The notes: generated by a model from the sequence alone, not told the origin. A stretch of 64,000 nt of DNA from a bacterium (GCA_016125085.1 WGMM01000007.1:248001-312000), one strand, 5' to 3'; shown: positions 1-64,000, counted from the stretch's first letter. A program made the numbers and translations.

Positions 1-110
1 CACGGCGAATGGACTGGACCGATCGGTCGATCCGGATTAAAAAAGGGGCCTACGCATCGCCAGCGGCGATCGAACAGGTGTCCTCGTTCACCGGCAGGGA
101 GGCCGAAGAG

Positions 111-389
111 GTGAGGAAATCGACTTTGCGGCATCGCGCGCCGCGTATCTTCGTGTCGTTCGGTTTCGCGATAGCGCTTGCGAGCGGCTGCCGCCAGATG
201 CCGGTCGCCGATTACGACAAGCCGGAAGGGACGGACGAGACGTTCGTCGCCGAAAAAACGGACGACACCGTGCCGATCGAGAAGGAACTGGCTGCGCCCA
301 AGGGCTTCTTCAGCCGCAAGGGAGGCCCGACGGCCGCATGGTCCAAAGAGGCACGCGACATCGAACGCTCGCTGGGCGTAGGGCGCTAG
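111..389 (+). CDS. small lipoprotein, hypothetical
   Basis: A 92-residue protein starting at a GTG that follows a GGAGG-like stretch (ggaggccgaagag). An ATG at position 9 is in frame but would put 34 polar residues before the leader. The N-terminus has Arg/Lys, a hydrophobic core (IFVSFGFAIALA) and a lipobox ASGC, so it is probably a lipid-anchored envelope protein. The mature part is short, acidic and then basic, with no domain I recognise. Function unknown; the lipoprotein at 6324 is a second small one of the same general style. Confidence 0.6.
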   Translation: MRKSTLRHRAPRIFVSFGFAIALASGCRQMPVADYDKPEGTDETFVAEKTDDTVPIEKELAAPKGFFSRKGGPTAAWSKEARDIERSLGVGR

Positions 390-484
390 TCGATCGCGTA
401 AGAAAACGTAAAACTGCATCTCTCTAAGTTCCGGTAATGCCCGCGGATCGCCTGCGCGACCCGCGAACGGACTATTCTATCGAC

Positions 485-2281
485 TCATGACTCCAGCTCT
501 TCCCAGCGGGCATAGCTTTCGGCCAGCTTGCCGCGGATGGATTCGGCCCGGGCCGCGGTTTCGCCGATTTCGGCTTTATCGCGTTTGTAGAAAGATGGGT
601 CGGCCATGGTCGCTTCCAGGTCAGCCAGTTCGGCTTCGAGCGTTTCGATCAGCCCTGGCAGGGTTTCCAGTTCACGCTGTTCCTTATTGCTGAGCTTTCG
701 CCTTTTGGGTGTGGCATCCGGCGCGGATGTCGCAACGGCCACGGCCGGTTTGTCGGCTTTGGCGGCGGGCTTCGGAGTTTCGACAGGGGCGGGCCGCTGG
801 CGCAGATAGTCGGTGTAGCCGCCGTCGTACTCTTTCACGCGGCCGTCGTCTTCGATGACGAGCGTGCTGGTCGCGACTTCGTCGACGAAGGCCCGGTCGT
901 GGCTGACGACGAGCACGGTGCCGCTGAAGTCGACGATCAGTGATTCCAGCAGTTCGAGCGTTTCCAGGTCGAGGTCGTTGGTCGGCTCGTCCAGAACCAG
1001 CAAGTTGGCCGGCTGCGTGAAAAGCCGGGCCAGAAGGAGCCGGGAACGTTCGCCGCCGGAGAGGTATTTGACCAGGCTGCGGGCGCGGTCGGGCGTGAAC
1101 AGGAAGTCCTGCAAGTAGCCGATGACGTGGCGTTCCTGACCGTTGACTCGGATCGCCTCGTATTCGCTCACGTTCTTCTGGACGGTCTTTTCGTCGTCCA
1201 GCATCTCCTTGACCTGATCGAAATAGGCGATCTGGAGATTCGTCCCGTGGCGGATCGTGCCGGATTGCGGCGCCATGCGCCCGAGCAGCAGTTTCAACAA
1301 GGTCGTCTTGCCACGACCGTTGGGGCCGATGATGGCGACCTTGTCGCCTCGGAAGATGGTCGTTTCGAGGTCACGCACGATGGGCTTCGACGCGTCGTAA
1401 CCGAACGACACGCCCCGGACTTCGATCACCATCGCGCCCGATTTGTCGCCTTCCTGAATCTCGATCCGGGCGGTTCCCTGCCGTTCGCGCCGTTTGGCCC
1501 GTTCTTCGCGCAGTGACTTCAGGGCACGCACCCGGCCTTCGTTCCGCGTACGGCGAGCCTTGATTCCCTGGCGGATCCAGGCCTCTTCCTGGGCGAGTTT
1601 CTTGTCGAAAAGGGCCTGCTGACGCTCTTCGGCCGCCCACTGCTGCTCACGGCGCAAGAGGAACGTGCGATAGTCGCAGTCCCACGAATGAAGTTTGCCG
1701 CGGTCCAGTTCGACGATGCGCGATGCCAGACGTTCGAGAAACGCACGGTCGTGCGTGACGAAAAGCACGGCTCCGCCGAAGCGCGTCAGGTACTCTTCAA
1801 GCTTGTCGATGGCGTCGATATCGAGGTGGTTGGTCGGTTCGTCGAGCAGCAGCAGGTCGGGTTCGCCCACGAGCGAACGTGCCAGAAGCACGCGCCGTTT
1901 CAGGCCTGAAGAGAGCGTTTCGAACAGGGTCGATCCGTCCAGATCGAGCCGGGAGAGGATCGTCTCCACCAGGTGTTCGACTTCGTGCGGCTCATGAATG
2001 GCGGGATCGCACCCTGTGGCGACGACATCGGCCACGGAGCCGGTGAGGCCTGGCGGTACATCCTGAGGCAGTTGAGCGACTTTGAGGCCCTGGGCCCGCA
2101 CGATTTCGCCTTCGTCGGGCTTCAGGTCTCCGACGACGATTTTCAGCAGGGTCGACTTGCCTTCACCGTTGCGGCCCAGCAGGCAGACGCGATCGCCTCG
2201 GGCGATGGAAAAGTCGGCTTCGTCGAGCAGCTTGGGCCCGCCGAACGTGTGAGAAACCGATTTGAGTGCGATCAGTGTCAT
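485..2281 (-). CDS. uup: ABC-F family ATPase, Uup-like
   Basis: A 598-residue cytoplasmic protein with two ABC ATPase domains and no membrane segments, as in the ABC-F family. The first Walker A is GRNGEGKST (residues 36-44) with Walker B LLLLDEPT (143-150); the second Walker A is GPNGRGKTT (319-327), with a canonical LSGGERSR signature downstream. The first signature reads LSSGLKRR, a slight departure from LSGG. A charged linker lies at about 205-260. The tail after residue 525 (KRRKLSNKEQRELE onwards) matches the coiled-coil DNA/RNA-binding C-terminal domain that separates Uup from EttA. Uup is linked to ribosome-associated functions and to suppression of transposon precise excision. Monocistronic or first gene of a minus-strand pair. 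Confidence 0.9.
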   Translation of the reverse strand: MTLIALKSVSHTFGGPKLLDEADFSIARGDRVCLLGRNGEGKSTLLKIVVGDLKPDEGEIVRAQGLKVAQLPQDVPPGLTGSVADVVATGCDPAIHEPHEVEHLVETILSRLDLDGSTLFETLSSGLKRRVLLARSLVGEPDLLLLDEPTNHLDIDAIDKLEEYLTRFGGAVLFVTHDRAFLERLASRIVELDRGKLHSWDCDYRTFLLRREQQWAAEERQQALFDKKLAQEEAWIRQGIKARRTRNEGRVRALKSLREERAKRRERQGTARIEIQEGDKSGAMVIEVRGVSFGYDASKPIVRDLETTIFRGDKVAIIGPNGRGKTTLLKLLLGRMAPQSGTIRHGTNLQIAYFDQVKEMLDDEKTVQKNVSEYEAIRVNGQERHVIGYLQDFLFTPDRARSLVKYLSGGERSRLLLARLFTQPANLLVLDEPTNDLDLETLELLESLIVDFSGTVLVVSHDRAFVDEVATSTLVIEDDGRVKEYDGGYTDYLRQRPAPVETPKPAAKADKPAVAVATSAPDATPKRRKLSNKEQRELETLPGLIETLEAELADLEATMADPSFYKRDKAEIGETAARAESIRGKLAESYARWEELES

Positions 2282-2510
2282 GTGCGTTTCGAAGTCATTC
2301 AGGAGATCGATTCAGGGCCGGGACCGATTTTCGCCTTACGGGTGCCGTTTCGACAAGTAGCGGAAGCCATTCGTGTCGGGCCGTCGGCAATTGCGGAAGT
2401 TCGATCGGAACCATGGCAGCACGCACAGCGACGTGTGATCATGGCGATCGAATCGAATCGATCGGTTGACAGGCAAGACTCCCGAGTTCGAAACCAGGCT
2501 GCGATTCGCG

Positions 2511-3764
2511 TCACTTGCGGGCATTCGTGTCGTACGACGCATGGTTTTTTCGTCTTCGGGTCAAACCTGCCTTTTCTCGCCAGGATTTCGCCAGTTTTTT
2601 CGGATCCGGCCGAGTTCGAAGACGGTCGACGCGTACGCTCGGGACCGGATCGGCAACTGCCGTCGACCCATTTCGCAATAGCGACGCATCATCCTTATTG
2701 ACATCGTCTTGCAGCGGATCCGGAGCGGTCTTCGAACTGCTCTCGCAGGCGTTTCTGGCATGAGTTTCGTGGGTGTGAGGGAGACTTTCGCCACGGGATT
2801 GCGGCAGCGGCTTTGCGGAACGCATGTCTCGCAGCGCCCTGCCTTTGATGAGTGCCAGGAGCCGTCGTTCGATTTTCTCGGCACGGTTTTCGGCTGAGGT
2901 GAGATAGCGCCTGATCAGACGGGTTTCACGAACATCGGAAGCATCGCCCATCGGATGTCCGGGCATGACTTCGGCACATCGGGCACGCTCGCGCACATGG
3001 ATGGCCTGGGCTTTCTCGACGAGTCCGGCCGCGCGTTCGAGCTGTTCTTCAGCCAGGGTCTTCAAAAAGGAACGGGCATGCTCTTCGGTCTGCGTGCCGA
3101 TCAGGAAATCGTGCGCCCTGTCGAGATCGTCGTCGAACGAGGCCAGATCTTCGCGGCCTGCACGACTGTCGTGCACCCACTTTTCGATAGCGGCCCTCGG
3201 CTCGGCGGAAAGTGCGATGAAGGCACTCATGATACGGCCCCGGTCGACGTCGACCCGATCGACCCGCCAGTCGCTGCCGAGGGCCATGATCATTTCCCTG
3301 ATCTGCTCGCAAGTGATCGATACGCCCGACTCGATAGCATCGACGATGCACTTCCAGAGGTCTTTGAGGAAGGTGGCCGAAAGCCGGGTCTGGCCAAAAA
3401 CTCCCTGCATGAGTTGGGGTGAAGCGCGCCATGCTTTCAGGTCGTTCGCGAATCGCTGCGATTCGCCGCGGTCGTACAGTTCCTCGACATGGATGCGCTG
3501 CCAGCGGAGCCGTTCGTCCCAGGCGGCCTGGGTTTCTTCGAGCCGGGCCTGGGCGATGGCGAGGCGATCGACGAGCTGCGATTCCCCGGTCGATTCCGGC
3601 TGATGAATCTCGATGAGTTCCTGGCGGATCTCATGCACGCGCCGGGCAAGTTCTTCGGAGACGTATCGCCTGGCGGTGAGTCCATGTTGGAGTGCGTTCG
3701 GACGAAACGATGAAAACGACTCGTCTGTCACGACCTTTTCGAATTCGAGATTCTGGATTGTCAT
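2511..3764 (-). CDS. hypothetical protein with NALQHGLTA motif
   Basis: A 417-residue protein, predicted cytoplasmic and highly charged. The start at ATG 3764 is preferred because GGAGCG sits 8-12 bases upstream and the in-frame extension to 3863 reads as low-quality sequence. Near the N-terminus is FRPNALQHGLTARRYV, a motif of the NA(x)KHG type that recurs in planctomycete hypothetical proteins. The middle is alpha-helical (several stretches resembling coiled coil, e.g. LAEEQLERAAGLVEKAQ) and the C-terminal 110 residues are basic and low in structure (ending TRRRKNHASYDTNARK). Function unknown. It shares a 390-base divergent region with the glycosyltransferase at 4155. Confidence 0.65.
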   Translation of the reverse strand: MTIQNLEFEKVVTDESFSSFRPNALQHGLTARRYVSEELARRVHEIRQELIEIHQPESTGESQLVDRLAIAQARLEETQAAWDERLRWQRIHVEELYDRGESQRFANDLKAWRASPQLMQGVFGQTRLSATFLKDLWKCIVDAIESGVSITCEQIREMIMALGSDWRVDRVDVDRGRIMSAFIALSAEPRAAIEKWVHDSRAGREDLASFDDDLDRAHDFLIGTQTEEHARSFLKTLAEEQLERAAGLVEKAQAIHVRERARCAEVMPGHPMGDASDVRETRLIRRYLTSAENRAEKIERRLLALIKGRALRDMRSAKPLPQSRGESLPHTHETHARNACESSSKTAPDPLQDDVNKDDASLLRNGSTAVADPVPSVRVDRLRTRPDPKKLAKSWREKAGLTRRRKNHASYDTNARK

Positions 3765-4154
3765 TTTCGGCGTTCGCTCCAGCACGGGTGGTTTTGACTT
3801 GAAACTTCGAAGCGGGTTATGGCGATCGATCGAGACAAGCGGCTCATCGTCTCTATCCGGCATTCGAAGAGAATCGAATCGGCGAAACCCGGCGAGGATT
3901 CGAAATGCGTGCCGGTCTTGACCGACGTTCGTTTCATGGAATTTGTAAGGGGGAGACGAATCGATCAGGATGCAGGCGATCCGGAGTTGAGCATCGTCGG
4001 ACGGTTACGAATCTCAATTCCGCCGATACAATCCGAAACTGTCGAAGCGAGTTTTCGTCGTCAATATATGAACGTCATGCAAGCGGTCTCCAATGAATCC
4101 CGGTGCGCCGCATCGACACGTCGAACCCAACACCCGAATTTCTCAGGCCCCGCG
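3765..4154. other. divergent intergenic region
   Basis: 390 bases between two divergent genes. Both neighbouring reading frames remain open into it, but without a ribosome site or plausible protein sequence. It should hold both promoters; I see no clear consensus -35/-10 pair or repeat. Confidence 0.4.
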
Positions 4155-6098
4155 ATGACGAACTCGAAACTGATCCGGATCGCCGAAAAGCTCAGCATCT
4201 CTGGTGGTCTGCCGGCGATTTGCTTCTTGCTGGCGGCACATTTCGCATTTCTGGCCCTGTTTTTCGAGCCGGCGATTTCGACGCCTGATGCCAACGGCTA
4301 TCTGGCCCAGGCGCGGCTGATCGCCGAGAACGGCAGGTCGGACATCGTCGTCGAAAATCCGGCGCAGTATGTGGGCGACCACTGGATGAAAGTCGCCGAC
4401 GGACACTATTACGGCCAGTATCCGCCCGGTTTGCCCGCTGTGCTGGCTGTGGTTTACCGCTGGATTTCGCCGAACGCCAGCCTGTGGGTGATCCCGGCCA
4501 TGGGCACTCTGAGCCTGATGGCGATCTTTCTGGTGGTACGCGAATGGGCTGGGGCTTTCTGGGGTATCGCGGCCGCCGTGCTGATGTTCTTCAACCCCTA
4601 TGCGAACGCCCATGCCCTGGGGGCCGATTCGCACACGGCCGTGTGCTTTTTCCTGCTCTGGGGCTTGTATGGCCTGGTGCGGTGGGAGCGTTCGAAGGCC
4701 GCGGGCTGGGCCATTCTGGCCGGATTGTGCCTGGGCATGATCCCGACGATTCGCTATGCCGAGGCATTGTTCATCGTCGCGGCGGCAATCTTCGTCCTGA
4801 TGAACTGGCGACCGGCGGACGGCTACAGAAGCCTGATCGCCGGCATACTGGCGGCATGCGTGCCGATGGGGGCTCTGGCGGTCCGCAATCAGAGAGCCTT
4901 CGGCGCCTTCTGGCGCACAGGCTACAGCGTATCGGGCGAGCAGACGGGCTTCGCGCTGTCGTATTTCGTTCGATACGCCCTGCCTTACATTGCGATGCTC
5001 TTCGGAATCGGCGTGTTCGTGGTCTGGATTTTCGGGCTTCGCGGGCTGGCGAAACTGACGCGAAATCGCGAGACGTGGAAGCGCGGCACGCTGCTCGTGC
5101 TGCTGGTCGTGCCGGTGACGTTGCTGTATTTCGCCTATTACTTCCCGGCCAATCCGAAGAACATGCGGTTCTTCCTGCCCACGTTCTATATCTATGCGAT
5201 TGCCGCCTGCTATTCCCTGGCGATCGACATGAAATCGGACCCGGCGCGAACTGTCCGATACGCCAAATGGCTTCTAGCCCTGAACCTGTTGTGGGGGCTG
5301 CCGTTTTCGATCGCCGAACTGATGCCCCTGCGACGCGACAACGCCGAGCTGGCGCGAATCACGACCGAATTGAAGCGAACGGTACCGCCGGGCAGCGTCC
5401 TGATCGCCCAGCGCGGTGTGCAGCAGCATCTGGATTTCGTCGGCGGCTGGGATCTTGCCCCGATTGAGGGTTTTTACCGGCAGCCTAGACCGGATCGCCC
5501 GTTGGGGCCGCAGATGTTCGAGGGTGGCGGTCGCGGCCGGGGAATGGGCCCGGAAGGCCGGCCGCCCATGCGTCGTGAAGGGGGCGATGGCCAGGCCCAG
5601 ATGCCGCCGGAGCGGGCGAACGCGTTTCGCGATGATCTGTCGATTTGGTCGGGCGGAAACCGCGAGATTTACGTTCTGGCGAGTTCCTCGGAATGGAAGG
5701 CGCTTCAGGAGAGATTCGGCGACAGGGATTCGTTCGTCGAAAAGGGTGTGATCGAGGTGTCGTCCGGCAGGCATGGCAGGCCGGGCCCGCCAGGATTCGG
5801 ACCGCCGAACGACTTCGACGCCGGGAAGCAGGGCCGATTTCGGGACGACGAGCCGAAGCGAAAGCGAGACTTCGGGAAACAGGGTGGCCGCGGATTTTTC
5901 GGCCGGATGTTCGGCCCGCCTGGCCCCCCGCACGAATTCGCCAAAGAGGGCAGGGGCGGACCGATGCGGAAAGGCGGCCGGGGCGGCCCCGGCGGTGGAG
6001 GAGGCCCTGCACGGTTCGAACCGCCGACCGACGGGAAACTGCTGATCATTCAGTGGAAGCTGAATACCGCGAAAGACCTGGTGACTCAGGCGGAATGA
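4155..6098 (+). CDS. GT-C type membrane glycosyltransferase with Gly/Pro/Arg-rich tail
   Basis: A 647-residue polytopic protein. I start it at ATG 4155 (MTNSKLIRI) because the first membrane helix follows directly; the frame is open back to 3819 but the extension is poor sequence. About ten or more hydrophobic helices fill residues 15-400. After TM1 comes an acidic loop ISTPDANGYLAQARLI; an early lumenal acidic motif is typical of ArnT/PMT-like GT-C enzymes that move sugars from polyprenyl phosphate. GQYPPGLPAVLA is also typical of the family. From about residue 435 the protein becomes hydrophilic with long Gly/Arg/Pro-rich runs (GGGRGRGMGPEGRPPMR; GRMFGPPGPPHEF), interrupted by a folded-looking piece (GNREIYVLASSSEWKAL). 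The low-complexity tail is unusual for this family. Substrate unknown. Confidence 0.75.
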   Translation: MTNSKLIRIAEKLSISGGLPAICFLLAAHFAFLALFFEPAISTPDANGYLAQARLIAENGRSDIVVENPAQYVGDHWMKVADGHYYGQYPPGLPAVLAVVYRWISPNASLWVIPAMGTLSLMAIFLVVREWAGAFWGIAAAVLMFFNPYANAHALGADSHTAVCFFLLWGLYGLVRWERSKAAGWAILAGLCLGMIPTIRYAEALFIVAAAIFVLMNWRPADGYRSLIAGILAACVPMGALAVRNQRAFGAFWRTGYSVSGEQTGFALSYFVRYALPYIAMLFGIGVFVVWIFGLRGLAKLTRNRETWKRGTLLVLLVVPVTLLYFAYYFPANPKNMRFFLPTFYIYAIAACYSLAIDMKSDPARTVRYAKWLLALNLLWGLPFSIAELMPLRRDNAELARITTELKRTVPPGSVLIAQRGVQQHLDFVGGWDLAPIEGFYRQPRPDRPLGPQMFEGGGRGRGMGPEGRPPMRREGGDGQAQMPPERANAFRDDLSIWSGGNREIYVLASSSEWKALQERFGDRDSFVEKGVIEVSSGRHGRPGPPGFGPPNDFDAGKQGRFRDDEPKRKRDFGKQGGRGFFGRMFGPPGPPHEFAKEGRGGPMRKGGRGGPGGGGGPARFEPPTDGKLLIIQWKLNTAKDLVTQAE

Positions 6099-6323
6099 AG
6101 GCATGGCCGGAATGATGGCGAGAGAAACGGCTTTCGCAGGATTCCGGCGTAACCTGAAGAGTTCGTCGGCGAGATTCAGGAGTCCGACATTTCGGATTCT
6201 GTCAAGTCGGGCCTGGCTTCGGACGATTCAGAATGTAGGAATTGTTCCGATCAGCAGGAGCGATCGGCCCGAAGCGACGGAGTGACCGCGCTGGGCCGCC
6301 TTCTCGCCATGGAGGGTGACACC

Positions 6324-6749
6324 ATGCTCGCTAAGGTTTTGGGCCGGTTGCGTGACCTCAAGCAAAGCCGGAATGCCTGGATGGCTTCCGCCGCGCTGGC
6401 CGCACTCAGCATTTCGACGGGTTGTCAGGTGGAATACGCGGGCATGACATTGCCCTCGGGCAAATATTTCCATGACGACGTCCAGTACTTCAATCCCGGA
6501 CCGAAGTTCCCCTATGCCAACACGATGGCGGCCACTCAGCGTGCCCGCATGAAGGCCATGGGAATCGACGTTCCGGCTCCGACCGGCGGACGCGTGATTA
6601 CGCCGCCCGTTCCGCCAGGCGATGTCGACCCGGTTCGCAATGCTCCGGGCAACTTCCAGAACTTCGAGGAGCCCGGTGCTTCTCCGGCTGGACGTGACGA
6701 CATCCCGGCCGCTCCGGTTCCGGGCGGCGGATTCTCTTCGCCCAACTGA
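6324..6749 (+). CDS. small lipoprotein, hypothetical
   Basis: A 141-residue protein with start ATG 6324 preceded by GGAGGGTGACACC, a strong ribosome site. The leader is MLAKVLGRLRDLKQSRNAWM followed by a hydrophobic run ending in STGC, a lipobox. The mature protein has a YFHDDVQYFNPGPKFPYAN segment, then a Pro/Gly-rich tail. Such short Pro-rich lipoproteins of unknown role are common in planctomycetes. It stands alone, followed by two tandem hairpins. Confidence 0.65.
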   Translation: MLAKVLGRLRDLKQSRNAWMASAALAALSISTGCQVEYAGMTLPSGKYFHDDVQYFNPGPKFPYANTMAATQRARMKAMGIDVPAPTGGRVITPPVPPGDVDPVRNAPGNFQNFEEPGASPAGRDDIPAAPVPGGGFSSPN

Positions 6750-6774
6750 TATCGTCACGGATCGCTTGCGATTC

Positions 6775-6818
6775 TCGGGACCCGTAGCGACGTAAGTCGT
6801 AAGCTCAACGGGTCCCGA
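6775..6818. terminator. hairpin after lipoprotein gene
   Basis: TCGGGACCCGT (6775-6785) pairs with ACGGGTCCCGA (6808-6818), 11 base pairs, with a smaller inner hairpin CGAC-GTAA-GTCG. It lies 26 bases after the lipoprotein stop. Only a weak T tract follows. Confidence 0.5.
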
Positions 6819-6833
6819 ATGACTTTCGAATCT

Positions 6834-6870
6834 CGCACCGGCTATCGGACAACTTCCGAAAGCCGGTGCG
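6834..6870. terminator. second hairpin, possible bidirectional terminator
   Basis: CGCACCGGCT (6834-6843) pairs with AGCCGGTGCG (6861-6870), with an inner TCGGA/TCCGA pairing, followed by ATTTCGTTTTC. It lies between the ends of two convergent genes (6749 and 6936). Confidence 0.55.
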
Positions 6871-6935
6871 ATTTCGTTTTCACTTTCACTTTCGCTTTCG
6901 AATACGAAAAGGAGGACACCGGTTCGTTCGGACCA

Positions 6936-7862
6936 TCATTTCAGGCGATGCCGGCGGAAAAAGTCCCAGATCAGATCGTTCGCCGAAATCGAACGAGAGG
7001 ATTTGCCAACGAATCGAATCGGCGCGCTTCGGCCTGGCCAGGTATGGCCACCTTCTTCCAGCACAATGAGCACGACCGAAGTTCCATCCTTGCCGCCGGC
7101 GTAGGTTTTGCGCACGACTTTCATATCGTCGCCTTCTTTCGAAATCACTTCGACATCGGGTTCGGGCTCGCATCGGTCGATTCGGACCCAGGTCATGACC
7201 GAATCCTCGACACCCTGGAATTTCATGAACGCCGGGAATTTGGCGTCAGGCCCTTCATAGGGAACGATGCGATCCTTCCGCCCGTGAATGTGCAGAACAG
7301 GCACCGGCCGCTTCGGCTCGCTTTTGTCGATCGCGATCGTGCCGGCCACCGGCGCGATGGCCGCGATCCGGTCCGAAAGCTCGGCGGCCAGCCGATAGCA
7401 CATCATGCCGCCGTTGCTCATGCCGCAGGCGTAAACCCTTTTTTCGTCAATGGATAGAAGTTTCGCCAGGTCGTCCAGCATGGCGGAAACGAAAGCGACA
7501 TCGTCGGGCCGGTTTTCGGCCATTCGCCCGGTAAATCCACCCGCGTTCCAGGTCAGGAACGATCCGGTACCGGTACCGCTCGGGTAGACGACGATGAATC
7601 CTTCGCGATCGGCGGTTTCGTTCAAACCGGTGAATTTGACCATCATCGCGCCGTTCATCGCCGCGCCGTGGAATGCAAGGACCACAGGCACAGGCCGCGC
7701 GGGATCATACTTCGGCGGAACGTGCACGATGTATTGACGCTTGCGATTGCCGTGATCGATCGACCGGGCATGATCGCCCGGGCCGAGACGTTCGACGGCT
7801 TCCTGCGCCATCACAGCCGAAGCCAGGAACAATGTCAAAGCGAACGCAAACCATGATCGCAT
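6936..7862 (-). CDS. secreted PHB depolymerase-like esterase (LpqC/COG3509 family)
   Basis: A 308-residue alpha/beta hydrolase with a clear signal peptide (MRSWFAFALTLFLASAVMAQ). The catalytic triad can be read: Ser149 in GMSNGG, Asp197 in HGRKDRIV, and His273 in GGHTWPG. The oxyanion region is AFHGAAMNG. The family hydrolyses short polyester or feruloyl-type esters; the actual substrate cannot be told. Length is normal for the family. Divergent from the glycerophosphodiesterase gene with 188 bases between the starts. Confidence 0.8.
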   Translation of the reverse strand: MRSWFAFALTLFLASAVMAQEAVERLGPGDHARSIDHGNRKRQYIVHVPPKYDPARPVPVVLAFHGAAMNGAMMVKFTGLNETADREGFIVVYPSGTGTGSFLTWNAGGFTGRMAENRPDDVAFVSAMLDDLAKLLSIDEKRVYACGMSNGGMMCYRLAAELSDRIAAIAPVAGTIAIDKSEPKRPVPVLHIHGRKDRIVPYEGPDAKFPAFMKFQGVEDSVMTWVRIDRCEPEPDVEVISKEGDDMKVVRKTYAGGKDGTSVVLIVLEEGGHTWPGRSAPIRFVGKSSRSISANDLIWDFFRRHRLK

Positions 7863-8050
7863 CGATGCTTCGCTCCGAAATCACGAACGGCCAAGAAATC
7901 GCGTCGTCGAACGATCCGCACATTTCCTCGAACCAATTTCATTTTACCCGGATTCGCTCGCGTGCTACAGTCGCCAGAGATGGAACCGGCTCCATCGAAC
8001 GGTTCCCGAACGGAAACGGCTTTCGCAAACCATTCACAGGTGCAAGTGCC

Positions 8051-8875
8051 GTGGTGTGCATTCGGCGAATCGCGGTGGTATTCGGACTGGCTGCCCTGAT
8101 CGCGCCGCTGAGAGCCGCGGAACCCGCGAGACCGGCGATCGTGGCACACCGGGGGCTGCTCAAACACGCTCCTGAGAATACGCTTGCGAACTTCAGAGCC
8201 TGTATCGAGCTGGGTCTGGGGTTCGAATTCGACGTCGCCCGGACAAGCGACGGGCATCTCGTCTGCATCCACGACGACACGGTTGACCGGACGACGAACG
8301 GCCAGGGAAAAGTCGCGGAAATGACGCTGGAGCGTCTTCAGGCACTCGATGCCGGAAGCTGGTTCGACCCAAAATTCGCAGGCCAGAAAGTGCCGACGAT
8401 CGACGAAGTGCTCGCCCTGATCGCATCGGTCCCGGAGTCGGGGGCGGTTTACGCCGCGGATCTGAAGGCCGCCCAAGTCGAGGAAGAGGTCGTGAAAAAG
8501 GCCGAAAGGCTCGGAATCCTGAACCGGATTCTGTTCATCGGCCGCACGATTTCGAACCAGGAGGTCCGTTCGAAAATCAAGCGAACATCCATGCATGCAC
8601 AGACGGCCGTTGTCGTGAACGATCCCGGAGAGTTCGTTACGGCCCTGAACGCACCGCACAGCGACTGGGCCTATTTTCGCTATCTTCCGTCATCGAAAGA
8701 GGTTCAGGCCGTTCATGATCGGGGAGGCAAGACATTCGTAGCCGGTGCGACGGTCGCCGGAAAATTGCCCGAGAACTGGCTGCGAGCCGCCGAAGCCGGG
8801 ATCGACGCGATCCTGACCGATGAGCCGCTGGATCTGGCCGAAATACTCAGGAAGCCTCGAAAACCAGGCCGTTGA
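8051..8875 (+). CDS. exported glycerophosphodiester phosphodiesterase
   Basis: A 274-residue protein. I choose GTG 8051 because the residues that follow form a signal peptide (IRRIAVVFGLAALIAPLRAAEP); upstream ATGs in the same frame would add poor sequence overlapping the divergent gene. GDPD family motifs are in order: AHRG (His33), PENT (Glu42), the metal pair FEFD (Glu59, Asp61) and IHDDTVDRTT (His74). The enzyme cleaves glycerophosphodiesters to glycerol-3-phosphate and an alcohol, here in the periplasm. The C-terminal strand IDAILTDEPLDL is also typical. A glycerophosphodiesterase next to an esterase suits lipid salvage. Confidence 0.85.
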   Translation: MVCIRRIAVVFGLAALIAPLRAAEPARPAIVAHRGLLKHAPENTLANFRACIELGLGFEFDVARTSDGHLVCIHDDTVDRTTNGQGKVAEMTLERLQALDAGSWFDPKFAGQKVPTIDEVLALIASVPESGAVYAADLKAAQVEEEVVKKAERLGILNRILFIGRTISNQEVRSKIKRTSMHAQTAVVVNDPGEFVTALNAPHSDWAYFRYLPSSKEVQAVHDRGGKTFVAGATVAGKLPENWLRAAEAGIDAILTDEPLDLAEILRKPRKPGR

Positions 8876-8927
8876 ACGAAATCGGTTCGGAAGTCCGAAA
8901 CAGGAGGCAGGAATCCCTACCAAAGAA

Positions 8928-8957
8928 AATGCCGCCACTTCGAAAAGTGGCGGCATT
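8928..8957 (-). terminator. rho-independent terminator of the tRNA-Ser gene
   Basis: A perfect 13-bp stem (AATGCCGCCACTT at 8928-8940 with AAGTGGCGGCATT at 8945-8957) closes a CGAA loop. Read on the minus strand it ends in ATTTTCTTT, a good T tract, 7 bases after the tRNA 3' end. Confidence 0.85.
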
Positions 8958-8963
8958 CGTGTA

Positions 8964-9052
8964 CGGAGAGAGCGGGATTCGAACCCGCGGAACCGGTTTC
9001 CCAGTTCAACAGTTTAGCAAACTGTCGCTTTCGACCACTCAGCCATCTCTCC
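8964..9052 (-). tRNA. tRNA-Ser (anticodon GCT)
   Basis: On the minus strand the sequence folds as a class II tRNA: acceptor GGAGAGA pairs with TCTCTCC, discriminator G, D-arm GGCTGAGTGGTCGAAAGC, anticodon stem-loop ACAGTTTGCTAAACTGT with GCT in the loop, a long variable arm (GAACTGGGAAACCGGTTC region) and T-arm CGGGTTCGAATCCCG. It reads serine codons AGC and AGU. The CCA end is not encoded. Confidence 0.95.
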
Positions 9053-9063
9053 TGACCATTCCA

Positions 9064-9092
9064 ATCATATAGCGAATCGCGGGACCGGTCAA
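9064..9092 (-). promoter_or_regulatory. sigma70-like promoter of tRNA-Ser
   Basis: On the minus strand TTGACC (9092-9087), a 17-base spacer and TATGAT (9069-9064) form a near-consensus promoter. The expected transcription start is about 5 bases before the tRNA 5' end. Confidence 0.65.
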
Positions 9093-9467
9093 GCGAACCT
9101 CGGCCCTGCAAGCTTCGGGCGGCAAACCGGTTTTCGACGGTTTCCCGCCGAGTCCCTGGCTGACTCGCCCGCGCCGATTGGCTCATGAAAACATCGGCAG
9201 ACAACTGCCTGTCGCTTGACTCGGATTTCGCCGAAACCGATTCGCATTGGTCGGGATTTCGATCGGGAATCTCCGCAAAGATCGCTGAGCGTGCTGGATT
9301 TGTGACCTGCCGAGGACCGCGGATTCCGATCTGGACAAAACCGGCCGAATCGGTTCTAGTCGAGTTCTGATCATGATGCCGCGGGGTGTTCGGACGCGCC
9401 GGAGAGTGCCGTGGTTCATGTCTCGTCCATTCGATCGATACGATCGGCCTGGGGAAAGGATCACTCC
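9093..9467. other. intergenic region without a gene
   Basis: About 375 bases between the tRNA promoter and the ceramidase start. Short open frames here lack ribosome sites and look like composition noise. It must hold the ceramidase promoter, which I cannot place. Confidence 0.35.
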
Positions 9468-11126
9468 ATGCGTTTGGGTTTTGGTTCGTCGGTCTTGCGT
9501 TCGACTTTGTCGATTCGTCTTCTGGCTTTGGGACTGTCGCTGACCATGGCGACAAGTCTGGCGGCGCAGGAGGAATCGAAGGCGCCTGGTCGCTCCGCCA
9601 GTACTCAATGGTTCGCGGGAGCGGCGTCGGTCGAAATCACACCGCCCGCCGATGCCAAAGCCTGGCTCGCCGGATATGCGGCCCGCAAGGAGCCCTCGAC
9701 GGGCGTCGAACAGAAGATCTATGCCAAGGCCCTGGTGATCACTCAGCCCAAGGGTGAAGCGCTCGCGCTGGTGACGCTCGACCTGATCGGCGTGCGCCGG
9801 CCGATCACGCGCCGGGTCGCGGACCGGATCGAAACCCGTTACGGCATTCCGCGCAAGGGGCTCGTACTGTTCACCTCGCACACGCACTGCGGGCCGATAC
9901 CGAACGACTCGCCCGAAAAGTGGGAAATTTACGGCATCGACGCCTCGACCGTCACGCCGAATGTGGAATTTACGACCGAACTCGAGAACAAGATCGTCGA
10001 GGCGGTCGGTAAAGCCATGGCCGCGCGCAAGGCAGTGCGCATCGAGCATGGCGAAGGTAAGGCCGGGTTCGCCGTGAACCGGCGCGAATCGACGGGCAAC
10101 GGCTTCAAAATCGGCGTAAACCCCCAGGGCCCCACGGATCACTCCGTGCCGGTGCTCAAAGTGACCGACCAGCGCACGAACAAGCCCGTAGCCGTCATGT
10201 TCGGCTATGCTTGCCATAACACGACTCTGGGTGCCGAACAGCTCAAAATCTGCGGTGACTACGCCGGTTATGCCCAGGCAGCGATCGAAAAAGCCAACCC
10301 CGGCGCCGTGGCCCTGTTCGTAACAGGTTGCGCCGGCGACCAGAACCCCGAACCGCGTGGCACGCTGGAACTGGCGCAAAAACACGGCGATACCCTCGCC
10401 ACCGCGGTGAATGACGCCCTGAGCGGCAAACTCAGCCCGGTTTCCGGCAGCTTGAAGTCCGTGCATGCCGAGCCGATCCTGCACTTCGCCGGCCCGGTGG
10501 ACCGCTATTCTTATCAGAGCCGGCTCACCGAAAAAGGCGGCCCGCGCGACGCTCACGCACGCCGGCTGATCAACATTCTCGCCGCCGGCAACGTCATCGA
10601 CCGGAATCAGCCGTATCCGATCCAGGTCATCTCGTTCGGCGACGATCTCCTGATGGTGGCCCTGGCCGGTGAAGTGGTCGTCGACTATTCGATCAACCTC
10701 AAAGCCCGCCACGCCAAGCCGAACCGGCCCCTGTGGGTGGCTGCCTATGCCAACGACGTCTTCGGCTACATCCCCAGCACGCGTGTCCTCCGCGAGGGTG
10801 GCTACGAAGGGGGCGAGGCTTACTATTACTCGAACTTTCCGACACCGCTGGCTTCTGACACCGAGCGGATCATCACCGAAGAAGTACGCCGGCTGATCGA
10901 CGAACTGGCTTCGCCGAACTCCGCACCCGTGCCCGTGGCGACCACCCCGACCCTGGCCAGCCCCACTTCGCCGAATTCGGCGCGGCTGATCGACCCCGAC
11001 GCTCCGCCTCCGCCACCCGCGGCCAACGAAGTGCCCAAGCCGGAAGCCGCACCGGCGAACCCGGAGGCCGCGCCGACGACACCGGCGCCTGCCGCACCAG
11101 CCGCCGTGCCCGCTCCCACGCCCTGA
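9468..11126 (+). CDS. neutral/alkaline non-lysosomal ceramidase-like hydrolase
   Basis: A 552-residue secreted protein. Start ATG 9468 follows GGGGAAAGGA, and the next residues are a signal peptide ending in SLAAQ. The body matches the N-terminal catalytic domain of neutral ceramidases: AGAASVEITPP at the front, then FTSHTHCGP and YACHNTTL carrying metal-binding histidines, and VTGCAGDQNPEP. Family members cleave the amide bond of ceramide; planctomycete homologues are usually just called ceramidase-domain proteins and their substrates are untested. The last 65 or so residues are Pro/Ala-rich, probably a linker or wall-spanning tail. A strong hairpin follows the gene. Confidence 0.8.
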   Translation: MRLGFGSSVLRSTLSIRLLALGLSLTMATSLAAQEESKAPGRSASTQWFAGAASVEITPPADAKAWLAGYAARKEPSTGVEQKIYAKALVITQPKGEALALVTLDLIGVRRPITRRVADRIETRYGIPRKGLVLFTSHTHCGPIPNDSPEKWEIYGIDASTVTPNVEFTTELENKIVEAVGKAMAARKAVRIEHGEGKAGFAVNRRESTGNGFKIGVNPQGPTDHSVPVLKVTDQRTNKPVAVMFGYACHNTTLGAEQLKICGDYAGYAQAAIEKANPGAVALFVTGCAGDQNPEPRGTLELAQKHGDTLATAVNDALSGKLSPVSGSLKSVHAEPILHFAGPVDRYSYQSRLTEKGGPRDAHARRLINILAAGNVIDRNQPYPIQVISFGDDLLMVALAGEVVVDYSINLKARHAKPNRPLWVAAYANDVFGYIPSTRVLREGGYEGGEAYYYSNFPTPLASDTERIITEEVRRLIDELASPNSAPVPVATTPTLASPTSPNSARLIDPDAPPPPPAANEVPKPEAAPANPEAAPTTPAPAAPAAVPAPTP

Positions 11127-11171
11127 CAGGCTGATCCAGCGGACGATCGATAAGGTCTGCTCAATTTACGC

Positions 11172-11201
11172 CGGAGGCCGCAAGTGATCTTGCGGCCTCC
11201 G
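11172..11201 (+). terminator. hairpin terminator after ceramidase gene
   Basis: CGGAGGCCGCAAG (11172-11184), loop TGAT, CTTGCGGCCTCCG (11189-11201): a perfect 13-bp stem followed by CGTTTGCG. It lies 46 bases past the stop codon. Confidence 0.65.
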
Positions 11202-11270
11202 CGTTTGCGCCCCACAATGTTCGCCATAGTCCCACCCGCGAAACCGCACACCAGGTCAGGATTCCGCACC

Positions 11271-12569
11271 ATGTCATTTCGCAGCCTTCGAAGCGCCGCC
11301 CGATACGGGCTCGCCGCTTTGGCCATTTCGCCGGCCCTGTCTTTCGGTGCCGACGCGCCTGCACCGATCAAGTTCGAAATGCAGGAGATCGACCCCTTCG
11401 TCGGCCAGGTCTGCTACGCGCTGACCGTGGCCGATGTCAATTCCGACGGCAGGCAGGATCTTGTGGCCGTCACCGAAAACGCCGTCGTCTGGTTCGCGAA
11501 CCCGACATGGAAGAAGTCGGATATCATCCGCGACAAGACCGAGCGCGACAACGTCTGCCTCCAGCCTCTCGATATCGACGGCGACGGCGATGTCGATTTC
11601 GCCCTCGGCGCCGCCTGGCGGCCAGCCGACACTCAGGGCGGCGGCACTCTCCAGTGGCTGAAAAATCCCGGCAAATCGGGCGGTGAATGGACAGTGCACC
11701 CCCTCGGCAACGAGCCGACCATGCACCGCTTGCGCTTCGGCGATGTGCTCGGCACGGGCAAGCCCCAGCTGATCACGGCCCCACTTCAGGGCCGCGGCAC
11801 GAAGGCACCGAAATGGAACGAAGGCTCCGGCGTGCGCTTCCAGGTGCATTCCATTCCCGAAAAACCGGCCGAAATGCCATGGCCCGCGATCACGGCCGAT
11901 GACACTCTGCACACCACCCATAACCTGCAGATTGTCGACTTTGACGGCGACGGCGGACAGGACATCCTCCTGTGCGCCTGGGAAGGGGTCTTCGTCCTGA
12001 AATACGACAAGGCCACCGGCAAATTTGCCCGGACAAAGCTCGGCACCGGCAATCAGAAGGCGACACCCTACAAAGGTGCCAGCGAAATCCGCCTGGGCCG
12101 GTTGAAGGACGGCCGCCGCTATATCGCGACGATCGAACCCTGGCACGGCTTCCAGGCCGTCATCTACACCGAACCTGGCAAACCTGCCGCCGTGGCTGTG
12201 CCGGCACCATCGAACGTGATGAATGAAGCCGAAGAACCAGGCCTGTGGACGCGCAGGGTCATCGCCCAGCCGCTGCAGTGGGGCCACGCGCTCTGGACGA
12301 TCGACATGGACGGCGACGGCGATGAGGAACTCGTCGTCGGCCAGCGCGACCGTAACAAGGACGCCCTGCCAGCCGGCCCCGGCGTCTATCTGTTCGACCC
12401 GGTTTCTTCGCCTGATGCCCTCACGTTCCATCGCCAGATCATCGACGACGGCGGCGTGGCCGTCGAAGACGCCCTGGCCTTCGACTTCGACGGCGACGGC
12501 AAGCCCGACATCGCCGCCGGCGGCCGTGCCACGCATAACGTGCGGATCTACTGGAACAAGGGCCGATAA
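11271..12569 (+). CDS. FG-GAP/VCBS repeat beta-propeller protein, secreted
   Basis: A 432-residue protein with a signal peptide (MSFRSLRSAARYGLAALAIS onwards, cut near SFGADA). At least five calcium-binding loops of the FG-GAP type recur: DVNSDGRQDLV, DIDGDGDVDFA, DFDGDGGQDIL, DMDGDGDEELV and DFDGDGKPDIA, so it should fold as an extracellular beta-propeller. No catalytic residues are evident. Such proteins often bind polysaccharides or other surface proteins. Separated from the ceramidase gene by a terminator, so probably its own transcript. Confidence 0.8.
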   Translation: MSFRSLRSAARYGLAALAISPALSFGADAPAPIKFEMQEIDPFVGQVCYALTVADVNSDGRQDLVAVTENAVVWFANPTWKKSDIIRDKTERDNVCLQPLDIDGDGDVDFALGAAWRPADTQGGGTLQWLKNPGKSGGEWTVHPLGNEPTMHRLRFGDVLGTGKPQLITAPLQGRGTKAPKWNEGSGVRFQVHSIPEKPAEMPWPAITADDTLHTTHNLQIVDFDGDGGQDILLCAWEGVFVLKYDKATGKFARTKLGTGNQKATPYKGASEIRLGRLKDGRRYIATIEPWHGFQAVIYTEPGKPAAVAVPAPSNVMNEAEEPGLWTRRVIAQPLQWGHALWTIDMDGDGDEELVVGQRDRNKDALPAGPGVYLFDPVSSPDALTFHRQIIDDGGVAVEDALAFDFDGDGKPDIAAGGRATHNVRIYWNKGR

Positions 12570-12659
12570 GCCGATCGGGTGTGCCACAATTTTCTGGGAG
12601 ATTTGGCGGAGACGGGCAACTTGCAGAGATTGCCGGGCTTGCGATGCATGCTCTTTTCT

Positions 12660-12886
12660 GCCCTGAAGGGGCATTCGGAATCCAGCCCCGGGTGAAGCGA
12701 AGCGGACCCCGGGGTATCGGGAAAAAATCGAACCTCTATGTGAAGAATTACCATTCGCGGCCCGGGACCGTGGTCCCGGGCCGCGAATGGTATTTTATCG
12801 AGGAAATGCAGGCGTTCGATCCGTTTCGGTACCCGGGGCGTCGCTGCGCTTTGCCCCGGGCTATGTTCCGAATGCCCTTTCAGGGC
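12660..12886. repeat. 227-bp interrupted inverted repeat (MITE-like)
   Basis: The two arms mirror each other over the whole length. The centre is a perfect 21-bp stem (12749-12769 with 12772-12792) around the two bases GT. The outer ends match as GCCCTGAAGGGGCATTCGG on the left against the reverse complement of CCGAATGCCCTTTCAGGGC on the right, with a CCCCGGG-rich section in between. No protein-coding signal. It looks like a mobile or structural repeat lying between two genes. Confidence 0.8.
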
Positions 12887-13113
12887 GAGACTTTCAGTCG
12901 CGAATTCCAGTTCGGACGATCAAGCCCAGAGCGTCATCGCTTAGGAAAGAAACCGAAATCATGGGTTCGCACAAGAAAATCCGGGCACACCCAGCCGATC
13001 GATTCGACACATGCTGAATTGCTTTTCGATGTCGACTGACGTACACTAGATGCGAATCCGGAACGCTTCGTTTCGGATTCGCCGGTCCGAAGTGCGTGGT
13101 CGAGGGCGAAACG

Positions 13114-13671
13114 ATGCATCGATGCGGCTGGGCGAAGAACGATCTGGCGATCCGCTACCACGACGAAGAGTGGGGCGTGCCCGTGCACGATGACCGCCGC
13201 TGGTTCGAATTCCTGATTCTGGAAGGTGCCCAGGCCGGCCTGAGCTGGGACACGATCCTCAAAAAACGTGAAAACTATCGCCAGGCCTTCGCCGGGTTCG
13301 ACCCTGCTCACGTCGCCCGGTTCGACGAAACGCATCAGGCGAAGCTTCTGACCGATCCCGGCATCGTGCGCAACAGGGCCAAAGTGGCCTCAGCCGTGAC
13401 GAACGCCCGGGAGTTCCTGAAAATTCAGGCCGAATTCGGCTCTTTCGACGCATACATCTGGCGATTCGTGGACGGCCGCCCGATCCGCAACGGCTGGAAA
13501 ACCCTCAGCGAAGTGCCCGCACGCACGGCCGAATCGGACGCCTTGAGCAAAGACCTGAAAAAACGGGGCTTCAAGTTCGTCGGCACGACGATCTGCTACG
13601 CCATGATGCAGGCCACCGGTTTGGTCAACGACCATCTGGTCGAATGTTTTCGTTATCCGCTTTCGAATTGA
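13114..13671 (+). CDS. tag: DNA-3-methyladenine glycosylase I
   Basis: A 185-residue cytoplasmic protein with start ATG 13114, eight bases after GAGGG; a GTG at 13096 is also in frame. It opens MHRCGWAKND, and has the family pattern YHDEEWGVPVHDD and ILEGAQAGLSWDTIL. The zinc-snap residues can be placed: Cys4, His16, His174 and Cys178 (DHLVECF). TAG removes 3-methyladenine from alkylated DNA, starting base excision repair. Length is normal. Ends in a hairpin (13673-13701). Confidence 0.92.
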   Translation: MHRCGWAKNDLAIRYHDEEWGVPVHDDRRWFEFLILEGAQAGLSWDTILKKRENYRQAFAGFDPAHVARFDETHQAKLLTDPGIVRNRAKVASAVTNAREFLKIQAEFGSFDAYIWRFVDGRPIRNGWKTLSEVPARTAESDALSKDLKKRGFKFVGTTICYAMMQATGLVNDHLVECFRYPLSN

Positions 13672-13672
13672 A

Positions 13673-13701
13673 CGGATCGCAATTCGAAAGAATGCGATCC
13701 G
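13673..13701. terminator. hairpin between convergent tag and ggt genes
   Basis: CGGATCGC (13673-13680) pairs with GCGATCCG (13694-13701), and the inner ATTC/GAAT also pairs. It lies between two convergent genes; the T tract is weak. Confidence 0.45.
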
Positions 13702-13724
13702 GCCTTCGAATACCCGCGTGACTT

Positions 13725-15446
13725 TCAATAGCCCGCCGCATGGCCGTCCTTGCGCGACTCGGACGCTCCGTAATACACCCTGTTCTTCGCGTCGAACATG
13801 ATCGCCTGATACCCGCCGAACATGCCGATGTTCCAGGTCATCTTGTGCCCCCGTTTCATCAGCTCGCGCACGGTTTCATAACTGTGGCCCGACTCCAGCG
13901 ACACCGTGCCGCCGTCTTTCATTTCAGCCGTGAACGAGGACGAGCCCTGATGATCGATCCGGGGCGCGTCGCCGGCTTCCTGCAAATTCATGCCGAAGTC
14001 GATCATGTTCACCAGAATCTGCACATGCCCCTGCGGCTGAAACGCTCCGCCCATCACGCCGTAGCTCATGAACGGCTTGCCGTCCTTCGTCACGAACGCC
14101 GGAATGATGGTGTGAAACGGCCGATTGCGCGGAGCGTAGCGATTGAAATGCCCCTCCTGCAGCGAAAATCCTGAACCCCGGTTCTGCAGGACAAATCCCA
14201 GGCCATCCGGCACCAGCCCCGAGCCGAACGCGCTGGCGACGCTCTGAATCAGCGAGATCATCATGCCGTCCCTGTCGGCCACAGTCAGATACACCGTGTC
14301 ACCCTGCTGCAGGGCCGGGTTGCCGGCGTCGTACCTCAGCGCGGCTTTCGAATCCGAAATGAGAGCCCGGCGCTTGGCCGCATACGGCTTCGAAATCAAT
14401 TCGGCGACCGGAAGTTTATTGAAATCCGGATCCGCATAGAATTTCGCCCGGTCTTCATAAGCCAGCTTCTTCGCCTCGACATAATAATGCACATGCTCAG
14501 GGCTGCCGAAGCCGAATTTCTTCAGGTCATAGCCTTCGAGGATGTTCAGAATCTGCAGCGCCGAGATGCCCTGGCCATTCGGCGGCAATTCCCAGACGTC
14601 GTAGCCCCGGTAATTCGTGCTGACCGGGTCGACCCAGTCCGACTTATGCCCGGCCAGGTCTTCATAAGCCAGAAACCCGCCCCGGCTTTTCATGAACGCC
14701 GCGATCGTGCGGGCGATCTCGCCCCGATAGAACGCGTCGCGCCCGCCAGCGGCGATCTTTTCGTAAGCGCCGGCCAGGCCTGGATTTTTGAAGACTTCGC
14801 CCTTGGCCGGGATTTTGCCGTCGGTCGTGAACGCGGCCCGGAAGTTCGGGTCATTCGCGGCATAGTCTCGGCCATGGCGCTCCCAGTCGAACGCGACCTG
14901 CTCGGAAACCGGAAATCCCTCGCGGGCATAGTCGATCGCGGGTTTGAGCAGCGTGGCCATAGGCAGCTTGCCGAACTTCGCATGAAGTTCGAACCAGCCG
15001 TCGACGCACCCGGGCACCGAAACGGACAGCGGCCCGACCGAAGGCACGGTCTTGAGACCTTTTTCCTCGAAGTGATCGATCGTGAGTGACGCAGGCGAGC
15101 GGCCGCTGGCGTTGAGGCCATGGAGCTTCTGAGTTTTCGGATCCCAGACGATGGCGAACAGATCGCCCCCGATACCGTCCATCATCGGCTCGACGAGCCC
15201 GAGCACGGCATTGGCCGCAATCGCGGCATCGACAGCACTGCCGCCCTGCTTGAGGATATCGATCGCCACCTGAGTCGCCAAAGGCTGACTCGTCGCCGCC
15301 ATGCTATTCCGCGCGATGACTTCGGAACGCGTGGCATAAGGCTTGCTGGCGATGCGGTCCCCGGCGAGGGTTTCCGGGAGGGGAAGTAAGTGGAAAAGGG
15401 TCATCACGAATATGCAGATCAACGATATTCGCTTTCTCGTCATCAT
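13725..15446 (-). CDS. ggt: gamma-glutamyltransferase
   Basis: A 573-residue exported enzyme. The frame is open to 15701, but MMTRKRISLICIFVMTLFHL is a signal peptide, so I start at 15446 (15443 equally possible) with GAGAG upstream. Family landmarks: an early ARNSMAATSQPLATQVAIDIL and GGSAVDAAIAAN, GIGGDLFAIV, and the autoprocessing Thr384 in GDTVYLTVADRDG, which aligns with the E. coli TTHYSVVDKDG nucleophile. Late GYQAIMFD and a MSYGVMGGAFQPQGHVQ stretch are also typical. It should cleave itself into two subunits and hydrolyse or transfer gamma-glutamyl groups of glutathione in the periplasm. Confidence 0.9.
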   Translation of the reverse strand: MMTRKRISLICIFVMTLFHLLPLPETLAGDRIASKPYATRSEVIARNSMAATSQPLATQVAIDILKQGGSAVDAAIAANAVLGLVEPMMDGIGGDLFAIVWDPKTQKLHGLNASGRSPASLTIDHFEEKGLKTVPSVGPLSVSVPGCVDGWFELHAKFGKLPMATLLKPAIDYAREGFPVSEQVAFDWERHGRDYAANDPNFRAAFTTDGKIPAKGEVFKNPGLAGAYEKIAAGGRDAFYRGEIARTIAAFMKSRGGFLAYEDLAGHKSDWVDPVSTNYRGYDVWELPPNGQGISALQILNILEGYDLKKFGFGSPEHVHYYVEAKKLAYEDRAKFYADPDFNKLPVAELISKPYAAKRRALISDSKAALRYDAGNPALQQGDTVYLTVADRDGMMISLIQSVASAFGSGLVPDGLGFVLQNRGSGFSLQEGHFNRYAPRNRPFHTIIPAFVTKDGKPFMSYGVMGGAFQPQGHVQILVNMIDFGMNLQEAGDAPRIDHQGSSSFTAEMKDGGTVSLESGHSYETVRELMKRGHKMTWNIGMFGGYQAIMFDAKNRVYYGASESRKDGHAAGY

Positions 15447-15952
15447 TGGTTCTCTCGTTCGCAATCGATGAGTTCCGCGAACATGCCGCCACGCATTTGA
15501 TGCCGTGTGGTTCGCGAAAGCCGTTGATCCATTTCCGACCGGTGTCGGTTCGGCCATCGTTCGCCGATCTTTGCAGATACGACAGTCATAATCAACATTG
15601 AGGAATCTTCGCGAGATGCTCCGACCTACGGAAGATACGAAAACCGCAAACCATATGCCGACCACGCGAAGCGCCAGCCTCCACACTCCTGAAATTGGCA
15701 CAGACCAAAAATGTTTTTAGTCCCTACTGAAAAGGAACTTGCGCCGAAGTCTCGGATTTTCGGCAAGTTTTCGCGTCAAAAAACGTTCCGTAGTGGGTGA
15801 CAGGGCAGGGGACGTGGTGTGCTGCTTCATGCTCGTGGTGGGTGCTTCATACTCTTTGGCGGTTTAACATCGCTCAAGAGCAGTTTCGCCCGGCCTCAGC
15901 GCGTATCGGTTCGATCATCCGTCACGGAATTTCGGGAAGGCATAACTGGCCG
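15447..15952. other. long intergenic region with a structured segment
   Basis: 506 bases between divergent genes. It contains a hairpin at 15736-15769 (listed separately). The rest of the sequence is irregular, with G/T-rich words (gtggtg, tgcttcat twice) at 15800-15860. No gene is supported. Confidence 0.4.
15736..15769. other. hairpin inside an imperfect inverted repeat
   Basis: AACTT (15736-15740) and GCCGAA (15743-15748) pair with TTCGGC and AAGTT (15759-15769), leaving a two-base bulge. Outer flanks GGAAC and GTTCC also match, so the structure may span 15723-15796. No plus-strand gene lies upstream for it to terminate; it may be a leader, a small RNA or the end of an element. Confidence 0.35.
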
Positions 15953-18403
15953 ATGAATCCGTACTCAAGCGATTCTCTGCTCGATCAGAAACGAATGGAC
16001 GAGATCCTGAGCGATCCCGTTCAGAAGGCCAACTACGATACAGCCGTCGAATTTCTGAAGGAGAACGCGCGGCCTGAGAGTATCCCCGGCTACCTCGAAG
16101 GCATCGACTTCCGCCAGGACGTCAAGGTGGTCGAAATCAAGGAAGGCGAGATCCTCCAGCGATCGGGCTACGAACAAAACGCCGGGAAGCTTGTTCCCGA
16201 CGGCGGCTTTTTCGCCAAGCCTGGCACGGCGGAGAAGGATTTGGGGCTGGTCGATTTCGGCACCGACCGGGACAGCGGCAAGGACAGGGACTTCTTTCAG
16301 GCCACACGCAGTTTCGAGGCCCTTCAGAGCACGGCCTCCGATTTTGAGCGGCCGACCGAGAACGGCTTCAACGATCCCGGGTTGCTCTTGAAGGGGGGCG
16401 AGACGCAGTATTTCGTCCCGCACCGCGAACGAACCGGCTACACCGAGACCGACCCGCGGACGCAGGAAACCCGGCAGCAAGGGCCTTGCCTGGAACGTGT
16501 CGTGAGCTTCGAACGACAGCCCGACGAACCAGATCCGGACCAAACCCCGCCCACAGCGCAGGAATCGACGAAAGAGGCCCCCATGTTCCAGAACAAAGAG
16601 GAAGAACAACGCAGCCGGGAGGCCATGGACGCCAACACGCAGGCACCGGCCGCCGATACTTGGAAATTACCAAATCAGAAAAACAAAAATCAACCGCAAA
16701 CAGGAAACGAGAGAACGATGAACTTCTCTACAATCACGCCCAAAATTGGTATATGCACAATTATTCTAGGCTTAATACTCATTCTAAACACAGGACAACT
16801 AATTACCAAAGCACAGACACAGAAGACAGAGAACTCAGCAAACGTTATCTCTATTAAGCAGGATTTTGTAAGAAGAAATACTGAAGACGATGCCGATGCG
16901 AGAGAAAATAGAGCAAGAACTTTAAACACAAAACAGTTTAATGTTAAAAAAGGAGACATCCTAATTAATGCCAAGTTCATCAAAGCAAATAGATTTGATG
17001 AAAAAGGAATGATCAATGAGACAACAAACCGAGAATCACCATTACAGGTTGTATTTACCATTTACAAAACGAACGAAAAGAAGATATTTCAGCCAAAAAT
17101 TGCATTTCCAGAAGGTATTATTCTAAATGACGATTTTCTTAGAAATTCAGAATCTATGATGAGAGAAATGTCTATGTCGTTTTCAAATTTCCTCCTCCCT
17201 AGTGATTTATTTAAACGAGAGTATTATTTTAGTTTTTTCGGAACACCTGCATCAGAAGTAAATACCGTAGGAATCAGCAACCGAGGCAATGTTCTTTTAT
17301 GTATTAGATTATATTGGCAAGTTGGTGCATTTAATTGTTCAGGCTATCTCTTAACCGAACTTCTTGAGAATAACACATTAAAACCAATTGTCCTTATTTC
17401 TACTCACCGCGATGAAAATCCTTATCACAGAATCATTAATAACGCAAATGGAGATTTATTGTTTGCTGCTCCGAATCATAGCTTATTTCGGTTAACTGAA
17501 TCTGGGATTGAAAAAGTAATGAAGTTCCCAGACATTTACTCAATTTACTGCGGTTCACCTGCTACCATTTGCGTAGATTCCAAGAATCGGGTTTATGCTT
17601 ATGCTCTTGACAAAAAGACCCTCGATTATGGACTTTATCGATTTGATGGTGCTAATGAACCAAAATTAATATTCGCTCCTGATTTGACTATTCTTGAAAA
17701 GCATCTCGAAAATCGAATACCGATTAAAGAATTCTTGAAAGATGAATCCGATCGTACAAGACGTGATCCGGATTTCAACTTTTCAATTATTTCAAGTAGT
17801 ATCGATGAAATGCAACAAATTGGCAGAAATTTTCTTGGAGGCGATCCGAACCCCGGAAAAGAGTTGACAGAAAAAATTCTCGCTAATAGCAGAGCTTTTA
17901 CGCTAGATACCAATGATAATTTAATAATTCCTGGACACCCGATATTCACCACCAAAGACGCGCAAGGCAACGAAACGAAAGATAGATTCCCCACGTTTAT
18001 TAAATTAGATCAAATGGATAAAGCTTTTCCATTTTTTCGGTTTAATAAAGACTTTCCGCTTTACCCTTATCATTATCAATGGACTGGTGAAAGTCGGAAT
18101 GAACTTTCATTTTCAATGGCCGCAATTGTAATCTTTAATGTCAAATCTATAGATAAGAAATATTCTTTTTCTGATTTGACACAGTTTGAAAACCTATTCA
18201 ATGAAAAACACTCAAAGGTCATGGTGCCAATTCCTTCAATAAAAAAAGCTGGCGGCTACGATTTAATTCCAGGACTCAAGTATTATCTTTATCATAATGA
18301 GAAGACTTTACGTGTAGAGGAGATTCATGATGAAAACAATAAAATCGAAAAAAACCAAAAAAGGAAGGCATTGCTCGATGATGATGCTATTGAACTTAAG
18401 TGA
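15953..18403 (+). CDS. chimeric ORF: GC-rich N-terminal region joined to an AT-rich exported-protein gene
   Basis: An uninterrupted 816-residue frame from ATG 15953 (MNPYSSDSLL). It has two parts of quite different composition. Residues 1 to about 235 use GC-rich codons like the neighbours and form an acidic protein with EGEILQRSGYEQN and DGGFFAKPGTAEKDLGLV; the block EILxRxG...GxFFAxPGT loosely recalls the TNT/DUF4237 toxin fold, but that is only a resemblance. From about 16660 the DNA turns AT-rich. At 16718 an internal ATG follows AGGAAACGAGAGAACG and begins a signal-peptide-like segment (MNFSTITPKIGICTIILGLI). So the 561-residue AT-rich part (16718-18403) may well be a separate transferred gene that happens to be in frame. 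That part has beta-propeller-like pieces (NANGDLLFAAPNHSLFRL; VDSKNRVYAYALDKK). Function unknown. Confidence 0.6.
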   Translation: MNPYSSDSLLDQKRMDEILSDPVQKANYDTAVEFLKENARPESIPGYLEGIDFRQDVKVVEIKEGEILQRSGYEQNAGKLVPDGGFFAKPGTAEKDLGLVDFGTDRDSGKDRDFFQATRSFEALQSTASDFERPTENGFNDPGLLLKGGETQYFVPHRERTGYTETDPRTQETRQQGPCLERVVSFERQPDEPDPDQTPPTAQESTKEAPMFQNKEEEQRSREAMDANTQAPAADTWKLPNQKNKNQPQTGNERTMNFSTITPKIGICTIILGLILILNTGQLITKAQTQKTENSANVISIKQDFVRRNTEDDADARENRARTLNTKQFNVKKGDILINAKFIKANRFDEKGMINETTNRESPLQVVFTIYKTNEKKIFQPKIAFPEGIILNDDFLRNSESMMREMSMSFSNFLLPSDLFKREYYFSFFGTPASEVNTVGISNRGNVLLCIRLYWQVGAFNCSGYLLTELLENNTLKPIVLISTHRDENPYHRIINNANGDLLFAAPNHSLFRLTESGIEKVMKFPDIYSIYCGSPATICVDSKNRVYAYALDKKTLDYGLYRFDGANEPKLIFAPDLTILEKHLENRIPIKEFLKDESDRTRRDPDFNFSIISSSIDEMQQIGRNFLGGDPNPGKELTEKILANSRAFTLDTNDNLIIPGHPIFTTKDAQGNETKDRFPTFIKLDQMDKAFPFFRFNKDFPLYPYHYQWTGESRNELSFSMAAIVIFNVKSIDKKYSFSDLTQFENLFNEKHSKVMVPIPSIKKAGGYDLIPGLKYYLYHNEKTLRVEEIHDENNKIEKNQKRKALLDDDAIELK

Positions 18404-18450
18404 CTATTTACATGTCTCTTGGAGTGATCGATGTACATGGCAAGGTTTTC
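16660..18450. mobile_element. AT-rich island, probably horizontally acquired
   Basis: About 1.8 kb whose composition is strikingly AT-rich (many A and T runs, codons such as AAA, AAT and TTA) inside otherwise high-GC DNA. The edges are sharp: GC-rich sequence ends near 16660 and resumes near 18450. Its flanks carry related GC-rich coding pieces. No transposase, integrase or clear terminal repeat is visible. The boundaries are approximate. Confidence 0.6.
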
Positions 18451-18453
18451 TAG

Positions 18454-18597
18454 CTGATCGGCGGCCTGATGCCGAAAAGCGACGACCCCGGCTTTCTGGC
18501 CTGCTCCGAAGCCGATCAGGACCTGGGCCTGGTGATGCTTGAAGAACAAGACCCGGCACGCCCCGAAGAAAAGGACAGGGCGGCCGGGGCCTCGTAA
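18454..18597 (+). pseudogene. remnant similar to the N-terminal region of the upstream ORF
   Basis: A 47-codon GC-rich open stretch with no start or ribosome site, ending in TAA. It reads GGLMPKSDDPGFLACSEADQ then DLGLVML, against GKLVPDGGFFAKPGTAEK then DLGLVDF in the ORF at 15953. The shared pattern (G-L-[MV]-P ... G-F-[FL]-A ... D-L-G-L-V) suggests a duplicated and truncated copy, or an orphan tail displaced by the AT-rich insertion. Confidence 0.5.
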
Positions 18598-18607
18598 GAG
18601 CGGTTTT

Positions 18608-19690
18608 TTACCTCTGCACCCGGGCCGTGCCGCCCTTGGCGAGGGCTTCGACTTCGGGGAGCCTGGCCATTGTCGTGTCGCCGGGGAAGGTCGTCAGGAG
18701 GGCGCCGTGGGCCCAGCCCAGGCGGAGAGCCTGTTCCGGCTCGCGGCCCAGCAGCAGGCCCGCGATCAGGCCGGCGGCGAAGCCGTCGCCGCCGCCGATG
18801 CGGTCGATGACGTCCAGGTGCATCGTCGGGCTGACGTAGCGCTGGCCGTTCAGCCAGAGCACGGCGGCCCAGTCGTGGCGGTTCGTCGAGTGGACTTCCC
18901 GCAGGGTCGTCGCCACCATCTTGATGTTGGGGAATTCCTTCGTGACCACGTCGATCAGGCCGAAGAAGGTGTCCGGATCAAGCTTGCCCTTGGAGTGCAC
19001 ATCCGGGCCGGCGATGCCCAGGCCCTTTTGCAGGTCTTCCTCGTTGCCGATGAGGCAGTCGAGCTTCGACGCGATGCCGCGCATGACCTGCTGGCCGCGG
19101 GCGTCGCCGCCGACGCTGGCCCAGAGCTTGGCCCGGTAGTTCAGGTCGAACGACGTGATGGCTCCGGCGGCCTTGGCGGCGTCCATCCCTTCCATGATCA
19201 GCGGGGCCGTGGTTTCGCCCAGACTGGCGAAGATGCCGCCGCTGTGGAACCAGCGCACGCCGCCGCCGAAGATCGACTTCCAGTCGAAGTCACCGGGCTT
19301 CAGCAGCGCGCCGGCTTCGTTGGCGCGGTTGTAGAAGACGACCGGGGCACGCACGCCGTGGCCCTGGTCGGAATAGACCGTGGCGATGTTGGGCCCGCGC
19401 ACGCCGTCGTGTTCGAAGTGCTTGTAATAAGGGGTGACGCCCATCTCGCGAACGCGGCCCTGGACGAGTTCGCCCATCGGATAATTGACCATGGCCGTGG
19501 CCACGCCGGTGTTCAGGCCGAAGCAGTAAGCCAGGTTAGCGGAGACGTTGTATTCGCCGCCGGAGACGTGGATGTCCAGGCTCTGGGCCTTGCGGAAGGG
19601 GATGATGCCGGGGTCGAGGCGGGTGACCAGCGCACCCAGCGAAAGAAAGTCCAGGCCGCCCTTGCTCGGGGGAATCGTCAGGCCGCTCAT
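18608..19690 (-). CDS. kdgK: PfkB family sugar kinase, 2-keto-3-deoxygluconate kinase-like
   Basis: A 360-residue cytoplasmic kinase of the ribokinase/PfkB family. The sugar-binding SGGEYNVSANLA lies near residue 43, FDLNYRAKLW at 181-190, and the anion-hole/catalytic motif DRIGGGDGFAAGL at 296-308 with Asp302 as the expected base. FDLNYR and the overall pattern favour 2-dehydro-3-deoxygluconate as substrate over fructose or ribose, but this is inference. It lies 108 bases downstream of the glucose dehydrogenase gene on the same strand, which supports a role in a glucose-to-KDG branch. Confidence 0.75.
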   Translation of the reverse strand: MSGLTIPPSKGGLDFLSLGALVTRLDPGIIPFRKAQSLDIHVSGGEYNVSANLAYCFGLNTGVATAMVNYPMGELVQGRVREMGVTPYYKHFEHDGVRGPNIATVYSDQGHGVRAPVVFYNRANEAGALLKPGDFDWKSIFGGGVRWFHSGGIFASLGETTAPLIMEGMDAAKAAGAITSFDLNYRAKLWASVGGDARGQQVMRGIASKLDCLIGNEEDLQKGLGIAGPDVHSKGKLDPDTFFGLIDVVTKEFPNIKMVATTLREVHSTNRHDWAAVLWLNGQRYVSPTMHLDVIDRIGGGDGFAAGLIAGLLLGREPEQALRLGWAHGALLTTFPGDTTMARLPEVEALAKGGTARVQR

Positions 19691-19798
19691 TTTGGATTTC
19701 TCCTTGGTTCGGATCGATTGCGAAATCGAATGCCGCTGTGCCGTTTCGGGCCAGGCCGTCGCGCGGATCCGGCGGCCGTGCCCTGGATGAGTTCGAAA

Positions 19799-20920
19799 TC
19801 AGCCCTGAATGTCGACGTAAACCTTGAGGGCTTCCTTGTCTTCGAGCAGTTTCATCATGGTGGCGTAGTTTTCCAGACCCTTGACTGGGTGGGTCAGAAT
19901 CCGTTCGGTGACGCCAGGATAGGTCAGAACGCCGTGCGACAGGGACTGCAGGCCAAGTTCGAAGTGACCGCGATTGCCGTTCACGCTCGAGACCAGCAGC
20001 TTGTTGCCGAGGACCCATTCGAGGTTGATTTTGGCTCCGTCGACGGTGACTTCCTGCTTGCCGCCGGTGATGCTCGTCCAGATCAGGGCGCCGTTCAGGC
20101 CCAGGTATTTCATCGATTCGAAGCACACGCCAGCGTTGCCGGTGGCTTCGAAGATGATGTCCGGCTTGCCGGTTTCCTTGATCAGCTTTTCCATCGGAGT
20201 TTCGCGAGTGCTCACGTAAGTCGCCCCATACGCCTCGGTGATTTCCTGCTTCAGGTGCGGGCCAGGCTTGGTGGCCAGGGTGTAAACTTCCAGCCCCTTC
20301 AGGCGGAGCATCATGGTGGCCAGCAGGCCGATCTGCCCGGCACCCATCACGTAAGCCAGCCGCGGCCGCCAGACCTGGAGCCGGTGCTGGGCCAGATAGG
20401 CCTGCTCGATCGCCTTGGCACAGACGCTGGCCGGTTCGGCCAGGACGCCCAGGTGCTTGAGTTTGACGGGCACGGGGACGACGTATTCGGCGTCATCCAC
20501 CACGTATTCGGTCATGAAGCCGTGGCACAGGTTGATGCCACGCTCGTAATAGACCTCTTCGCTCGTGATGTCGTTACGGCCGATCTTGTCGAACAGCGAC
20601 CCGCCGGGCCGGCGGACGGTGCAGGTAACGTAATCGCCCGGCTTGACCTCATAGACTTCGTCGCCCACTTCGACAACCTGGCCGAACGATTCGTGGCCGA
20701 TGACGAGGTGCTCGAAGCCGGGAGGTGCGTTGCCGTAGAGGGCCTCGTTGATTTCGCGGTCGGTGGCGTCGACGCCGACCTGGAGCATGCGGATCTTGAC
20801 CGCGCGGCCTTCGGGCACTTTGCAGACGTGCGGGTGAGGCTGGTCGGTCAGTTTCGGCTCGGGGACGTCCCTCAGGTGGACGCTGTGCGACTGGCCCGGG
20901 ATGACGGCGACGGCTTTCAT
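19799..20920 (-). CDS. gdh: zinc-dependent glucose 1-dehydrogenase (MDR family)
   Basis: A 373-residue medium-chain dehydrogenase. The catalytic zinc site reads as in archaeal glucose dehydrogenases: Asp51 ([10 protein letters not shown]) in place of the usual Cys, then His76-Glu77 (VIGHESFG) and Glu162 (LAEPASV). The Rossmann motif is GAGQIG (193-198). The [18 protein letters not shown] segment matches the C-terminal domain of that family. It should oxidise glucose or galactose to the lactone with NAD(P). It is first in a two-gene unit with the kinase and diverges from a mutarotase that supplies beta-glucose. Confidence 0.8.
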
Positions 20921-21400
20921 GAGGCGGCGGTTTCGACGGTTCGGGAAACGGGCGAAGCGGCCGGACGATTCCGGTCGAACGCAAGATCATAATCGAGGTC
21001 GCGGGAAGATCACAAGACCGGGGCGGAAGCGGAAATGCGTCGGCGACCCGGACAGAAAGCGGCAATACAGCCATCGTGCGGCATTTGGCGTCATTGGTCG
21101 CGTAACATGAACTTCAATAAAACTTATGCATGAGATTAACGTAAAAATTATTTCTTACGCTAAAAACGAAACTGATCGACGTAAGTAAGGCTTAAGAGGA
21201 CGGTAAACGCGTAAGAGTGATTGTCGTATCTCTTGAGTCCATCGAATTTTATGGTTCTCAAGAGATTGTCCGGCGGCGGCTTGTTCGGGACGTAAGCGGT
21301 CTGATATCTTGGGTCGGCCGAAACACTCCGGCGACCGCTGGAGGCCCGGACCGAAATCCCCGCCGATCTCGAAAAACCGATCATGCGTGAGGGCCGCTCG
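20921..21400. other. divergent regulatory region with repeated CGTAA words
   Basis: 480 bases between the divergent dehydrogenase and mutarotase genes. The part from 21100 to 21300 is relatively AT-rich and contains the word CGTAA several times (aacgtaaaaa, gacgtaagtaagg, gcgtaagag, ggacgtaagcgg) plus the reverse ttacg, e.g. cgtaaaaattatttcttacg. These may be regulator sites; I cannot identify the regulator. Confidence 0.35.
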
Positions 21401-22564
21401 ATGAATCGACCACGATGGTTCCATGGGCTCCTGAGTGCCATCTGCCTGGGTATTACGGCCGCTCCGACGGCATCGGCCGCGCCGCCCCGCGTCGAATCGA
21501 TCGAAGAACGAGGAATGACCAAAATGCCTTTCGGAAAGCTGCCGGACGGAACGCCGGTCGAGATTTTCACGCTGACCAATGGCGGGGTCACGGCCAAAAT
21601 CACGAATTACGGCGGGATCGTGACCGAGTTGCACGTGCCGGACAAAGCCGGGAAGACGGCTGACGTCGTGCTCGGTTTCGACACGCTGGAAGGTTACCTG
21701 GCCGGGCACCCTTATTTCGGCGCGATCACGGGCCGTTACGCGAACCGGATTGCGGGAGGCAAGTTCACGCTGGAAGGCAAAACCTATTCGCTGGCGGTGA
21801 ACAATGGCCCGAACTCGCTGCACGGCGGGCTGAAGGGGTTCGACAAGCAGGTCTGGAAAGCCGAGGAACTGAAGACGCCTGATGGACCGGCGCTGAAGCT
21901 GTCGCGTACGAGCCCTGACGGCGAGGAAGGCTATCCGGGAAATCTGGCGGTGACGGTGACTTATACGCTCACGAACGCAGGTGCCCTGAAGATCGACTAT
22001 ACGGCCACGACTGACAAGCCGACCGTGCTGAACCTGACCAATCACAGCTATTTCAACCTGGCCGGGGCAGCGGCAGGCAAGATCCTGGACCATGAAATAA
22101 TGATCTCGGCCGACAAGGTCACGGCCGTGGACGACAATCTGATTCCGACCGGGGTTCTGGCCGATGTCGCGGGCACGCCGCTGGATTTCGGCAAGTCGAC
22201 GGCGATCGGTGCGCGCATCGCCCAGATCCCGGGCGAACCTGGCGGATACGACCATAACTACGTGATCCGCGATTACAAGCCGGGCTCGAAAACGCCGGTA
22301 TTGACGGCCCGGGTGAAGGATCCGAAGTCGGGCAGGGTGATGAAGGTGCTGACGACCGAGCCGGGCGTTCAGCTTTACACGGCGAACTTTCTGGACGGAA
22401 CGCTGAAGGGCAAGGGGGGCGTGGTTTACGACAAGAACCGGGCCTTCTGCCTGGAAACGCAACACTGGCCCGACTCGCCGAATCATGCGTCGTTTCCGTC
22501 GACGAAGCTCAATCCGGGCGACACCTACACCCAGACGACGATCTATGAGTTCTCGGCTGAGTGA
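21401..22564 (+). CDS. galM: exported aldose 1-epimerase (mutarotase)
   Basis: A 387-residue protein; start ATG 21401 (MNRPRWFHG) follows GTGAGGG. The leader ends near ASA-AP, so it is periplasmic. GalM family motifs: GGIVTELHVPDKAG, the substrate motif GRYANRIAGG, catalytic base/acid pair His215 (LTNHSYFNL) and Glu352 (CLETQHWPDSPNH). It interconverts alpha and beta anomers of glucose or galactose. Its divergent pairing with glucose dehydrogenase and the sugar kinase suggests one sugar-oxidation pathway. Confidence 0.9.
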   Translation: MNRPRWFHGLLSAICLGITAAPTASAAPPRVESIEERGMTKMPFGKLPDGTPVEIFTLTNGGVTAKITNYGGIVTELHVPDKAGKTADVVLGFDTLEGYLAGHPYFGAITGRYANRIAGGKFTLEGKTYSLAVNNGPNSLHGGLKGFDKQVWKAEELKTPDGPALKLSRTSPDGEEGYPGNLAVTVTYTLTNAGALKIDYTATTDKPTVLNLTNHSYFNLAGAAAGKILDHEIMISADKVTAVDDNLIPTGVLADVAGTPLDFGKSTAIGARIAQIPGEPGGYDHNYVIRDYKPGSKTPVLTARVKDPKSGRVMKVLTTEPGVQLYTANFLDGTLKGKGGVVYDKNRAFCLETQHWPDSPNHASFPSTKLNPGDTYTQTTIYEFSAE

Positions 22565-22834
22565 GGCGAAAACGGTGGTCTCGTGAGCCGGGCCAGGGAG
22601 AATTTCGGTACGCCGTCGACCCGGGATTCGAATCCGGTCGAACCGATGCATTTTCTCGAATCGCTACAATCCGCAATTCGATTACAATAGTCGAAAGCCG
22701 TCCAGTGTCATGGATTTCCTGCCTGATTGTCTGACAATCTGGGTGGACGGGGATAGATAATGAAGAGATGACATGATCGGTCAGACGTATGTCATCCGAG
22801 TTGCCCGAGCGTATCGGGTCTGGAGGAGGGGGCC

Positions 22835-23146
22835 ATGAGTTCCGCGACAGTTACGACCCACACGGATGACTGGGTGCGTCATTTGCTTTTCGATCGCGGG
22901 TTTCTGGCTTCGATGAAGGGCGAGTCGATCAAGGTTTATTTGACGATGCTGACGGCCTGTGGCGGTGAGCCGGACCGCAGTGTTACCATAAGCCTCCGGT
23001 CGATCCAGGACGCGACGAACCTGTCGTGTCCGACGGTGATCGATTCTCTCAATCGACTCGAAGAACTCGGACTGGTGGTACCGACCATGCGGAAAAGCGG
23101 CAGAGTGAAGACCTACTACATTCCCGGCGTGCCCCCCGAAAATTGA
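22835..23146 (+). CDS. small winged-helix DNA-binding protein
   Basis: A 103-residue protein after a strong ribosome site (GGAGGAGGGGGCC). It is essentially one winged helix-turn-helix domain: KGESIKVYLTMLTAC (helix 1), SLRSIQDATNLSCPTVIDSLNRLEELGLV (HTH) and a wing ending VKTYYIPG. Its layout parallels the N-terminal domain of the next gene (SSVKVYLVIGLYA, PSIRTIAKQSGLSRQTVLNAIEDLVNQGIV), so the two look like paralogues. Likely a transcription or replication regulator for the module. Confidence 0.7.
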   Translation: MSSATVTTHTDDWVRHLLFDRGFLASMKGESIKVYLTMLTACGGEPDRSVTISLRSIQDATNLSCPTVIDSLNRLEELGLVVPTMRKSGRVKTYYIPGVPPEN

Positions 23147-23238
23147 TCGTCAGAGCGGAACCGGCCTATGTAAAGGCCGTGCCCTGACCGATTTTCGATG
23201 GATGTGCGACAACTCCAGGAACGTAGGACGGATTCTCG

Positions 23239-24300
23239 ATGGATCCCTTTTTTTTCCGTGTCGAACATGACCTCGTGCGATCCGAGGCATTTCGTCAGCT
23301 CAACGGATCGTCCGTGAAGGTCTATCTCGTGATCGGGCTTTACGCCGATTTCGAGACCGGCTGGGCTTATCCCAGCATCCGGACGATCGCGAAACAGTCG
23401 GGCCTGAGCCGACAGACCGTTCTGAACGCGATCGAGGACCTGGTCAACCAGGGCATCGTGGCGACCTCGAAGTCGGCCGGCCGTTCGACGGCGTACCGAA
23501 TTCTTCACAACGCGCCGCCGCGACCGTCCTCAAAATCTCAGAAGGACAAGCCGAACCGGTCTAAAAGTTTTAGTGAACACCTCGAAAGTGTTCCAGAATT
23601 TTTAGATCACACCCCCGGAACTGTCCTGAATTCCAGGACACCGGAGGCACCGACTGGTCCATTTTTTAGTGATGACGAGGCCCAGTTCTGGAACGAACCT
23701 GGTCCGGAATCTGGGCCTAAACAAGAACAGTCGAACAAGAATCCTGTCAACGACAGCGCTCCGAGCATCGAGATACCGGGAACGCCGTTCCGGGTCACGC
23801 TGGACGGACGGTTGTTGTCGTTGATGAGTCTGGATGAAGTCCTGATCAAGCAGGGGGTCAATGAAGACTCCGCCAGGTATCTGGCTCACCGGTATGAGGC
23901 GGACCGGGTAATCAAGGCCGTTCTGAACGTGATGTATCTCGATAAGTCGAAGAAACTTCAGAACGCACCTGGATACTTGCGGATGGCTCTGGAAAAGGGC
24001 TACGAACTTCTGCCCCAGATGGCTCAGAAGATCGAGAAGCGAAGATCGCTCCTGACGCAGGACATCGGGCAGAACCTGATGAAAGAAAAGAAGATGCTCG
24101 AGCGGGAAAAGCTCGCGGCCGAGGAGGCCGCGATCAACCTGATGATCAGCAACCTGAAGCGCGAGGAACTCGAACGTCTGATTCGCCAGGCAGTCGGTTC
24201 GCTTCCCGAACCGCTGGTCAAACGGAACCCGTCGATCACGAATCCTCTGATCCGTGCTCGCGTCTATGAACTGGCGACCCGGATCACCGAATCGAACTGA
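23239..24300 (+). CDS. HTH_36-type, replication-initiator-like protein
   Basis: A 353-residue protein in three parts. Residues 15-90 form a winged helix (HTH_36 type). Residues 95-175 are a polar Ser/Pro/Glu-rich linker. From about 180 comes a helical region with LIKQGVNEDSARYLAHRYEA and LQNAPGYLRMALEKGYELLP; this pattern (short helix with G-V-x-E, then N-P/A-G-x-L-x-x-A-[IL]-x-x-x-Y) resembles the C-terminal part of plasmid and phage replication initiators of the RepA type. Residues 260-310 are a charged coiled coil. So a replication initiator or its chromosomal relative is likely, but a regulator cannot be excluded. It follows the small winged-helix gene by 92 bases. Confidence 0.6.
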   Translation: MDPFFFRVEHDLVRSEAFRQLNGSSVKVYLVIGLYADFETGWAYPSIRTIAKQSGLSRQTVLNAIEDLVNQGIVATSKSAGRSTAYRILHNAPPRPSSKSQKDKPNRSKSFSEHLESVPEFLDHTPGTVLNSRTPEAPTGPFFSDDEAQFWNEPGPESGPKQEQSNKNPVNDSAPSIEIPGTPFRVTLDGRLLSLMSLDEVLIKQGVNEDSARYLAHRYEADRVIKAVLNVMYLDKSKKLQNAPGYLRMALEKGYELLPQMAQKIEKRRSLLTQDIGQNLMKEKKMLEREKLAAEEAAINLMISNLKREELERLIRQAVGSLPEPLVKRNPSITNPLIRARVYELATRITESN

Positions 24301-24337
24301 TCGCTTCGAACGGCAATTCCCGAAAGCGGGATCCGCT

Positions 24338-25747
24338 CTATCCGCCCGGCTTACGCGTGACGACCAGGTCGCGAACCTGCCCTAACAGCCGCTTCCCGGA
24401 TCGGGATGCGTTGATCTGGTCGGGTCGGTAAGCGCCTTCCATCGGGCAAGAAATTCTGCGGAGAGGCAGGAAACCCAGCCCTGTCAGAATTCTGTAAGAC
24501 TCGAAGGCATGATCGACATAGCCCCAGCCTGACGGCAGACCCTTTTCCGTCCGGTTTGCGATCAGAACGGCAAGCACCCCGCCTGGGCGTAAGGCGGCGT
24601 AGCATCTTTCGTAAATACGTTCGAGTGCCGTAGTCCATGCTTCGTCGGTCAGTTCCGAAACGCTGCCGACGGCGTAGTGACCGTCGAGCATGGAATGATA
24701 CGGCGGATCGAGGAAAATCAGGTCGCAGTCGGCGGCTTCGTCCGGCAGAGAATTCCGGGAAATGTCGTGAAGCACGATATCTGGCCGGTTTGGGGCCAGA
24801 TCATAAGCCAGGCAGCGCCGGTTCATGCTGGAACAGACGTCGATCGTGGTTCCGCCGCCAGCCATGGGGTCGACGACCAGGTCGCCCGGCTCGCTGAAAT
24901 AGTGAAGGGCGTTGGCCACGATTCCGGCCGGGATCGAACCTGGATAGCGTGTGCCATAGGCCCGGTCGTGTTTGAACATCCAGACGTCATAGGGCGTCGG
25001 CTGGAAGTCGTTGGCTAGGTGATTCTGGCGCCGGAGGTCCTTGAACGCGGCATGGATCGACTTCGTCCCGGCGTCTAGCTCGCTCAGGGCGGCCTTGGCT
25101 CGGGCGTTTCCGTCGTTTGCGGCTTTCCAGACCGCCCGGGCCTGGCGGAACTGATCTTTGCCGCCTAGGCCGACCAGTTTGGCGACCAGCGTATCGGTAC
25201 GTTTGGGGCGACCTTTACGGCCTTGATCCGCCAGTTTCGTACCGATCTCCGGAGTGTCGGAATTCCGACACTCGGCATCGTCAGGCACGAAAAGCTTGGG
25301 AGCGGCGGACCGGGTCAGGTTCGCCAGGCTGCGCCGGCGGGCTTGGTCGGCGTAAAGCGATTCCAGGGCATCGGCTTCACGCATGCGCTGGGAGAATGTC
25401 TTGGTGCGGGCGTGGTTCGACTCGATGACCCAGAGCTCGCGCTCGGCGTCGTCCGCAGGGCATCGCACGCAGGCGTTCAGCGATTTCCAGCCAAGTCTTT
25501 GAGCCGCCGCGAGTCGGCGGGTCCCGGAGAGCACGGCATAACCCTGGCCGGCCGGTTCGACGACGATCGGCGTGAGTTGCCCGTGGCGATTCAGGCTGTC
25601 GGCCAGGGCATCGAGCGATTCGGCCGAATCCTGATAGAGTCGCAGCGGAAGTTCATGTGGTGTCAGCGTTTCGATCGGCAGACGAAGGACCGGTTCCGCT
25701 GTTGCGGAATTCTCGTCGATCAATCTTGTCAGTCGCCGGGCTGGCAT
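24338..25747 (-). CDS. ParB-like domain fused to DNA methyltransferase
   Basis: A 469-residue protein. Residues 20-95 are a ParB/Sulfiredoxin-type domain (ADSLNRHGQLTPIVV, then SGTRRLAAAQRLGW). A linker at 105-240 is basic and helical. Residues 250-465 are an amino-methyltransferase: SAM motif DPMAGGGTT (293-301) before the catalytic DPPY (347-350), so an adenine-N6 or cytosine-N4 enzyme with motif I ahead of motif IV. No restriction endonuclease gene lies beside it. ParB-MTase fusions are common on phages and mobile elements and may mark or protect DNA. It converges on the replication-like genes with 37 bases between stops. Confidence 0.8.
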   Translation of the reverse strand: MPARRLTRLIDENSATAEPVLRLPIETLTPHELPLRLYQDSAESLDALADSLNRHGQLTPIVVEPAGQGYAVLSGTRRLAAAQRLGWKSLNACVRCPADDAERELWVIESNHARTKTFSQRMREADALESLYADQARRRSLANLTRSAAPKLFVPDDAECRNSDTPEIGTKLADQGRKGRPKRTDTLVAKLVGLGGKDQFRQARAVWKAANDGNARAKAALSELDAGTKSIHAAFKDLRRQNHLANDFQPTPYDVWMFKHDRAYGTRYPGSIPAGIVANALHYFSEPGDLVVDPMAGGGTTIDVCSSMNRRCLAYDLAPNRPDIVLHDISRNSLPDEAADCDLIFLDPPYHSMLDGHYAVGSVSELTDEAWTTALERIYERCYAALRPGGVLAVLIANRTEKGLPSGWGYVDHAFESYRILTGLGFLPLRRISCPMEGAYRPDQINASRSGKRLLGQVRDLVVTRKPGG

Positions 25748-25903
25748 GGGTCGGGTCGTCCGTGACCGGTCGGGTTGCGCAATTTTCGTGCGCTGAGGTT
25801 TTCGCCGATTCCCGTGGCGAAGCCTCAGGCGATATTAATGAAGGGGCGGAATTTGTCCAGAGCGATCGGGATTCGCATCTCGATCGGCGCCGATCGAACG
25901 TCG

Positions 25904-26929
25904 TTACGCTTTCTTGGCCGCCAGGCGGGTGATGCGGACATGGCGGTCGTGGTGGGCGGTGGCGACGGTCAGGCCGTCGGTGCCCAGGTCCATGTCGCGC
26001 AGGATGTTCGGCAGGGCCAGGCGATGGACTTCCTTATCGGCGTCCATCGAATGGAACAGCAGAAGGCCGCCCGAGCTGCCGCCCGAGGCACCCATCATGG
26101 TGCCGTCAGCCAGCCAGCGGAAGCTCCAGAAGACGCCGCCTGGGATATTGTTGGCCGTCCACTGGCGGATCATCTTTTTCGTATCGGTTTCGAAGACGAG
26201 GCCGAGCGGTTCATGCACGGCACCCAGGGGATTCGTGCCTTTGTGCAGGCCGCCAGCGGCCAGGCGTTTGCCGTCGGCCGTGTAGGCCAGGGCACGCACG
26301 CCGCCGAAATCGACCTGTTGGCCGCCGTTGAATTCGTGCAGCGGTTTGCCTTCGTAGCGGGCCGATTCCTTGCCGTCGGCCACATTCCAGGAGGCGACGG
26401 CGCCGATCAGGTCGCCGGAGGCGATCAGCTTGCCGTCGGGCGAGAACGTGGTGCGATAGATGTTGCGCTTGGAGGCTTCGATCGAAATCAACGGCTTGGC
26501 GTCGGCCAGGTTCCAGAGCTTGACGAAGCCGTCATTTCCGCCGGAGGCGAGCGTTTTGCCGTCGGGACTGACTGAGAGGGCCCGGATCCAGCCGTTGTGG
26601 GCGTCAATCCGGTGCAGGATCGCCGGTTTTTCGGAGGTGACGTCCCACCAGACCAGGCGGCCGTCGCCGCCGGCGGTGACGCAACGGGTAGCGTCGGCCG
26701 TCCACGCTGCGTCGAAGATCCAGCTGTCGTGGCCGCCTTCGAGTTTGGTCCGCTTGCCGTCGGCGATCTTGACCCGTTCGGGTGTGCCCCATTCGCCGCC
26801 GACGAGCACCGTCTCGACTTTCGGGTCGATGCGGCAGCAGATCAAGGGCTTTTCGCACGGCCACTGGGCCGAAACGTGAGCGGCCTTGAAGTCGAAACCC
26901 GCTGGCGGAGCGTAATTTGCGGTGAACAT
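25904..26929 (-). CDS. WD40 repeat protein
   Basis: A 341-residue beta-propeller. The frame is open to 27481 but the real start is ATG 26929, with GAGGGGAGGAGA just upstream; the extension is Arg/Gly-rich shadow of the next gene. Repeats are visible by their WD-type endings: RLVWWDVTSE, GFVKLWNLAD, AVASWNVADG, with preceding SPDGKTLASGG and SPDGKLIASGD strands. There is no signal peptide. It sits 71 bases downstream of a DUF1501 gene, itself downstream of a DUF1549 gene, a combination often seen in planctomycetes; role unknown, probably protein binding. Confidence 0.85.
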   Translation of the reverse strand: MFTANYAPPAGFDFKAAHVSAQWPCEKPLICCRIDPKVETVLVGGEWGTPERVKIADGKRTKLEGGHDSWIFDAAWTADATRCVTAGGDGRLVWWDVTSEKPAILHRIDAHNGWIRALSVSPDGKTLASGGNDGFVKLWNLADAKPLISIEASKRNIYRTTFSPDGKLIASGDLIGAVASWNVADGKESARYEGKPLHEFNGGQQVDFGGVRALAYTADGKRLAAGGLHKGTNPLGAVHEPLGLVFETDTKKMIRQWTANNIPGGVFWSFRWLADGTMMGASGGSSGGLLLFHSMDADKEVHRLALPNILRDMDLGTDGLTVATAHHDRHVRITRLAAKKA

Positions 26930-27000
26930 GTCGGGTCTCCTCCCCTCAATTCGATGGTGCAGGGGGTCTTCGGGATCGCGGCCGGGTCGAAGATTGCGGA

Positions 27001-28290
27001 TCAGACCAGGATGGCCTTGATCGGCTTCGCGGAAGGATCGGCCATGGGGACTTCCCGGCCTTCGATGTCGAACGACTCGGTCGAGTCGAGCCCGACGGCC
27101 ATCAGATAGGTGTGGAACAGGGCCGCGTGGTCCACCTGACCGTCGGTGACCTCCGTGCCGTTGGGGTTGGTCTTGCCGTAGGCGGCCCCTTTGGCGACGC
27201 CGCAGCCGGCCATGGTGACTGTCCAGGCCCGCGACCAGTGATCGCGGCCGTAGTAGAGATTGATGCCTGGAGTGCGGCCGAATTCGGAGAGGACGATTAC
27301 CAGCGTCGATTCGAGCATGCCACGGACGGCGAGATCGTCGATGAAGGCCGCGAAGGCGTGGTCGAACTCCGGCACCTGTTCCAGGTGGAAGTTGAAGTTT
27401 TCGTTGTGGGTGTCGTAGTTCGAATGGGTGATCTGGAGGAAGGTAGCCCCGTTTTCCAGCAGACGCCGGCCGAGCAGGCACTGACGGCCGAGGTCGGAGT
27501 CGCCGTAGCGGTCCTTTTCCTTTTGCGGTTCGCCCGAGATGTCGAAGGCGTCGCGCTTCGTCATCAGGCGCAGGGCCTGTTCGTACGAGTGGGTATAGGC
27601 GTCGGTGATGGCGGTGCGGCGGCGGTTGAGGAACTTCTGGGCCGCCTGCCGGCGGACGTCCTGGCGAAGGGTGTCGGCCTCGGCCGTGATGTCCTTGGGG
27701 CGTTCGGTGTTCTGGGGCGGCTTGCCGCCGCCGACCACGAGGCTGGAATAGCGGGGGCCGAGGTAAGCGGCTTCGTTGCCGCGATTGCCGCCGCCGCCGG
27801 GCGTGATCAGGATATGCCCGGGTACGGGGTTGGCTTCATCGGCGAGAGCTTTGGCCATCACCGAGCCGATCTGGGGATATTCGGCGGCGGGAGTCTGCCG
27901 GCGGCCGGTGAGCATCATGTAGGTGCCCTTGCCATGATCGTCTTCGGACGTGTTCACGCCGCGGACGAGGCAGAGGTGGTGCATGACCTTGGCCGTCTTC
28001 GGCATGAGTTCGCAAATGCGAATGCCGGGCACGCTGGTTTCGATCGACCGGAACGGGCCGCCGGTGTCGGTACCTGGTTTGGGGTCGAAGCTTTCGAGCT
28101 GCGACAGGCCACCGTGCATGTTGAAGACGACGACTCGCTTCTGTTGTTTCGCGAGCGTGTCGGACGCCTGCCCGGTGGTGAACGCCCCCAGGCCGCCGAC
28201 GATGCCGCCGGCTCCCATCACGCCCAGAAACTGGCGACGGGCCATCGTGTGTTCGGGGCTGTGGCAGGCGTAGTCGCAGCGGCGTTTCAT
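27001..28290 (-). CDS. DUF1501 (sulfatase-fold) protein, Tat-exported
   Basis: A 429-residue protein opening CHSPEHTMARRQFLGVMGAGG: the paired Arg and hydrophobic run form a twin-arginine signal typical of DUF1501. The body has FNMHGGLSQLESFDPKPG, MPKTAKVMHHLCLVRGV and VIVLSEFGRTPGINLYYGRDHW, all hallmarks of the family, which shares the alkaline phosphatase/sulfatase fold but has no assigned reaction. It is second in a three-gene minus-strand unit: DUF1549 (57 bases upstream), DUF1501, WD40. Confidence 0.88.
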   Translation of the reverse strand: MKRRCDYACHSPEHTMARRQFLGVMGAGGIVGGLGAFTTGQASDTLAKQQKRVVVFNMHGGLSQLESFDPKPGTDTGGPFRSIETSVPGIRICELMPKTAKVMHHLCLVRGVNTSEDDHGKGTYMMLTGRRQTPAAEYPQIGSVMAKALADEANPVPGHILITPGGGGNRGNEAAYLGPRYSSLVVGGGKPPQNTERPKDITAEADTLRQDVRRQAAQKFLNRRRTAITDAYTHSYEQALRLMTKRDAFDISGEPQKEKDRYGDSDLGRQCLLGRRLLENGATFLQITHSNYDTHNENFNFHLEQVPEFDHAFAAFIDDLAVRGMLESTLVIVLSEFGRTPGINLYYGRDHWSRAWTVTMAGCGVAKGAAYGKTNPNGTEVTDGQVDHAALFHTYLMAVGLDSTESFDIEGREVPMADPSAKPIKAILV

Positions 28291-28347
28291 GGTCTTCGAA
28301 GCTCCTGAGCGGAAATGTGTCGCGTCGAAATGCCGGAGTCGTCGGCG

Positions 28348-31272
28348 TCAGTGATTGAACCGGAATTCGGGGCTGCTCATCAGGCCCCAGAACAGGTCAC
28401 GTGCGATCGTCGGCTTGGTCTCGGGTTTCGCGCTGGCGAGGGCTTTCGCCACCATCGCGATTTCGTCGGCGTCGGGCTGGCGGCCGAAGGTGCCGAAATA
28501 AAGTGCCTGGGCGGCTTTTTCAGGCGTTTCGGCCTTCATGAAGCCTTCGGCCGGGTTGCCGGATGCCGGTGTGCACCAGCTGGCCACGGCCCCGCCATTA
28601 GCCAGGTAGAGAGCCTGATCGGCCGTGGCGAAGAAGTCGCCCTGCGGCTGACCGGCTCCGGCACCGAAGAGCGTGGCGAAGTGTTGCGGATAGCCCCTGA
28701 GCTGGGTGAAGACTTTGGCTTCGATGTCGTAATCTCGCTGAAGCTTCCAGCCCGGGTCAGCCTTCTGGGCGTCGGTGGGCGGGGCGGCCTTGTCCAGCTC
28801 GGCCGTGGCACTGGCCCAGTAGCGGTCATAAACGGTCGTCGTCTTGAGGATCGACCACGCCAGCGCTTCGGGGGAAAGTGGTTTCAGGCTCGAAAGTTCG
28901 AACCGCTCGGCGGCGGTCGCCACGATCTGGTCGGTCAGATCCGCGTCGGTCTTGTCGGTTTCGGCGAGCTTTTGGCGGTTTCGGGCCAATTCCTGGCCAA
29001 GCGAATCGGCGCTAGCCGCGATCTGTTTGAGCCCGGCATCGATGCCGGGCATCTCGCTGCCGATTTTCGTGAGTTTCGTGGCGGCGTCCGCCAGTTCGGC
29101 TTCCATCGAGGCCGTCATCGTTTTCTTCGATTCCGCCAGGCTGGCGGCTTTCGATCTGTGCGTTTGAAGTTGCGAGAGAATCTGGGCAAGTTCGGCGTTC
29201 GGCAGAAGTGCCGAGGCCGCCTGAGTCTCGGCCATCGCCCGATCAAGTGCCGCCGCAGCTCCGGAAGCGGCGTCCCGTTCCTTTCTGGTACGCTCCAGCA
29301 TTCCGGTCAGTTCGGTCGAGCGTGTCTTCAGGGCCGTCTGGGCGGCGACGGCCCCGGCCAGTTTCTTGCGGAATTCTTCGGCAGACGTCGCTGCCTTCGC
29401 GGCTTCGGGTTCCAGGCGGGCGATCGTTTCCACGACCGTCTTGCGCTCGTTACGGTTCGTGGCGAACTTCGTACGGAGTTCGTGCCAGCGGATATCGGCC
29501 TTCGTGCGCGCAGCTTGCTCGATGATGCCGTCCATCCGTTTGCGGGCGGTGCGGAAGGCTTCCTCCAGCGGCACGAGCGCGGCCAGAAGCGGGGCCATCT
29601 CGGCGTCGACGGCCTTCGCCTGAACCCGGAACGCTGCGAGCTGCTCTTCGGCGGCTCTGCGTTCGACCGACTTCTTGCCCTGTTCGTCGATCAGGGCGGC
29701 CTTTTCGGTGTCGATTGCCGCGATCTTGTCCGCGAAGGTCTTGGCGGCGGCGGTCAGGTCCTTGTCACCCGCGATTGCGGCCAGGGCTTTGTCCGCGGCG
29801 GTTTTCGCTTCGGCCAGGGCGGGCTTCTGGGTCTCGATCTGAACCAGCCGGGCGGCGATGGCTTCGAGACGAAGCCGGGCGGCGTCGAACTTGCCGCCGA
29901 ATTCGTCGAGCTTGGCCTGAATCGGTTCGCGCTTCTTCTGCACCGGCACCACGGCGGCCTGGGCCTTGTGCCAGGCGGCTTTGGCTTCGCCGAAGAGTTT
30001 TTCGGCGGCTTCCTGCTCGATTTTCAGCCGGTCGGCCTGCGACTGCAACTCGGCGAGTTCGCCGGGGGCGGGGGCCGTGAAGGCGTCGGACGGCATGTCG
30101 AACGGCCGGGCATAAGCCTGCGACAACACGACGGCCCTGAGCAGGGGCTTCACGCGGTAGCCCGATTCCCTCAGCCCGGCGGAGAGTGTTTCGAGCAGTT
30201 CGGGCGAAAGGGCCGGGTTTTCAGGATGGTGCATGTCGAAGGGGTGCACGATGCCGCGACCGAAAGCCAGGCCCCAGATCCGGTTGGCCCAGTTGCGGCC
30301 GAATTCGGGCGAGGCCGTGACGGCGTCTGCCAGTAGCTTGCGGCGGCTCACTCGTGGCACGCTGGCCGATGATTCGGTCCCGCGGGTCACGTATTCGTCG
30401 CCGGGAACGGTCGCCGGTTCGGTCACGGACGCGTGCCCCGGCAGGTGTGGGCCGTTGATCAGCGAGTCGTCCTTCACGAACACGCTGTCGAAGAGCACGC
30501 GGCCGCCGGCCTTTTCGGCAAGGCGGTTGACCGGATTGCCTGTTCCGCCTGGTTTCACAGGGGCGACGGCCGTCGGAGTGAAAAAGGCCAGCACGCCGGC
30601 ATAGTCGCTCTGCAGGTAGCCGTCGACGAGCGGGTGGTCGTGGCACTGGTTGCACTGCATGTCGCGGCCAAGGAAGATCCGGCCGAAGTCTCGGGTCATC
30701 AGATTCGGCTCGGCATCGCGATCCATGAGGAACCGGCCGGCCGAGTGCTTCGGTCCTTCGACGCCGTCGGCCGTGAGCAGGTCAACGGTCAGGTCGGTCA
30801 GGGGCCGGTCGTTGCGGACGAAGTCCATGAGATACGACATCCAGGCGTCGTCGGTGCCGACTTTGGCCGGCCGGCGTTCGAGCAGCGTCAGGCTCAACCA
30901 GGTGGCCAGGTGGCGCGTGGCCTGGGGCGATCCGATGAGTTCGTCGGCCAGCCGGGCCCTTTTGTCGGGTGATTTGTCGTCGACGAAGGCCTGGAGGCGG
31001 GTCGTCGAAAGAGGCATGCCGGTCAGGTCGATCGCGAGACGACGGGCGAACTGGGCGTCGTCCACCTGAAAGGTCGCGCCTTTCAGAGCGGCCCTGGTCG
31101 CGAAGGCGGCGTCGATCCGGCGCTCGAGGGGCGGCGGTGTCGCAGGGGCCGCTTCCTGAGCGACCGAAACGGAGAAAACGGAAACGGGGGAAAAGATCGA
31201 TCCAGCGGCGAGGCTGAATACGAGGATGCCGACGGGGCCTGAGAGTCGCGATCGAAACGTCCGTGGTGACAT
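28348..31272 (-). CDS. DUF1549/DUF1553 protein with large coiled-coil insertion
   Basis: A 974-residue exported protein, start ATG 31272 (MSPRTFRSRL) with GGAAGG upstream. After the signal peptide come DUF1549 (about 45-215, ending in the haem-like MQCNQCHDHP) and the start of DUF1553 (about 310-395, SRRKLLADAVTASPEFGRNWANRIWG). Then about 390 residues of Ala/Glu/Lys-rich heptads (404-794) follow, and after that the end of DUF1553 (LSPEALAWSILKTTTVYDRYWAS to the C-terminus SSPEFRFNH). So a coiled coil is inserted inside DUF1553. There is no separate PSCyt1 domain at the front, unlike the protein at 49529. First gene of the unit with DUF1501 and WD40. Function unknown, periplasmic. Confidence 0.85.
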   Translation of the reverse strand: MSPRTFRSRLSGPVGILVFSLAAGSIFSPVSVFSVSVAQEAAPATPPPLERRIDAAFATRAALKGATFQVDDAQFARRLAIDLTGMPLSTTRLQAFVDDKSPDKRARLADELIGSPQATRHLATWLSLTLLERRPAKVGTDDAWMSYLMDFVRNDRPLTDLTVDLLTADGVEGPKHSAGRFLMDRDAEPNLMTRDFGRIFLGRDMQCNQCHDHPLVDGYLQSDYAGVLAFFTPTAVAPVKPGGTGNPVNRLAEKAGGRVLFDSVFVKDDSLINGPHLPGHASVTEPATVPGDEYVTRGTESSASVPRVSRRKLLADAVTASPEFGRNWANRIWGLAFGRGIVHPFDMHHPENPALSPELLETLSAGLRESGYRVKPLLRAVVLSQAYARPFDMPSDAFTAPAPGELAELQSQADRLKIEQEAAEKLFGEAKAAWHKAQAAVVPVQKKREPIQAKLDEFGGKFDAARLRLEAIAARLVQIETQKPALAEAKTAADKALAAIAGDKDLTAAAKTFADKIAAIDTEKAALIDEQGKKSVERRAAEEQLAAFRVQAKAVDAEMAPLLAALVPLEEAFRTARKRMDGIIEQAARTKADIRWHELRTKFATNRNERKTVVETIARLEPEAAKAATSAEEFRKKLAGAVAAQTALKTRSTELTGMLERTRKERDAASGAAAALDRAMAETQAASALLPNAELAQILSQLQTHRSKAASLAESKKTMTASMEAELADAATKLTKIGSEMPGIDAGLKQIAASADSLGQELARNRQKLAETDKTDADLTDQIVATAAERFELSSLKPLSPEALAWSILKTTTVYDRYWASATAELDKAAPPTDAQKADPGWKLQRDYDIEAKVFTQLRGYPQHFATLFGAGAGQPQGDFFATADQALYLANGGAVASWCTPASGNPAEGFMKAETPEKAAQALYFGTFGRQPDADEIAMVAKALASAKPETKPTIARDLFWGLMSSPEFRFNH

Positions 31273-31429
31273 GGCGATAGCCTTCCGGCAGGCGTGAGGC
31301 GGGCAGTCGTCTTGCGACGTGCGGATCGAGTGGCGATCCGGCGAGGTCATAGCATCCTACCCTTTCGGCAAAATGCGGGCAACCTTATTAGTCTAACATA
31401 TCGCGAAAACTTCATGCAAGTACCCCAAA

Positions 31430-31462
31430 ACCGGTCGAATCGGATATGCCGAATCGACCGGT
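31430..31462 (-). terminator. terminator of the DUF1559 gene
   Basis: ACCGGTCGA (31430-31438) pairs with TCGACCGGT (31454-31462). On the minus strand the stem is followed by TTTTGGGG. It lies 56 bases after the DUF1559 stop and separates that gene from the DUF1549 unit. Confidence 0.55.
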
Positions 31463-31518
31463 TCGGGGAAATTGACCTGTCTGGAACGGGCGACGGCTGA
31501 CGCCCGGTTCGTCACTCG

Positions 31519-32454
31519 TCAATAGTCCGAATCGCTGAAGCTCTCGCCCCCGTTGCGGGAGCCGATCGCCCGCCAGACGGCCATGTCGACCGTCTCCTTG
31601 ACGGCCCTCACATGCCCATCGGCGAACAGGGAGTGAACCACACCCGGATGAAACGACCCGGCGGGCCATGTGCCTTCCTGAACGAAATTGCCCACGGTGC
31701 ACAAGTACCGGTTGGGAGGAACCAGGTGATAAGTGAGCGTTCGGCTCACCTCACTATGCGTCCAATTCCAACCACGATTGTACGGTTCGAATGGCGCCTT
31801 TCCAACATCCGCCGCGAGACAGGAACGAACGAACTCGTCCAGCGACTGACGCTCTCTGAGACTGACAGGCAGAAGAGTAAATCGGATTCGGTCGCTCCGA
31901 GTCTCGCCGTTCATGGAACTCCCGGTCTTGAACTCCGAAAATGCAGACGTATTCGAAAGGCCGTCACGGATCTCGGCGGCTTTGACACCCGTCGTTCCGA
32001 AGAGACCGTTGGTTCCGTCCGGATGGAAATGCACACCGGCGTTACCGCCGTAATTCGTGAATGCCAGCTCTCCATGTTTCGCCGCGTTCGGATCGCTCGG
32101 ACACACGAAGACTTCGAGGAACGTGGCCCGCAGCGTGTCGTTGCCGTCGGAATGACTGATGACGCTCAAATCGAAATTGATGCCGTCATACAGCGTCTTC
32201 TGATCCAGCCACGGCAAGATCATGACGTGCGGCGAATACCAGACACGGAGAGGATAAGCCCCGGCCGCGGTTTCGTACGCGGCCAGGGCGATTCCGATTT
32301 GCTTCAGGTTCGTCGAACATTTCAGTCGACGCGCCGATTCACGCGCGGATTGTACCGCCGGAAGAATCAGGGCGATCAGAATGCCGATGATCGTGATCGC
32401 CACGAGCATTTCGATCAGCGTGAATCCAGGCTTCGAATGGTGGCTCGCTCGCAT
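31519..32454 (-). CDS. DUF1559 prepilin-type pseudopilin
   Basis: A 311-residue protein with a class III (type IV pilin-like) leader: KPGFTLIEMLVAITIIGILI, with cleavage expected after Gly and methylation at Phe. Next comes ALILPAVQSARESARRLKCSTNLKQIGIALAAYE, typical of DUF1559, and near the end the planctomycete H-x9-DG motif (HPGVVHSLFADGHVRAV). The family is greatly expanded in planctomycetes and thought to form pseudopilus or surface fibres. Alone on its transcript, with a terminator behind it. Confidence 0.93.
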   Translation of the reverse strand: MRASHHSKPGFTLIEMLVAITIIGILIALILPAVQSARESARRLKCSTNLKQIGIALAAYETAAGAYPLRVWYSPHVMILPWLDQKTLYDGINFDLSVISHSDGNDTLRATFLEVFVCPSDPNAAKHGELAFTNYGGNAGVHFHPDGTNGLFGTTGVKAAEIRDGLSNTSAFSEFKTGSSMNGETRSDRIRFTLLPVSLRERQSLDEFVRSCLAADVGKAPFEPYNRGWNWTHSEVSRTLTYHLVPPNRYLCTVGNFVQEGTWPAGSFHPGVVHSLFADGHVRAVKETVDMAVWRAIGSRNGGESFSDSDY

Positions 32455-32887
32455 ACACGGATCCTTCCGAATTTCAGGTATGTTCGATTACGGCTGCAAG
32501 GAAAATCGAAGCGATCTTTCGCATGATCATAAGAGAAGGCTTTCGTTCGATCGAGATCAAAATCGCGTCGGGTCGGTTTCGGTCCGGTCGATCGGCAAAT
32601 ATTGGCGAATGGTTCGCATGTCATCGCCGATTTCTCATCAATTGACCGCGTGAGCCGTCGCTGGTCGAATCGCCCCGAAATCCGCCGGTCGGTTCTGGCC
32701 CGGTGCGATCCGAATCGTTAAGATCAGTTTATCCACGATCGGTGCGACGCGTATCGGCCAGCACGGCCAGGTTCGCGACCTCCCCCCGCTCCGGACCCGC
32801 TAGATCTTCCTCATTGCCGAATCCTGAACTCGAAGCTCGGAACCTGACCGGTACCGGGCACTCCGCCAACCTGGAGAATCGATCGCC
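32455..32887. other. divergent intergenic region
   Basis: 433 bases between the divergent DUF1559 and oxidoreductase genes. Nothing coding is supported, and I see no repeat or clear promoter match. Confidence 0.35.
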
Positions 32888-34273
32888 ATGTCCCGATCCC
32901 CGAAATCATTGTCACGCCGTCATGTGCTGAAGGGCTTCGGCGCATCGGTTGCCGGTTTCGCCGTATGGCCTAATGGCCGCCGTGCTTATGCCGGTTATGG
33001 CCCGAACGACGCCCTGAATTTCGCCGGTGTCGGCGTGGGCGGTAAGGGCAATTCCGATATTGACCATGCCAGCAACTACGGCCGGATCGCGGCGATTTGC
33101 GATATCGACGAGCAGCGCCTGGGCAAGAAGGCCGAGAAATTCACCGACGCAGCCAAATATGTCGATTTCCGCAAGCTTTTCTCCGAGATGGGCGACAAGA
33201 TCGACGCCGTCGTCGTGAGCTGTCCGGACCACACCCACGCCCCGGCCTCCATCACGGCCATGAACATGGGCAAGCACGTTTATTGCCAGAAGCCGCTGAC
33301 CCACTCCGTGTGGGAAGCCCGGATGATGCGTCAGGTGGCGGCCCAGAAGGGTGTCTGCACCCAGATGGGCAATCAGGGCACGGCCGACCCGGGCCTGCGG
33401 CGCGGGGCCGAAGTGGTGCAGACCGGCGGCATCGGCGACGTTCAGGAAGTTTACGTCTGGACGAACCGGCCGTTCAAATACTGGAAGCAGTCGCCCGACA
33501 TCGTCGCCCGGCCGACCGAAATGCCGCCGGTGCCGGCTCACGTGCACTGGGACCTGTTCGTCGGCCCCGCTCCGATGCGGCCCTATCACCCTGTCTATCA
33601 CCCGCACGACTGGCGCGGCTGGTGGGATTTCGGCACCGGCAGCCTGGGCGATATGGCCTGCCACACCACGAACCTGGTGTTCAAGGCCCTGAAGCTGGAA
33701 CTGCCGACCCGCGTTTCGGCCAAACATGCCGAACTGAATCCGGAAACCTACCCGGCCTGGGCCGTGATCACCTACGAATTCCCGGCCCGGGGCAACCTGC
33801 CGCCGGTGAAGCTGCACTGGTACGAAGGGGCGAAGGACGGCCAGCGGAACCTGCCGCCGGCGGAACTGTTCCCGGCCAACTTCAAACCTTCCGACAGCGG
33901 TTCGCTCCTGATCGGCTCGAAGGGCCAGATGTATTCGCCATCGGATTACGGCTCGCAGCAAGTGCTGTGGCCCGTGGAGCAATACAAGGATTATAAGGAC
34001 CCGGCTCCGTTCATCCCCCGCATCGAAGGCGGCAAAGGTACGGACGACAGCCACAAGAAGGAATGGGTGGACGCGATCCGGGCCGGCAAGCCGGAGATCG
34101 CCCAGTCCAATTTCGAATACTCCAGCCGCCTGACGGAGTCGATGCTCCTGGGCAACGTGGCGATCCGCGTGGATAAGGCCATCGATTATGATCCGGCCAC
34201 CGGCAAGGTGACGAACGTCTCCGAAGCCGCCCAGTTCATCCAGCCTGAAATGCGCGAAGGCTGGCGGATCTGA
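32888..34273 (+). CDS. Gfo/Idh/MocA oxidoreductase, Tat-exported
   Basis: A 461-residue NAD(P)-dependent oxidoreductase with a twin-arginine leader (SLSRRHVLKGFGASVAGFAV). The Rossmann part reads ALNFAGVGVGGKGNSDI, with AICDIDEQRL for the cofactor, then the family motif KHVYCQKPLTHSVWEAR (the EKP-type lysine; here QKP). A WWDFGTGSLGDMACHTTNL segment lies at the usual catalytic site. Substrate unknown, probably a sugar or sugar derivative in the periplasm. A terminator with a strong T run follows. Confidence 0.88.
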   Translation: MSRSPKSLSRRHVLKGFGASVAGFAVWPNGRRAYAGYGPNDALNFAGVGVGGKGNSDIDHASNYGRIAAICDIDEQRLGKKAEKFTDAAKYVDFRKLFSEMGDKIDAVVVSCPDHTHAPASITAMNMGKHVYCQKPLTHSVWEARMMRQVAAQKGVCTQMGNQGTADPGLRRGAEVVQTGGIGDVQEVYVWTNRPFKYWKQSPDIVARPTEMPPVPAHVHWDLFVGPAPMRPYHPVYHPHDWRGWWDFGTGSLGDMACHTTNLVFKALKLELPTRVSAKHAELNPETYPAWAVITYEFPARGNLPPVKLHWYEGAKDGQRNLPPAELFPANFKPSDSGSLLIGSKGQMYSPSDYGSQQVLWPVEQYKDYKDPAPFIPRIEGGKGTDDSHKKEWVDAIRAGKPEIAQSNFEYSSRLTESMLLGNVAIRVDKAIDYDPATGKVTNVSEAAQFIQPEMREGWRI

Positions 34274-34293
34274 GAATTCGGTTCGAACATTCG

Positions 34294-34337
34294 AACGGAA
34301 GTGCGGTGCGATCGAGCCGCACTTCCGTTTTATTTTT
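34294..34337 (+). terminator. rho-independent terminator after the oxidoreductase gene
   Basis: AACGGAAGTGCGG (34294-34306) pairs perfectly with CCGCACTTCCGTT (34317-34329) around a 10-base loop, then TTATTTTT. It covers the first GTG of the following open frame, which argues against that codon as a start. Confidence 0.9.
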
Positions 34338-34372
34338 GGACGGATTTCGAAAGGCAAGAACGGAGCGGACCA

Positions 34373-34669
34373 TTGGACGAGCTTTCCGGGCTTTACGTCG
34401 AACATCTCCGCTTCGGTTTGATGCTCACCAAAAATGCGATGGATTCGGGCAATTTCGAATGGGCCCGGGCGGAAATCGAGCTGAATCACAATATTCCGAG
34501 CCTGATCGAAGAATCGAATATCAAGCGTCACTCGTATTTCTGGAATCAGGAGAGGATGAGTTACATCGAATGGGTGTCCGAGCCTGGACGAGAAACGGCT
34601 TATTCGAAAATGCGAACGTATTATGATCCGTTATGGAAAGAGATGGCTCGCTTCATGACTGGTCACTGA
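34373..34669 (+). CDS. small hypothetical protein
   Basis: A 98-residue charged protein with a probable TTG start at 34373, six bases after GGAGCGGA; the earlier in-frame GTG at 34301 lies inside the preceding terminator stem. It reads DELSGLYVEHLRFGLMLTKN and continues with helical, Glu/Arg-rich sequence (FEWARAEIELNHNIPSLIEE). No signal peptide or known domain. Composition is coding-like; the assignment rests on that and on the ribosome site. Confidence 0.5.
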   Translation: MDELSGLYVEHLRFGLMLTKNAMDSGNFEWARAEIELNHNIPSLIEESNIKRHSYFWNQERMSYIEWVSEPGRETAYSKMRTYYDPLWKEMARFMTGH

Positions 34670-34810
34670 AGGCCAGTTCAGGAACGAAATTCCTTGCATC
34701 GAGCCATTTCGTCGATCACTTCGACACTTTTACGTTGACCGGTACGGATTCTTGCAAGAGGATAGGTCTTATAAGAAGCTGGAACTCACCTGCATTCGAG
34801 GGGTCTTTCG

Positions 34811-36037
34811 ATGCGAATGTCCGTTGCCGTCGTAACTTCGATCATTCTGGCATCCGTCCGTTTCGCGGTCGCGGACGAACCACCGAAGCCTGATGCCGCA
34901 AAAGCACAAGCCCCCGCCAAGCGAAAAGTCGGCGCGGTGCGGGCTGCGGTCAAGCCGGCATTTCAATATAAGTCCGACGGCATCGAAGTTCCGGCGGCTA
35001 CGGCCGATGAGCCGAAGGTCGAAAAATTCGGGCCTGAGACCATTCGGTCCGCGGTGAAGTATCTGAATGATGGGTCGCTGACTTGGGTTCGCGAGAAAAG
35101 CTGTGTCGCCTGCCACAGCACGGGTGTCTATCTGGCGGAGCGGCCGGTGCTTGCGAGCCTGCTGGGGCCTCCGGCGGCTGAAGTGCGTGACCAGTTCGTG
35201 AAATCGATGCCGGCCGATGTCGGCAAACCCGAGATCCGCAACGGTTCGAAATATTATGGTGCATCGATTCAGGCCGTCTGGCGGGCACTCGGGCTGGCAA
35301 CCTGGGACAAATACCTGACGGGCAAGTTATCGGAGCCTACCGACAAGGCCCTGCGCCAAGTGGTCGACTGCATGGCCGACGAAGGTTTCATTATGACGAT
35401 CGCCCAGGTGGAGATTCCCTACATCACGACCGATTTCGAATTGACCGCTCAGGCGGCCCGGGCGATGGCCACGGCACCGGGCTGGCTTGCGTCGGTGAAA
35501 GACGATACGACGCTCAAGCGCATCGATACGATGAAGAATTACTTGCGGGAGCATCGCCCGATCAACGATTACGAACGGGCCGTCAAGTTGCAACTTGCGA
35601 CTTATATGCCCGACCTGGTTTCGAAAGCCGAGCGAGAAGAAGCCATCGCGATGCTGAGAAAGCAGCAGAAGGCGGACGGCGGCTGGTCGACCCGCAACAT
35701 GAGCGACCTGATGAAATGGCACGTGAAGATGGACCAGAAGGTCATCGACATGATCCGCGGCGAGCCGGACGCCGCCGACCCGGCCAGCGATCCGTATATG
35801 ACGGCCTTCGCGATCGTGCTGATGCGTGAAGCCGGCGTGCCGGCCGAAGATCCGCAAATTCGCAAGGGCATCGACTGGCTCAAGACGAATCAGCGGGTCA
35901 CGGGCCGGTGGTGGATGAAGTCGCTGTATCGCGACACCGTCCATTACAGCACGTACATCAGCACTGCCGTAGCGCTTCGGGCACTGGCCCTGTGCGGCGA
36001 AATTCCGAATCTGACGAACGAAGCGAAGGCGGATTGA
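34811..36037 (+). CDS. exported prenyltransferase/squalene-cyclase-repeat protein with CxxCH motif
   Basis: A 408-residue secreted protein; ATG 34811 follows GAGGGG by eight bases. After the signal peptide (cut near FAVADE) is CVACH at 98-102, a c-type haem-binding motif, in the context SLTWVREKSCVACHSTG. The rest is alpha-alpha repeats like squalene-hopene cyclase or prenyltransferase barrels (AIAMLRKQQKADGGWSTRNM; KGIDWLKTNQRVTGRWWMKS). There is no DxDD catalytic motif, so it is probably not a cyclase. Similar haem-plus-repeat proteins occur in planctomycetes; function unknown. It ends convergently with another CxxCH protein ten bases away. Confidence 0.75.
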   Translation: MRMSVAVVTSIILASVRFAVADEPPKPDAAKAQAPAKRKVGAVRAAVKPAFQYKSDGIEVPAATADEPKVEKFGPETIRSAVKYLNDGSLTWVREKSCVACHSTGVYLAERPVLASLLGPPAAEVRDQFVKSMPADVGKPEIRNGSKYYGASIQAVWRALGLATWDKYLTGKLSEPTDKALRQVVDCMADEGFIMTIAQVEIPYITTDFELTAQAARAMATAPGWLASVKDDTTLKRIDTMKNYLREHRPINDYERAVKLQLATYMPDLVSKAEREEAIAMLRKQQKADGGWSTRNMSDLMKWHVKMDQKVIDMIRGEPDAADPASDPYMTAFAIVLMREAGVPAEDPQIRKGIDWLKTNQRVTGRWWMKSLYRDTVHYSTYISTAVALRALALCGEIPNLTNEAKAD

Positions 36038-36055
36038 ATTTCGGTTTCAATCCGC
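36029..36055. terminator. bidirectional terminator built from both stop regions
   Basis: GCGGATTGAA (36029-36038) and TTCAATCCGC (36046-36055) form a 10-bp stem around a 7-base loop. Each arm contains the last two codons and TGA stop of one of the two convergent genes. Confidence 0.55.
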
Positions 36056-37384
36056 GGCTTTCGGTGCAGCCTTGTCTTCCGCGGGTTTCGCGGTCGCCAT
36101 CGGCCAGGCGGCGGTGTCCTTGAGGATTTCCCGGATCGCTGCCCGGTCTTTATCGGACAGATGCTTGTATTTGTCCGAAGTGTCCTTGCCGTCGAGGATC
36201 TCGGACAGCCGTGCCGCGATGTATTGCCGGGCTTCGTCGGGCAATTGGCGGAACGAGTCGGTGTAGACCAGGTAGCTGCAGGGATATTCGAAGAGGCGGG
36301 TCTTGAGGTTCAATTGCCTCAGGCTCCGGCCTTGCGAATCGAAGGGCCCTTTCGACTGGAACGATTTCGCGAAGGCTGACGATGGCTTGATCGGGTCCTT
36401 CAGTGGCGTTTCTTCGCTGAATAGCATGTATTCCAGCAGCGGTTCGCAGGCCGATTTGATACGCGCCGTGGTGCTGGGCCAGCGGTGATCGGGCGGCTCG
36501 CCCAGGCCTTTGTTGAGCGCGGCTTCGTAGTGCAGGGCCTGGCGTGTCTGGAAGTTGGCCCTGGTGATGCGGTTATGCATCTCGGCCTGATGGGCCAGGA
36601 CCATCAGTGCGACAACATCGCTGGTCGGTTCCAGGTAATGGCGGGTGTCGATGAGCGTTTCGAGTTCGGTGACGTTATGGCCTTCGGACCAGTCGACGTC
36701 GCGGTGCGACTGTTTCTTGCGGAAAATCTTGTTGCCCAGGTGGAACTGTTCGCCGGTTTCGCCCGTTACGTACCAGCCGCCGAACCGTTCTTCGAAGGGC
36801 GATGTCTGGTCGGTGCGGTAGCTGCCTGAGGCGAGCAGGGGCTGGCCTGCGGCGTCGGCGAAAACGGAGCGGAAGAGGTGGCCCGGCACGGCCTGGGTTT
36901 GTGAGCCGCCGTGGCAGAGCAGGCAGGAATCGGTCTGGCGGGTGATGACGGGCGTTTCGGACCGTTCCTGATCGAGCGTGTAGAAGACGGTGCCGAGTTT
37001 GGGGTCGGCCACGGAGATTTCCAGCACATCGCCGTTATCGCAGTAGCCGATGTAGACGTCGTCGTTGTAATACAGGGCCCGGGGCCGGTCGGCCGTGATC
37101 CGGTCGCGCTGGAGACTGGTCTTGGAGAAGACGAGTGTCTGCGAGTCACGTGGCACGTCGAGGGCAGAGAGCAGGGCTTCCAGATAGCCCTTGCGTTCGT
37201 CGTAGGCGAGTTTTTTCGAGCCCGATTTGAGGGCTTTGTCGAGCTTCGCCACGGGGTTGTCAGGTGCGGTGTCACGGTAAAGGATCGGCTCGCGATCGAA
37301 GTCATCGGCGTAGGAGCCGGAAAACGGCAGGCCGACGAAAACGGCCAGCGAAAACGCACACTTGAGAAATCTGGTACGATGCAT
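36047..37384 (-). CDS. exported hypothetical protein with CxxCH motif
   Basis: A 445-residue protein; start ATG 37384 with AAGGGCG upstream and a signal peptide cut near SGSYA-DD. It holds CLLCH at 154-158 (DSCLLCHGGSQTQ), a probable haem c site, after NDDVYIGYCDNGDVLEISVADP. Later motifs include LVYTDSFRQLPDEARQYIAA. I do not recognise the family with certainty; it resembles large planctomycete cytochrome-like proteins annotated as hypothetical. The last 20 residues are Ala/Lys/Pro-rich. Confidence 0.7.
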   Translation of the reverse strand: MHRTRFLKCAFSLAVFVGLPFSGSYADDFDREPILYRDTAPDNPVAKLDKALKSGSKKLAYDERKGYLEALLSALDVPRDSQTLVFSKTSLQRDRITADRPRALYYNDDVYIGYCDNGDVLEISVADPKLGTVFYTLDQERSETPVITRQTDSCLLCHGGSQTQAVPGHLFRSVFADAAGQPLLASGSYRTDQTSPFEERFGGWYVTGETGEQFHLGNKIFRKKQSHRDVDWSEGHNVTELETLIDTRHYLEPTSDVVALMVLAHQAEMHNRITRANFQTRQALHYEAALNKGLGEPPDHRWPSTTARIKSACEPLLEYMLFSEETPLKDPIKPSSAFAKSFQSKGPFDSQGRSLRQLNLKTRLFEYPCSYLVYTDSFRQLPDEARQYIAARLSEILDGKDTSDKYKHLSDKDRAAIREILKDTAAWPMATAKPAEDKAAPKAAD

Positions 37385-37625
37385 GACAGTTCGCCCTTGC
37401 GCCCCAGTCTGCGAAGATCGTATTCGGAACGATGCCTGAAGTCTAACATTCTCTATATCGGATATCAAGACAAAAATATCCAATTCTAATTGTATCGATT
37501 TGTATTCAGGACCGATTTCTCCGAAATTTGTGGATCCGTGGACTGCTGAATATCGCCGACGGATGATAGGATCGTCATCTATGGATGATCGGATACCACA
37601 GAAAGACACCGAAGGCGGCCGAAGC

Positions 37626-38243
37626 ATGAGCAGGATCTGGAAGCGGGCGGCGATCGGGCTGGCAATTTCGGGGATGATGGCCGCATATGGTTTATCGGCC
37701 TGGACTCAGCCTCCGGAGGGGCGATTCGGTGGCCGCGGGCCTGGTGGCCCAGGCGGTTTCGGAGGTCCGGGCGGTCGGGGCTTTCCGCCGATGCCTTTGA
37801 TGACGGCTCTGGATACGGACGCTGACGGCGCGCTTTCGAAGGACGAGATCGCCAGTGCTTCGAAATCACTGATGACTCTGGACAAGAATAAGGACGGCGT
37901 GATCAGCGCAGAAGAGATGCGGCCCGAGTTCATGCGTGGTGGGCCTGGTGGCCCGGGCGGGCGCGGTGGTCCGGATATGTCCGGTGAGCTGGTCGAGCGT
38001 ATGTTCGCTTTCGACACGAACAAGGACGGCAAGTTATCGGCAGACGAATTGCCTGAACGGATGAAAGCCCTGATCGAGCGGGCCGACACGAACAAGGACG
38101 GATTTCTGGATCGCCAGGAAGTGACGGCTCAGGCGCGGCGTCAGGCGGAAGCCTCGGGGCCTCAGCAGGGGCAACGCCGTGGTTTCGAAGGCGAACGGGA
38201 AAAAGGCGAACGCAGGGAAGGTCGCGGTCGCGATGACGGCTGA
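37626..38243 (+). CDS. exported EF-hand protein
   Basis: A 205-residue secreted protein starting at ATG 37626 (MSRIWKRAAI). After the leader is a Gly/Pro/Phe-rich stretch (30-58), then four EF-hand calcium loops: DTDADGALSKDE (63-74), DKNKDGVISAEE (86-97), DTNKDGKLSADE (130-141) and DTNKDGFLDRQE (154-165), with a second Gly-rich spacer between pairs. All four have proper Asp and Glu ligands. The tail is charged (Glu/Arg/Gly). Probably a surface calcium sensor or matrix protein. It is upstream of an ApbE gene on the same strand (127-base gap). Confidence 0.88.
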   Translation: MSRIWKRAAIGLAISGMMAAYGLSAWTQPPEGRFGGRGPGGPGGFGGPGGRGFPPMPLMTALDTDADGALSKDEIASASKSLMTLDKNKDGVISAEEMRPEFMRGGPGGPGGRGGPDMSGELVERMFAFDTNKDGKLSADELPERMKALIERADTNKDGFLDRQEVTAQARRQAEASGPQQGQRRGFEGEREKGERREGRGRDDG

Positions 38244-38370
38244 CGATGTCCGGTGCGTGGGCGGAATGATCTCGTACCACGCATGATTCATGCAGCCAGA
38301 TGGCTCGCCCGGATCCGCTTTTTTCGGTATCTGGCAGAATCGGTCACTTCGAACTGGAGAATGTTAAAGC

Positions 38371-39963
38371 ATGGTTCGTTCTCACGGGCTGGTCTCATCG
38401 TTCGTCTTGTCGATCGTTTTCTGCGGTTTCTCCAATCCGGGCCTGGTGCGTGGTCAGGCTACCCAGTCTGATTTTCAAGGATCAGGCGATTTCGTTTCGC
38501 GGCACGAGAACGTGCTCGGGACGAGCCTGGTGCTGCGCGTGCAAGCCGATTCACGGAAGACGGCCGAAACGGCCGAACGGGTCGTTCTCAGCGAAATCGA
38601 CCGCTTGAGCCGGGTCTTCAGCCGATATGACGCCGACAGCGAACTGAGCCGCTGGTGCCGGGGCGAAATCGCTGATGGCCGTGTTTCGCAGGATTTATAC
38701 GGTATATTCGACCGGGCTTCCGCCTGGAACGGAAAAACGGCCGGTGCGTTCGATATCCGTGCGCAGGTCTATTCGAAACTCTGGGAATCGGCCGCGAAAG
38801 CCGGTCGGCTACCGACCGCGAACGAGCTGGCTGATTCCCGCCACCTGGCGACCCAACCTGCGTGGACACTCATTCCCGAATCGCAGCGGCTGATACGAGC
38901 GAGCACCGCCTCAATCAGCCTGGACGGGATCGCGACCGGCACGATCGTCGATGCCGCGATAGAGCGTGTTCAGAGAGAAATTCCCGAGGTGCGTGGCATT
39001 CTTGTCGATATCGGCGGTGACATTCGCGTCGCTGGTGACATGGAAACTCGTGTCGGCGTGGCGCCGCCCCGGGGCGATTCCGAAACGGCCGTGCCGATTT
39101 CCCGGCTGCGTCTGAAAAACCGGGCCATCACGACCAGCGGCGATACTTACAGGGGCTTCGATATCGGCGGCGTGCATCATTCGCACATCATCGATCCGAA
39201 GACTGGTGAACCGGCCCGCGATGCCGTCAGTGCGACGGTGATCGCGCCGACGGCTGAAACCGCGGACGCCCTGGCCACGGCCTTTTGCGTGCTCTCGCCT
39301 GACGAGAGTCTGCGGATTGCGGCAAGTTTGCCGGGCGTGGATTGCCTGATCCTGACGCGTGACGGCCAGCGTATCGCGTCGCAGGGATGGCCCGGCGTCG
39401 ATGTGCGCGAACGGAATCTTGCGGATATCGTCCAGGCTTCGCTGGCGATTCTGTTGAACCCGGCTCCGTTTCAGGCTGAACCAGGCAAAGGGCTGCCGTT
39501 GTCTTTGAAGGTCGAATTCGAGATCGATCAGCCGGACGCCTCACGCCGTTATCGCAAGCCGTATGTCGCAGTGTGGGTCGAGGACAAGGACGGCCTGACG
39601 GTGCGCACGCTGGCTCTGTGGCTGCAGAAAAACGGCTCGCGATGGCATCCGGACCTGAGGCGCTGGTGGCGTGATGATCAGGCCCGCAAGCTGCTCGAAG
39701 ATTCGGACCTGATCGAGACCGTTTCGCGCCCGACACGGCCAGCCGGCAAGTACGACGTGAGCTGGGACGGCAAGGACGATTCGGGGGCGCCCGTCAAACC
39801 AGGCCAGTACACGATTCTGATCGAAGCCGCGCGGGAGCATGGGACGTATCAGCTGATCCGCCAGGAAGTGACGCTGGGCGACAAGCCCTTCGCGAAGAAC
39901 CTGGCCGGAAACGTCGAAATCAAATCGGCCCGGGTGGTTTACGGGAACGCATCAGAGCGATGA
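38371..39963 (+). CDS. apbE: FAD:protein FMN transferase (ApbE) fused to DUF2271
   Basis: A 530-residue exported protein, ATG 38371 after GGAGAATG. Residues 35-330 are ApbE: VLGTSLVLRV, then FSRYDADSELSRW, SLDGIATGTIVDAAIE, VDIGGDIRVAG and the C-terminal block TSGDTYRGFDI...HHSHIIDPKTGEPA. This enzyme attaches FMN to Thr of target flavoproteins outside the membrane. From about 372 to the end is a DUF2271 domain (VAVWVEDKDGLTVRTLALW, and PAGKYDVSWDGKDDSG). The start codon of the PepSY protein overlaps its stop (ATGA), so the pair is translationally coupled. Confidence 0.9.
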   Translation: MVRSHGLVSSFVLSIVFCGFSNPGLVRGQATQSDFQGSGDFVSRHENVLGTSLVLRVQADSRKTAETAERVVLSEIDRLSRVFSRYDADSELSRWCRGEIADGRVSQDLYGIFDRASAWNGKTAGAFDIRAQVYSKLWESAAKAGRLPTANELADSRHLATQPAWTLIPESQRLIRASTASISLDGIATGTIVDAAIERVQREIPEVRGILVDIGGDIRVAGDMETRVGVAPPRGDSETAVPISRLRLKNRAITTSGDTYRGFDIGGVHHSHIIDPKTGEPARDAVSATVIAPTAETADALATAFCVLSPDESLRIAASLPGVDCLILTRDGQRIASQGWPGVDVRERNLADIVQASLAILLNPAPFQAEPGKGLPLSLKVEFEIDQPDASRRYRKPYVAVWVEDKDGLTVRTLALWLQKNGSRWHPDLRRWWRDDQARKLLEDSDLIETVSRPTRPAGKYDVSWDGKDDSGAPVKPGQYTILIEAAREHGTYQLIRQEVTLGDKPFAKNLAGNVEIKSARVVYGNASER

Positions 39964-40691
39964 GCATCCGCGACGAGATTCGGACGGCTGCGGAGGTCGT
40001 GACTCCTCCGCATTCCGGTCCAAGGCCTGGCAAGTTCGTCACGCTGGGCAAGCGATTTCGCCGGGTTACGGCCAGCTGGCTCAGGTGGCTTCATATCTAT
40101 GCCTCGATGTTCGGCCTGGCGGTGACGCTTTTCTTCTCTGCGACGGGGATCACGCTCAATCACCCGGACTGGTTCGGCGAAGTCGAGCGGAATGCCGTTG
40201 TCGAGGGCGAAGTCGATCCTTCCTGGGTCGCTGTGCGCACCGATCCCGACAAGTCGGCAGGGAACGGCGACGATGCAACCGCGGATCCGCTTGCCGGAGT
40301 GGCGAAGCTGGAGGTTGTCGAGCATTTGCGCAAGACCTTCGGTGTGCGCGGATCGATGACCGAATTCGGCGGCGACGATCGCGAATGCTTCGTCAATTTC
40401 AAGGGCCCGGGTTATTCGGCCGATGCGACGATTGACCGCAAGACGGGCGAATTTCGCTTGTCGATAACTCGGTTCGGCCTTGTCGCCGTGCTCAATGACC
40501 TGCACAAGGGGCGCGACTCGGGGCCGGTCTGGTCGGCGCTGGTCGACGTCTCCGCCGTGCTCCTGTGTTTCATTTCGTTGACGGGCCTGGGGCTGATCTT
40601 TTTCCTCAAGCTGCGCAGGTCGCCAGGGCTGGCGATCGCCCTGCTGGGGACGATCGCCGTTTTCGCACTCTACTTCGGTGCCGTTCCCTGA
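39960..40691 (+). CDS. PepSY-associated transmembrane protein
   Basis: A 243-residue membrane protein. A basic cytoplasmic N-terminus leads to a first helix (WLRWLHIYASMFGLAVTLFF), a large periplasmic domain with PepSY-like strands, the conserved LNDLHKGRDSG, and two more helices (SAVLLCFISLTGLGLIFFL; AIALLGTIAVFALYF). PepSY_TM proteins take part in redox or iron reduction at the membrane and often pair with ApbE and DUF2271. It overlaps the upstream gene by four bases. Confidence 0.88.
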   Translation: MSIRDEIRTAAEVVTPPHSGPRPGKFVTLGKRFRRVTASWLRWLHIYASMFGLAVTLFFSATGITLNHPDWFGEVERNAVVEGEVDPSWVAVRTDPDKSAGNGDDATADPLAGVAKLEVVEHLRKTFGVRGSMTEFGGDDRECFVNFKGPGYSADATIDRKTGEFRLSITRFGLVAVLNDLHKGRDSGPVWSALVDVSAVLLCFISLTGLGLIFFLKLRRSPGLAIALLGTIAVFALYFGAVP

Positions 40692-40723
40692 CGATTCCTT
40701 CGAACGACCCGCCTGGGGACGTT

Positions 40724-42055
40724 TCAGCCTAGCTTCCAGCCTTCGCGCGGTTTGCGGTGGATGAGCGGTTCGGCCTCGGGGGCGTTGGGGCATCGCAGGT
40801 TCTTCGAATCCCACTCGATCCGCTTGCCGAGGCGATAGGCCACGTTGCCCAGGTGGTTCGACTCGGTCAGCAGGCCTGAGTAGGAAAATGGGCAGGTCGT
40901 GGGCGAGCCGGTCTTACAGGCTGCGAGCCATTCGGCCTGGTGGCCGATCGAATCCGGGATCGTCGGTGCCGGCCGCTTGTAATCGGCGAATTTGTCCTCG
41001 GGCAGAAGCAAGTTCTTGCCGTAATCGGAAAGCAGCATGCCCTTCGAGCCGATGAACAGGACGCCGCTATCCCACTGCGGGATGGTTTTGTCGAGCCATT
41101 CGGGCGGTTTGTCCTTGCCCTGATGCCATGTCATCGTGAGCGGGCCGCGGCTGCCCCTGGCCGGGAATTCGAAGGTGGCCGACATGCTCGCCGGGGCGAG
41201 TTCCGGATGAGGCGGCGGACCCGAGGCGGAAACGGCCGTGGGTGCGTCCAGATCCAGCGCCCAGAAGGGCAGGTCGTTCCAGTGGCTGCCGAGGTCGCTC
41301 ATGGTGCCGCCGCCGAAATCCCACCAGCGGTACCACTTGGGACCGGGGAAGTAGACCTGGTTGAACGGCCGCCAGGGGGCAGGGCCGATCCAGAGATCCC
41401 AGTCGAGGAAGGGCGGGGGTGTCTGTTCTTCGGTCGGCCGGTTCTGGACGCTGACGATATCACCGTGCTTTTTGGCATCTTCAGGGCTTTGCAGGCCCCA
41501 GGCACGGCCGACCCAGACACGTACGGCGGAGACATCGCCGATGGCTCCGGCGCGGATCAGTTCGACGACCCTGCGGTAATTGTTTCCGGCATGGATCTGC
41601 GTGCCCATCTGCGTGGCCACGCCGGCTTTGGCCGCGGCGTTCATCACCTGGCGGGTTTCCCAGATGTCATAGGCGAGCGGCTTTTCGCAATAGACGTGCT
41701 TCTTCAGTTGAAGGGCGGGCAGGGTGGCATAGGCGTGGGTGTGTTCGGAGCAGCTGACGACGACGGCGTCGATCGCGGCGGCGTTGTCGTAGATACGGCG
41801 GAAGTCGACGTATTTCGTCGCCTTCGGGTGCTTGCGTGCCGCGGCTTCGAGGTTGTTGCCGTTGACGTCGCAGATCGCCACGACGTTTTCGGTCTTGTCC
41901 ACTTCGGCCATATTGCCCGCGCCCCGGCCGCCGACGCCGACGATGGCCAGGTTCAGCCGGTCGTTCGCCCCGCGGGCTGAGAGAATTCCTGGAAACGCGA
42001 ACGGCACAGCGGCGGCGGCAAAAAATTGACGGCGATGAGTTTTCGGTCCGATCAT
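40724..42055 (-). CDS. Gfo/Idh/MocA oxidoreductase, exported
   Basis: A 443-residue oxidoreductase; start ATG 42055 ([10 protein letters not shown]) with CCCCGGAG upstream. The leader [20 protein letters not shown] resembles a Tat signal. Rossmann motif [15 protein letters not shown], then the family motif [17 protein letters not shown] with the conserved Lys, and [19 protein letters not shown]. Related to the protein at 32888 but clearly distinct. Substrate unknown; the gene is convergent with the PepSY gene. Confidence 0.87.
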
Positions 42056-42364
42056 TTCCGGGCTCCGGGGAGGACGGTGGAGACTCTGGCTCGCGGCGGG
42101 GCGGGGCAAATCGCTATGGCCGAATCCGAAGAGGAACGCCGGCCTGGCATGATTCCCGTTCCGTAGCTTCTCGTGCTTTTTTCGTGGAATGTCAAGCAAT
42201 TTCAGGAAAATCCGGGCATCCGGCCGATCGAAACGAGATCGAATTGATGATGACCGCCAGGCCGATTTCGGTTATGAGATTGCTGTCATTTCGATCGTCC
42301 GCATGTCGCTGTCCTCTCGACAGGCTGATGCCACGTTCGATTTGCAGGAAATGTGAGGCAAGTC

Positions 42365-43456
42365 ATGTTTTCCGGAAACGGTGGGCGACGGAATGGGGGA
42401 GACCGCTCTCCCGTGAAACGCAGGCACGAGCCCAGGTTCGAAACCCTGAGCGACCGTACTTTGCCGGCCACGTTCATGAGCGCTGCGGTACCACCCCTGG
42501 CGACCGAGGACCGGAGCCATTCGAGAGAGAAATTCCACGAATTCGAGGCTGCCAGCTCGACGGCCAATCCGAACGAGACACATGAAAGCCAGGTTGCGCC
42601 CTTCAGCAATGCCAGTGCCACCATCAATTTGCCGCACGGTACGGCACCGGCTGGCGGCTGGCCCGTCGTGTTCCTGTTCAATGGCGACGGAATGGGTGCG
42701 GTGGGTGACGGAGCCCAGGCGGCCAATCTTTCGAAAGCCCTGCTGAAACAGGGCATAGCGACGGCCGTCGTCTCTTATCCGAATCTCGTGAACGTCGATA
42801 CGTTCGAAAAATCGATCGTGGCAGTTCTTCAGAACGCTGCTGGCGGCCGGCTGGCCGAATACGGAAAAATCAATCCTCAGGCGTTCGGCGTAGCCGGATT
42901 TTCAGCGGGAGGATTCGTCACGACGTTCCTGCTCGCGAAATATGCACACGGTTACGGTTACGACCTGCAGGGCGGCATTTCGTTTTATGGCTTCGTCGAT
43001 ACGAAAACCTGGTTCGAATATCATCGGTCCGAAGCGAAAGGAATTTTGCCGACAGACCCCGTGCTGGCTGGCGGAAAAGACCCGAACTCGATCTGTTTCA
43101 CGCCCCGTGGCCCCGCGCGGTGCCGGGATCACAGCGCGGAGATGGTTTCCGTCGTCGAGTCCCATATGGCCGGAGCGTCGGCCGCCAAACTGGAATCGTT
43201 ATCGACGACGAACGTGATCGACGAACTGACAGCCAGTGGCCGGGGCTCTCAGGTCGCACCGATTTTCGGCGTATTCGGCTCGAACGATTCGAACATCGTT
43301 CCTGCCATCAATGAACGGCAGATTCGTACGCTCTGGTCACAGGCCGGCGCGGAATATCATTACGTCACCTATAATGGCACCCATGGCGCGGAATGGAGCG
43401 TATCGCCCGAGTCCGTAACCTGGCTTGTGGGCAGGCTATCTCGCAATAGTGCCTAG
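42365..43456 (+). CDS. alpha/beta hydrolase with LEPR-like N-terminal tag
   Basis: A 363-residue protein, ATG 42365 after GAGG. The first 40 residues read RRHEPRFETLSDRTLPATFM, close to the planctomycete LEPR-XLL-type motif (RFExLExRxLL/P) that marks surface or secreted proteins and replaces an ordinary signal peptide. From about 95 an alpha/beta hydrolase follows: PVVFLFNGDGMG, nucleophile Ser180 in GFSAGG, a possible Asp in GSNDSNI and His in GTHGAEW. Substrate unknown; dienelactone-hydrolase or esterase-like. Confidence 0.7.
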   Translation: MFSGNGGRRNGGDRSPVKRRHEPRFETLSDRTLPATFMSAAVPPLATEDRSHSREKFHEFEAASSTANPNETHESQVAPFSNASATINLPHGTAPAGGWPVVFLFNGDGMGAVGDGAQAANLSKALLKQGIATAVVSYPNLVNVDTFEKSIVAVLQNAAGGRLAEYGKINPQAFGVAGFSAGGFVTTFLLAKYAHGYGYDLQGGISFYGFVDTKTWFEYHRSEAKGILPTDPVLAGGKDPNSICFTPRGPARCRDHSAEMVSVVESHMAGASAAKLESLSTTNVIDELTASGRGSQVAPIFGVFGSNDSNIVPAINERQIRTLWSQAGAEYHYVTYNGTHGAEWSVSPESVTWLVGRLSRNSA

Positions 43457-43507
43457 TCGTTCGATCCGCTGCTGCGGCCGTTTCCCGGCAAGTGATTTTC
43501 GACGAAG

Positions 43508-43543
43508 CACGGATGCTCGCATTTCGAAATGCGAGCATCCGTG
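43508..43543. repeat. perfect 36-bp palindrome
   Basis: CACGGATGCTCGCATTT (43508-43524), centre CG, then AAATGCGAGCATCCGTG (43527-43543), with no mismatch. It is 51 bases after the hydrolase stop and lacks a T tract on either strand. It may be a terminator, a protein-binding site or a repeat element. Confidence 0.75.
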
Positions 43544-43653
43544 AAATGTCGGCATGGAGGCGGCACGCAGTTCGAATTTCCTTGATCCGGTACCTGAGAA
43601 AGCCGGTCGAAATCCTGCGGTGCAGACAACTCAACCGGTAACTCCCGAACGAA

Positions 43654-43683
43654 GACAGGCTCGAGCGATTGCCCGAGCCTGTC
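43654..43683 (-). terminator. hairpin after the third oxidoreductase gene
   Basis: GACAGGCTCG (43654-43663) pairs with CGAGCCTGTC (43674-43683) around a 10-base loop. It lies 31 bases past the minus-strand gene at 43715; the T tract is short (TCTTCGTT). Confidence 0.55.
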
Positions 43684-43714
43684 CTGAGTTATCGATAGGC
43701 CAGGTTCGGCAAGA

Positions 43715-45040
43715 TCAGGCTTCGACTTCGTAGCCTTTGCGCTGCTCGCGCTTCTGCCAGGCGTTGGCTTCGGCGTCGCCGACGATTTCTTCCCTGGCGG
43801 CGTCCCATGTCAGGGTCCTGCCAAGACGCATGGCGATATTGCCGAGGTGGCAGGTCGTCATGGCGCGGTGGTGGCTGTAAACGTCGGAGATCGGCTTGCC
43901 ACGGTCGCGGACGCATTCCATGAAGTTGCCCATGTGGCCATCGAAACGCTTGCCGTTTCGCATCTTCATGAGCAGATCTTCACTGACCGGGTTCTTGTAC
44001 AGGGCATCGACCGGCATGCCCTTGAGGATGATTTCGCCGCGGCTGACGAAGATGGAACCCTTGTCGCCTTCGAACAGGATGCCGTTTTCGCCTTCGTCCA
44101 CGATGTTCAGCTCGACACCGCCAGGGGCCGTGCACTTCACGTGGAAGCTCGTCGCGGTGTTGTATTCGTTATCCACGGTCGGATAGCCGTTCGAATAAGG
44201 CACAGGGTGAATGGCCTTGACCACTTCGACCTTCTCGACGCCGCTGTCATCCAGGCCCAGGGCCCACATGGCTTCGTCGACATGGTGCGCGCCCCAGTCA
44301 GTCATCTTGCCGCCCGAGTATTCGTACCACCAGCGGAATTCATAGTGGCAGCGTTCCTTGATGTAAGGCACGGCCGGCGTCTGGCCCTGCCACATGTCCC
44401 AATTGAGCTTGGCCGGGGGTTCTTCGGTCTTGAACGGGCCGCCCTTCGGCGCGCCGCCGATCCGGCAGGTGACTTTCTTCATCTTGCCCAGACGGCCGTC
44501 GCGCACCATGGCGGCGGCCAGCAGGAACATATTGTTGTTTTCGCTGCGCTGCTGCGTGCCGACCTGCACTACGCGGCCGGTTTCCTTGAGCACCTTGCAG
44601 ATCTTCTTGCCTTCGTCGATCGTCAGCGTCAGCGGCTTCTGGCAATAAACGTCCTTGCCGGCCTTCATGGCTTCGATCAGGATCTTCGAGTGCCAGTGGT
44701 CCGGCGTGCTGATCGTGACGATCTCGATATCAGGCCGTTCCAGAACCTTGCGATAATCCTGATAAACATCGGCCTTGCCCTTGCCGATTCGTTCGCTGGC
44801 CTTCGCGGCTTCGGCGCGGTCGAGATCGACGTCGCACACGGCCACGATATCGCCGTAGCGGGCCGCCTGGGATGCGTCTCCATTACCCATGCCGCCCAGT
44901 CCGATCGATCCGATCTTCGGGCGAGAGTTCGGCGTCTTGGTTTCGTCGGCCATCGTGCGGCCGGGGCGAAGGTAAGGCAGCACCAGGCCGGAAGCGGCCG
45001 TGATACGGATCATGTCCCGTCGGTTCGTTTGCGTCGTCAT
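43715..45040 (-). CDS. Gfo/Idh/MocA oxidoreductase, Tat-exported
   Basis: A 441-residue oxidoreductase, start ATG 45040 (MTTQTNRRDMIRIT), with GGGAAAG upstream. NRRDMIRITAASGLVLPYL is Tat-like. Rossmann motif IGSIGLGGMGNGDAS, AVCDVDLDRAE, and the signature KDVYCQKPLTLTIDEGKK. Then MTDWGAHHVDEAMWALGLDD at the catalytic face. It belongs to the planctomycete group with DHWHSKILIEAMKAGK; substrate not known. Confidence 0.87.
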   Translation of the reverse strand: MTTQTNRRDMIRITAASGLVLPYLRPGRTMADETKTPNSRPKIGSIGLGGMGNGDASQAARYGDIVAVCDVDLDRAEAAKASERIGKGKADVYQDYRKVLERPDIEIVTISTPDHWHSKILIEAMKAGKDVYCQKPLTLTIDEGKKICKVLKETGRVVQVGTQQRSENNNMFLLAAAMVRDGRLGKMKKVTCRIGGAPKGGPFKTEEPPAKLNWDMWQGQTPAVPYIKERCHYEFRWWYEYSGGKMTDWGAHHVDEAMWALGLDDSGVEKVEVVKAIHPVPYSNGYPTVDNEYNTATSFHVKCTAPGGVELNIVDEGENGILFEGDKGSIFVSRGEIILKGMPVDALYKNPVSEDLLMKMRNGKRFDGHMGNFMECVRDRGKPISDVYSHHRAMTTCHLGNIAMRLGRTLTWDAAREEIVGDAEANAWQKREQRKGYEVEA

Positions 45041-45410
45041 GGGGCTTTCCCGGAATGTCGGTGTCGGGCGAATCGTCATGCCGAATCCAGGGCGAAGTGG
45101 CTGGCGGAATCGGCGTTACCGGATTTTCGCCATGAGGGCGAAAGAGAGAGAGGATGTGCCTGCCGGACTTTACCCGCATCGCGGAATCGTACTTGGGTGA
45201 ACGTTCGGAAGAGGCGGTCCGGGTTTCGGACGGCAAGCAGGTTCCATTCAGAATGACCAGCAAGGTGGCTTGGGTCAAGGGGTAGGCGAAAGTCGATTCG
45301 TTCCGCTCCTTAGGCGCAGGTCGATTGACTTGCGCCGACGGCACGCGTATATCCGATGGGGTGTTTGCGTAACGTTCGAGGCAGATGGATTTTGAGAAGA
45401 GGATCGAAAC
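45041..45410. other. divergent intergenic region
   Basis: 370 bases between divergent genes. No gene, no clear repeat; promoters are expected here but not identified. Confidence 0.35.
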
Positions 45411-45899
45411 GTGGACAATCCGGCGAATTTTGATCCTGTCAAGCTGCTGGCATACGGCTGGTTAGGGTTCGGCGTCATTCTGGTCGGCTTTGCGTATTGG
45501 ATCTTGCGGAAGGAACAGGACAAGCCCAAAGTCGAGCAGAGCGCTCGTATTCTTTATTCGCTGTATGCGTTCATGGGCTTCTCGATTTTCCTCGGATTCA
45601 TCGGTTACAAATATGAAATGAACAAACCCGGAGACGGTGCGAAAGCCAGGGTCGTCGAACTCGAGGAGAAAATCGTAAAGCTCGAAGCCGAAACGAAAGA
45701 GTATCGCGACAAGCTTGCCCGGTATCATCAGCGTGAACAAGAATACATAAAAAATTTCGAAGCCGGGCGTGGTGCGGTGAAATCCCTTGTCATTGCATTT
45801 CCGTTGAAGGACAGGCTGGAAGCGAAGCTCCTGGAATTCATCGATCAGCATTTCAAGCCGAGGATCATCGACGAAGGGGTGTCGAGCGATAAGCATTGA
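45411..45899 (+). CDS. small membrane protein with coiled coil
   Basis: A 162-residue protein from a GTG start at 45411, preceded by AGAAGAGGA. It has two membrane helices (LLAYGWLGFGVILVGFAYWI and ILYSLYAFMGFSIFLGFIGY), then a coiled coil (VVELEEKIVKLEAETKEYRDK) and a C-terminal globular piece. No known family. Conservation cannot be judged here, but helix and heptad pattern, codon use and the ribosome site support a real gene. Confidence 0.65.
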   Translation: MDNPANFDPVKLLAYGWLGFGVILVGFAYWILRKEQDKPKVEQSARILYSLYAFMGFSIFLGFIGYKYEMNKPGDGAKARVVELEEKIVKLEAETKEYRDKLARYHQREQEYIKNFEAGRGAVKSLVIAFPLKDRLEAKLLEFIDQHFKPRIIDEGVSSDKH

Positions 45900-46032
45900 G
45901 CGAAAGAAATCGATTTGGAAAGTCACTTGCAGTGGTAGTTCACTGACCGTATTCCGCTATCGAAATCGAAGAGGGCGAGTTTCGATTGGATCCGCAGTCG
46001 ATTGACCAGCGATCGTGCATTCGCCGGGAGCT

Positions 46033-47724
46033 TCAGATTCGATCGGAATCGGCAAAATACTTCGTATTCACCGGCCGCACCAGCAGATTCGCCACCAGCG
46101 CTATGCCCAGCAGACCTGCCATGGCGTACATCGTCGTGTCGTAGAGTGTCGGTGTCGGGTCGACGGCAGATGGGGCAAGTTCCAGCAGGCGCGGGATCGT
46201 GACGACGTTGGTTCGGATCAGTTCTTCGAGCTTATCGACCGGCTCGCCGAACCTCTTCCAGAAATCGATACGATCGACGTCGCTGGCGAGCTTGCGGATC
46301 GCGGAAAGACGCGAGCTTTCTCGCAGACGCGTGATCGCCAGCGGGCCAAGCACGCCGGCCGTGCTCCAGGCCGTCAGCAGCCGCCCGTGAATCGCTCCGA
46401 CGTTCTTCGTGCCGAAGAGGTCGGAAATATAGGCCGGTATCGTGGCGAATCCGCCGCCGTACATCGAGAAAATCAGCATCGTCACGCCGTAAAAGCCAGC
46501 CAGCCAGACGATCGCGCGTGTCGCGCTCGCCTGATGTCCGATGAAAGGGATCGCGGCGTAAAGCGCCATGCCCAGCACGAAAAAGATCGTGTAAACCCGC
46601 TTGCGGCCGAGTTTGTCCGACATGCTGGCCCAGAAGAACCGCCCGGCCATGTTGAAGACGCTGATCAGAAGCACGTAAGTGCTGGCGAACCCGGCTGTGA
46701 CGACATTCGGATACGCCGAGCCGAAAATGTCGGTCATCATCGTTTTGGCGACGGCGAGCACGCCGATACCGGCCGAGACGTTCAGGCACAGAACCGTCCA
46801 CAACAGGTAGAACTGAGGCGTGCGCAGGGCCGTGTCGGCATCGACGTTGTGCCGCGTGATCATGGCCGATGAGGTTTCCGCTGGAGGTTCCCATCCAGGC
46901 GGTTTCCAGCCCTCAGGCGGTATGCGGAAAGCGAACGCGGCCGCCAGCATGATGAGGCAGTAACCGCATCCCAGCACGACGAACGTCTCCACGATACCCG
47001 TCGACCCGGTGCCCGCAGCGTAAACCCCAGGGCTTACGCCTGAACCGAGCTTTCTGGCCGAAGCCGTGTCGAGGATCACGACTTCACGGGTTCTGTTTAC
47101 GCTCGAATCTACAGCATAAGTTATGCCGCCACGAGTTTCCGTTTTGACCGACCCTTCCGTGCCGAGAAATTCGGGTGAAAGGGCGAACCGGGCCAGAAGG
47201 GCTTCGTTGAGCGGTGTCGCGACCATGGCACCGCCGCCGAAGCCCATGATGGCCATACCGGCGGCCATGCCCCGGCGGTCGGGGAACCATTTGATCAGAG
47301 TGGATACAGGCGAGACGTAACCCAGACCCAGGCCACAACCGCCGATGACACCATAACCCAAATAAACGAGCCAGAGCTGATGCCACTGGGTGCCGGCCGC
47401 GGCGACGAGAAATCCGCCGCCCCAGCAAAGTGCGGCCGTGGTGCCCACCTTGCGTGGACCGGCTTTTTCCAGCCATTTCCCGGCGAACGTGGCCGAAAGG
47501 CCGAGAAACACGATGGCGATCGTGAAGATCCAGACAACCTGCTCCAGCGACCAGTCACCGGCGGCTGGTGCGACGACACCCACGGTTCGGGTCAGAGGCG
47601 GGTTGAACAGGCTCCAGGCGTAGACCGAGCCGATGCACAGATGGATTGCCACTGACGCGGGCGGTACGCGCCAGCGATTGAACCCCGGCGGGGCCACGAT
47701 GCGGGATTTGTCGAGCAGATTCAT
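46033..47724 (-). CDS. MFS transporter, oxalate/formate antiporter (OFA) type
   Basis: A 563-residue permease from ATG 47724 (MNLLDKSRIV). The opening motif GSVYAWSLFNPPL, then GYGVIGGCGLGLGYVSPVSTLIKWFPDRRG and GRFFWASMSDKLGRKRVY are typical of the OFA family of carboxylate antiporters. Twelve helices are expected. Two insertions make it longer than the usual 400-430 residues: about 60 between helices 6 and 7 (SVKTETRGGITYAVDSS region), and one near the end (LASDVDRIDFWKRFGEPVDK region). It lies 107 bases downstream of an enolase-superfamily gene on the same strand, suggesting uptake of the acid that enzyme uses. Confidence 0.85.
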   Translation of the reverse strand: MNLLDKSRIVAPPGFNRWRVPPASVAIHLCIGSVYAWSLFNPPLTRTVGVVAPAAGDWSLEQVVWIFTIAIVFLGLSATFAGKWLEKAGPRKVGTTAALCWGGGFLVAAAGTQWHQLWLVYLGYGVIGGCGLGLGYVSPVSTLIKWFPDRRGMAAGMAIMGFGGGAMVATPLNEALLARFALSPEFLGTEGSVKTETRGGITYAVDSSVNRTREVVILDTASARKLGSGVSPGVYAAGTGSTGIVETFVVLGCGYCLIMLAAAFAFRIPPEGWKPPGWEPPAETSSAMITRHNVDADTALRTPQFYLLWTVLCLNVSAGIGVLAVAKTMMTDIFGSAYPNVVTAGFASTYVLLISVFNMAGRFFWASMSDKLGRKRVYTIFFVLGMALYAAIPFIGHQASATRAIVWLAGFYGVTMLIFSMYGGGFATIPAYISDLFGTKNVGAIHGRLLTAWSTAGVLGPLAITRLRESSRLSAIRKLASDVDRIDFWKRFGEPVDKLEELIRTNVVTIPRLLELAPSAVDPTPTLYDTTMYAMAGLLGIALVANLLVRPVNTKYFADSDRI

Positions 47725-47831
47725 GAGAGATAGGCCGGATCGGATCAGGACGTGGAGACACGTTTGGCCATGCGATTCGAGTATCCTATCCGGTCCGGCC
47801 TGGAGTATCGAGACGCTCGCTCCGAGGATTT

Positions 47832-49259
47832 TCAGGCTTCGGCCTTGAAGGGCCCGGACTGGGCACGCTCCCATTTCTTCGTCCAGGCGGCCGAGCCGTC
47901 GTCGGGTACGACTTCCGTACGTACGCCCCGCTTGAAGTAGGGGTAAAGGCCCTTCATGCCGGCATTGAGCATGAAGTTGATCTTGCCGTCGTTGGCCGTG
48001 TACATCACCGTGCCGTCGTTCCACGTGGTCTTGATCAGGCGTCTGGGATCAGGGCGTTCCTTCGGTCGTTCGATCGTGTAGCGTTTCAAGGCTTCCCGGT
48101 CGATGTCATAACCCAGCCCCGGCTCGTCCTTCACGGCCGTTTTGCCTTCTTTCACCACGAACGGCTGTTTGAGCAGCGAGTGTTCGTAAAGCTGGTGGCA
48201 ATTGACGGCCGGCCAGGTGGCATTTCGCAGGACACCGCCCATCTGGGCCGACCATGCGGCCGTAATACCTGTGCCTACGAGCTGGAGCCACAACGGGCGG
48301 CCGGTTTCAGCGGCCTGACTGGCCTGCGCCTTCACGCGGCTTGCCCCGCCACCCACGACGAAACCGTCGCAGCAGCCAGTTTTGACGACGATTTCAGGTT
48401 TCGGCGTACCGTAGTGCATGGCGATTTTGACGTCCGTTGCCTCACGGATGCGGGCGTTGCCTTCAGCGTCGCTCTGCGGAATCGGGCTTTCGAAAATGTC
48501 CATCTGCTTGAATTTCGCAAGCTCGCGAATGACGGGGATTCCGCGATCGGCGTCGAGCAGGGTGTCGTTGAAGTCGAAATTGACCTTGAATGACTCAGGC
48601 ATCGCGGCGGCGATGGTTTCCACCTGGGCGTAGACATCCATCCACGGTCGGCCCTTGGTCTTGAACGACGTATAGCCCTGCGAGACGGCCAGCTTGCACT
48701 CAGTCAGCCAGTCATCGGGGTTCATTTCGATCGCCCACCAGGAAACAGGCGTAACCTGATGCACCTTTCGCCCCAGCAGGGCATGCACTGGCACGCCGGC
48801 GAATTTGGCGACGGCATCGAAAAAAGCGACCTGCAGCCCAGGCCCGAACGAATCGTCCCACATGATTTGGGCGGCATTCTTGCCCCTGGCCCGGGCGATG
48901 TCTTCTTCGTTCGTGAAGCCCCAGGAATAGTACATGGACCCTTCGCCGATGCCGACGGTGCCTCCCTTGAGCTTCACTTCGAAAATGTCGAAGTATTCCC
49001 AGTGGGGCAGTTCCCGGGCCATATTTTTGGCCGAATTCGGCAGGAATGGCAGGCGCACGGACGTACGCTGTACGCTTTCGACCGTCAGCGGGTGATCCTC
49101 GGCGGCTAAGGCAGGTTCCGCAAGGAGTTCCGGGGCGAGAAATCGGCCGAGAGCCGCCGCGCCCAAAGTCGAGAACATGGCCCGGCCAAGTTCGCGGCGC
49201 GTGTGAACGTCGTATGAAGTACGGGGCCGGGGCGACAGGGTTTCGTCGATGAACGGCAT
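47832..49259 (-). CDS. enolase-superfamily enzyme (mandelate racemase/muconate lactonizing type), exported
   Basis: A 475-residue protein. The N-terminus has HTRRELGRAMFSTLGAAALG, a Tat-like leader, so it may act outside the cytoplasm, which is unusual for this family. The barrel has the catalytic Lys region YTSFKTKGRPW, then metal ligands expected in VNFDFND, FESPIP and CDGFVVGGG. Enzymes of this family dehydrate or epimerise sugar acids or cycloisomerise muconates by proton abstraction next to a carboxylate. The specific substrate is not evident. Its neighbour is an OFA-type carboxylate transporter. Confidence 0.8.
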   Translation of the reverse strand: MPFIDETLSPRPRTSYDVHTRRELGRAMFSTLGAAALGRFLAPELLAEPALAAEDHPLTVESVQRTSVRLPFLPNSAKNMARELPHWEYFDIFEVKLKGGTVGIGEGSMYYSWGFTNEEDIARARGKNAAQIMWDDSFGPGLQVAFFDAVAKFAGVPVHALLGRKVHQVTPVSWWAIEMNPDDWLTECKLAVSQGYTSFKTKGRPWMDVYAQVETIAAAMPESFKVNFDFNDTLLDADRGIPVIRELAKFKQMDIFESPIPQSDAEGNARIREATDVKIAMHYGTPKPEIVVKTGCCDGFVVGGGASRVKAQASQAAETGRPLWLQLVGTGITAAWSAQMGGVLRNATWPAVNCHQLYEHSLLKQPFVVKEGKTAVKDEPGLGYDIDREALKRYTIERPKERPDPRRLIKTTWNDGTVMYTANDGKINFMLNAGMKGLYPYFKRGVRTEVVPDDGSAAWTKKWERAQSGPFKAEA

Positions 49260-49528
49260 CGGCAGCGAACTCCGAAGGCAGGAAGGGCAGGTGGGTCAGA
49301 CTGGTTCAGCGGCGTCGATCCGGGTGAGGTACTCTGGAATGTACACGATCCGAGATTGCGGGGAAACCGGATTGCGGTGCGAACGGCCCGAATTTCTGCG
49401 AAAAGGCTTCGATAAGGCTGCGAATCACAAGCTTTCGCGGATTTTACGCTTCGATTTTGGCGTAACCTGCGATAAACTTGAGCGTATCGAAGTCCTGCCC
49501 TGAACATCCACGCATGGGAGCCCCCGCC

Positions 49529-51997
49529 ATGCGGCCTGACATCCGATCGCTTCGAAACCTGATATTGCCGGCGATCTGCATGATCGTCTCGACATATGCG
49601 ATCGCGCAGGAAGGTGCGGACAATGCTGCCAAAAACGGCGCAGTCGAGGCGATTTCGAACGCCGAACGTGTGGACCGCGAGATCTTCTTCGAATCGAAGA
49701 TCAGGCCCCTTCTGATCGACCGATGCCTGAAATGTCACGGCGGCGAAAAAACCAGCGCGGGCCTGAAAGTGATCAGCCGCATGGATCTGACGACCGGCGG
49801 CGACAGCGGCCCGGCCGTCGAGCCCGGAAATGCTGCCGCCAGTCTTCTGATTCAGGCCGTCGGGCGGAAGTCGGACGAAGTGGCCGCCATGCCACCCAAA
49901 GAACCACTGACGGCCGACCAGGTCCGCGACCTGACGCGCTGGATCGCCGACGGAGCCGTCTGGCCGGAAATCGCGCCGAAACTGACGACCGATTCGAAAT
50001 CGAATTCCAGGCCGGCAGTCGAACACTGGGCATTTCGTCCCGTGGAGGATCCGTTTGTGCCTGACGATGCCACAGGCTGGTCTCGTTCGCCGATCGACCG
50101 GTTCGTCGCGGCTTCTTGGGGCGAACTCAAGCCCGCCCCGGATGCCGACCCTGCCACGCTTTTGCGCCGTCTTGCGTACGATCTCACGGGCCTGCCGCCT
50201 GATCCGGCTTTGGTCGAAAAATACGGCCACACGAATGGTCCGATGGACTTGCCGGCATTGGTCGACGAACAGCTCGCTTCGCCCCGGTTCGGCGAGAGGT
50301 GGGCCCGGCACTGGATGGACGTCGTCCGCTATGCCGACACCGCCGGCGATAACGCCGATTATCCGATCCCCGAAGCCGCCCGTTATCGGGATTATCTGAT
50401 CGATGCTTTCAATGCCGACAAACCGTTCGACGACCTGGTTCGCGAGCAGCTTGCCGGCGACATCCTGGCGCGGGAACTGGCCGCTTCGAAGCCGCAATTG
50501 AATGACGAAGAGCGGGGCAGGCATGCGGACATGATTACGGCAACGACCTATCTGGGGCTTTCTCGCCGTTATGCCACTGCGCCTTTCGAAATGATGCATT
50601 TGACGATCGAAGATGCCGTTACTACGACAGGCCTGGCGTTTCTGGGCCTGAACATGCGTTGTGCCCGGTGTCATGACCACAAGTTCGATCCGGTCACGGC
50701 CCGAGATTACTATGCGATTTACGGCATCTTCGACAGCACGAAATTCCCCTTCGCGGGCAGCGAAGAATTTCAATCGAAAAAACTCTATCGGCGCAATTTC
50801 GTGCCTCTGCTGCCGGAAGGTGAGTCGAAATCCCGGATCGATGAGACCGCCCGGCGAATGGAAGATGCGAAAGCGGTTACAACTGCGTTCGTCGGTCCGT
50901 TCACGCCCGCGATGCTCGAATCGCAGCAGGACGTGCGGCGATTGCTCGATCGCTATGCCCGTTACGGCAATCTGCCGGAAGACCTTCCGACGGCTTATGG
51001 CGTGACCGAAGGCGAGCCTCATGACGTGCCGCTGCAGCGTAAGGGCGAGCCGGACCAGCCTGGGCCGGTCATTCCGCGTGGTTACATTGCCGTGATCTCC
51101 GGCTCGAACTCGCCTGCGATCCCCTCTGACGCCAGCGGACGCAAGCAGTTGGCCGAATGGCTGGTGAGCGATGAGAACCCTTTGACGGCAAGGGTATACG
51201 TCAACCGTGTCTGGCAGCATCTGTTCGGCAAGGGGATCGTCGAAACCCCCAACGATTTCGGCACGCGCGGCAGCCCGCCGAGCCATCCGGAGCTGCTGGA
51301 TCACCTGACGACCCATTTCATTCGGGATGGATGGTCGACGAAGAAATTGATCCGGCGTATCTTGCTCTCTCGTGTTTATGGTCTGACCAGCGGCGATTTC
51401 GAAGGGCAGAGCCAGTCGGACCCTGAAAATCGGCGGCTTTGGCGGCATGACCGCCGCCGTCTCGATGCCGAAGCGCTCAGGGACAGCCTGCTCGCACTTT
51501 CGGGCCGGCTCGACCTGAACCGCCCCGGGCCGCACCCGTTTCCTCCGATCGAAAAATGGAAATGGACACAGCATGACCCATTCCGCGAACGATACGACAC
51601 GAATCATCGCACGATCTTCCTGATGACTCAGCGGCTTCAGAAGCATCCGTTCCTTGCACTTTTCGACGGTCCGGACACGAACGCATCCACAGGCCGCCGC
51701 ACTTCCGCTGGCGTTCCGCTGCAATCGTTGCATCTGGCCAATCATCCGTTCGTACGTGAACAGGCTGCGGCGTTCGCTGAGCGGGCATACGTTCAGGCCG
51801 GCCGGCCGATCGATGCGGACGCCTATGTTCGTCAGCTCTGGAAAATGGCACTTGGCCACTTGCCGGACGCCTTCGAAATGCGCCTGGCGGGCGATTTACT
51901 GCAGGAATCGGAGTCCTCGGGGAACTCCGTCGGATCCGGGCGTTTCGCGCTGGCCCACGCTCTGCTCATGTCGAACACATTCCTCTATGTGGATTGA
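49529..51997 (+). CDS. PSCyt1-DUF1549-DUF1553 cytochrome-like protein
   Basis: An 822-residue exported protein, ATG 49529 (MRPDIRSLRN) with GGGAG upstream. Domain order is the planctomycete classic: PSCyt1 (haem motif CLKCH, 66-70), DUF1549 (SPIDRFVAASW through GLNMRCARCHDHKFDP) and DUF1553 (GRKQLAEWLVSDENPLTARVYVNRVWQHLFGKGIVETPNDFG). The two CxxCH-type motifs suggest haem binding; the reaction is unknown. The DUF1501 partner begins 47 bases downstream. A long open frame on the other strand (49106-51859) is its shadow. Confidence 0.93.
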   Translation: MRPDIRSLRNLILPAICMIVSTYAIAQEGADNAAKNGAVEAISNAERVDREIFFESKIRPLLIDRCLKCHGGEKTSAGLKVISRMDLTTGGDSGPAVEPGNAAASLLIQAVGRKSDEVAAMPPKEPLTADQVRDLTRWIADGAVWPEIAPKLTTDSKSNSRPAVEHWAFRPVEDPFVPDDATGWSRSPIDRFVAASWGELKPAPDADPATLLRRLAYDLTGLPPDPALVEKYGHTNGPMDLPALVDEQLASPRFGERWARHWMDVVRYADTAGDNADYPIPEAARYRDYLIDAFNADKPFDDLVREQLAGDILARELAASKPQLNDEERGRHADMITATTYLGLSRRYATAPFEMMHLTIEDAVTTTGLAFLGLNMRCARCHDHKFDPVTARDYYAIYGIFDSTKFPFAGSEEFQSKKLYRRNFVPLLPEGESKSRIDETARRMEDAKAVTTAFVGPFTPAMLESQQDVRRLLDRYARYGNLPEDLPTAYGVTEGEPHDVPLQRKGEPDQPGPVIPRGYIAVISGSNSPAIPSDASGRKQLAEWLVSDENPLTARVYVNRVWQHLFGKGIVETPNDFGTRGSPPSHPELLDHLTTHFIRDGWSTKKLIRRILLSRVYGLTSGDFEGQSQSDPENRRLWRHDRRRLDAEALRDSLLALSGRLDLNRPGPHPFPPIEKWKWTQHDPFRERYDTNHRTIFLMTQRLQKHPFLALFDGPDTNASTGRRTSAGVPLQSLHLANHPFVREQAAAFAERAYVQAGRPIDADAYVRQLWKMALGHLPDAFEMRLAGDLLQESESSGNSVGSGRFALAHALLMSNTFLYVD

Positions 51998-52044
51998 ATT
52001 CGCAAAGCGCACCTTCATGCAGGAATCGTGCGGCAAGAGAAAGA

Positions 52045-53445
52045 ATGATGAACATATCGTCCAGCTCGATCGATCGCCGCCATTTTCTGGCCCTTGCCGG
52101 CACTTCGGCTGCGGGATTGTGGCGAACGGCCGCCGCGATGGGCGATGCCCAGTTGGTCTTGCCGCAGAACCGCACGCATCACACGCCTCGGGCAAAGCGG
52201 TTTCTGATGATCTTTCTGACTGGCGGCATGTCGCACATCGACACGTTCGACCCGAAGCCGGAACTGGCGAAACGCCACGGCGAAAACTATCCAGGCTACG
52301 GCCTGCGCGGAACTTCGAATTTGCCGCTATTGAAATCGCCGTTCGCATTTCGAAACTGCGGTGAATCGGGCACTGTCGTCAGCGAACTTTTCACAGAACT
52401 GCCGAAGGTCATCGATGACATTTGCGTGATCCGTTCGATGAAGACCGACATCGTCGAACACTTTCAGGCGACGCTTGCGATGCACACCGGCTCGTCCACC
52501 GTGCCGATGCCCTCGATAGGCAGCTGGCTGGGCTTCGCCCTGGGAACGGACAATCCGAACCTGCCCGCTTATGTCTCGTTCTGCGAGCATCTGCCGTATG
52601 CTGGTGCTCAGGTTTGGGACAGCGTGTTTCTGCCTCCGGAATTTCAAGGCGTGCGTATCGTGCCCGGACCGGAGCCGATTGCCGATCTCAAATCGCCGGA
52701 CGATGATTCGAAACCGGAAGCCGTCACGCTTCGAGAACTGGAATCTCGCTTTCTCGATCGGCTCAATGCACATCATGCCGACCTTCGGCCCGATGACGCC
52801 CGGCTCACAGGCCGAATCAACAACAACGCCGTGGCCCGGGGGCTGCAGCGGGAAGCCCCCGAGGTGTTCGACACGGGTCGCGAATCGGCTCGCACGCTCG
52901 AGCGTTACGGCATCGCCGAAGGCGACCGCAAGTCGTTCGGAGCCCAGTGCCTGATCGCCCGGCGGCTGCTGGAGCGAGGCGTACGATGTGTCGAGATCAT
53001 CGACACCGGTGCCAGCGACAATTGGGACAGCCATGGCGATATGCAGGCCCACCGCCCGAAAGCCAAGCGTGTCGATAAAGCGATCACAGCCCTGCTGCAG
53101 GACATCAAGGCCCGGGGCATGTTGGACGACACGCTCGTCGCCATCTGCACCGAGTTCGGCCGCACGCCCTGGGGCGATGGACCGAACTCGCCTGGCCGCA
53201 ACCATCTGGCCACGGCCTTCACCTGCTTGCTGGCCGGCGGCGGCGTGAAGGGTGGCATGACTTACGGCGAAACCGACGAATTCGGTGCGACCGTCGTGAA
53301 AGACCTGGTGCACGTGCATGATTATCACGCCACGATTCTGCACCTTCTCGGGCTCGATCACACGAAAGTGACCTATCGCTACGCCGGCCGGGATTTTCGC
53401 CTGACCGACGTCTTCGGCAATGTCGTGCGGCCGATTCTGGCTTGA
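52045..53445 (+). CDS. DUF1501 protein, Tat-exported
   Basis: A 466-residue protein, start ATG 52045 after AAGAGAAAGA. The leader SIDRRHFLALAGTSAAGLW is a Tat signal. Typical blocks are LMIFLTGGMSHIDTFDPKPE, ELFTELPKVIDDICVIRSMK, and VAICTEFGRTPWGDGPNSPGRNH. It forms an operon with the PSCyt1-DUF1549-DUF1553 gene, the commonest arrangement of these families. Function unknown. Confidence 0.92.
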   Translation: MMNISSSSIDRRHFLALAGTSAAGLWRTAAAMGDAQLVLPQNRTHHTPRAKRFLMIFLTGGMSHIDTFDPKPELAKRHGENYPGYGLRGTSNLPLLKSPFAFRNCGESGTVVSELFTELPKVIDDICVIRSMKTDIVEHFQATLAMHTGSSTVPMPSIGSWLGFALGTDNPNLPAYVSFCEHLPYAGAQVWDSVFLPPEFQGVRIVPGPEPIADLKSPDDDSKPEAVTLRELESRFLDRLNAHHADLRPDDARLTGRINNNAVARGLQREAPEVFDTGRESARTLERYGIAEGDRKSFGAQCLIARRLLERGVRCVEIIDTGASDNWDSHGDMQAHRPKAKRVDKAITALLQDIKARGMLDDTLVAICTEFGRTPWGDGPNSPGRNHLATAFTCLLAGGGVKGGMTYGETDEFGATVVKDLVHVHDYHATILHLLGLDHTKVTYRYAGRDFRLTDVFGNVVRPILA

Positions 53446-53501
53446 GATCGACGATGTTCCGGTCGTTGCGTTCGGATCGTCGTGCGTAATGCGACGAGCG
53501 A

Positions 53502-54278
53502 TCAATTCGAACCGGATGATTGCTCTCGAAGGAAATCGCTGAGCGACTTCGAAAGCGCTACGAATTCGGTCGGGAACATGAGGATCGTCGTGCTGTTGTT
53601 CTCAGCGCCGACTTCGGCGATCATCTGCATCCGGCGCAATTCGATCGCGGCCGGGTTCCCGGCCATTTTGAAAGAAGCCGCCGCGAGCTTTTCGGAAGCC
53701 TCCAGCTCGGCTTCGGCCTTGATGATCCGGGCACGTTTTTCGCGAATGGCCTGAGCCTGCATGGCCATCACTTCCTGCATGGCTTCGGGCAGTTCGACGT
53801 CTTTCATTTCGAATCGTTCGACCTCGATGCCCCAGGGCGTCGTCTGGTCGGCGACGTTCTGCTGGAGCAGTTCGTTGATTTTCTCACGTTCCTGGAGAAC
53901 CTCGTCGAGGTCGTGTTTGCCGATGATATTCCGCAGGCCGGTCAGTGCGAGTTGATACACGGCACTCGCGGAATCGGCGACGACGATCACGGCCTTCGCA
54001 GGATCTACGATCCGGTACCAGAGGACGGCATTGAGCTTGATGGTCACACTGTCGCGAGTGATCGTTTCCTGCTGCTCGGCCGAGACGGTCTTGGTGCGGC
54101 AATCGACGATCACGACCCGGTCGATACCCAGCGGGATGATCCAGAACAGCCCCGGGCCGCGCAAGCCTTCGTATCGGCCGAGCCGGAACAGAACGCCCTT
54201 CTGATATTCCCACGTGATCCGGATGCCCGAGAGCAGAATCACGCCGACTACGGCCATGGAAATGAGCAGAAACTCCAT
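53502..54278 (-). CDS. SPFH/Band 7 protein (slipin, stomatin-like)
   Basis: A 258-residue membrane-anchored protein with AGGTG before the ATG. It has one N-terminal membrane helix (FLLISMAVVGVILLSG), then the prohibitin-homology domain: YQKGVLFRLGRYEGLRGPGLFWIIPL, QQETITRDSVTIKLNAVLWYRI, and the coiled coil MQAQAIREKRARIIKAEAEL. Slipins form oligomeric membrane scaffolds, often with an NfeD protease partner; no NfeD gene is adjacent here. Confidence 0.9.
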   Translation of the reverse strand: MEFLLISMAVVGVILLSGIRITWEYQKGVLFRLGRYEGLRGPGLFWIIPLGIDRVVIVDCRTKTVSAEQQETITRDSVTIKLNAVLWYRIVDPAKAVIVVADSASAVYQLALTGLRNIIGKHDLDEVLQEREKINELLQQNVADQTTPWGIEVERFEMKDVELPEAMQEVMAMQAQAIREKRARIIKAEAELEASEKLAAASFKMAGNPAAIELRRMQMIAEVGAENNSTTILMFPTEFVALSKSLSDFLREQSSGSN

Positions 54279-54648
54279 CGTAACACCTGTCGATCTGATT
54301 TACGGCAAGAGTCGGTTCGATCGTAGCTTGCCCGGGATCGGGCATTTCGGCCACGATCGCACGGCTCACCCAGGACACGCCCTGGCCCGGTTTCGAATGC
54401 GACCGGACGAACCCAAGACCCTTCACCGAAATTCATCGTATCTCTGGCATCCGTAAAAGTCGCATCAAGATTTCGTCAAAAATCGATGCGTAATGATCAG
54501 GAAATCGTGATCGACAGAATACTCCGGAGTCAGCATGCTCTTCGTGAAATTCGAAATCGATATCGTTCGAAAAAATTGGAACGAAAAGACCCCGGTCAAA
54601 ACCGGGGCCTGAATTCGATCGACAAGTTCACTTCAACCGAAATCAATC
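54279..54648. other. intergenic region with a terminator
   Basis: 370 bases. It contains the terminator at 54590-54607. The rest, including AT-richer sequence at 54430-54580, shows no supported gene. Confidence 0.4.
54590..54607 (-). terminator. terminator of the sialidase-like gene
   Basis: CCCCGG (54590-54595) and CCGGGG (54602-54607) pair around a six-base loop. On the minus strand TCTTTTCG follows. It lies 41 bases past the stop at 54649. Confidence 0.6.
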
Positions 54649-55767
54649 TCATTTCGAATTCGGCAATTCCACTTCCGCCAGATAAACGGAAGTCTTGCCT
54701 TCATGGCTCGAATAATAGCTGACCCACAGCTTTCCGTCATGAAATACGAGCCCCGGATAACTGTTGTCTCCGCCGCTGGGCAGGAGCAATTCGGGCTCGT
54801 AACTGGTCGTCGTCATGCGGCCTAGCGCTGTGCGGCTGCCATTTTCGGTGTGTTCGCGTGAGCCTGCGATCATCGAGCCATCCGCCAGAACGATGAAATT
54901 GGGGCCGCCCAGCCGGTGTTTCGTTTCGGTCCAGCTCCAGTCGGTGTAGGGGGGCTTCGAAGTGCCGATCCAGCCGAACTTGTTGCCGGCTTCACGGCGG
55001 ACGAAGGCGACCATCGTATCGTCGGGCAGGAATCGCACCGTCGATTCATTGGCGAAGCCGGGTACGTCGAGATATTTGACGACTTCCCAGTCGAATCCGT
55101 TCGTGCTTTTCACGAGTTTCAATTTCCAGTCCGCCGGCCCCGGTTCGATTTTATCGCCCTTGTCCGCCGCGGCTTTGGCTGCTGTCTGTGTGCGGGCCTG
55201 AGGGATGTAGGAAATGCCCCAGGCAACGTCCTTATGCCATGTGACGCGCCACAGCCAGTCGCCTTCACCCAGCACCCGCTGCGGAGCGGACCAGTTCGAA
55301 CCTTCGTACGAGATCATCACGCGGGGCTGCCGGCCCAGAAGCGTTTTCCCGCCCTTGTAGACCGAACCGCCGGCGACGATCATCAGCTTCCCGTCGGGCA
55401 TGATCGAGAATTTCGGGTCGCGCAGGTCGATGCCGGGTTCGGAAATGTTGGCCGTCGATGTCCATTCCTTGCCGTCCTTGCTGCGCAGAACGCGAATCGT
55501 GCCGTCCCCGCCGACATGGCCTTCGCTTTCCCGGAAAGTGCAATACCATGCATCGCGAAACCGGATCAGATCCGTAAATGCATTATGCTTGCCTTCGTCC
55601 CAGATCTTACGCTCGCTCAGTATTCTCATGCCCGATTTTGTGGCTTCTTCTTCCTGTGCGGACAACGCTCCCGAAATGGAAGTCAACAAGGCTGCGGCGA
55701 GTGCTATCGGCAGGATTCGATCGAAATGGGATTTCATGAGGTTGGAGATTCGAATCTTGAAGTTCAT
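54649..55767 (-). CDS. sialidase-like six-bladed propeller protein, exported
   Basis: A 372-residue protein. The frame is open to 56061; I choose ATG 55767 (MNFKIRISNL), with ATG 55737 (MKSHFDRILP) an alternative, because the signal peptide (LPIALAAALLTSISGALSA) follows. The mature part looks like a sialidase/neuraminidase beta-propeller: Asp-box-like elements IRVLRSKDGKEWTS and KLVKSTNGFDWEVV, an early Arg in DLIRFRDAWYCTFRE, and LDVPGFANESTVRFLPDD. Exo-sialidase activity is plausible but unproved. It is divergent from the sulfatase run with 252 bases between starts. Confidence 0.7.
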   Translation of the reverse strand: MNFKIRISNLMKSHFDRILPIALAAALLTSISGALSAQEEEATKSGMRILSERKIWDEGKHNAFTDLIRFRDAWYCTFRESEGHVGGDGTIRVLRSKDGKEWTSTANISEPGIDLRDPKFSIMPDGKLMIVAGGSVYKGGKTLLGRQPRVMISYEGSNWSAPQRVLGEGDWLWRVTWHKDVAWGISYIPQARTQTAAKAAADKGDKIEPGPADWKLKLVKSTNGFDWEVVKYLDVPGFANESTVRFLPDDTMVAFVRREAGNKFGWIGTSKPPYTDWSWTETKHRLGGPNFIVLADGSMIAGSREHTENGSRTALGRMTTTSYEPELLLPSGGDNSYPGLVFHDGKLWVSYYSSHEGKTSVYLAEVELPNSK

Positions 55768-56019
55768 GGTTTCGATCCGGCTCGGAATCATAGAGAGTTG
55801 ACGGGCTTCGACCGCGTTCGGCCTTTGCGAGGTGTCGGGTGATATGTCAGCGTAATCGTGCCGAATGGGCGAAGCAAGCGCGTGACGGTGGTCGGAACAG
55901 CCGCAATGGGGTTCGCTCAATTCCATGCTGGAGAATCGGCCAGCGAATTTACCTGCTCGATCGGCGACTCCGGTCCGTGTAAGATATCCGGCGGATCGTC
56001 CAACCAGGAGCAGTACCAC

Positions 56020-57609
56020 GTGAAAATGCATGCCAAACACCGACCGAATTCGTTCGGTCAACTTCTCGCTTTCGTTTCGATCGTCTTATCGGGCTGGCAT
56101 GACGTCGGCGCTCAGGAACCAGGGCAGGCACAGCGGCCGGCCAGCCCGAACTTTCTGTTCATCGCCGTAGACGATCTCAACGACTGGGTCGAGCCGCTGG
56201 GCGGACATCCGCAGGCGAAGACGCCGAATTTCCGTCGGCTGGCCGAACGGGGAACGACTTTCACGAACGCTCATTGCCAGTCGCCCTTGTGTAATCCTTC
56301 ACGAACCAGCTTGCTTACCGGGCTTCGGCCGACGACGACCGGCGTGTATGCCCTTCAGCCTAGCATTCGCCAGGTGCCGGGCTTCAAGGACGTCGTCAGT
56401 CTGCCCCAGGCCCTGGCCGCCGGCGGATATCAGACGCTCACGACCGGAAAAATCTGGCACGACGCATATCCCGAGCCGGGGGGCCGGAAGCCGGGCACCG
56501 AGTTTTCGACCTGGGGCCTGCACGGGTCTCACGGCCCATTCCCTTCGGAAAAATTCGTGAAAACGCCCAGTACGATGGCGGCGGTGGATTGGGGCGTATT
56601 TCCGGACAGGGACGAAGCCCTGGGCGACTATCAGGTAGCTTCGTGGGCGATCGAGCGATTGAAATCCGGCATTGAGGATCCATTTTTTCTGGCGGTGGGT
56701 TTCAGGCGACCGCATGTGCCTTGTTTCGCGCCTCAGAAGTGGTTCGATCTCTACCCTGAAAATGCATTGCAATTGCCGAAAGTGAAGGCCGACGACCGGG
56801 CCGATCTGCCGAAATTCGCCGATTATCTGCACTGGGACCTGCCCGAACCACGACTCGTCTGGCTGGAGCGGGAAAATCAGTGGAAGAACCTGGTGCGAAG
56901 TTACCTGGCCTCGATCAGCTTCATGGATGCTCAGCTTGGCCGTCTGCTGGATGCCCTCGAATCTTCCGGACATGCCGACGATACCGTGGTCGTGCTCTGG
57001 TCGGACCACGGCTGGCATCTGGGCGAAAAAGCGATCACGGGCAAGAACACCCTCTGGGACCGCTCGACCCGGGTGCCGATGATCTGGTCCGGGCCGGGAA
57101 TCATTTCTGGTGGCCGCTGCGACGAGCCTGTCGAACTGCTTGACATTTACCCGACATTATTGGAACTGGCCGGGTTGCCAGCCCGGCCGGCTCTGGAAGG
57201 GCTTAGCCTGGTGCCACAGTTGCGACATGCGGCTACACCACGTACGAGACCTGCACTGACGACGCACGGGCCGGGCAATCATGGTCTCAGGGCTCGCGAC
57301 TGGCGTTATATTCGCTATGCCGACGGCTCCGAAGAACTTTATGACATGCGGGTTGACCCGAACGAATGGAATAACCTGGCCGGCGAAGCGAAATATGCTG
57401 AAGTGAAGGCCGATCTGGCCCGCTGGCTGCCCGTCAGGAACGCCCCGCCAGCTCCGGGAAGCGTTTCCAGGCTGATCGAAATGAAACCCGACGGAATCTA
57501 CTGGGAAACGAAAATGATCGATTCGAAAGCCCCGTTGCCTGGAACGGTCTTCGAGACGGATGCGGCATCGAAGCCGGTCGAATCACGACCAGAAAAGGCA
57601 AGCCGATGA
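56020..57609 (+). CDS. sulfatase, iduronate-2-sulfatase-like
   Basis: A 529-residue exported sulfatase. A GTG at 56020 follows AGGAG by ten bases; ATG 56026 is in frame. The metal pair is in FLFIAVDDLNDW (Asp51, Asp52). The formylglycine site is Cys91 in LCNPSRTSLLTG, needing the sulfatase-modifying enzyme. GKIWHDAYPEP, RPHVPCFAPQKWFDLY and LWSDHGWHLGEK match the iduronate-2-sulfatase/choline-sulfatase branch. Its stop overlaps the start of the next sulfatase (ATGA). Substrate probably a sulfated polysaccharide. Confidence 0.9.
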   Translation: MKMHAKHRPNSFGQLLAFVSIVLSGWHDVGAQEPGQAQRPASPNFLFIAVDDLNDWVEPLGGHPQAKTPNFRRLAERGTTFTNAHCQSPLCNPSRTSLLTGLRPTTTGVYALQPSIRQVPGFKDVVSLPQALAAGGYQTLTTGKIWHDAYPEPGGRKPGTEFSTWGLHGSHGPFPSEKFVKTPSTMAAVDWGVFPDRDEALGDYQVASWAIERLKSGIEDPFFLAVGFRRPHVPCFAPQKWFDLYPENALQLPKVKADDRADLPKFADYLHWDLPEPRLVWLERENQWKNLVRSYLASISFMDAQLGRLLDALESSGHADDTVVVLWSDHGWHLGEKAITGKNTLWDRSTRVPMIWSGPGIISGGRCDEPVELLDIYPTLLELAGLPARPALEGLSLVPQLRHAATPRTRPALTTHGPGNHGLRARDWRYIRYADGSEELYDMRVDPNEWNNLAGEAKYAEVKADLARWLPVRNAPPAPGSVSRLIEMKPDGIYWETKMIDSKAPLPGTVFETDAASKPVESRPEKASR

Positions 57610-59105
57610 ATCGATTCGAAGTTCGAACTCGAATTCGGTCCGGGTACCTGTTCGGAATTCCGATTCGATGGGCGATTCTTCTCAACTTCGGTCTTTGGGC
57701 GAATGCAGTGTTCGCAGCGGATCGGCCGAATATTCTGCTGATCGTGGCTGACGATCTGGGGGCCCGCGACCTGGGCTGTTACGGCTCGGATCTCCATGAA
57801 TCGCCTGTTCTGGACGATCTTGCGAAAAACGCCATCAAATTCGAACGGGCCTATGCACCTTCCCCGGTTTGCACGCCGACCCGGGCATCCCTGATGACGG
57901 GTCAGCATCCGGCTCGGCTGGGCATTACGATCTGGTCGGAAGGAGCTTCGAAGCCGGATCGATCACGCCCTTTATTGCCTGGCGATTCGCTGGATCATCT
58001 CCCGCAGAAATATGTCACGTTGGCGGAAAAATTGGGCTCAGCCGGTTATCGCACGGCCGTCGTAGGCAAATGGCATCTGGGCGATGGCGACATGGCGGCG
58101 GAGACTCAGGGATTCGAAGTCGCCATCGGCGGCACACGCTGGGGCGCGCCACCCACGTTTTTCTGGCCCTATAAAAATGACACCCGGTTTCGGGACGAAT
58201 TCCGATACGTGCCTGGCCTTCCGTTCGGTCGGCGAGGAGACTATCTCACGGACGCATTGACTTCCGCAGCGATGCGCGTGATCGACGATGCCGGAGACGA
58301 TCCGTTCTTTCTCTATCTGGCTCATTATGCCCCTCATACGCCGATCGAGGCACCGGAAGATCTGGTCCGTAAATACGAGTCGAAAATTCAGGATCACCTT
58401 CGGCATCGGAATCCGACTTATGCCGCGATGATCGAGAATCTCGATGCCAACGTCGGTCGTGTGATCGATCATCTCAAACGCAATGGAAAATACGAAAACA
58501 CGCTGATCGTATTCACGTCCGACAACGGCGGATTTCTCGGCGATCCGAAGGGACGCAATGGAGTCGTTACCACGAACGCGCCGCTGCGTAGCGGAAAAGG
58601 CTCGGCCTATGAAGGTGGCATTCGTGTGCCCCTGATCATGAAACTTCCGGCGGGATCAGTCTCAGAGCCAGATGCGATTCGCGCCAGGATAATCGAAGAA
58701 AGAGTGCTTTTGACGGACTTGCATTTTGTGATTCTGGACCTCGCCGGGCTCGATCCGCTTCCTGCGGGAACGATTGCGGACGGTATTGACTGGGCAGGGA
58801 ATCTGACGAATACGGAAAAGCCCTGGCCGAATCGTCCGTTGTATTTTCACTACCCGCATTATTACGAGACCACGACACCCGTTTCGGCCATGATCGATGG
58901 CGATCACAAACTGTTGCATTATACGGAGGACGGACATACGGAGGTTTATGACCTCTCTTCCGATCCCGGCGAAATGAAGGACATTTCAGCGGCCGATCCG
59001 CATAGAACCGCCAGGGTACTTGCTATGCTCAACCATTGGAAGTCCGAAGTCGGCGCGAAAGAGCCAACGCCCAATCCGCAGTTCGGAAAGGAATCCGGAA
59101 AATGA
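57606..59105 (+). CDS. sulfatase, arylsulfatase A/GALNS-like
   Basis: A 499-residue exported sulfatase. The membrane-like leader (WAILLNFGLWANAVFAAD) precedes RPNILLIVADDLGARDLGCYG with the metal Asp pair. The formylglycine cysteine is Cys89 in CTPTRASLMTGQHPARLG. Also GKWHLGDGDMAAETQGF, IVFTSDNGG and the C-terminal strand YDLSSDPGEMKDIS. It overlaps both neighbouring sulfatases by four bases, so the three are translated from one coupled message. Confidence 0.92.
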   Translation: MNRFEVRTRIRSGYLFGIPIRWAILLNFGLWANAVFAADRPNILLIVADDLGARDLGCYGSDLHESPVLDDLAKNAIKFERAYAPSPVCTPTRASLMTGQHPARLGITIWSEGASKPDRSRPLLPGDSLDHLPQKYVTLAEKLGSAGYRTAVVGKWHLGDGDMAAETQGFEVAIGGTRWGAPPTFFWPYKNDTRFRDEFRYVPGLPFGRRGDYLTDALTSAAMRVIDDAGDDPFFLYLAHYAPHTPIEAPEDLVRKYESKIQDHLRHRNPTYAAMIENLDANVGRVIDHLKRNGKYENTLIVFTSDNGGFLGDPKGRNGVVTTNAPLRSGKGSAYEGGIRVPLIMKLPAGSVSEPDAIRARIIEERVLLTDLHFVILDLAGLDPLPAGTIADGIDWAGNLTNTEKPWPNRPLYFHYPHYYETTTPVSAMIDGDHKLLHYTEDGHTEVYDLSSDPGEMKDISAADPHRTARVLAMLNHWKSEVGAKEPTPNPQFGKESGK

Positions 59106-60496
59106 AGCCAGTGAATCCGACCGTTGCGATCATATCGGTTCTCTTGTCGCTCGCGGGGTTTCAGGCGGCTTTCGGTAACGATCGGAACTCCCGGCCAAAT
59201 ATCGTGTTCGTTCTGGTCGACGATCTGGGCAGGAACGACATAGGTTTCGAATCGACGAAGCCTGAAATCGCACCCCGCACGCCGAATATCGATTCGATCT
59301 TCCGGGACGGGGTCTCATTTCGGAACTTTTATGCCAATTCGCCTGTCTGTTCGCCCACTCGCGCATCTCTTATGACTGGTCTATATTCGGACCGTGCCGG
59401 GGTACCCGGTGTTATCCGTCAGAACCTCAGTGACAGTTGGGGTCATTTGCGGCCAGATGTGACGACGCTGCCCGAAATTCTGAAATCGCAAGGATATGCC
59501 ACCTTCATGGTCGGCAAATGGCATTTGGGCTATTCGAAACCGAACCGCCCTGTGGATCGTGGGTTCGAATCGTTCCGAGGTTTCCTCGGAGATATGATGG
59601 ACAATTATTTCGATCATCGACGTGGCGGCATCAACTGGATGCGTCATAACGAAACCGAAATCGATCCGCCAGGGCATGCAACGGATTTGTTTTCCGATTG
59701 GGCCGTCGAAGCGGTCCGGGAGGGAGCGACCGCGAATCGGCCGTTCTTTCTCTACCTGGCATACAATGCTCCGCATTCACCGATTCAGCCGCCACCGAAA
59801 ATGCTCGAAAAAGTGAAATCCGAACGCCCTCATCTTGGCGAGAAGCGAGCATCTCTGGTTGCATTGATCGAGCATCTCGACGATGGTGTCGGTCGAGTGC
59901 TGGCTGCCATTCGTGAGGCCGGAATCGAACGCCAGACTCTCGTGATATTCACTTCCGATAATGGAGGTCAACTTGATCTGGGGGCGGACAACGGACCATG
60001 GCGGGGCACGAAGGGGGAAACCTTCGAAGGGGGCCTGAGAGTCGTTTGTGGGGCTCGCTGGCCCGAGCGAGTTCCCGCGGGATTGAAATCGAACGTCGTT
60101 TCCATGACAGCCGACTGGTATGCGACCCTGGCCGAGATTGTGGGGGCCGATCATTCGAAACTCGATCTCGATGCGAAGAGCTTGATGAGGCCCCTGATTC
60201 ATCCTTCCGACACAGCCGGATTCGATGATCGAGAGATCTATTTCGTTCGGCGCGAGGGTGGTCCGGCCTTCGCCGGCAAAACCATCGAGGGCCTTAGGGC
60301 TGGTCGATGGAAACTGGTACTGAATCGACCGACGGAGCCGATTCGGTTGTTCGACCTCGAAACGGACCCGTTCGAAATGCAGGATCTCGCGGCGAAAAAC
60401 CCCACCAAATTTCGAGAGATGATCGCTCGAATCCAGCTTCATATACAGCGTGGCGGGCAAATCCCCTGGCAATCCCGAACCGGAGTTCAAGAATGA
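59102..60496 (+). CDS. sulfatase, arylsulfatase-like
   Basis: A 464-residue exported sulfatase. Signal peptide cut near FQAAFG-ND, then RPNIVFVLVDDLGRNDIGF, the formylglycine Cys83 in CSPTRASLMTGLYSDRAG, GKWHLGYSKPNRPVDRGF and IFTSDNGG. Similar in plan to the previous gene but well diverged, so likely with a different regiospecificity. Overlaps the NHL gene (ATGATGA). Confidence 0.92.
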   Translation: MKPVNPTVAIISVLLSLAGFQAAFGNDRNSRPNIVFVLVDDLGRNDIGFESTKPEIAPRTPNIDSIFRDGVSFRNFYANSPVCSPTRASLMTGLYSDRAGVPGVIRQNLSDSWGHLRPDVTTLPEILKSQGYATFMVGKWHLGYSKPNRPVDRGFESFRGFLGDMMDNYFDHRRGGINWMRHNETEIDPPGHATDLFSDWAVEAVREGATANRPFFLYLAYNAPHSPIQPPPKMLEKVKSERPHLGEKRASLVALIEHLDDGVGRVLAAIREAGIERQTLVIFTSDNGGQLDLGADNGPWRGTKGETFEGGLRVVCGARWPERVPAGLKSNVVSMTADWYATLAEIVGADHSKLDLDAKSLMRPLIHPSDTAGFDDREIYFVRREGGPAFAGKTIEGLRAGRWKLVLNRPTEPIRLFDLETDPFEMQDLAAKNPTKFREMIARIQLHIQRGGQIPWQSRTGVQE

Positions 60497-61590
60497 TGAT
60501 TCGAAATCGATTCGTAATCATGGCCATGTCGATTCTTTCCGGAATCTGTGTGGAAACGGCTGAAGCAGGCAAGATCTTTCTGCTGGCTGGTGGCGGCGAA
60601 TCCGAGCCACCGTGCAGGGCGACGGACGTAAAATTGAAAGAACCATTTTACGCCGAGCCCGATCCGCAAGGTCGGCTCGTAATCGCTGAAATGGCAGGCG
60701 GCCAGAGGATTCTGAGGATCGACGACACGGGACAGCTCATTCGAATCGCAGGAACCGGCCGGCAGGGCAAACCCGGGAATGCGCCTCAACCAGCTTTGGA
60801 GGCTTCTTTCGATGGTGTGCATAATCATGCGATCGACCGGAAAACGGGTGATATTTATTTCGCGGATACGTGGAATGCCGTCGTCCGCAAATTCGATGCG
60901 GCAACAGGGCATGTCGTGACGATCGCGGGCACGGGCGAAAAAGGAATTTCCGGTGACGGCGGGCCGGCCAGAGAAGCGAAATTCGGCGGTGTCTATTGCG
61001 TGGCGCTTTCGCCCGACGGCACCCGGTTGCATCTTGCGGACCTGCATAATTACGCAATCCGCACGATCGACCTGAAATCGGGTATCGTAAGGCGCACGGC
61101 CGGGAACGGAAGAAAAGGGAGACCGAATGAAGGTGGCATAGCCGTTCAGGAACCGCTTGTCGATCCCCGGGCAGTGGCGGAAGACGGGTCCGGAAATGTG
61201 TATGTGCTGGAACGGGGCGGCAATGCTCTTCGCGTGGTTCGGCCGGACGGCACGATTCGCACAGTCGTCAACGATTCCGGCAAAAAAGGGCAGGGAGGCC
61301 TGGGTGGACCGTCTTCAAGTTGCGAAATGAATGGACCGAAGCATATCGTGATCGGCCGGAACGGTAGCGTGTTGATCGCGGATGCCGAGAATCACCGGAT
61401 TTTGCGGTATCGGCCAGATTCGGCGGATGTCGTACTCGTGGCGGGCACAGGTGTCGCGGGAAAGGATGGAATCGGCGGTCCGCCGGAGAAAGCCGGGCTT
61501 AACCGGCCGCACGGTATTTTCGAAACGCCGGACGGCACGATCTTCGTGACGGACAGTTACAATGACCGTGTCCTCAAAATCACCCCTTGA
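60493..61590 (+). CDS. NHL-repeat beta-propeller protein, exported
   Basis: A 365-residue protein with a signal peptide (MMIRNRFVIMAMSILSGICV, cut near AEAG). It is built of NHL repeats: DGVHNHAIDRKTGDIYFADTWNAVVRKFDAATG, GVYCVALSPDGTRLHLADLHNYAIRTID, and a last DGTIFVTDSYNDRVLKI, with VTIAGTGEKGISGDGGPA between blades. No catalytic residues. Coupled to the sulfatase operon by a four-base overlap, so it probably binds glycan or scaffolds the enzymes. Confidence 0.88.
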   Translation: MMIRNRFVIMAMSILSGICVETAEAGKIFLLAGGGESEPPCRATDVKLKEPFYAEPDPQGRLVIAEMAGGQRILRIDDTGQLIRIAGTGRQGKPGNAPQPALEASFDGVHNHAIDRKTGDIYFADTWNAVVRKFDAATGHVVTIAGTGEKGISGDGGPAREAKFGGVYCVALSPDGTRLHLADLHNYAIRTIDLKSGIVRRTAGNGRKGRPNEGGIAVQEPLVDPRAVAEDGSGNVYVLERGGNALRVVRPDGTIRTVVNDSGKKGQGGLGGPSSSCEMNGPKHIVIGRNGSVLIADAENHRILRYRPDSADVVLVAGTGVAGKDGIGGPPEKAGLNRPHGIFETPDGTIFVTDSYNDRVLKITP

Positions 61591-61615
61591 GTCATCGAGG
61601 AGATTGCTTGCTGAC

Positions 61616-62233
61616 ATGGCTCGAAAACGTCCTGAACACGATCCCTGGGCTGAAGCGACCCGGCATTTGAAATCGGCCGATCCGAAGCTGGTTCCGCTGA
61701 TCGAAAAAGTCGGCCCGTGCACATTAAGACCGGCGGAAGATCTGCTGGCAACGCTCGCGAATTCGATCGTCGCTCAGCAGATCTCGGCCAAAGCGGCCCG
61801 GTCCATCTTCGACAAGGTGTCCTCAGGCATGAATTCGCCATGGCGGCCTGAGGACTTGAACCGTATGGACGATGAATTCCTCAAATCGTGCGGCGTATCG
61901 CCCCAGAAAAGGGGTTATCTTGCAAGTCTTTTCGAAATTGTCCGAATCGGTAAATTGCATCTGGCGGGATTGCGGGATATGGGCGATGAAGAGGTGATCG
62001 CCGAATTGACGCAGGTCAAAGGGATCGGCCGATGGACGGCGGAAATGTTCCTGATTTTCGCCCTCAATCGGCCCGACGTCCTGCCCATGGCCGACCTGGG
62101 AATCAAAACGGGCCTGCAAAGGCTGTATAAGCTGGATGAAGCTCCGTCTCTATCGGCCGGTGAGGAACTCACGCGGCATTGGCAGCCTTTTCGCAGCGTG
62201 GCCAGTTGGTATCTCTGGCGTATGTTCGATTGA
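61616..62233 (+). CDS. alkA: DNA-3-methyladenine glycosylase II (AlkA-like)
   Basis: A 205-residue cytoplasmic HhH-GPD glycosylase. I choose ATG 61616, 13 bases after GAGGAG; ATG 61562 is in frame and overlaps the NHL gene. Motifs: LANSIVAQQISAKAA, the helix-hairpin-helix LTQVKGIGRWTAEMFLIFAL and the catalytic Asp160 in VLPMADLGIK. It removes alkylated purines. Shorter than E. coli AlkA because the N-terminal domain is missing, as in many bacterial AlkA-like enzymes. Its place behind a secreted-sulfatase operon is probably read-through, not function. Confidence 0.9.
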   Translation: MARKRPEHDPWAEATRHLKSADPKLVPLIEKVGPCTLRPAEDLLATLANSIVAQQISAKAARSIFDKVSSGMNSPWRPEDLNRMDDEFLKSCGVSPQKRGYLASLFEIVRIGKLHLAGLRDMGDEEVIAELTQVKGIGRWTAEMFLIFALNRPDVLPMADLGIKTGLQRLYKLDEAPSLSAGEELTRHWQPFRSVASWYLWRMFD

Positions 62234-62278
62234 AATCGAGCACACGCCAGAGGCTGCGGAAATCCGGATGTAGCAAAG

Positions 62279-63583
62279 TCAGAACCGCAGGAAGATTTTG
62301 TTTTTGTAGAAGAATCGCGCGATCAGAAATACGATCCCGAGTGAGACGAGGGCCTGTACGAGGCCGCCCATTCCCGTTGCGACATTGTCGTTAAGCCATA
62401 CCGAGACATCGCCGCCGACGAGTCGGGCAGCGATCTTGCTATAGCCCATCAGGTTCGAGAGCAGGTAAAGCGTGATGGCGTTCGTTCCGATCCAGACGAA
62501 CGGCCAGGCCCAGAATCGCAGACCGATGACTTCGATGACAAGGTAGAACAGCCCCAGGAGCATCATGCTGAAGCCACCTGCCACGAGCACGAAGGAGCTG
62601 GTCCAGAGTTTTTTGACGATAGGGAATGTGGCGTCCCATTGAAATCCGGCGGCCACCAGGGCTGCGCCGATGCCGAGCAGCGCGAGTGACTTGAGCACGG
62701 GTTTCATTTCCGATTCACGAAGCAGCGTACCGGCCAGGATGCCCAGCAGGGCTGAGGCGATCGCGGGCAACATGCTGAGAATGCCTTCGGGATCGTAAAA
62801 AGTGTCGTACTTTCGGCCAGGAAGGTATCGAAAATCGATGTAATTGGTCAGGTTGTAACCGGGTTCGTAATGACCGCGCGTGGTGCCCTGAACCAGAGAG
62901 AGTAACGTTTGGGGGTCTTCGGTTCCGGCCTGGGCGATCAATGGTGCAAGGGATTCCTTGTTCAGGCGGATGTCCGGAAACGGCACGTAAGTGAGCAGAG
63001 CCCAATAGCCGGCGAGAATTCCGGCCGTGACTGCCAGGATCCGGCCCGGGCGTTTCGGGCCGATGGCCAGGAAAATCAGGGCCGCGCCGCCATAACCGAT
63101 GGCGATGCGCTGGAGCACACCCAGCATACGGATATTTGGCCAGGGGTTGCTCATACCGCCGGAGTAGAAGATGCCGCAGAGGAACAGGAGCAGCGTTCGC
63201 ATCAGGACACGCTTCATGGCCCGGCCACGGCCGCCGTCCTCACAGGCTCGGGAAAGCGAATAGACGGTTGAGACACCGGCCATGAAGACGAATAGAGGAA
63301 AAATGAGGTCATAGAAGTGGAAACCCTGCCACTCCACGTGAGAGAGTTGAGTCGCGAGGGTTTCGGTGACGGGCGATTTGTCCATGCGTTCGAGCGCTCG
63401 GGCCAGGGCGTCGCCGCCGAGGATCCAGAACATGTCGAACCCGCGGAGAGCGTCCAGAGCCATCAGACGGCCGTGGGAACGGGGCTTCGGCGCGACTTCG
63501 GAGAAAGCCGCGGGATCGGAGGCCGGTTCGCCGGCATTCGGCAAAGGTGGCGGGCCGGAGGGTTGAGTTTCGTCAGAAGTCAT
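62279..63583 (-). CDS. HGSNAT-like membrane acyltransferase (DUF5009 type)
   Basis: A 434-residue polytopic protein; I choose ATG 63583 (MTSDETQPSG); 63625 is also possible. A Pro-rich cytoplasmic tail of about 40 residues leads to RLMALDALRGFDMFWILGGD, the signature of the heparan-alpha-glucosaminide N-acetyltransferase/DUF5009 family, then HFYDLIFPLFVFMAGVS and about ten helices. The lysosomal enzyme moves acetyl from acetyl-CoA across the membrane onto glucosamine ends; bacterial members are mostly untested. Convergent with alkA, close to the sulfatases. Confidence 0.82.
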   Translation of the reverse strand: MTSDETQPSGPPPLPNAGEPASDPAAFSEVAPKPRSHGRLMALDALRGFDMFWILGGDALARALERMDKSPVTETLATQLSHVEWQGFHFYDLIFPLFVFMAGVSTVYSLSRACEDGGRGRAMKRVLMRTLLLFLCGIFYSGGMSNPWPNIRMLGVLQRIAIGYGGAALIFLAIGPKRPGRILAVTAGILAGYWALLTYVPFPDIRLNKESLAPLIAQAGTEDPQTLLSLVQGTTRGHYEPGYNLTNYIDFRYLPGRKYDTFYDPEGILSMLPAIASALLGILAGTLLRESEMKPVLKSLALLGIGAALVAAGFQWDATFPIVKKLWTSSFVLVAGGFSMMLLGLFYLVIEVIGLRFWAWPFVWIGTNAITLYLLSNLMGYSKIAARLVGGDVSVWLNDNVATGMGGLVQALVSLGIVFLIARFFYKNKIFLRF

Positions 63584-63903
63584 GGAGGCCGGTTCCGAGT
63601 GGCGTTCGGTTGAGCGGAAGAGCACGGGATCGACACTTATTGATAATGCGGAACTGACCCGGAGTCCATGATTTTTCGGGAAAGGAGCGAATGTGGTCGG
63701 TACGAAAAGGCGGAAAACCCAGGGGAATGGCGGCAGGATTTCTCAGAAAAGGAGCGAAAAATAAGGAAAATTCGCTGATTGGGACTTGCCAGACAGCCGG
63801 AAATTTGCTCTAAGTGAAATTATCTCCTTGAAAAATAGGGTTTTCCTGTCCTGTGATCCGTTCGCAGGCTTGTGGCGCAGCGATCCAGAGAGGCACGAGG
63901 CTG
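63584..63903. other. divergent intergenic region
   Basis: 320 bases between divergent genes, somewhat AT-richer around 63740-63850. No gene or repeat is supported. Confidence 0.35.
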
Positions 63904-64000
63904 ATGCACCGACGTTCGATCCCCGCGATACTCCTGGCGGCGTGTGGTTTTCTCTCGGTTTCGCTCGCTTCGGCACAGGATCACTGGGTACGTTATCCTG
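63904..64000 (+). CDS. secreted protein, 3' end beyond the window
   Basis: Begins ATG 63904 after GAGG. The 32 codons in view form a signal peptide (MHRRSIPAILLAACGFLSVS, cut near LASAQ) followed by DHWVRYP. Family cannot be told from this. Confidence 0.65.
   Translation, partial: MHRRSIPAILLAACGFLSVSLASAQDHWVRYP

What the first reader, a model, noticed from the sequence alone, without database searches (positions are those of the whole stretch)
22835..25747. Replication-initiator-like pair facing a ParB-methyltransferase: relic or resident mobile element?
Two paralogous winged-helix proteins, the second with a Rep-like C-terminal half, converge on a ParB-MTase fusion. Rep-like and ParB-like functions usually belong to plasmids, phages or integrative elements, yet no integrase or transposase is here. 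Perhaps a reduced element or a domesticated replication/marking module.
Basis: partly seen in the sequence, partly recalled or inferred. Interest (0 to 1): 0.6.

Follow-up and report, generated by a model that had tools for sequence, protein, structure and literature searches.

The report
Plasmid-type replication origin resident in chromosomes
A family of planctomycete bacteria (Isosphaeraceae) carries, as a fixed chromosomal locus, a plasmid- or phage-style replication initiator whose candidate binding sites lie inside its own gene, next to a ParB-methyltransferase gene that contains its own conserved DNA palindrome; at least one complete chromosome shows signs that this locus acts as a second replication origin.

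Summary
The observation largely holds, but this is not a mobile element or a relic. The three genes (A, small wHTH; B, 353-aa HTH_36 initiator; C, ParB-N6/N4 methyltransferase) form one unit, A>B><C, in all 37 Isosphaeraceae genomes analysed (A truncated or divergent in two). B is single-copy in 39 of 45 family genomes and full-length in none of about 154 others of the class. B and C trees keep every multi-member genus together: vertical inheritance.

Two hidden DNA elements were found. (1) B's disordered linker is encoded by iterons: 22-bp sites AACTGGTCCAAATTCTTTAGA at 33-bp period (88 held-out sites; 1.5 expected after synonymous recoding), the layout of lambda O and pSK41 RepA_N initiators. 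(2) C contains a palindrome, (Y)GTCGGAATTCCGAC(R), usually once per genome (34 of 37 genes within one mismatch; 1.1 expected).

In Singulisphaera acidiphila, strand asymmetry shows a second origin-type switch at the locus, opposite dnaA. Other chromosomes give partial support or none. An rRNA operon diverges from the locus in 11 of 11 checkable genomes, though not in the window's own genus.

Best reading: a domesticated O/RepA_N-like replicon serving as a secondary chromosomal origin, with the ParB-methyltransferase marking it.

The parts
22835..23146 (+). Gene A: 103-aa winged-helix protein, paralogue of the N-terminal domain of B; inferred regulator or partner
   Evidence: present in front of B in all analysed genomes, truncated at a contig end in G060 and divergent in G022
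23239..24300 (+). Gene B: 353-aa initiator-like protein (HTH_36 domain, disordered linker, helical C-domain)
23266..23508 (+). B winged-helix DNA-binding domain (aa 10-90)
   Evidence: AF2 model; PF13730; Foldseek pSK41 RepA N-domains
23512..23751 (+). B linker (aa 92-171): disordered protein, DNA carries the iteron array
   Evidence: pLDDT below 50 for residues 92-171; excess synonymous conservation; TTA/TCT codons and low GC3
23554..23575 (+). Iteron 1 (PWM 23.8 bits; 21.0 held-out)
23586..23607 (+). Iteron 2 (PWM 28.5 bits; 28.7 held-out)
23652..23673 (+). Weaker further iteron (PWM 15.0 bits); a degenerate site with internal dyad lies between, near 23620
   Evidence: below the 15-bit cut in the held-out test
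23710..23730 (+). Conserved block TCTGGGCCTAAACAAGAACAG downstream of the iterons
23752..24297 (+). B C-terminal helical domain (aa 172-353), no named family; inferred to recruit helicase or primase
24338..25747 (-). Gene C: ParB-like / DNA methyltransferase fusion, convergent to B
25418..25690 (-). C ParB/Noc-type nucleotide-binding domain (aa 20-110; GxRR region; N111 and R114 just C-terminal invariant)
25252..25273 (.). 22-bp perfect palindrome GAGTGTCGGAATTCCGACACTC inside the C coding sequence (candidate parS-like site)
25010..25198 (-). C helical HTH-like segment (aa 184-246)
   Evidence: AF2 model; alignment
24341..25000 (-). C methyltransferase domain (aa 250-469; motif I DPMAGGGTT, motif IV DPPY)

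Best explanation
The locus is a domesticated phage/plasmid-type replicon fixed in the Isosphaeraceae chromosome. Shown computationally: B has the layout of lambda O and pSK41 RepA_N initiators (winged helix, disordered linker, helical C-domain), and the DNA encoding the linker is an array of 33-bp-phased 22-bp iterons under selection as DNA. Inferred: B binds these iterons, opens the origin and loads the replication machinery through its C-domain; A, an N-domain-only paralogue, competes for iterons or pairs with B to limit firing; C binds the single palindrome in its own gene, loads there as a ParB/Noc-like nucleotide-gated clamp, and methylates or marks DNA around the origin. In at least S. 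acidiphila this makes a secondary chromosomal origin roughly opposite dnaA, and in 11 of 11 checkable genomes an rRNA operon faces away from it.
For: B single-copy and vertical: 39 of 45 family genomes, no full-length hit in other class genomes; all 10 multi-member genera monophyletic for B and C. A>B><C retained in 37 genomes. Iterons: leave-one-genus-out PWM finds 88 sites of at least 15 bits vs 1.54 expected from the same proteins with codons redrawn, spaced 32-33 bp; Leu TTA 40% in the linker vs 2-3% elsewhere in B. Replication-initiator PHROGs in 34 of 34 members; AF2 shows the linker disordered; Foldseek matches pSK41-type RepA initiator N-domains 4pql, 4pt7, 5kbj. In pSK41 the ori lies inside rep and encodes a dispensable linker, and pPR9 Rep carries the same pfam13730 N-domain (PMC5703833); ori-lambda lies within the O gene (PMC5043065). 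Palindrome: 34 of 37 C genes within one mismatch vs 1.06 expected; the exact 14-mer is in 27 of 45 genomes, once in 25 of them. Origin signature in S. acidiphila: GC/AT skew R2 0.11-0.15 for dnaA alone vs 0.43-0.58 with the locus added, no better position among 80; 35 of 42 G/T runs agree with the two-origin pattern, 0 of 60 shuffles reach that. 16S rRNA immediately upstream and divergent in 11 of 11 genomes where both are assembled. In G030 all three 16S copies point away from the locus.
Against: DnaA is present family-wide, so the locus is not the only origin. G/T runs give no support in G025 (P 0.77) and weak support in G023 (P 0.37) and G030 (P 0.17), although windowed GC/AT skew improves with the locus in G025 (R2 0.08 to 0.41) and slightly in G023. 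In G028 one freely placed origin with very unequal arms still agrees with 32 of 42 runs, and other second-origin positions agree with up to 37; its 16S copies at 3.33 and 4.14 Mb oppose forks from the locus. Skew minima can arise by rearrangement (PMC4403523). Isosphaera pallida-sized G022 lacks the iterons and has the locus about 92 kb from dnaA. tRNA strands in G064 and G066 do not favour it. No clear AT-rich unwinding element or DnaA boxes. The window's own genus lacks the adjacent rRNA operon.
Confidence: 0.58

Rival explanations
1. The iterons and palindrome are operators: A and B are transcription factors binding inside B, and C binds inside its own gene, giving an autoregulated epigenetic switch with no replication role.
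For: Foldseek's best hit for B's N-domain is CodY; GntR/MarR-type wHTH Pfam hits. In-gene sites can regulate.
Against: Operators normally sit at promoters, not three in phase in the middle of the gene; PHROG hits are replication initiators in 34 of 34 members; B has a large conserved C-domain; origin-type strand switch in S. acidiphila.
Confidence: 0.17
2. The locus once was an origin (ancient replicon fusion) and now serves another role, such as initiator titration, fork pausing or origin segregation, while DnaA-oriC does all initiation.
For: DnaA everywhere; skew weak or absent in G025, G030, G064 and G066; G022 lost the iterons.
Against: Iterons kept under selection in 36 of 37 genomes, in phase and together with the initiator; strong skew in S. 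acidiphila; divergent rRNA operons.
Confidence: 0.17
3. Replication fork trap or terminus marker (RTP/Tus-like): wHTH protein bound at repeats opposite oriC.
For: The locus lies about 45-48% of the chromosome from dnaA in G023, G025, G028 and G030; winged-helix protein on phased sites.
Against: In S. acidiphila the skew switch at the locus has the polarity of an origin, the same as at dnaA, not of a terminus. A terminator protein would not need the conserved C-domain. Positions of 34% (G014) and 98% (G022) do not fit.
Confidence: 0.05
4. Mobile element or its remnant.
For: Homologues of the ParB-methyltransferase sit in phage replication modules (MW202554.1, 99% coverage, 32% identity; L255, L256); in the window's genus the triplet sits in a different neighbourhood.
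Against: Single-copy, family-wide, vertical, housekeeping neighbours; no full-length B on plasmids or phages; no recombinase found.
Confidence: 0.03

Closest known systems
RepA_N plasmid initiators (pSK41, pTZ6162) and the chimeric pPR9 Rep
   Same: Winged-helix N-domain; replication iterons lie centrally inside the rep gene and encode a linker; separate C-domain with host-specific role; pPR9's N-domain is pfam13730, as in B (PMC5703833); Foldseek similarity of B's N-domain
   Different: No PF06970 match in any of 34 B proteins; C-domain unrelated by sequence; chromosomal, single-copy and vertical; accompanied by A and a ParB-methyltransferase
Bacteriophage lambda O and O-like initiators
   Same: Initiator with iterons inside its own gene (PMC5043065); O-like PHROG matches
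   Different: 33-bp spaced direct sites; no P-like partner identified; fixed in a bacterial family; no obvious AT-rich block
Noc / ParB CTPase clamps (7nfu, 6sdk, KorB 8qa9)
   Same: ParB fold with GxRR and N/R motifs; HTH-like segment; palindromic site
   Different: C-terminal dimer domain replaced by a DNA methyltransferase; new palindrome GTCGGAATTCCGAC; site inside its own gene; no ParA beside it
ParB-N6/N4-methyltransferase fusions of phages and prophages
   Same: Same domain pair, reported as phage-enriched (PMC12704722); full-length homologues in phages
   Different: Here a vertically inherited chromosomal gene with an embedded palindrome; the three phage homologues examined have no such palindrome
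Fused two-origin chromosomes (Vibrio cholerae NSCV, Agrobacterium)
   Same: Two different origin systems on one chromosome (PMC6284228 listed; PMC12153318)
   Different: Those are isolated strains; this locus is conserved through about 20 genera of a family

Membership tests
RepA_N initiator (PF06970) | RepA_N sequence domain | tested here: not met
   no PF06970 among the families listed for 34 members at E up to 1 (first 25 of 59 families shown) nor for the window protein, whose 23 families are all shown
RepA_N initiator (PF06970) | winged-helix N-domain fold of pSK41/pTZ6162 RepA | tested here: inconclusive
   Foldseek 8e-4 to 1e-2, TM about 0.5 to target; CodY scores slightly better
RepA_N initiator (PF06970) | iterons inside the rep gene encoding a linker | tested here: met
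RepA_N initiator (PF06970) | C-domain binding DnaG | not testable with these tools
   needs protein interaction assay
Lambda-O-type initiator | sequence match to O-like initiators | tested here: met
   phrog_391, 678, 18020 and 8540 (O-like) in 34 of 34 members
Lambda-O-type initiator | ori iterons within the initiator gene | tested here: met
Lambda-O-type initiator | AT-rich unwinding element next to iterons | tested here: inconclusive
   AT peaks at 0.48 within the iterons only, no separate AT block
ParB/Noc CTPase clamp | ParB N-terminal fold with GxRR and N..R motifs | tested here: met
ParB/Noc CTPase clamp | CTP binding | not testable with these tools
   the usual E of box III is replaced by Y or S in most members; a methyltransferase fusion can bind ATP instead (PMC12704722)
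ParB/Noc CTPase clamp | C-terminal dimerisation domain | tested here: not met
   replaced by methyltransferase
ParB/Noc CTPase clamp | cognate palindromic loading site | tested here: inconclusive
   a conserved palindrome exists; binding untested
N6/N4 DNA methyltransferase | SAM motif I and DPPY motif IV | tested here: met
   conserved DPMAGGG and invariant DPPY
Integrative mobile element | patchy distribution, recombinase, multiple copies | tested here: not met
Chromosomal replication origin | origin-type strand-asymmetry switch | tested here: inconclusive
   met in S. acidiphila, partial in G023, mixed in G025 and G030
Chromosomal replication origin | replication starts there in vivo | not testable with these tools
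   needs marker-frequency sequencing

The most novel reading that the evidence does not exclude
A whole bacterial family has, since its ancestor, replicated one chromosome from two unrelated origins: DnaA-oriC and a captured O/RepA_N-like origin with in-gene iterons, the second managed by a ParB-methyltransferase clamp loaded at a single palindrome.
Probability: 0.35. Interest if true: 0.93.

Novelty: new variant of a known kind. Interest (0 to 1): 0.76.

Why it matters
One origin per bacterial chromosome is treated as the rule; known two-origin chromosomes are isolated fusion strains. A captured plasmid- or phage-type origin kept by selection through about 20 genera would make that rule, and how two unrelated initiators are coordinated, directly testable in culturable strains such as Singulisphaera acidiphila. 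Independently of that, the iterons and the palindrome are two new DNA sites under selection inside coding sequence, each paired with an obvious candidate binder.

Tried and rejected
Mobile element: rejected on distribution, copy number and trees. Terminus or fork trap: suggested by position opposite dnaA, rejected because the skew polarity in S. acidiphila is that of an origin. Iterons as a by-product of a repeated peptide: rejected by synonymous recoding. Palindrome as a conserved peptide: rejected likewise; substitutions change the peptide (R to L or P) and several outer-arm changes are matched on the other arm. Many contigs ending 0.7-1.1 kb upstream of B: traced to the adjacent 16S gene. 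Canonical parS at the locus: none; parS clusters lie elsewhere. DnaA boxes at the locus: none beyond chance. G014 skew is chaotic (up to -0.44) and was not used. tRNA strands were uninformative or unfavourable. Whole-genome layout, further letters and G064/own-contig skew could not be obtained; the G/T-run list was cut off before G064 was complete and omitted G066. A C-domain-only Pfam scan failed on coordinates and was replaced by the whole-protein scan. PADLOC gave only generic methyltransferase and wHTH matches, so a defence system is not indicated.

Full report
WHAT IS THERE. Three ORFs at the stated coordinates: A (22835-23146, +, 103 aa), B (23239-24300, +, 353 aa) and C (24338-25747, -, 469 aa). 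A and B are winged-helix proteins; A aligns to the N-domain of B. B carries PF13730 HTH_36 (4.5e-12) and matches replication-initiation PHROGs; all 34 aligned orthologues match O-like, DnaD-like or other initiator PHROGs. The Rep-like signal is therefore N-terminal; the C-domain has no named family. C is ParB_N plus N6_N4_Mtase, its ParB part closest in the PDB to Noc and Spo0J and by fold to Noc, ParB and KorB.

A CORE CHROMOSOMAL UNIT. The genome belongs to the Isosphaeraceae (relatives named, e.g. Singulisphaera acidiphila DSM 18658, which is handle G028). A profile of B finds one full-length copy in 39 of 45 family genomes and none in about 154 others of the class; six family genomes lack it, most of them incomplete or fragmented drafts, and five of those also lack a full C. 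A>B><C is kept in the 37 genomes examined (A cut at a contig end in G060, divergent in G022). All ten genera with two or more members are monophyletic in B and C trees, and B-C distances correlate at 0.85. B has no full-length relative on plasmids or phages. In most genera the neighbours are a divergent rRNA operon upstream and GT2, LABN-like and trpC-like genes downstream (functions read from the sequence by the author, not scanned). In the window's own genus the surroundings differ (no rRNA; aldose epimerase upstream, WD40/DUF1501 downstream), yet the triplet is intact.

ITERONS INSIDE B. AlphaFold2 gives a wHTH (10-90), a disordered stretch 92-171 and a helical C-domain. Exactly that stretch has excess synonymous conservation, low GC3 (0.54 vs 0.73-0.81) and rare codons (Leu TTA 40% vs 2-3%; Ser TCT 33% vs 2-5%). 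It encodes 22-bp sites AACTGGTCCAAATTCTTTAGA spaced 33 bp, about three helical turns. The motif was seeded by eye, so it was tested leaving each genus out: 88 sites of at least 15 bits in 36 of 37 genomes, against 1.54 expected when the same proteins are re-encoded with local codon usage. Genomes are related, so these are not 88 independent events. G022 (Isosphaera pallida by size, an inference) has none. Motif hits outside B are few (42 hits of at least 9 bits in 577 kb).

PALINDROME INSIDE C. The linker between the ParB and HTH parts of C is variable in length, but its DNA holds GATCGTCGGAATTCCGACGATC or a variant. The 5-codon windows here are the most synonymously constrained in the gene (0.60 vs mean 0.11, SD 0.08). 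The core is within one mismatch in 34 of 37 genes vs 1.06 expected after recoding. Several outer-arm changes are matched on the other arm (e.g. GAGTGTC/GACACTC, GTTCGTC/GACGAAC). The exact 14-mer occurs in 27 of 45 genomes, once in 25, with zero control hits; a few extra copies (G035, G009, G032) lie elsewhere. A dyad of this kind suits a dimeric DNA-binding protein; C is the natural candidate but A or B are not excluded, and an mRNA hairpin was not ruled out.

IS IT AN ORIGIN? DnaA is present in 44 of 45 genomes. In four complete chromosomes the locus lies about 45-48% of the way round from dnaA; G014 (34%) and G022 (92 kb from dnaA) differ. In S. acidiphila (G028), sampled 20-kb windows show GC skew positive, negative, positive, negative, switching from negative to positive both near dnaA and at the locus. 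Adding an origin at the locus raises R2 from 0.11-0.15 to 0.43-0.58, and none of 80 scanned positions does better. Independent whole-chromosome G/T runs agree: 9/10, 5/7, 9/11 and 12/14 in the four arms, 35 of 42 in all; no shuffle of 60 reached that, although the runs alone do not single out the locus (9 of 48 grid positions do better). Elsewhere support is partial: G023 has a sharp local switch (runs 9 of 11 negative to the left) but its fit is not unique; G025 is supported by windows, not by runs; G030 is weak on both, though all three of its 16S genes point away from the locus, which would put them head-on to forks coming from dnaA. In S. acidiphila itself two of six 16S genes oppose a second origin. 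Skew minima alone are not proof (PMC4403523; PMC3269012).

HOW IT PROBABLY WORKS. Shown: initiator-type protein, in-gene iterons, constant partner genes, conserved palindrome. Inferred: B oligomerises on phased iterons and recruits helicase or primase via its C-domain, as proposed for pSK41 Rep, whose ori also lies inside rep and whose encoded linker is dispensable (PMC5703833); A modulates B; C loads at the palindrome and marks the region. The ParB-methyltransferase fusion type is known mainly from phages (PMC12704722), and its nearest full-length phage homologue sits beside a DNA polymerase, so capture from a phage-like replicon is plausible.

VERDICT. Not a mobile element. A new variant of the O/RepA_N-like replicon type, resident in chromosomes. 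The claim of a second active origin is reasonably supported for one species, open for the family. Literature searches returned no paper holding both 'Isosphaeraceae' and 'replication origin', or 'Singulisphaera acidiphila' and 'origin of replication', in an open-access library only.

Noticed in passing
G022 C2 4.91-4.92 Mb; G066 C1 0.68-0.69 Mb; G030 C1 about 3.75 Mb; G023 C1 0.4-0.8 Mb: Canonical parS clusters lie about 0.55-0.69 Mb from dnaA, and best-fit first-origin or skew switches in G030 and G023 lie at a similar distance, hinting that oriC in this family is not beside dnaA.
   Followed up: partly
window 15797-18403: An ORF of 868 aa in a low-GC patch (0.44 at 16-18 kb vs about 0.60 around), with a sub-threshold match to Ntox46; looks recently acquired.
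   Followed up: partly
G066:C1:1488004-1490663: A dense array of more than a dozen tRNA genes on one strand within 2.7 kb; perhaps carried by an element.
   Followed up: no
G035:C81:38801-39226, G099:C1:5590609-5590995, G010:C25 and C26: B's C-terminal domain alone gives weak profile matches inside 474-574-aa open frames elsewhere; these could reveal its function.
   Followed up: no
L261:4017-5567 (IMG/VR contig): A viral contig has a ParA-like gene directly followed by a 216-aa wHTH protein related to B's N-domain, so this wHTH subfamily also occurs in partition-like settings.
   Followed up: partly
G014 (BPJS01000001.1): A nominally single-contig MAG with 20-kb GC skews from -0.44 to +0.24 in no order; unreliable for replication analysis or biologically odd.
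   Followed up: no
gene A, aa 29-36 (window about 22919-22942): Codons for ESIKVYL in A are also unusually conserved, resembling the same stretch in B; cause unknown.
   Followed up: no
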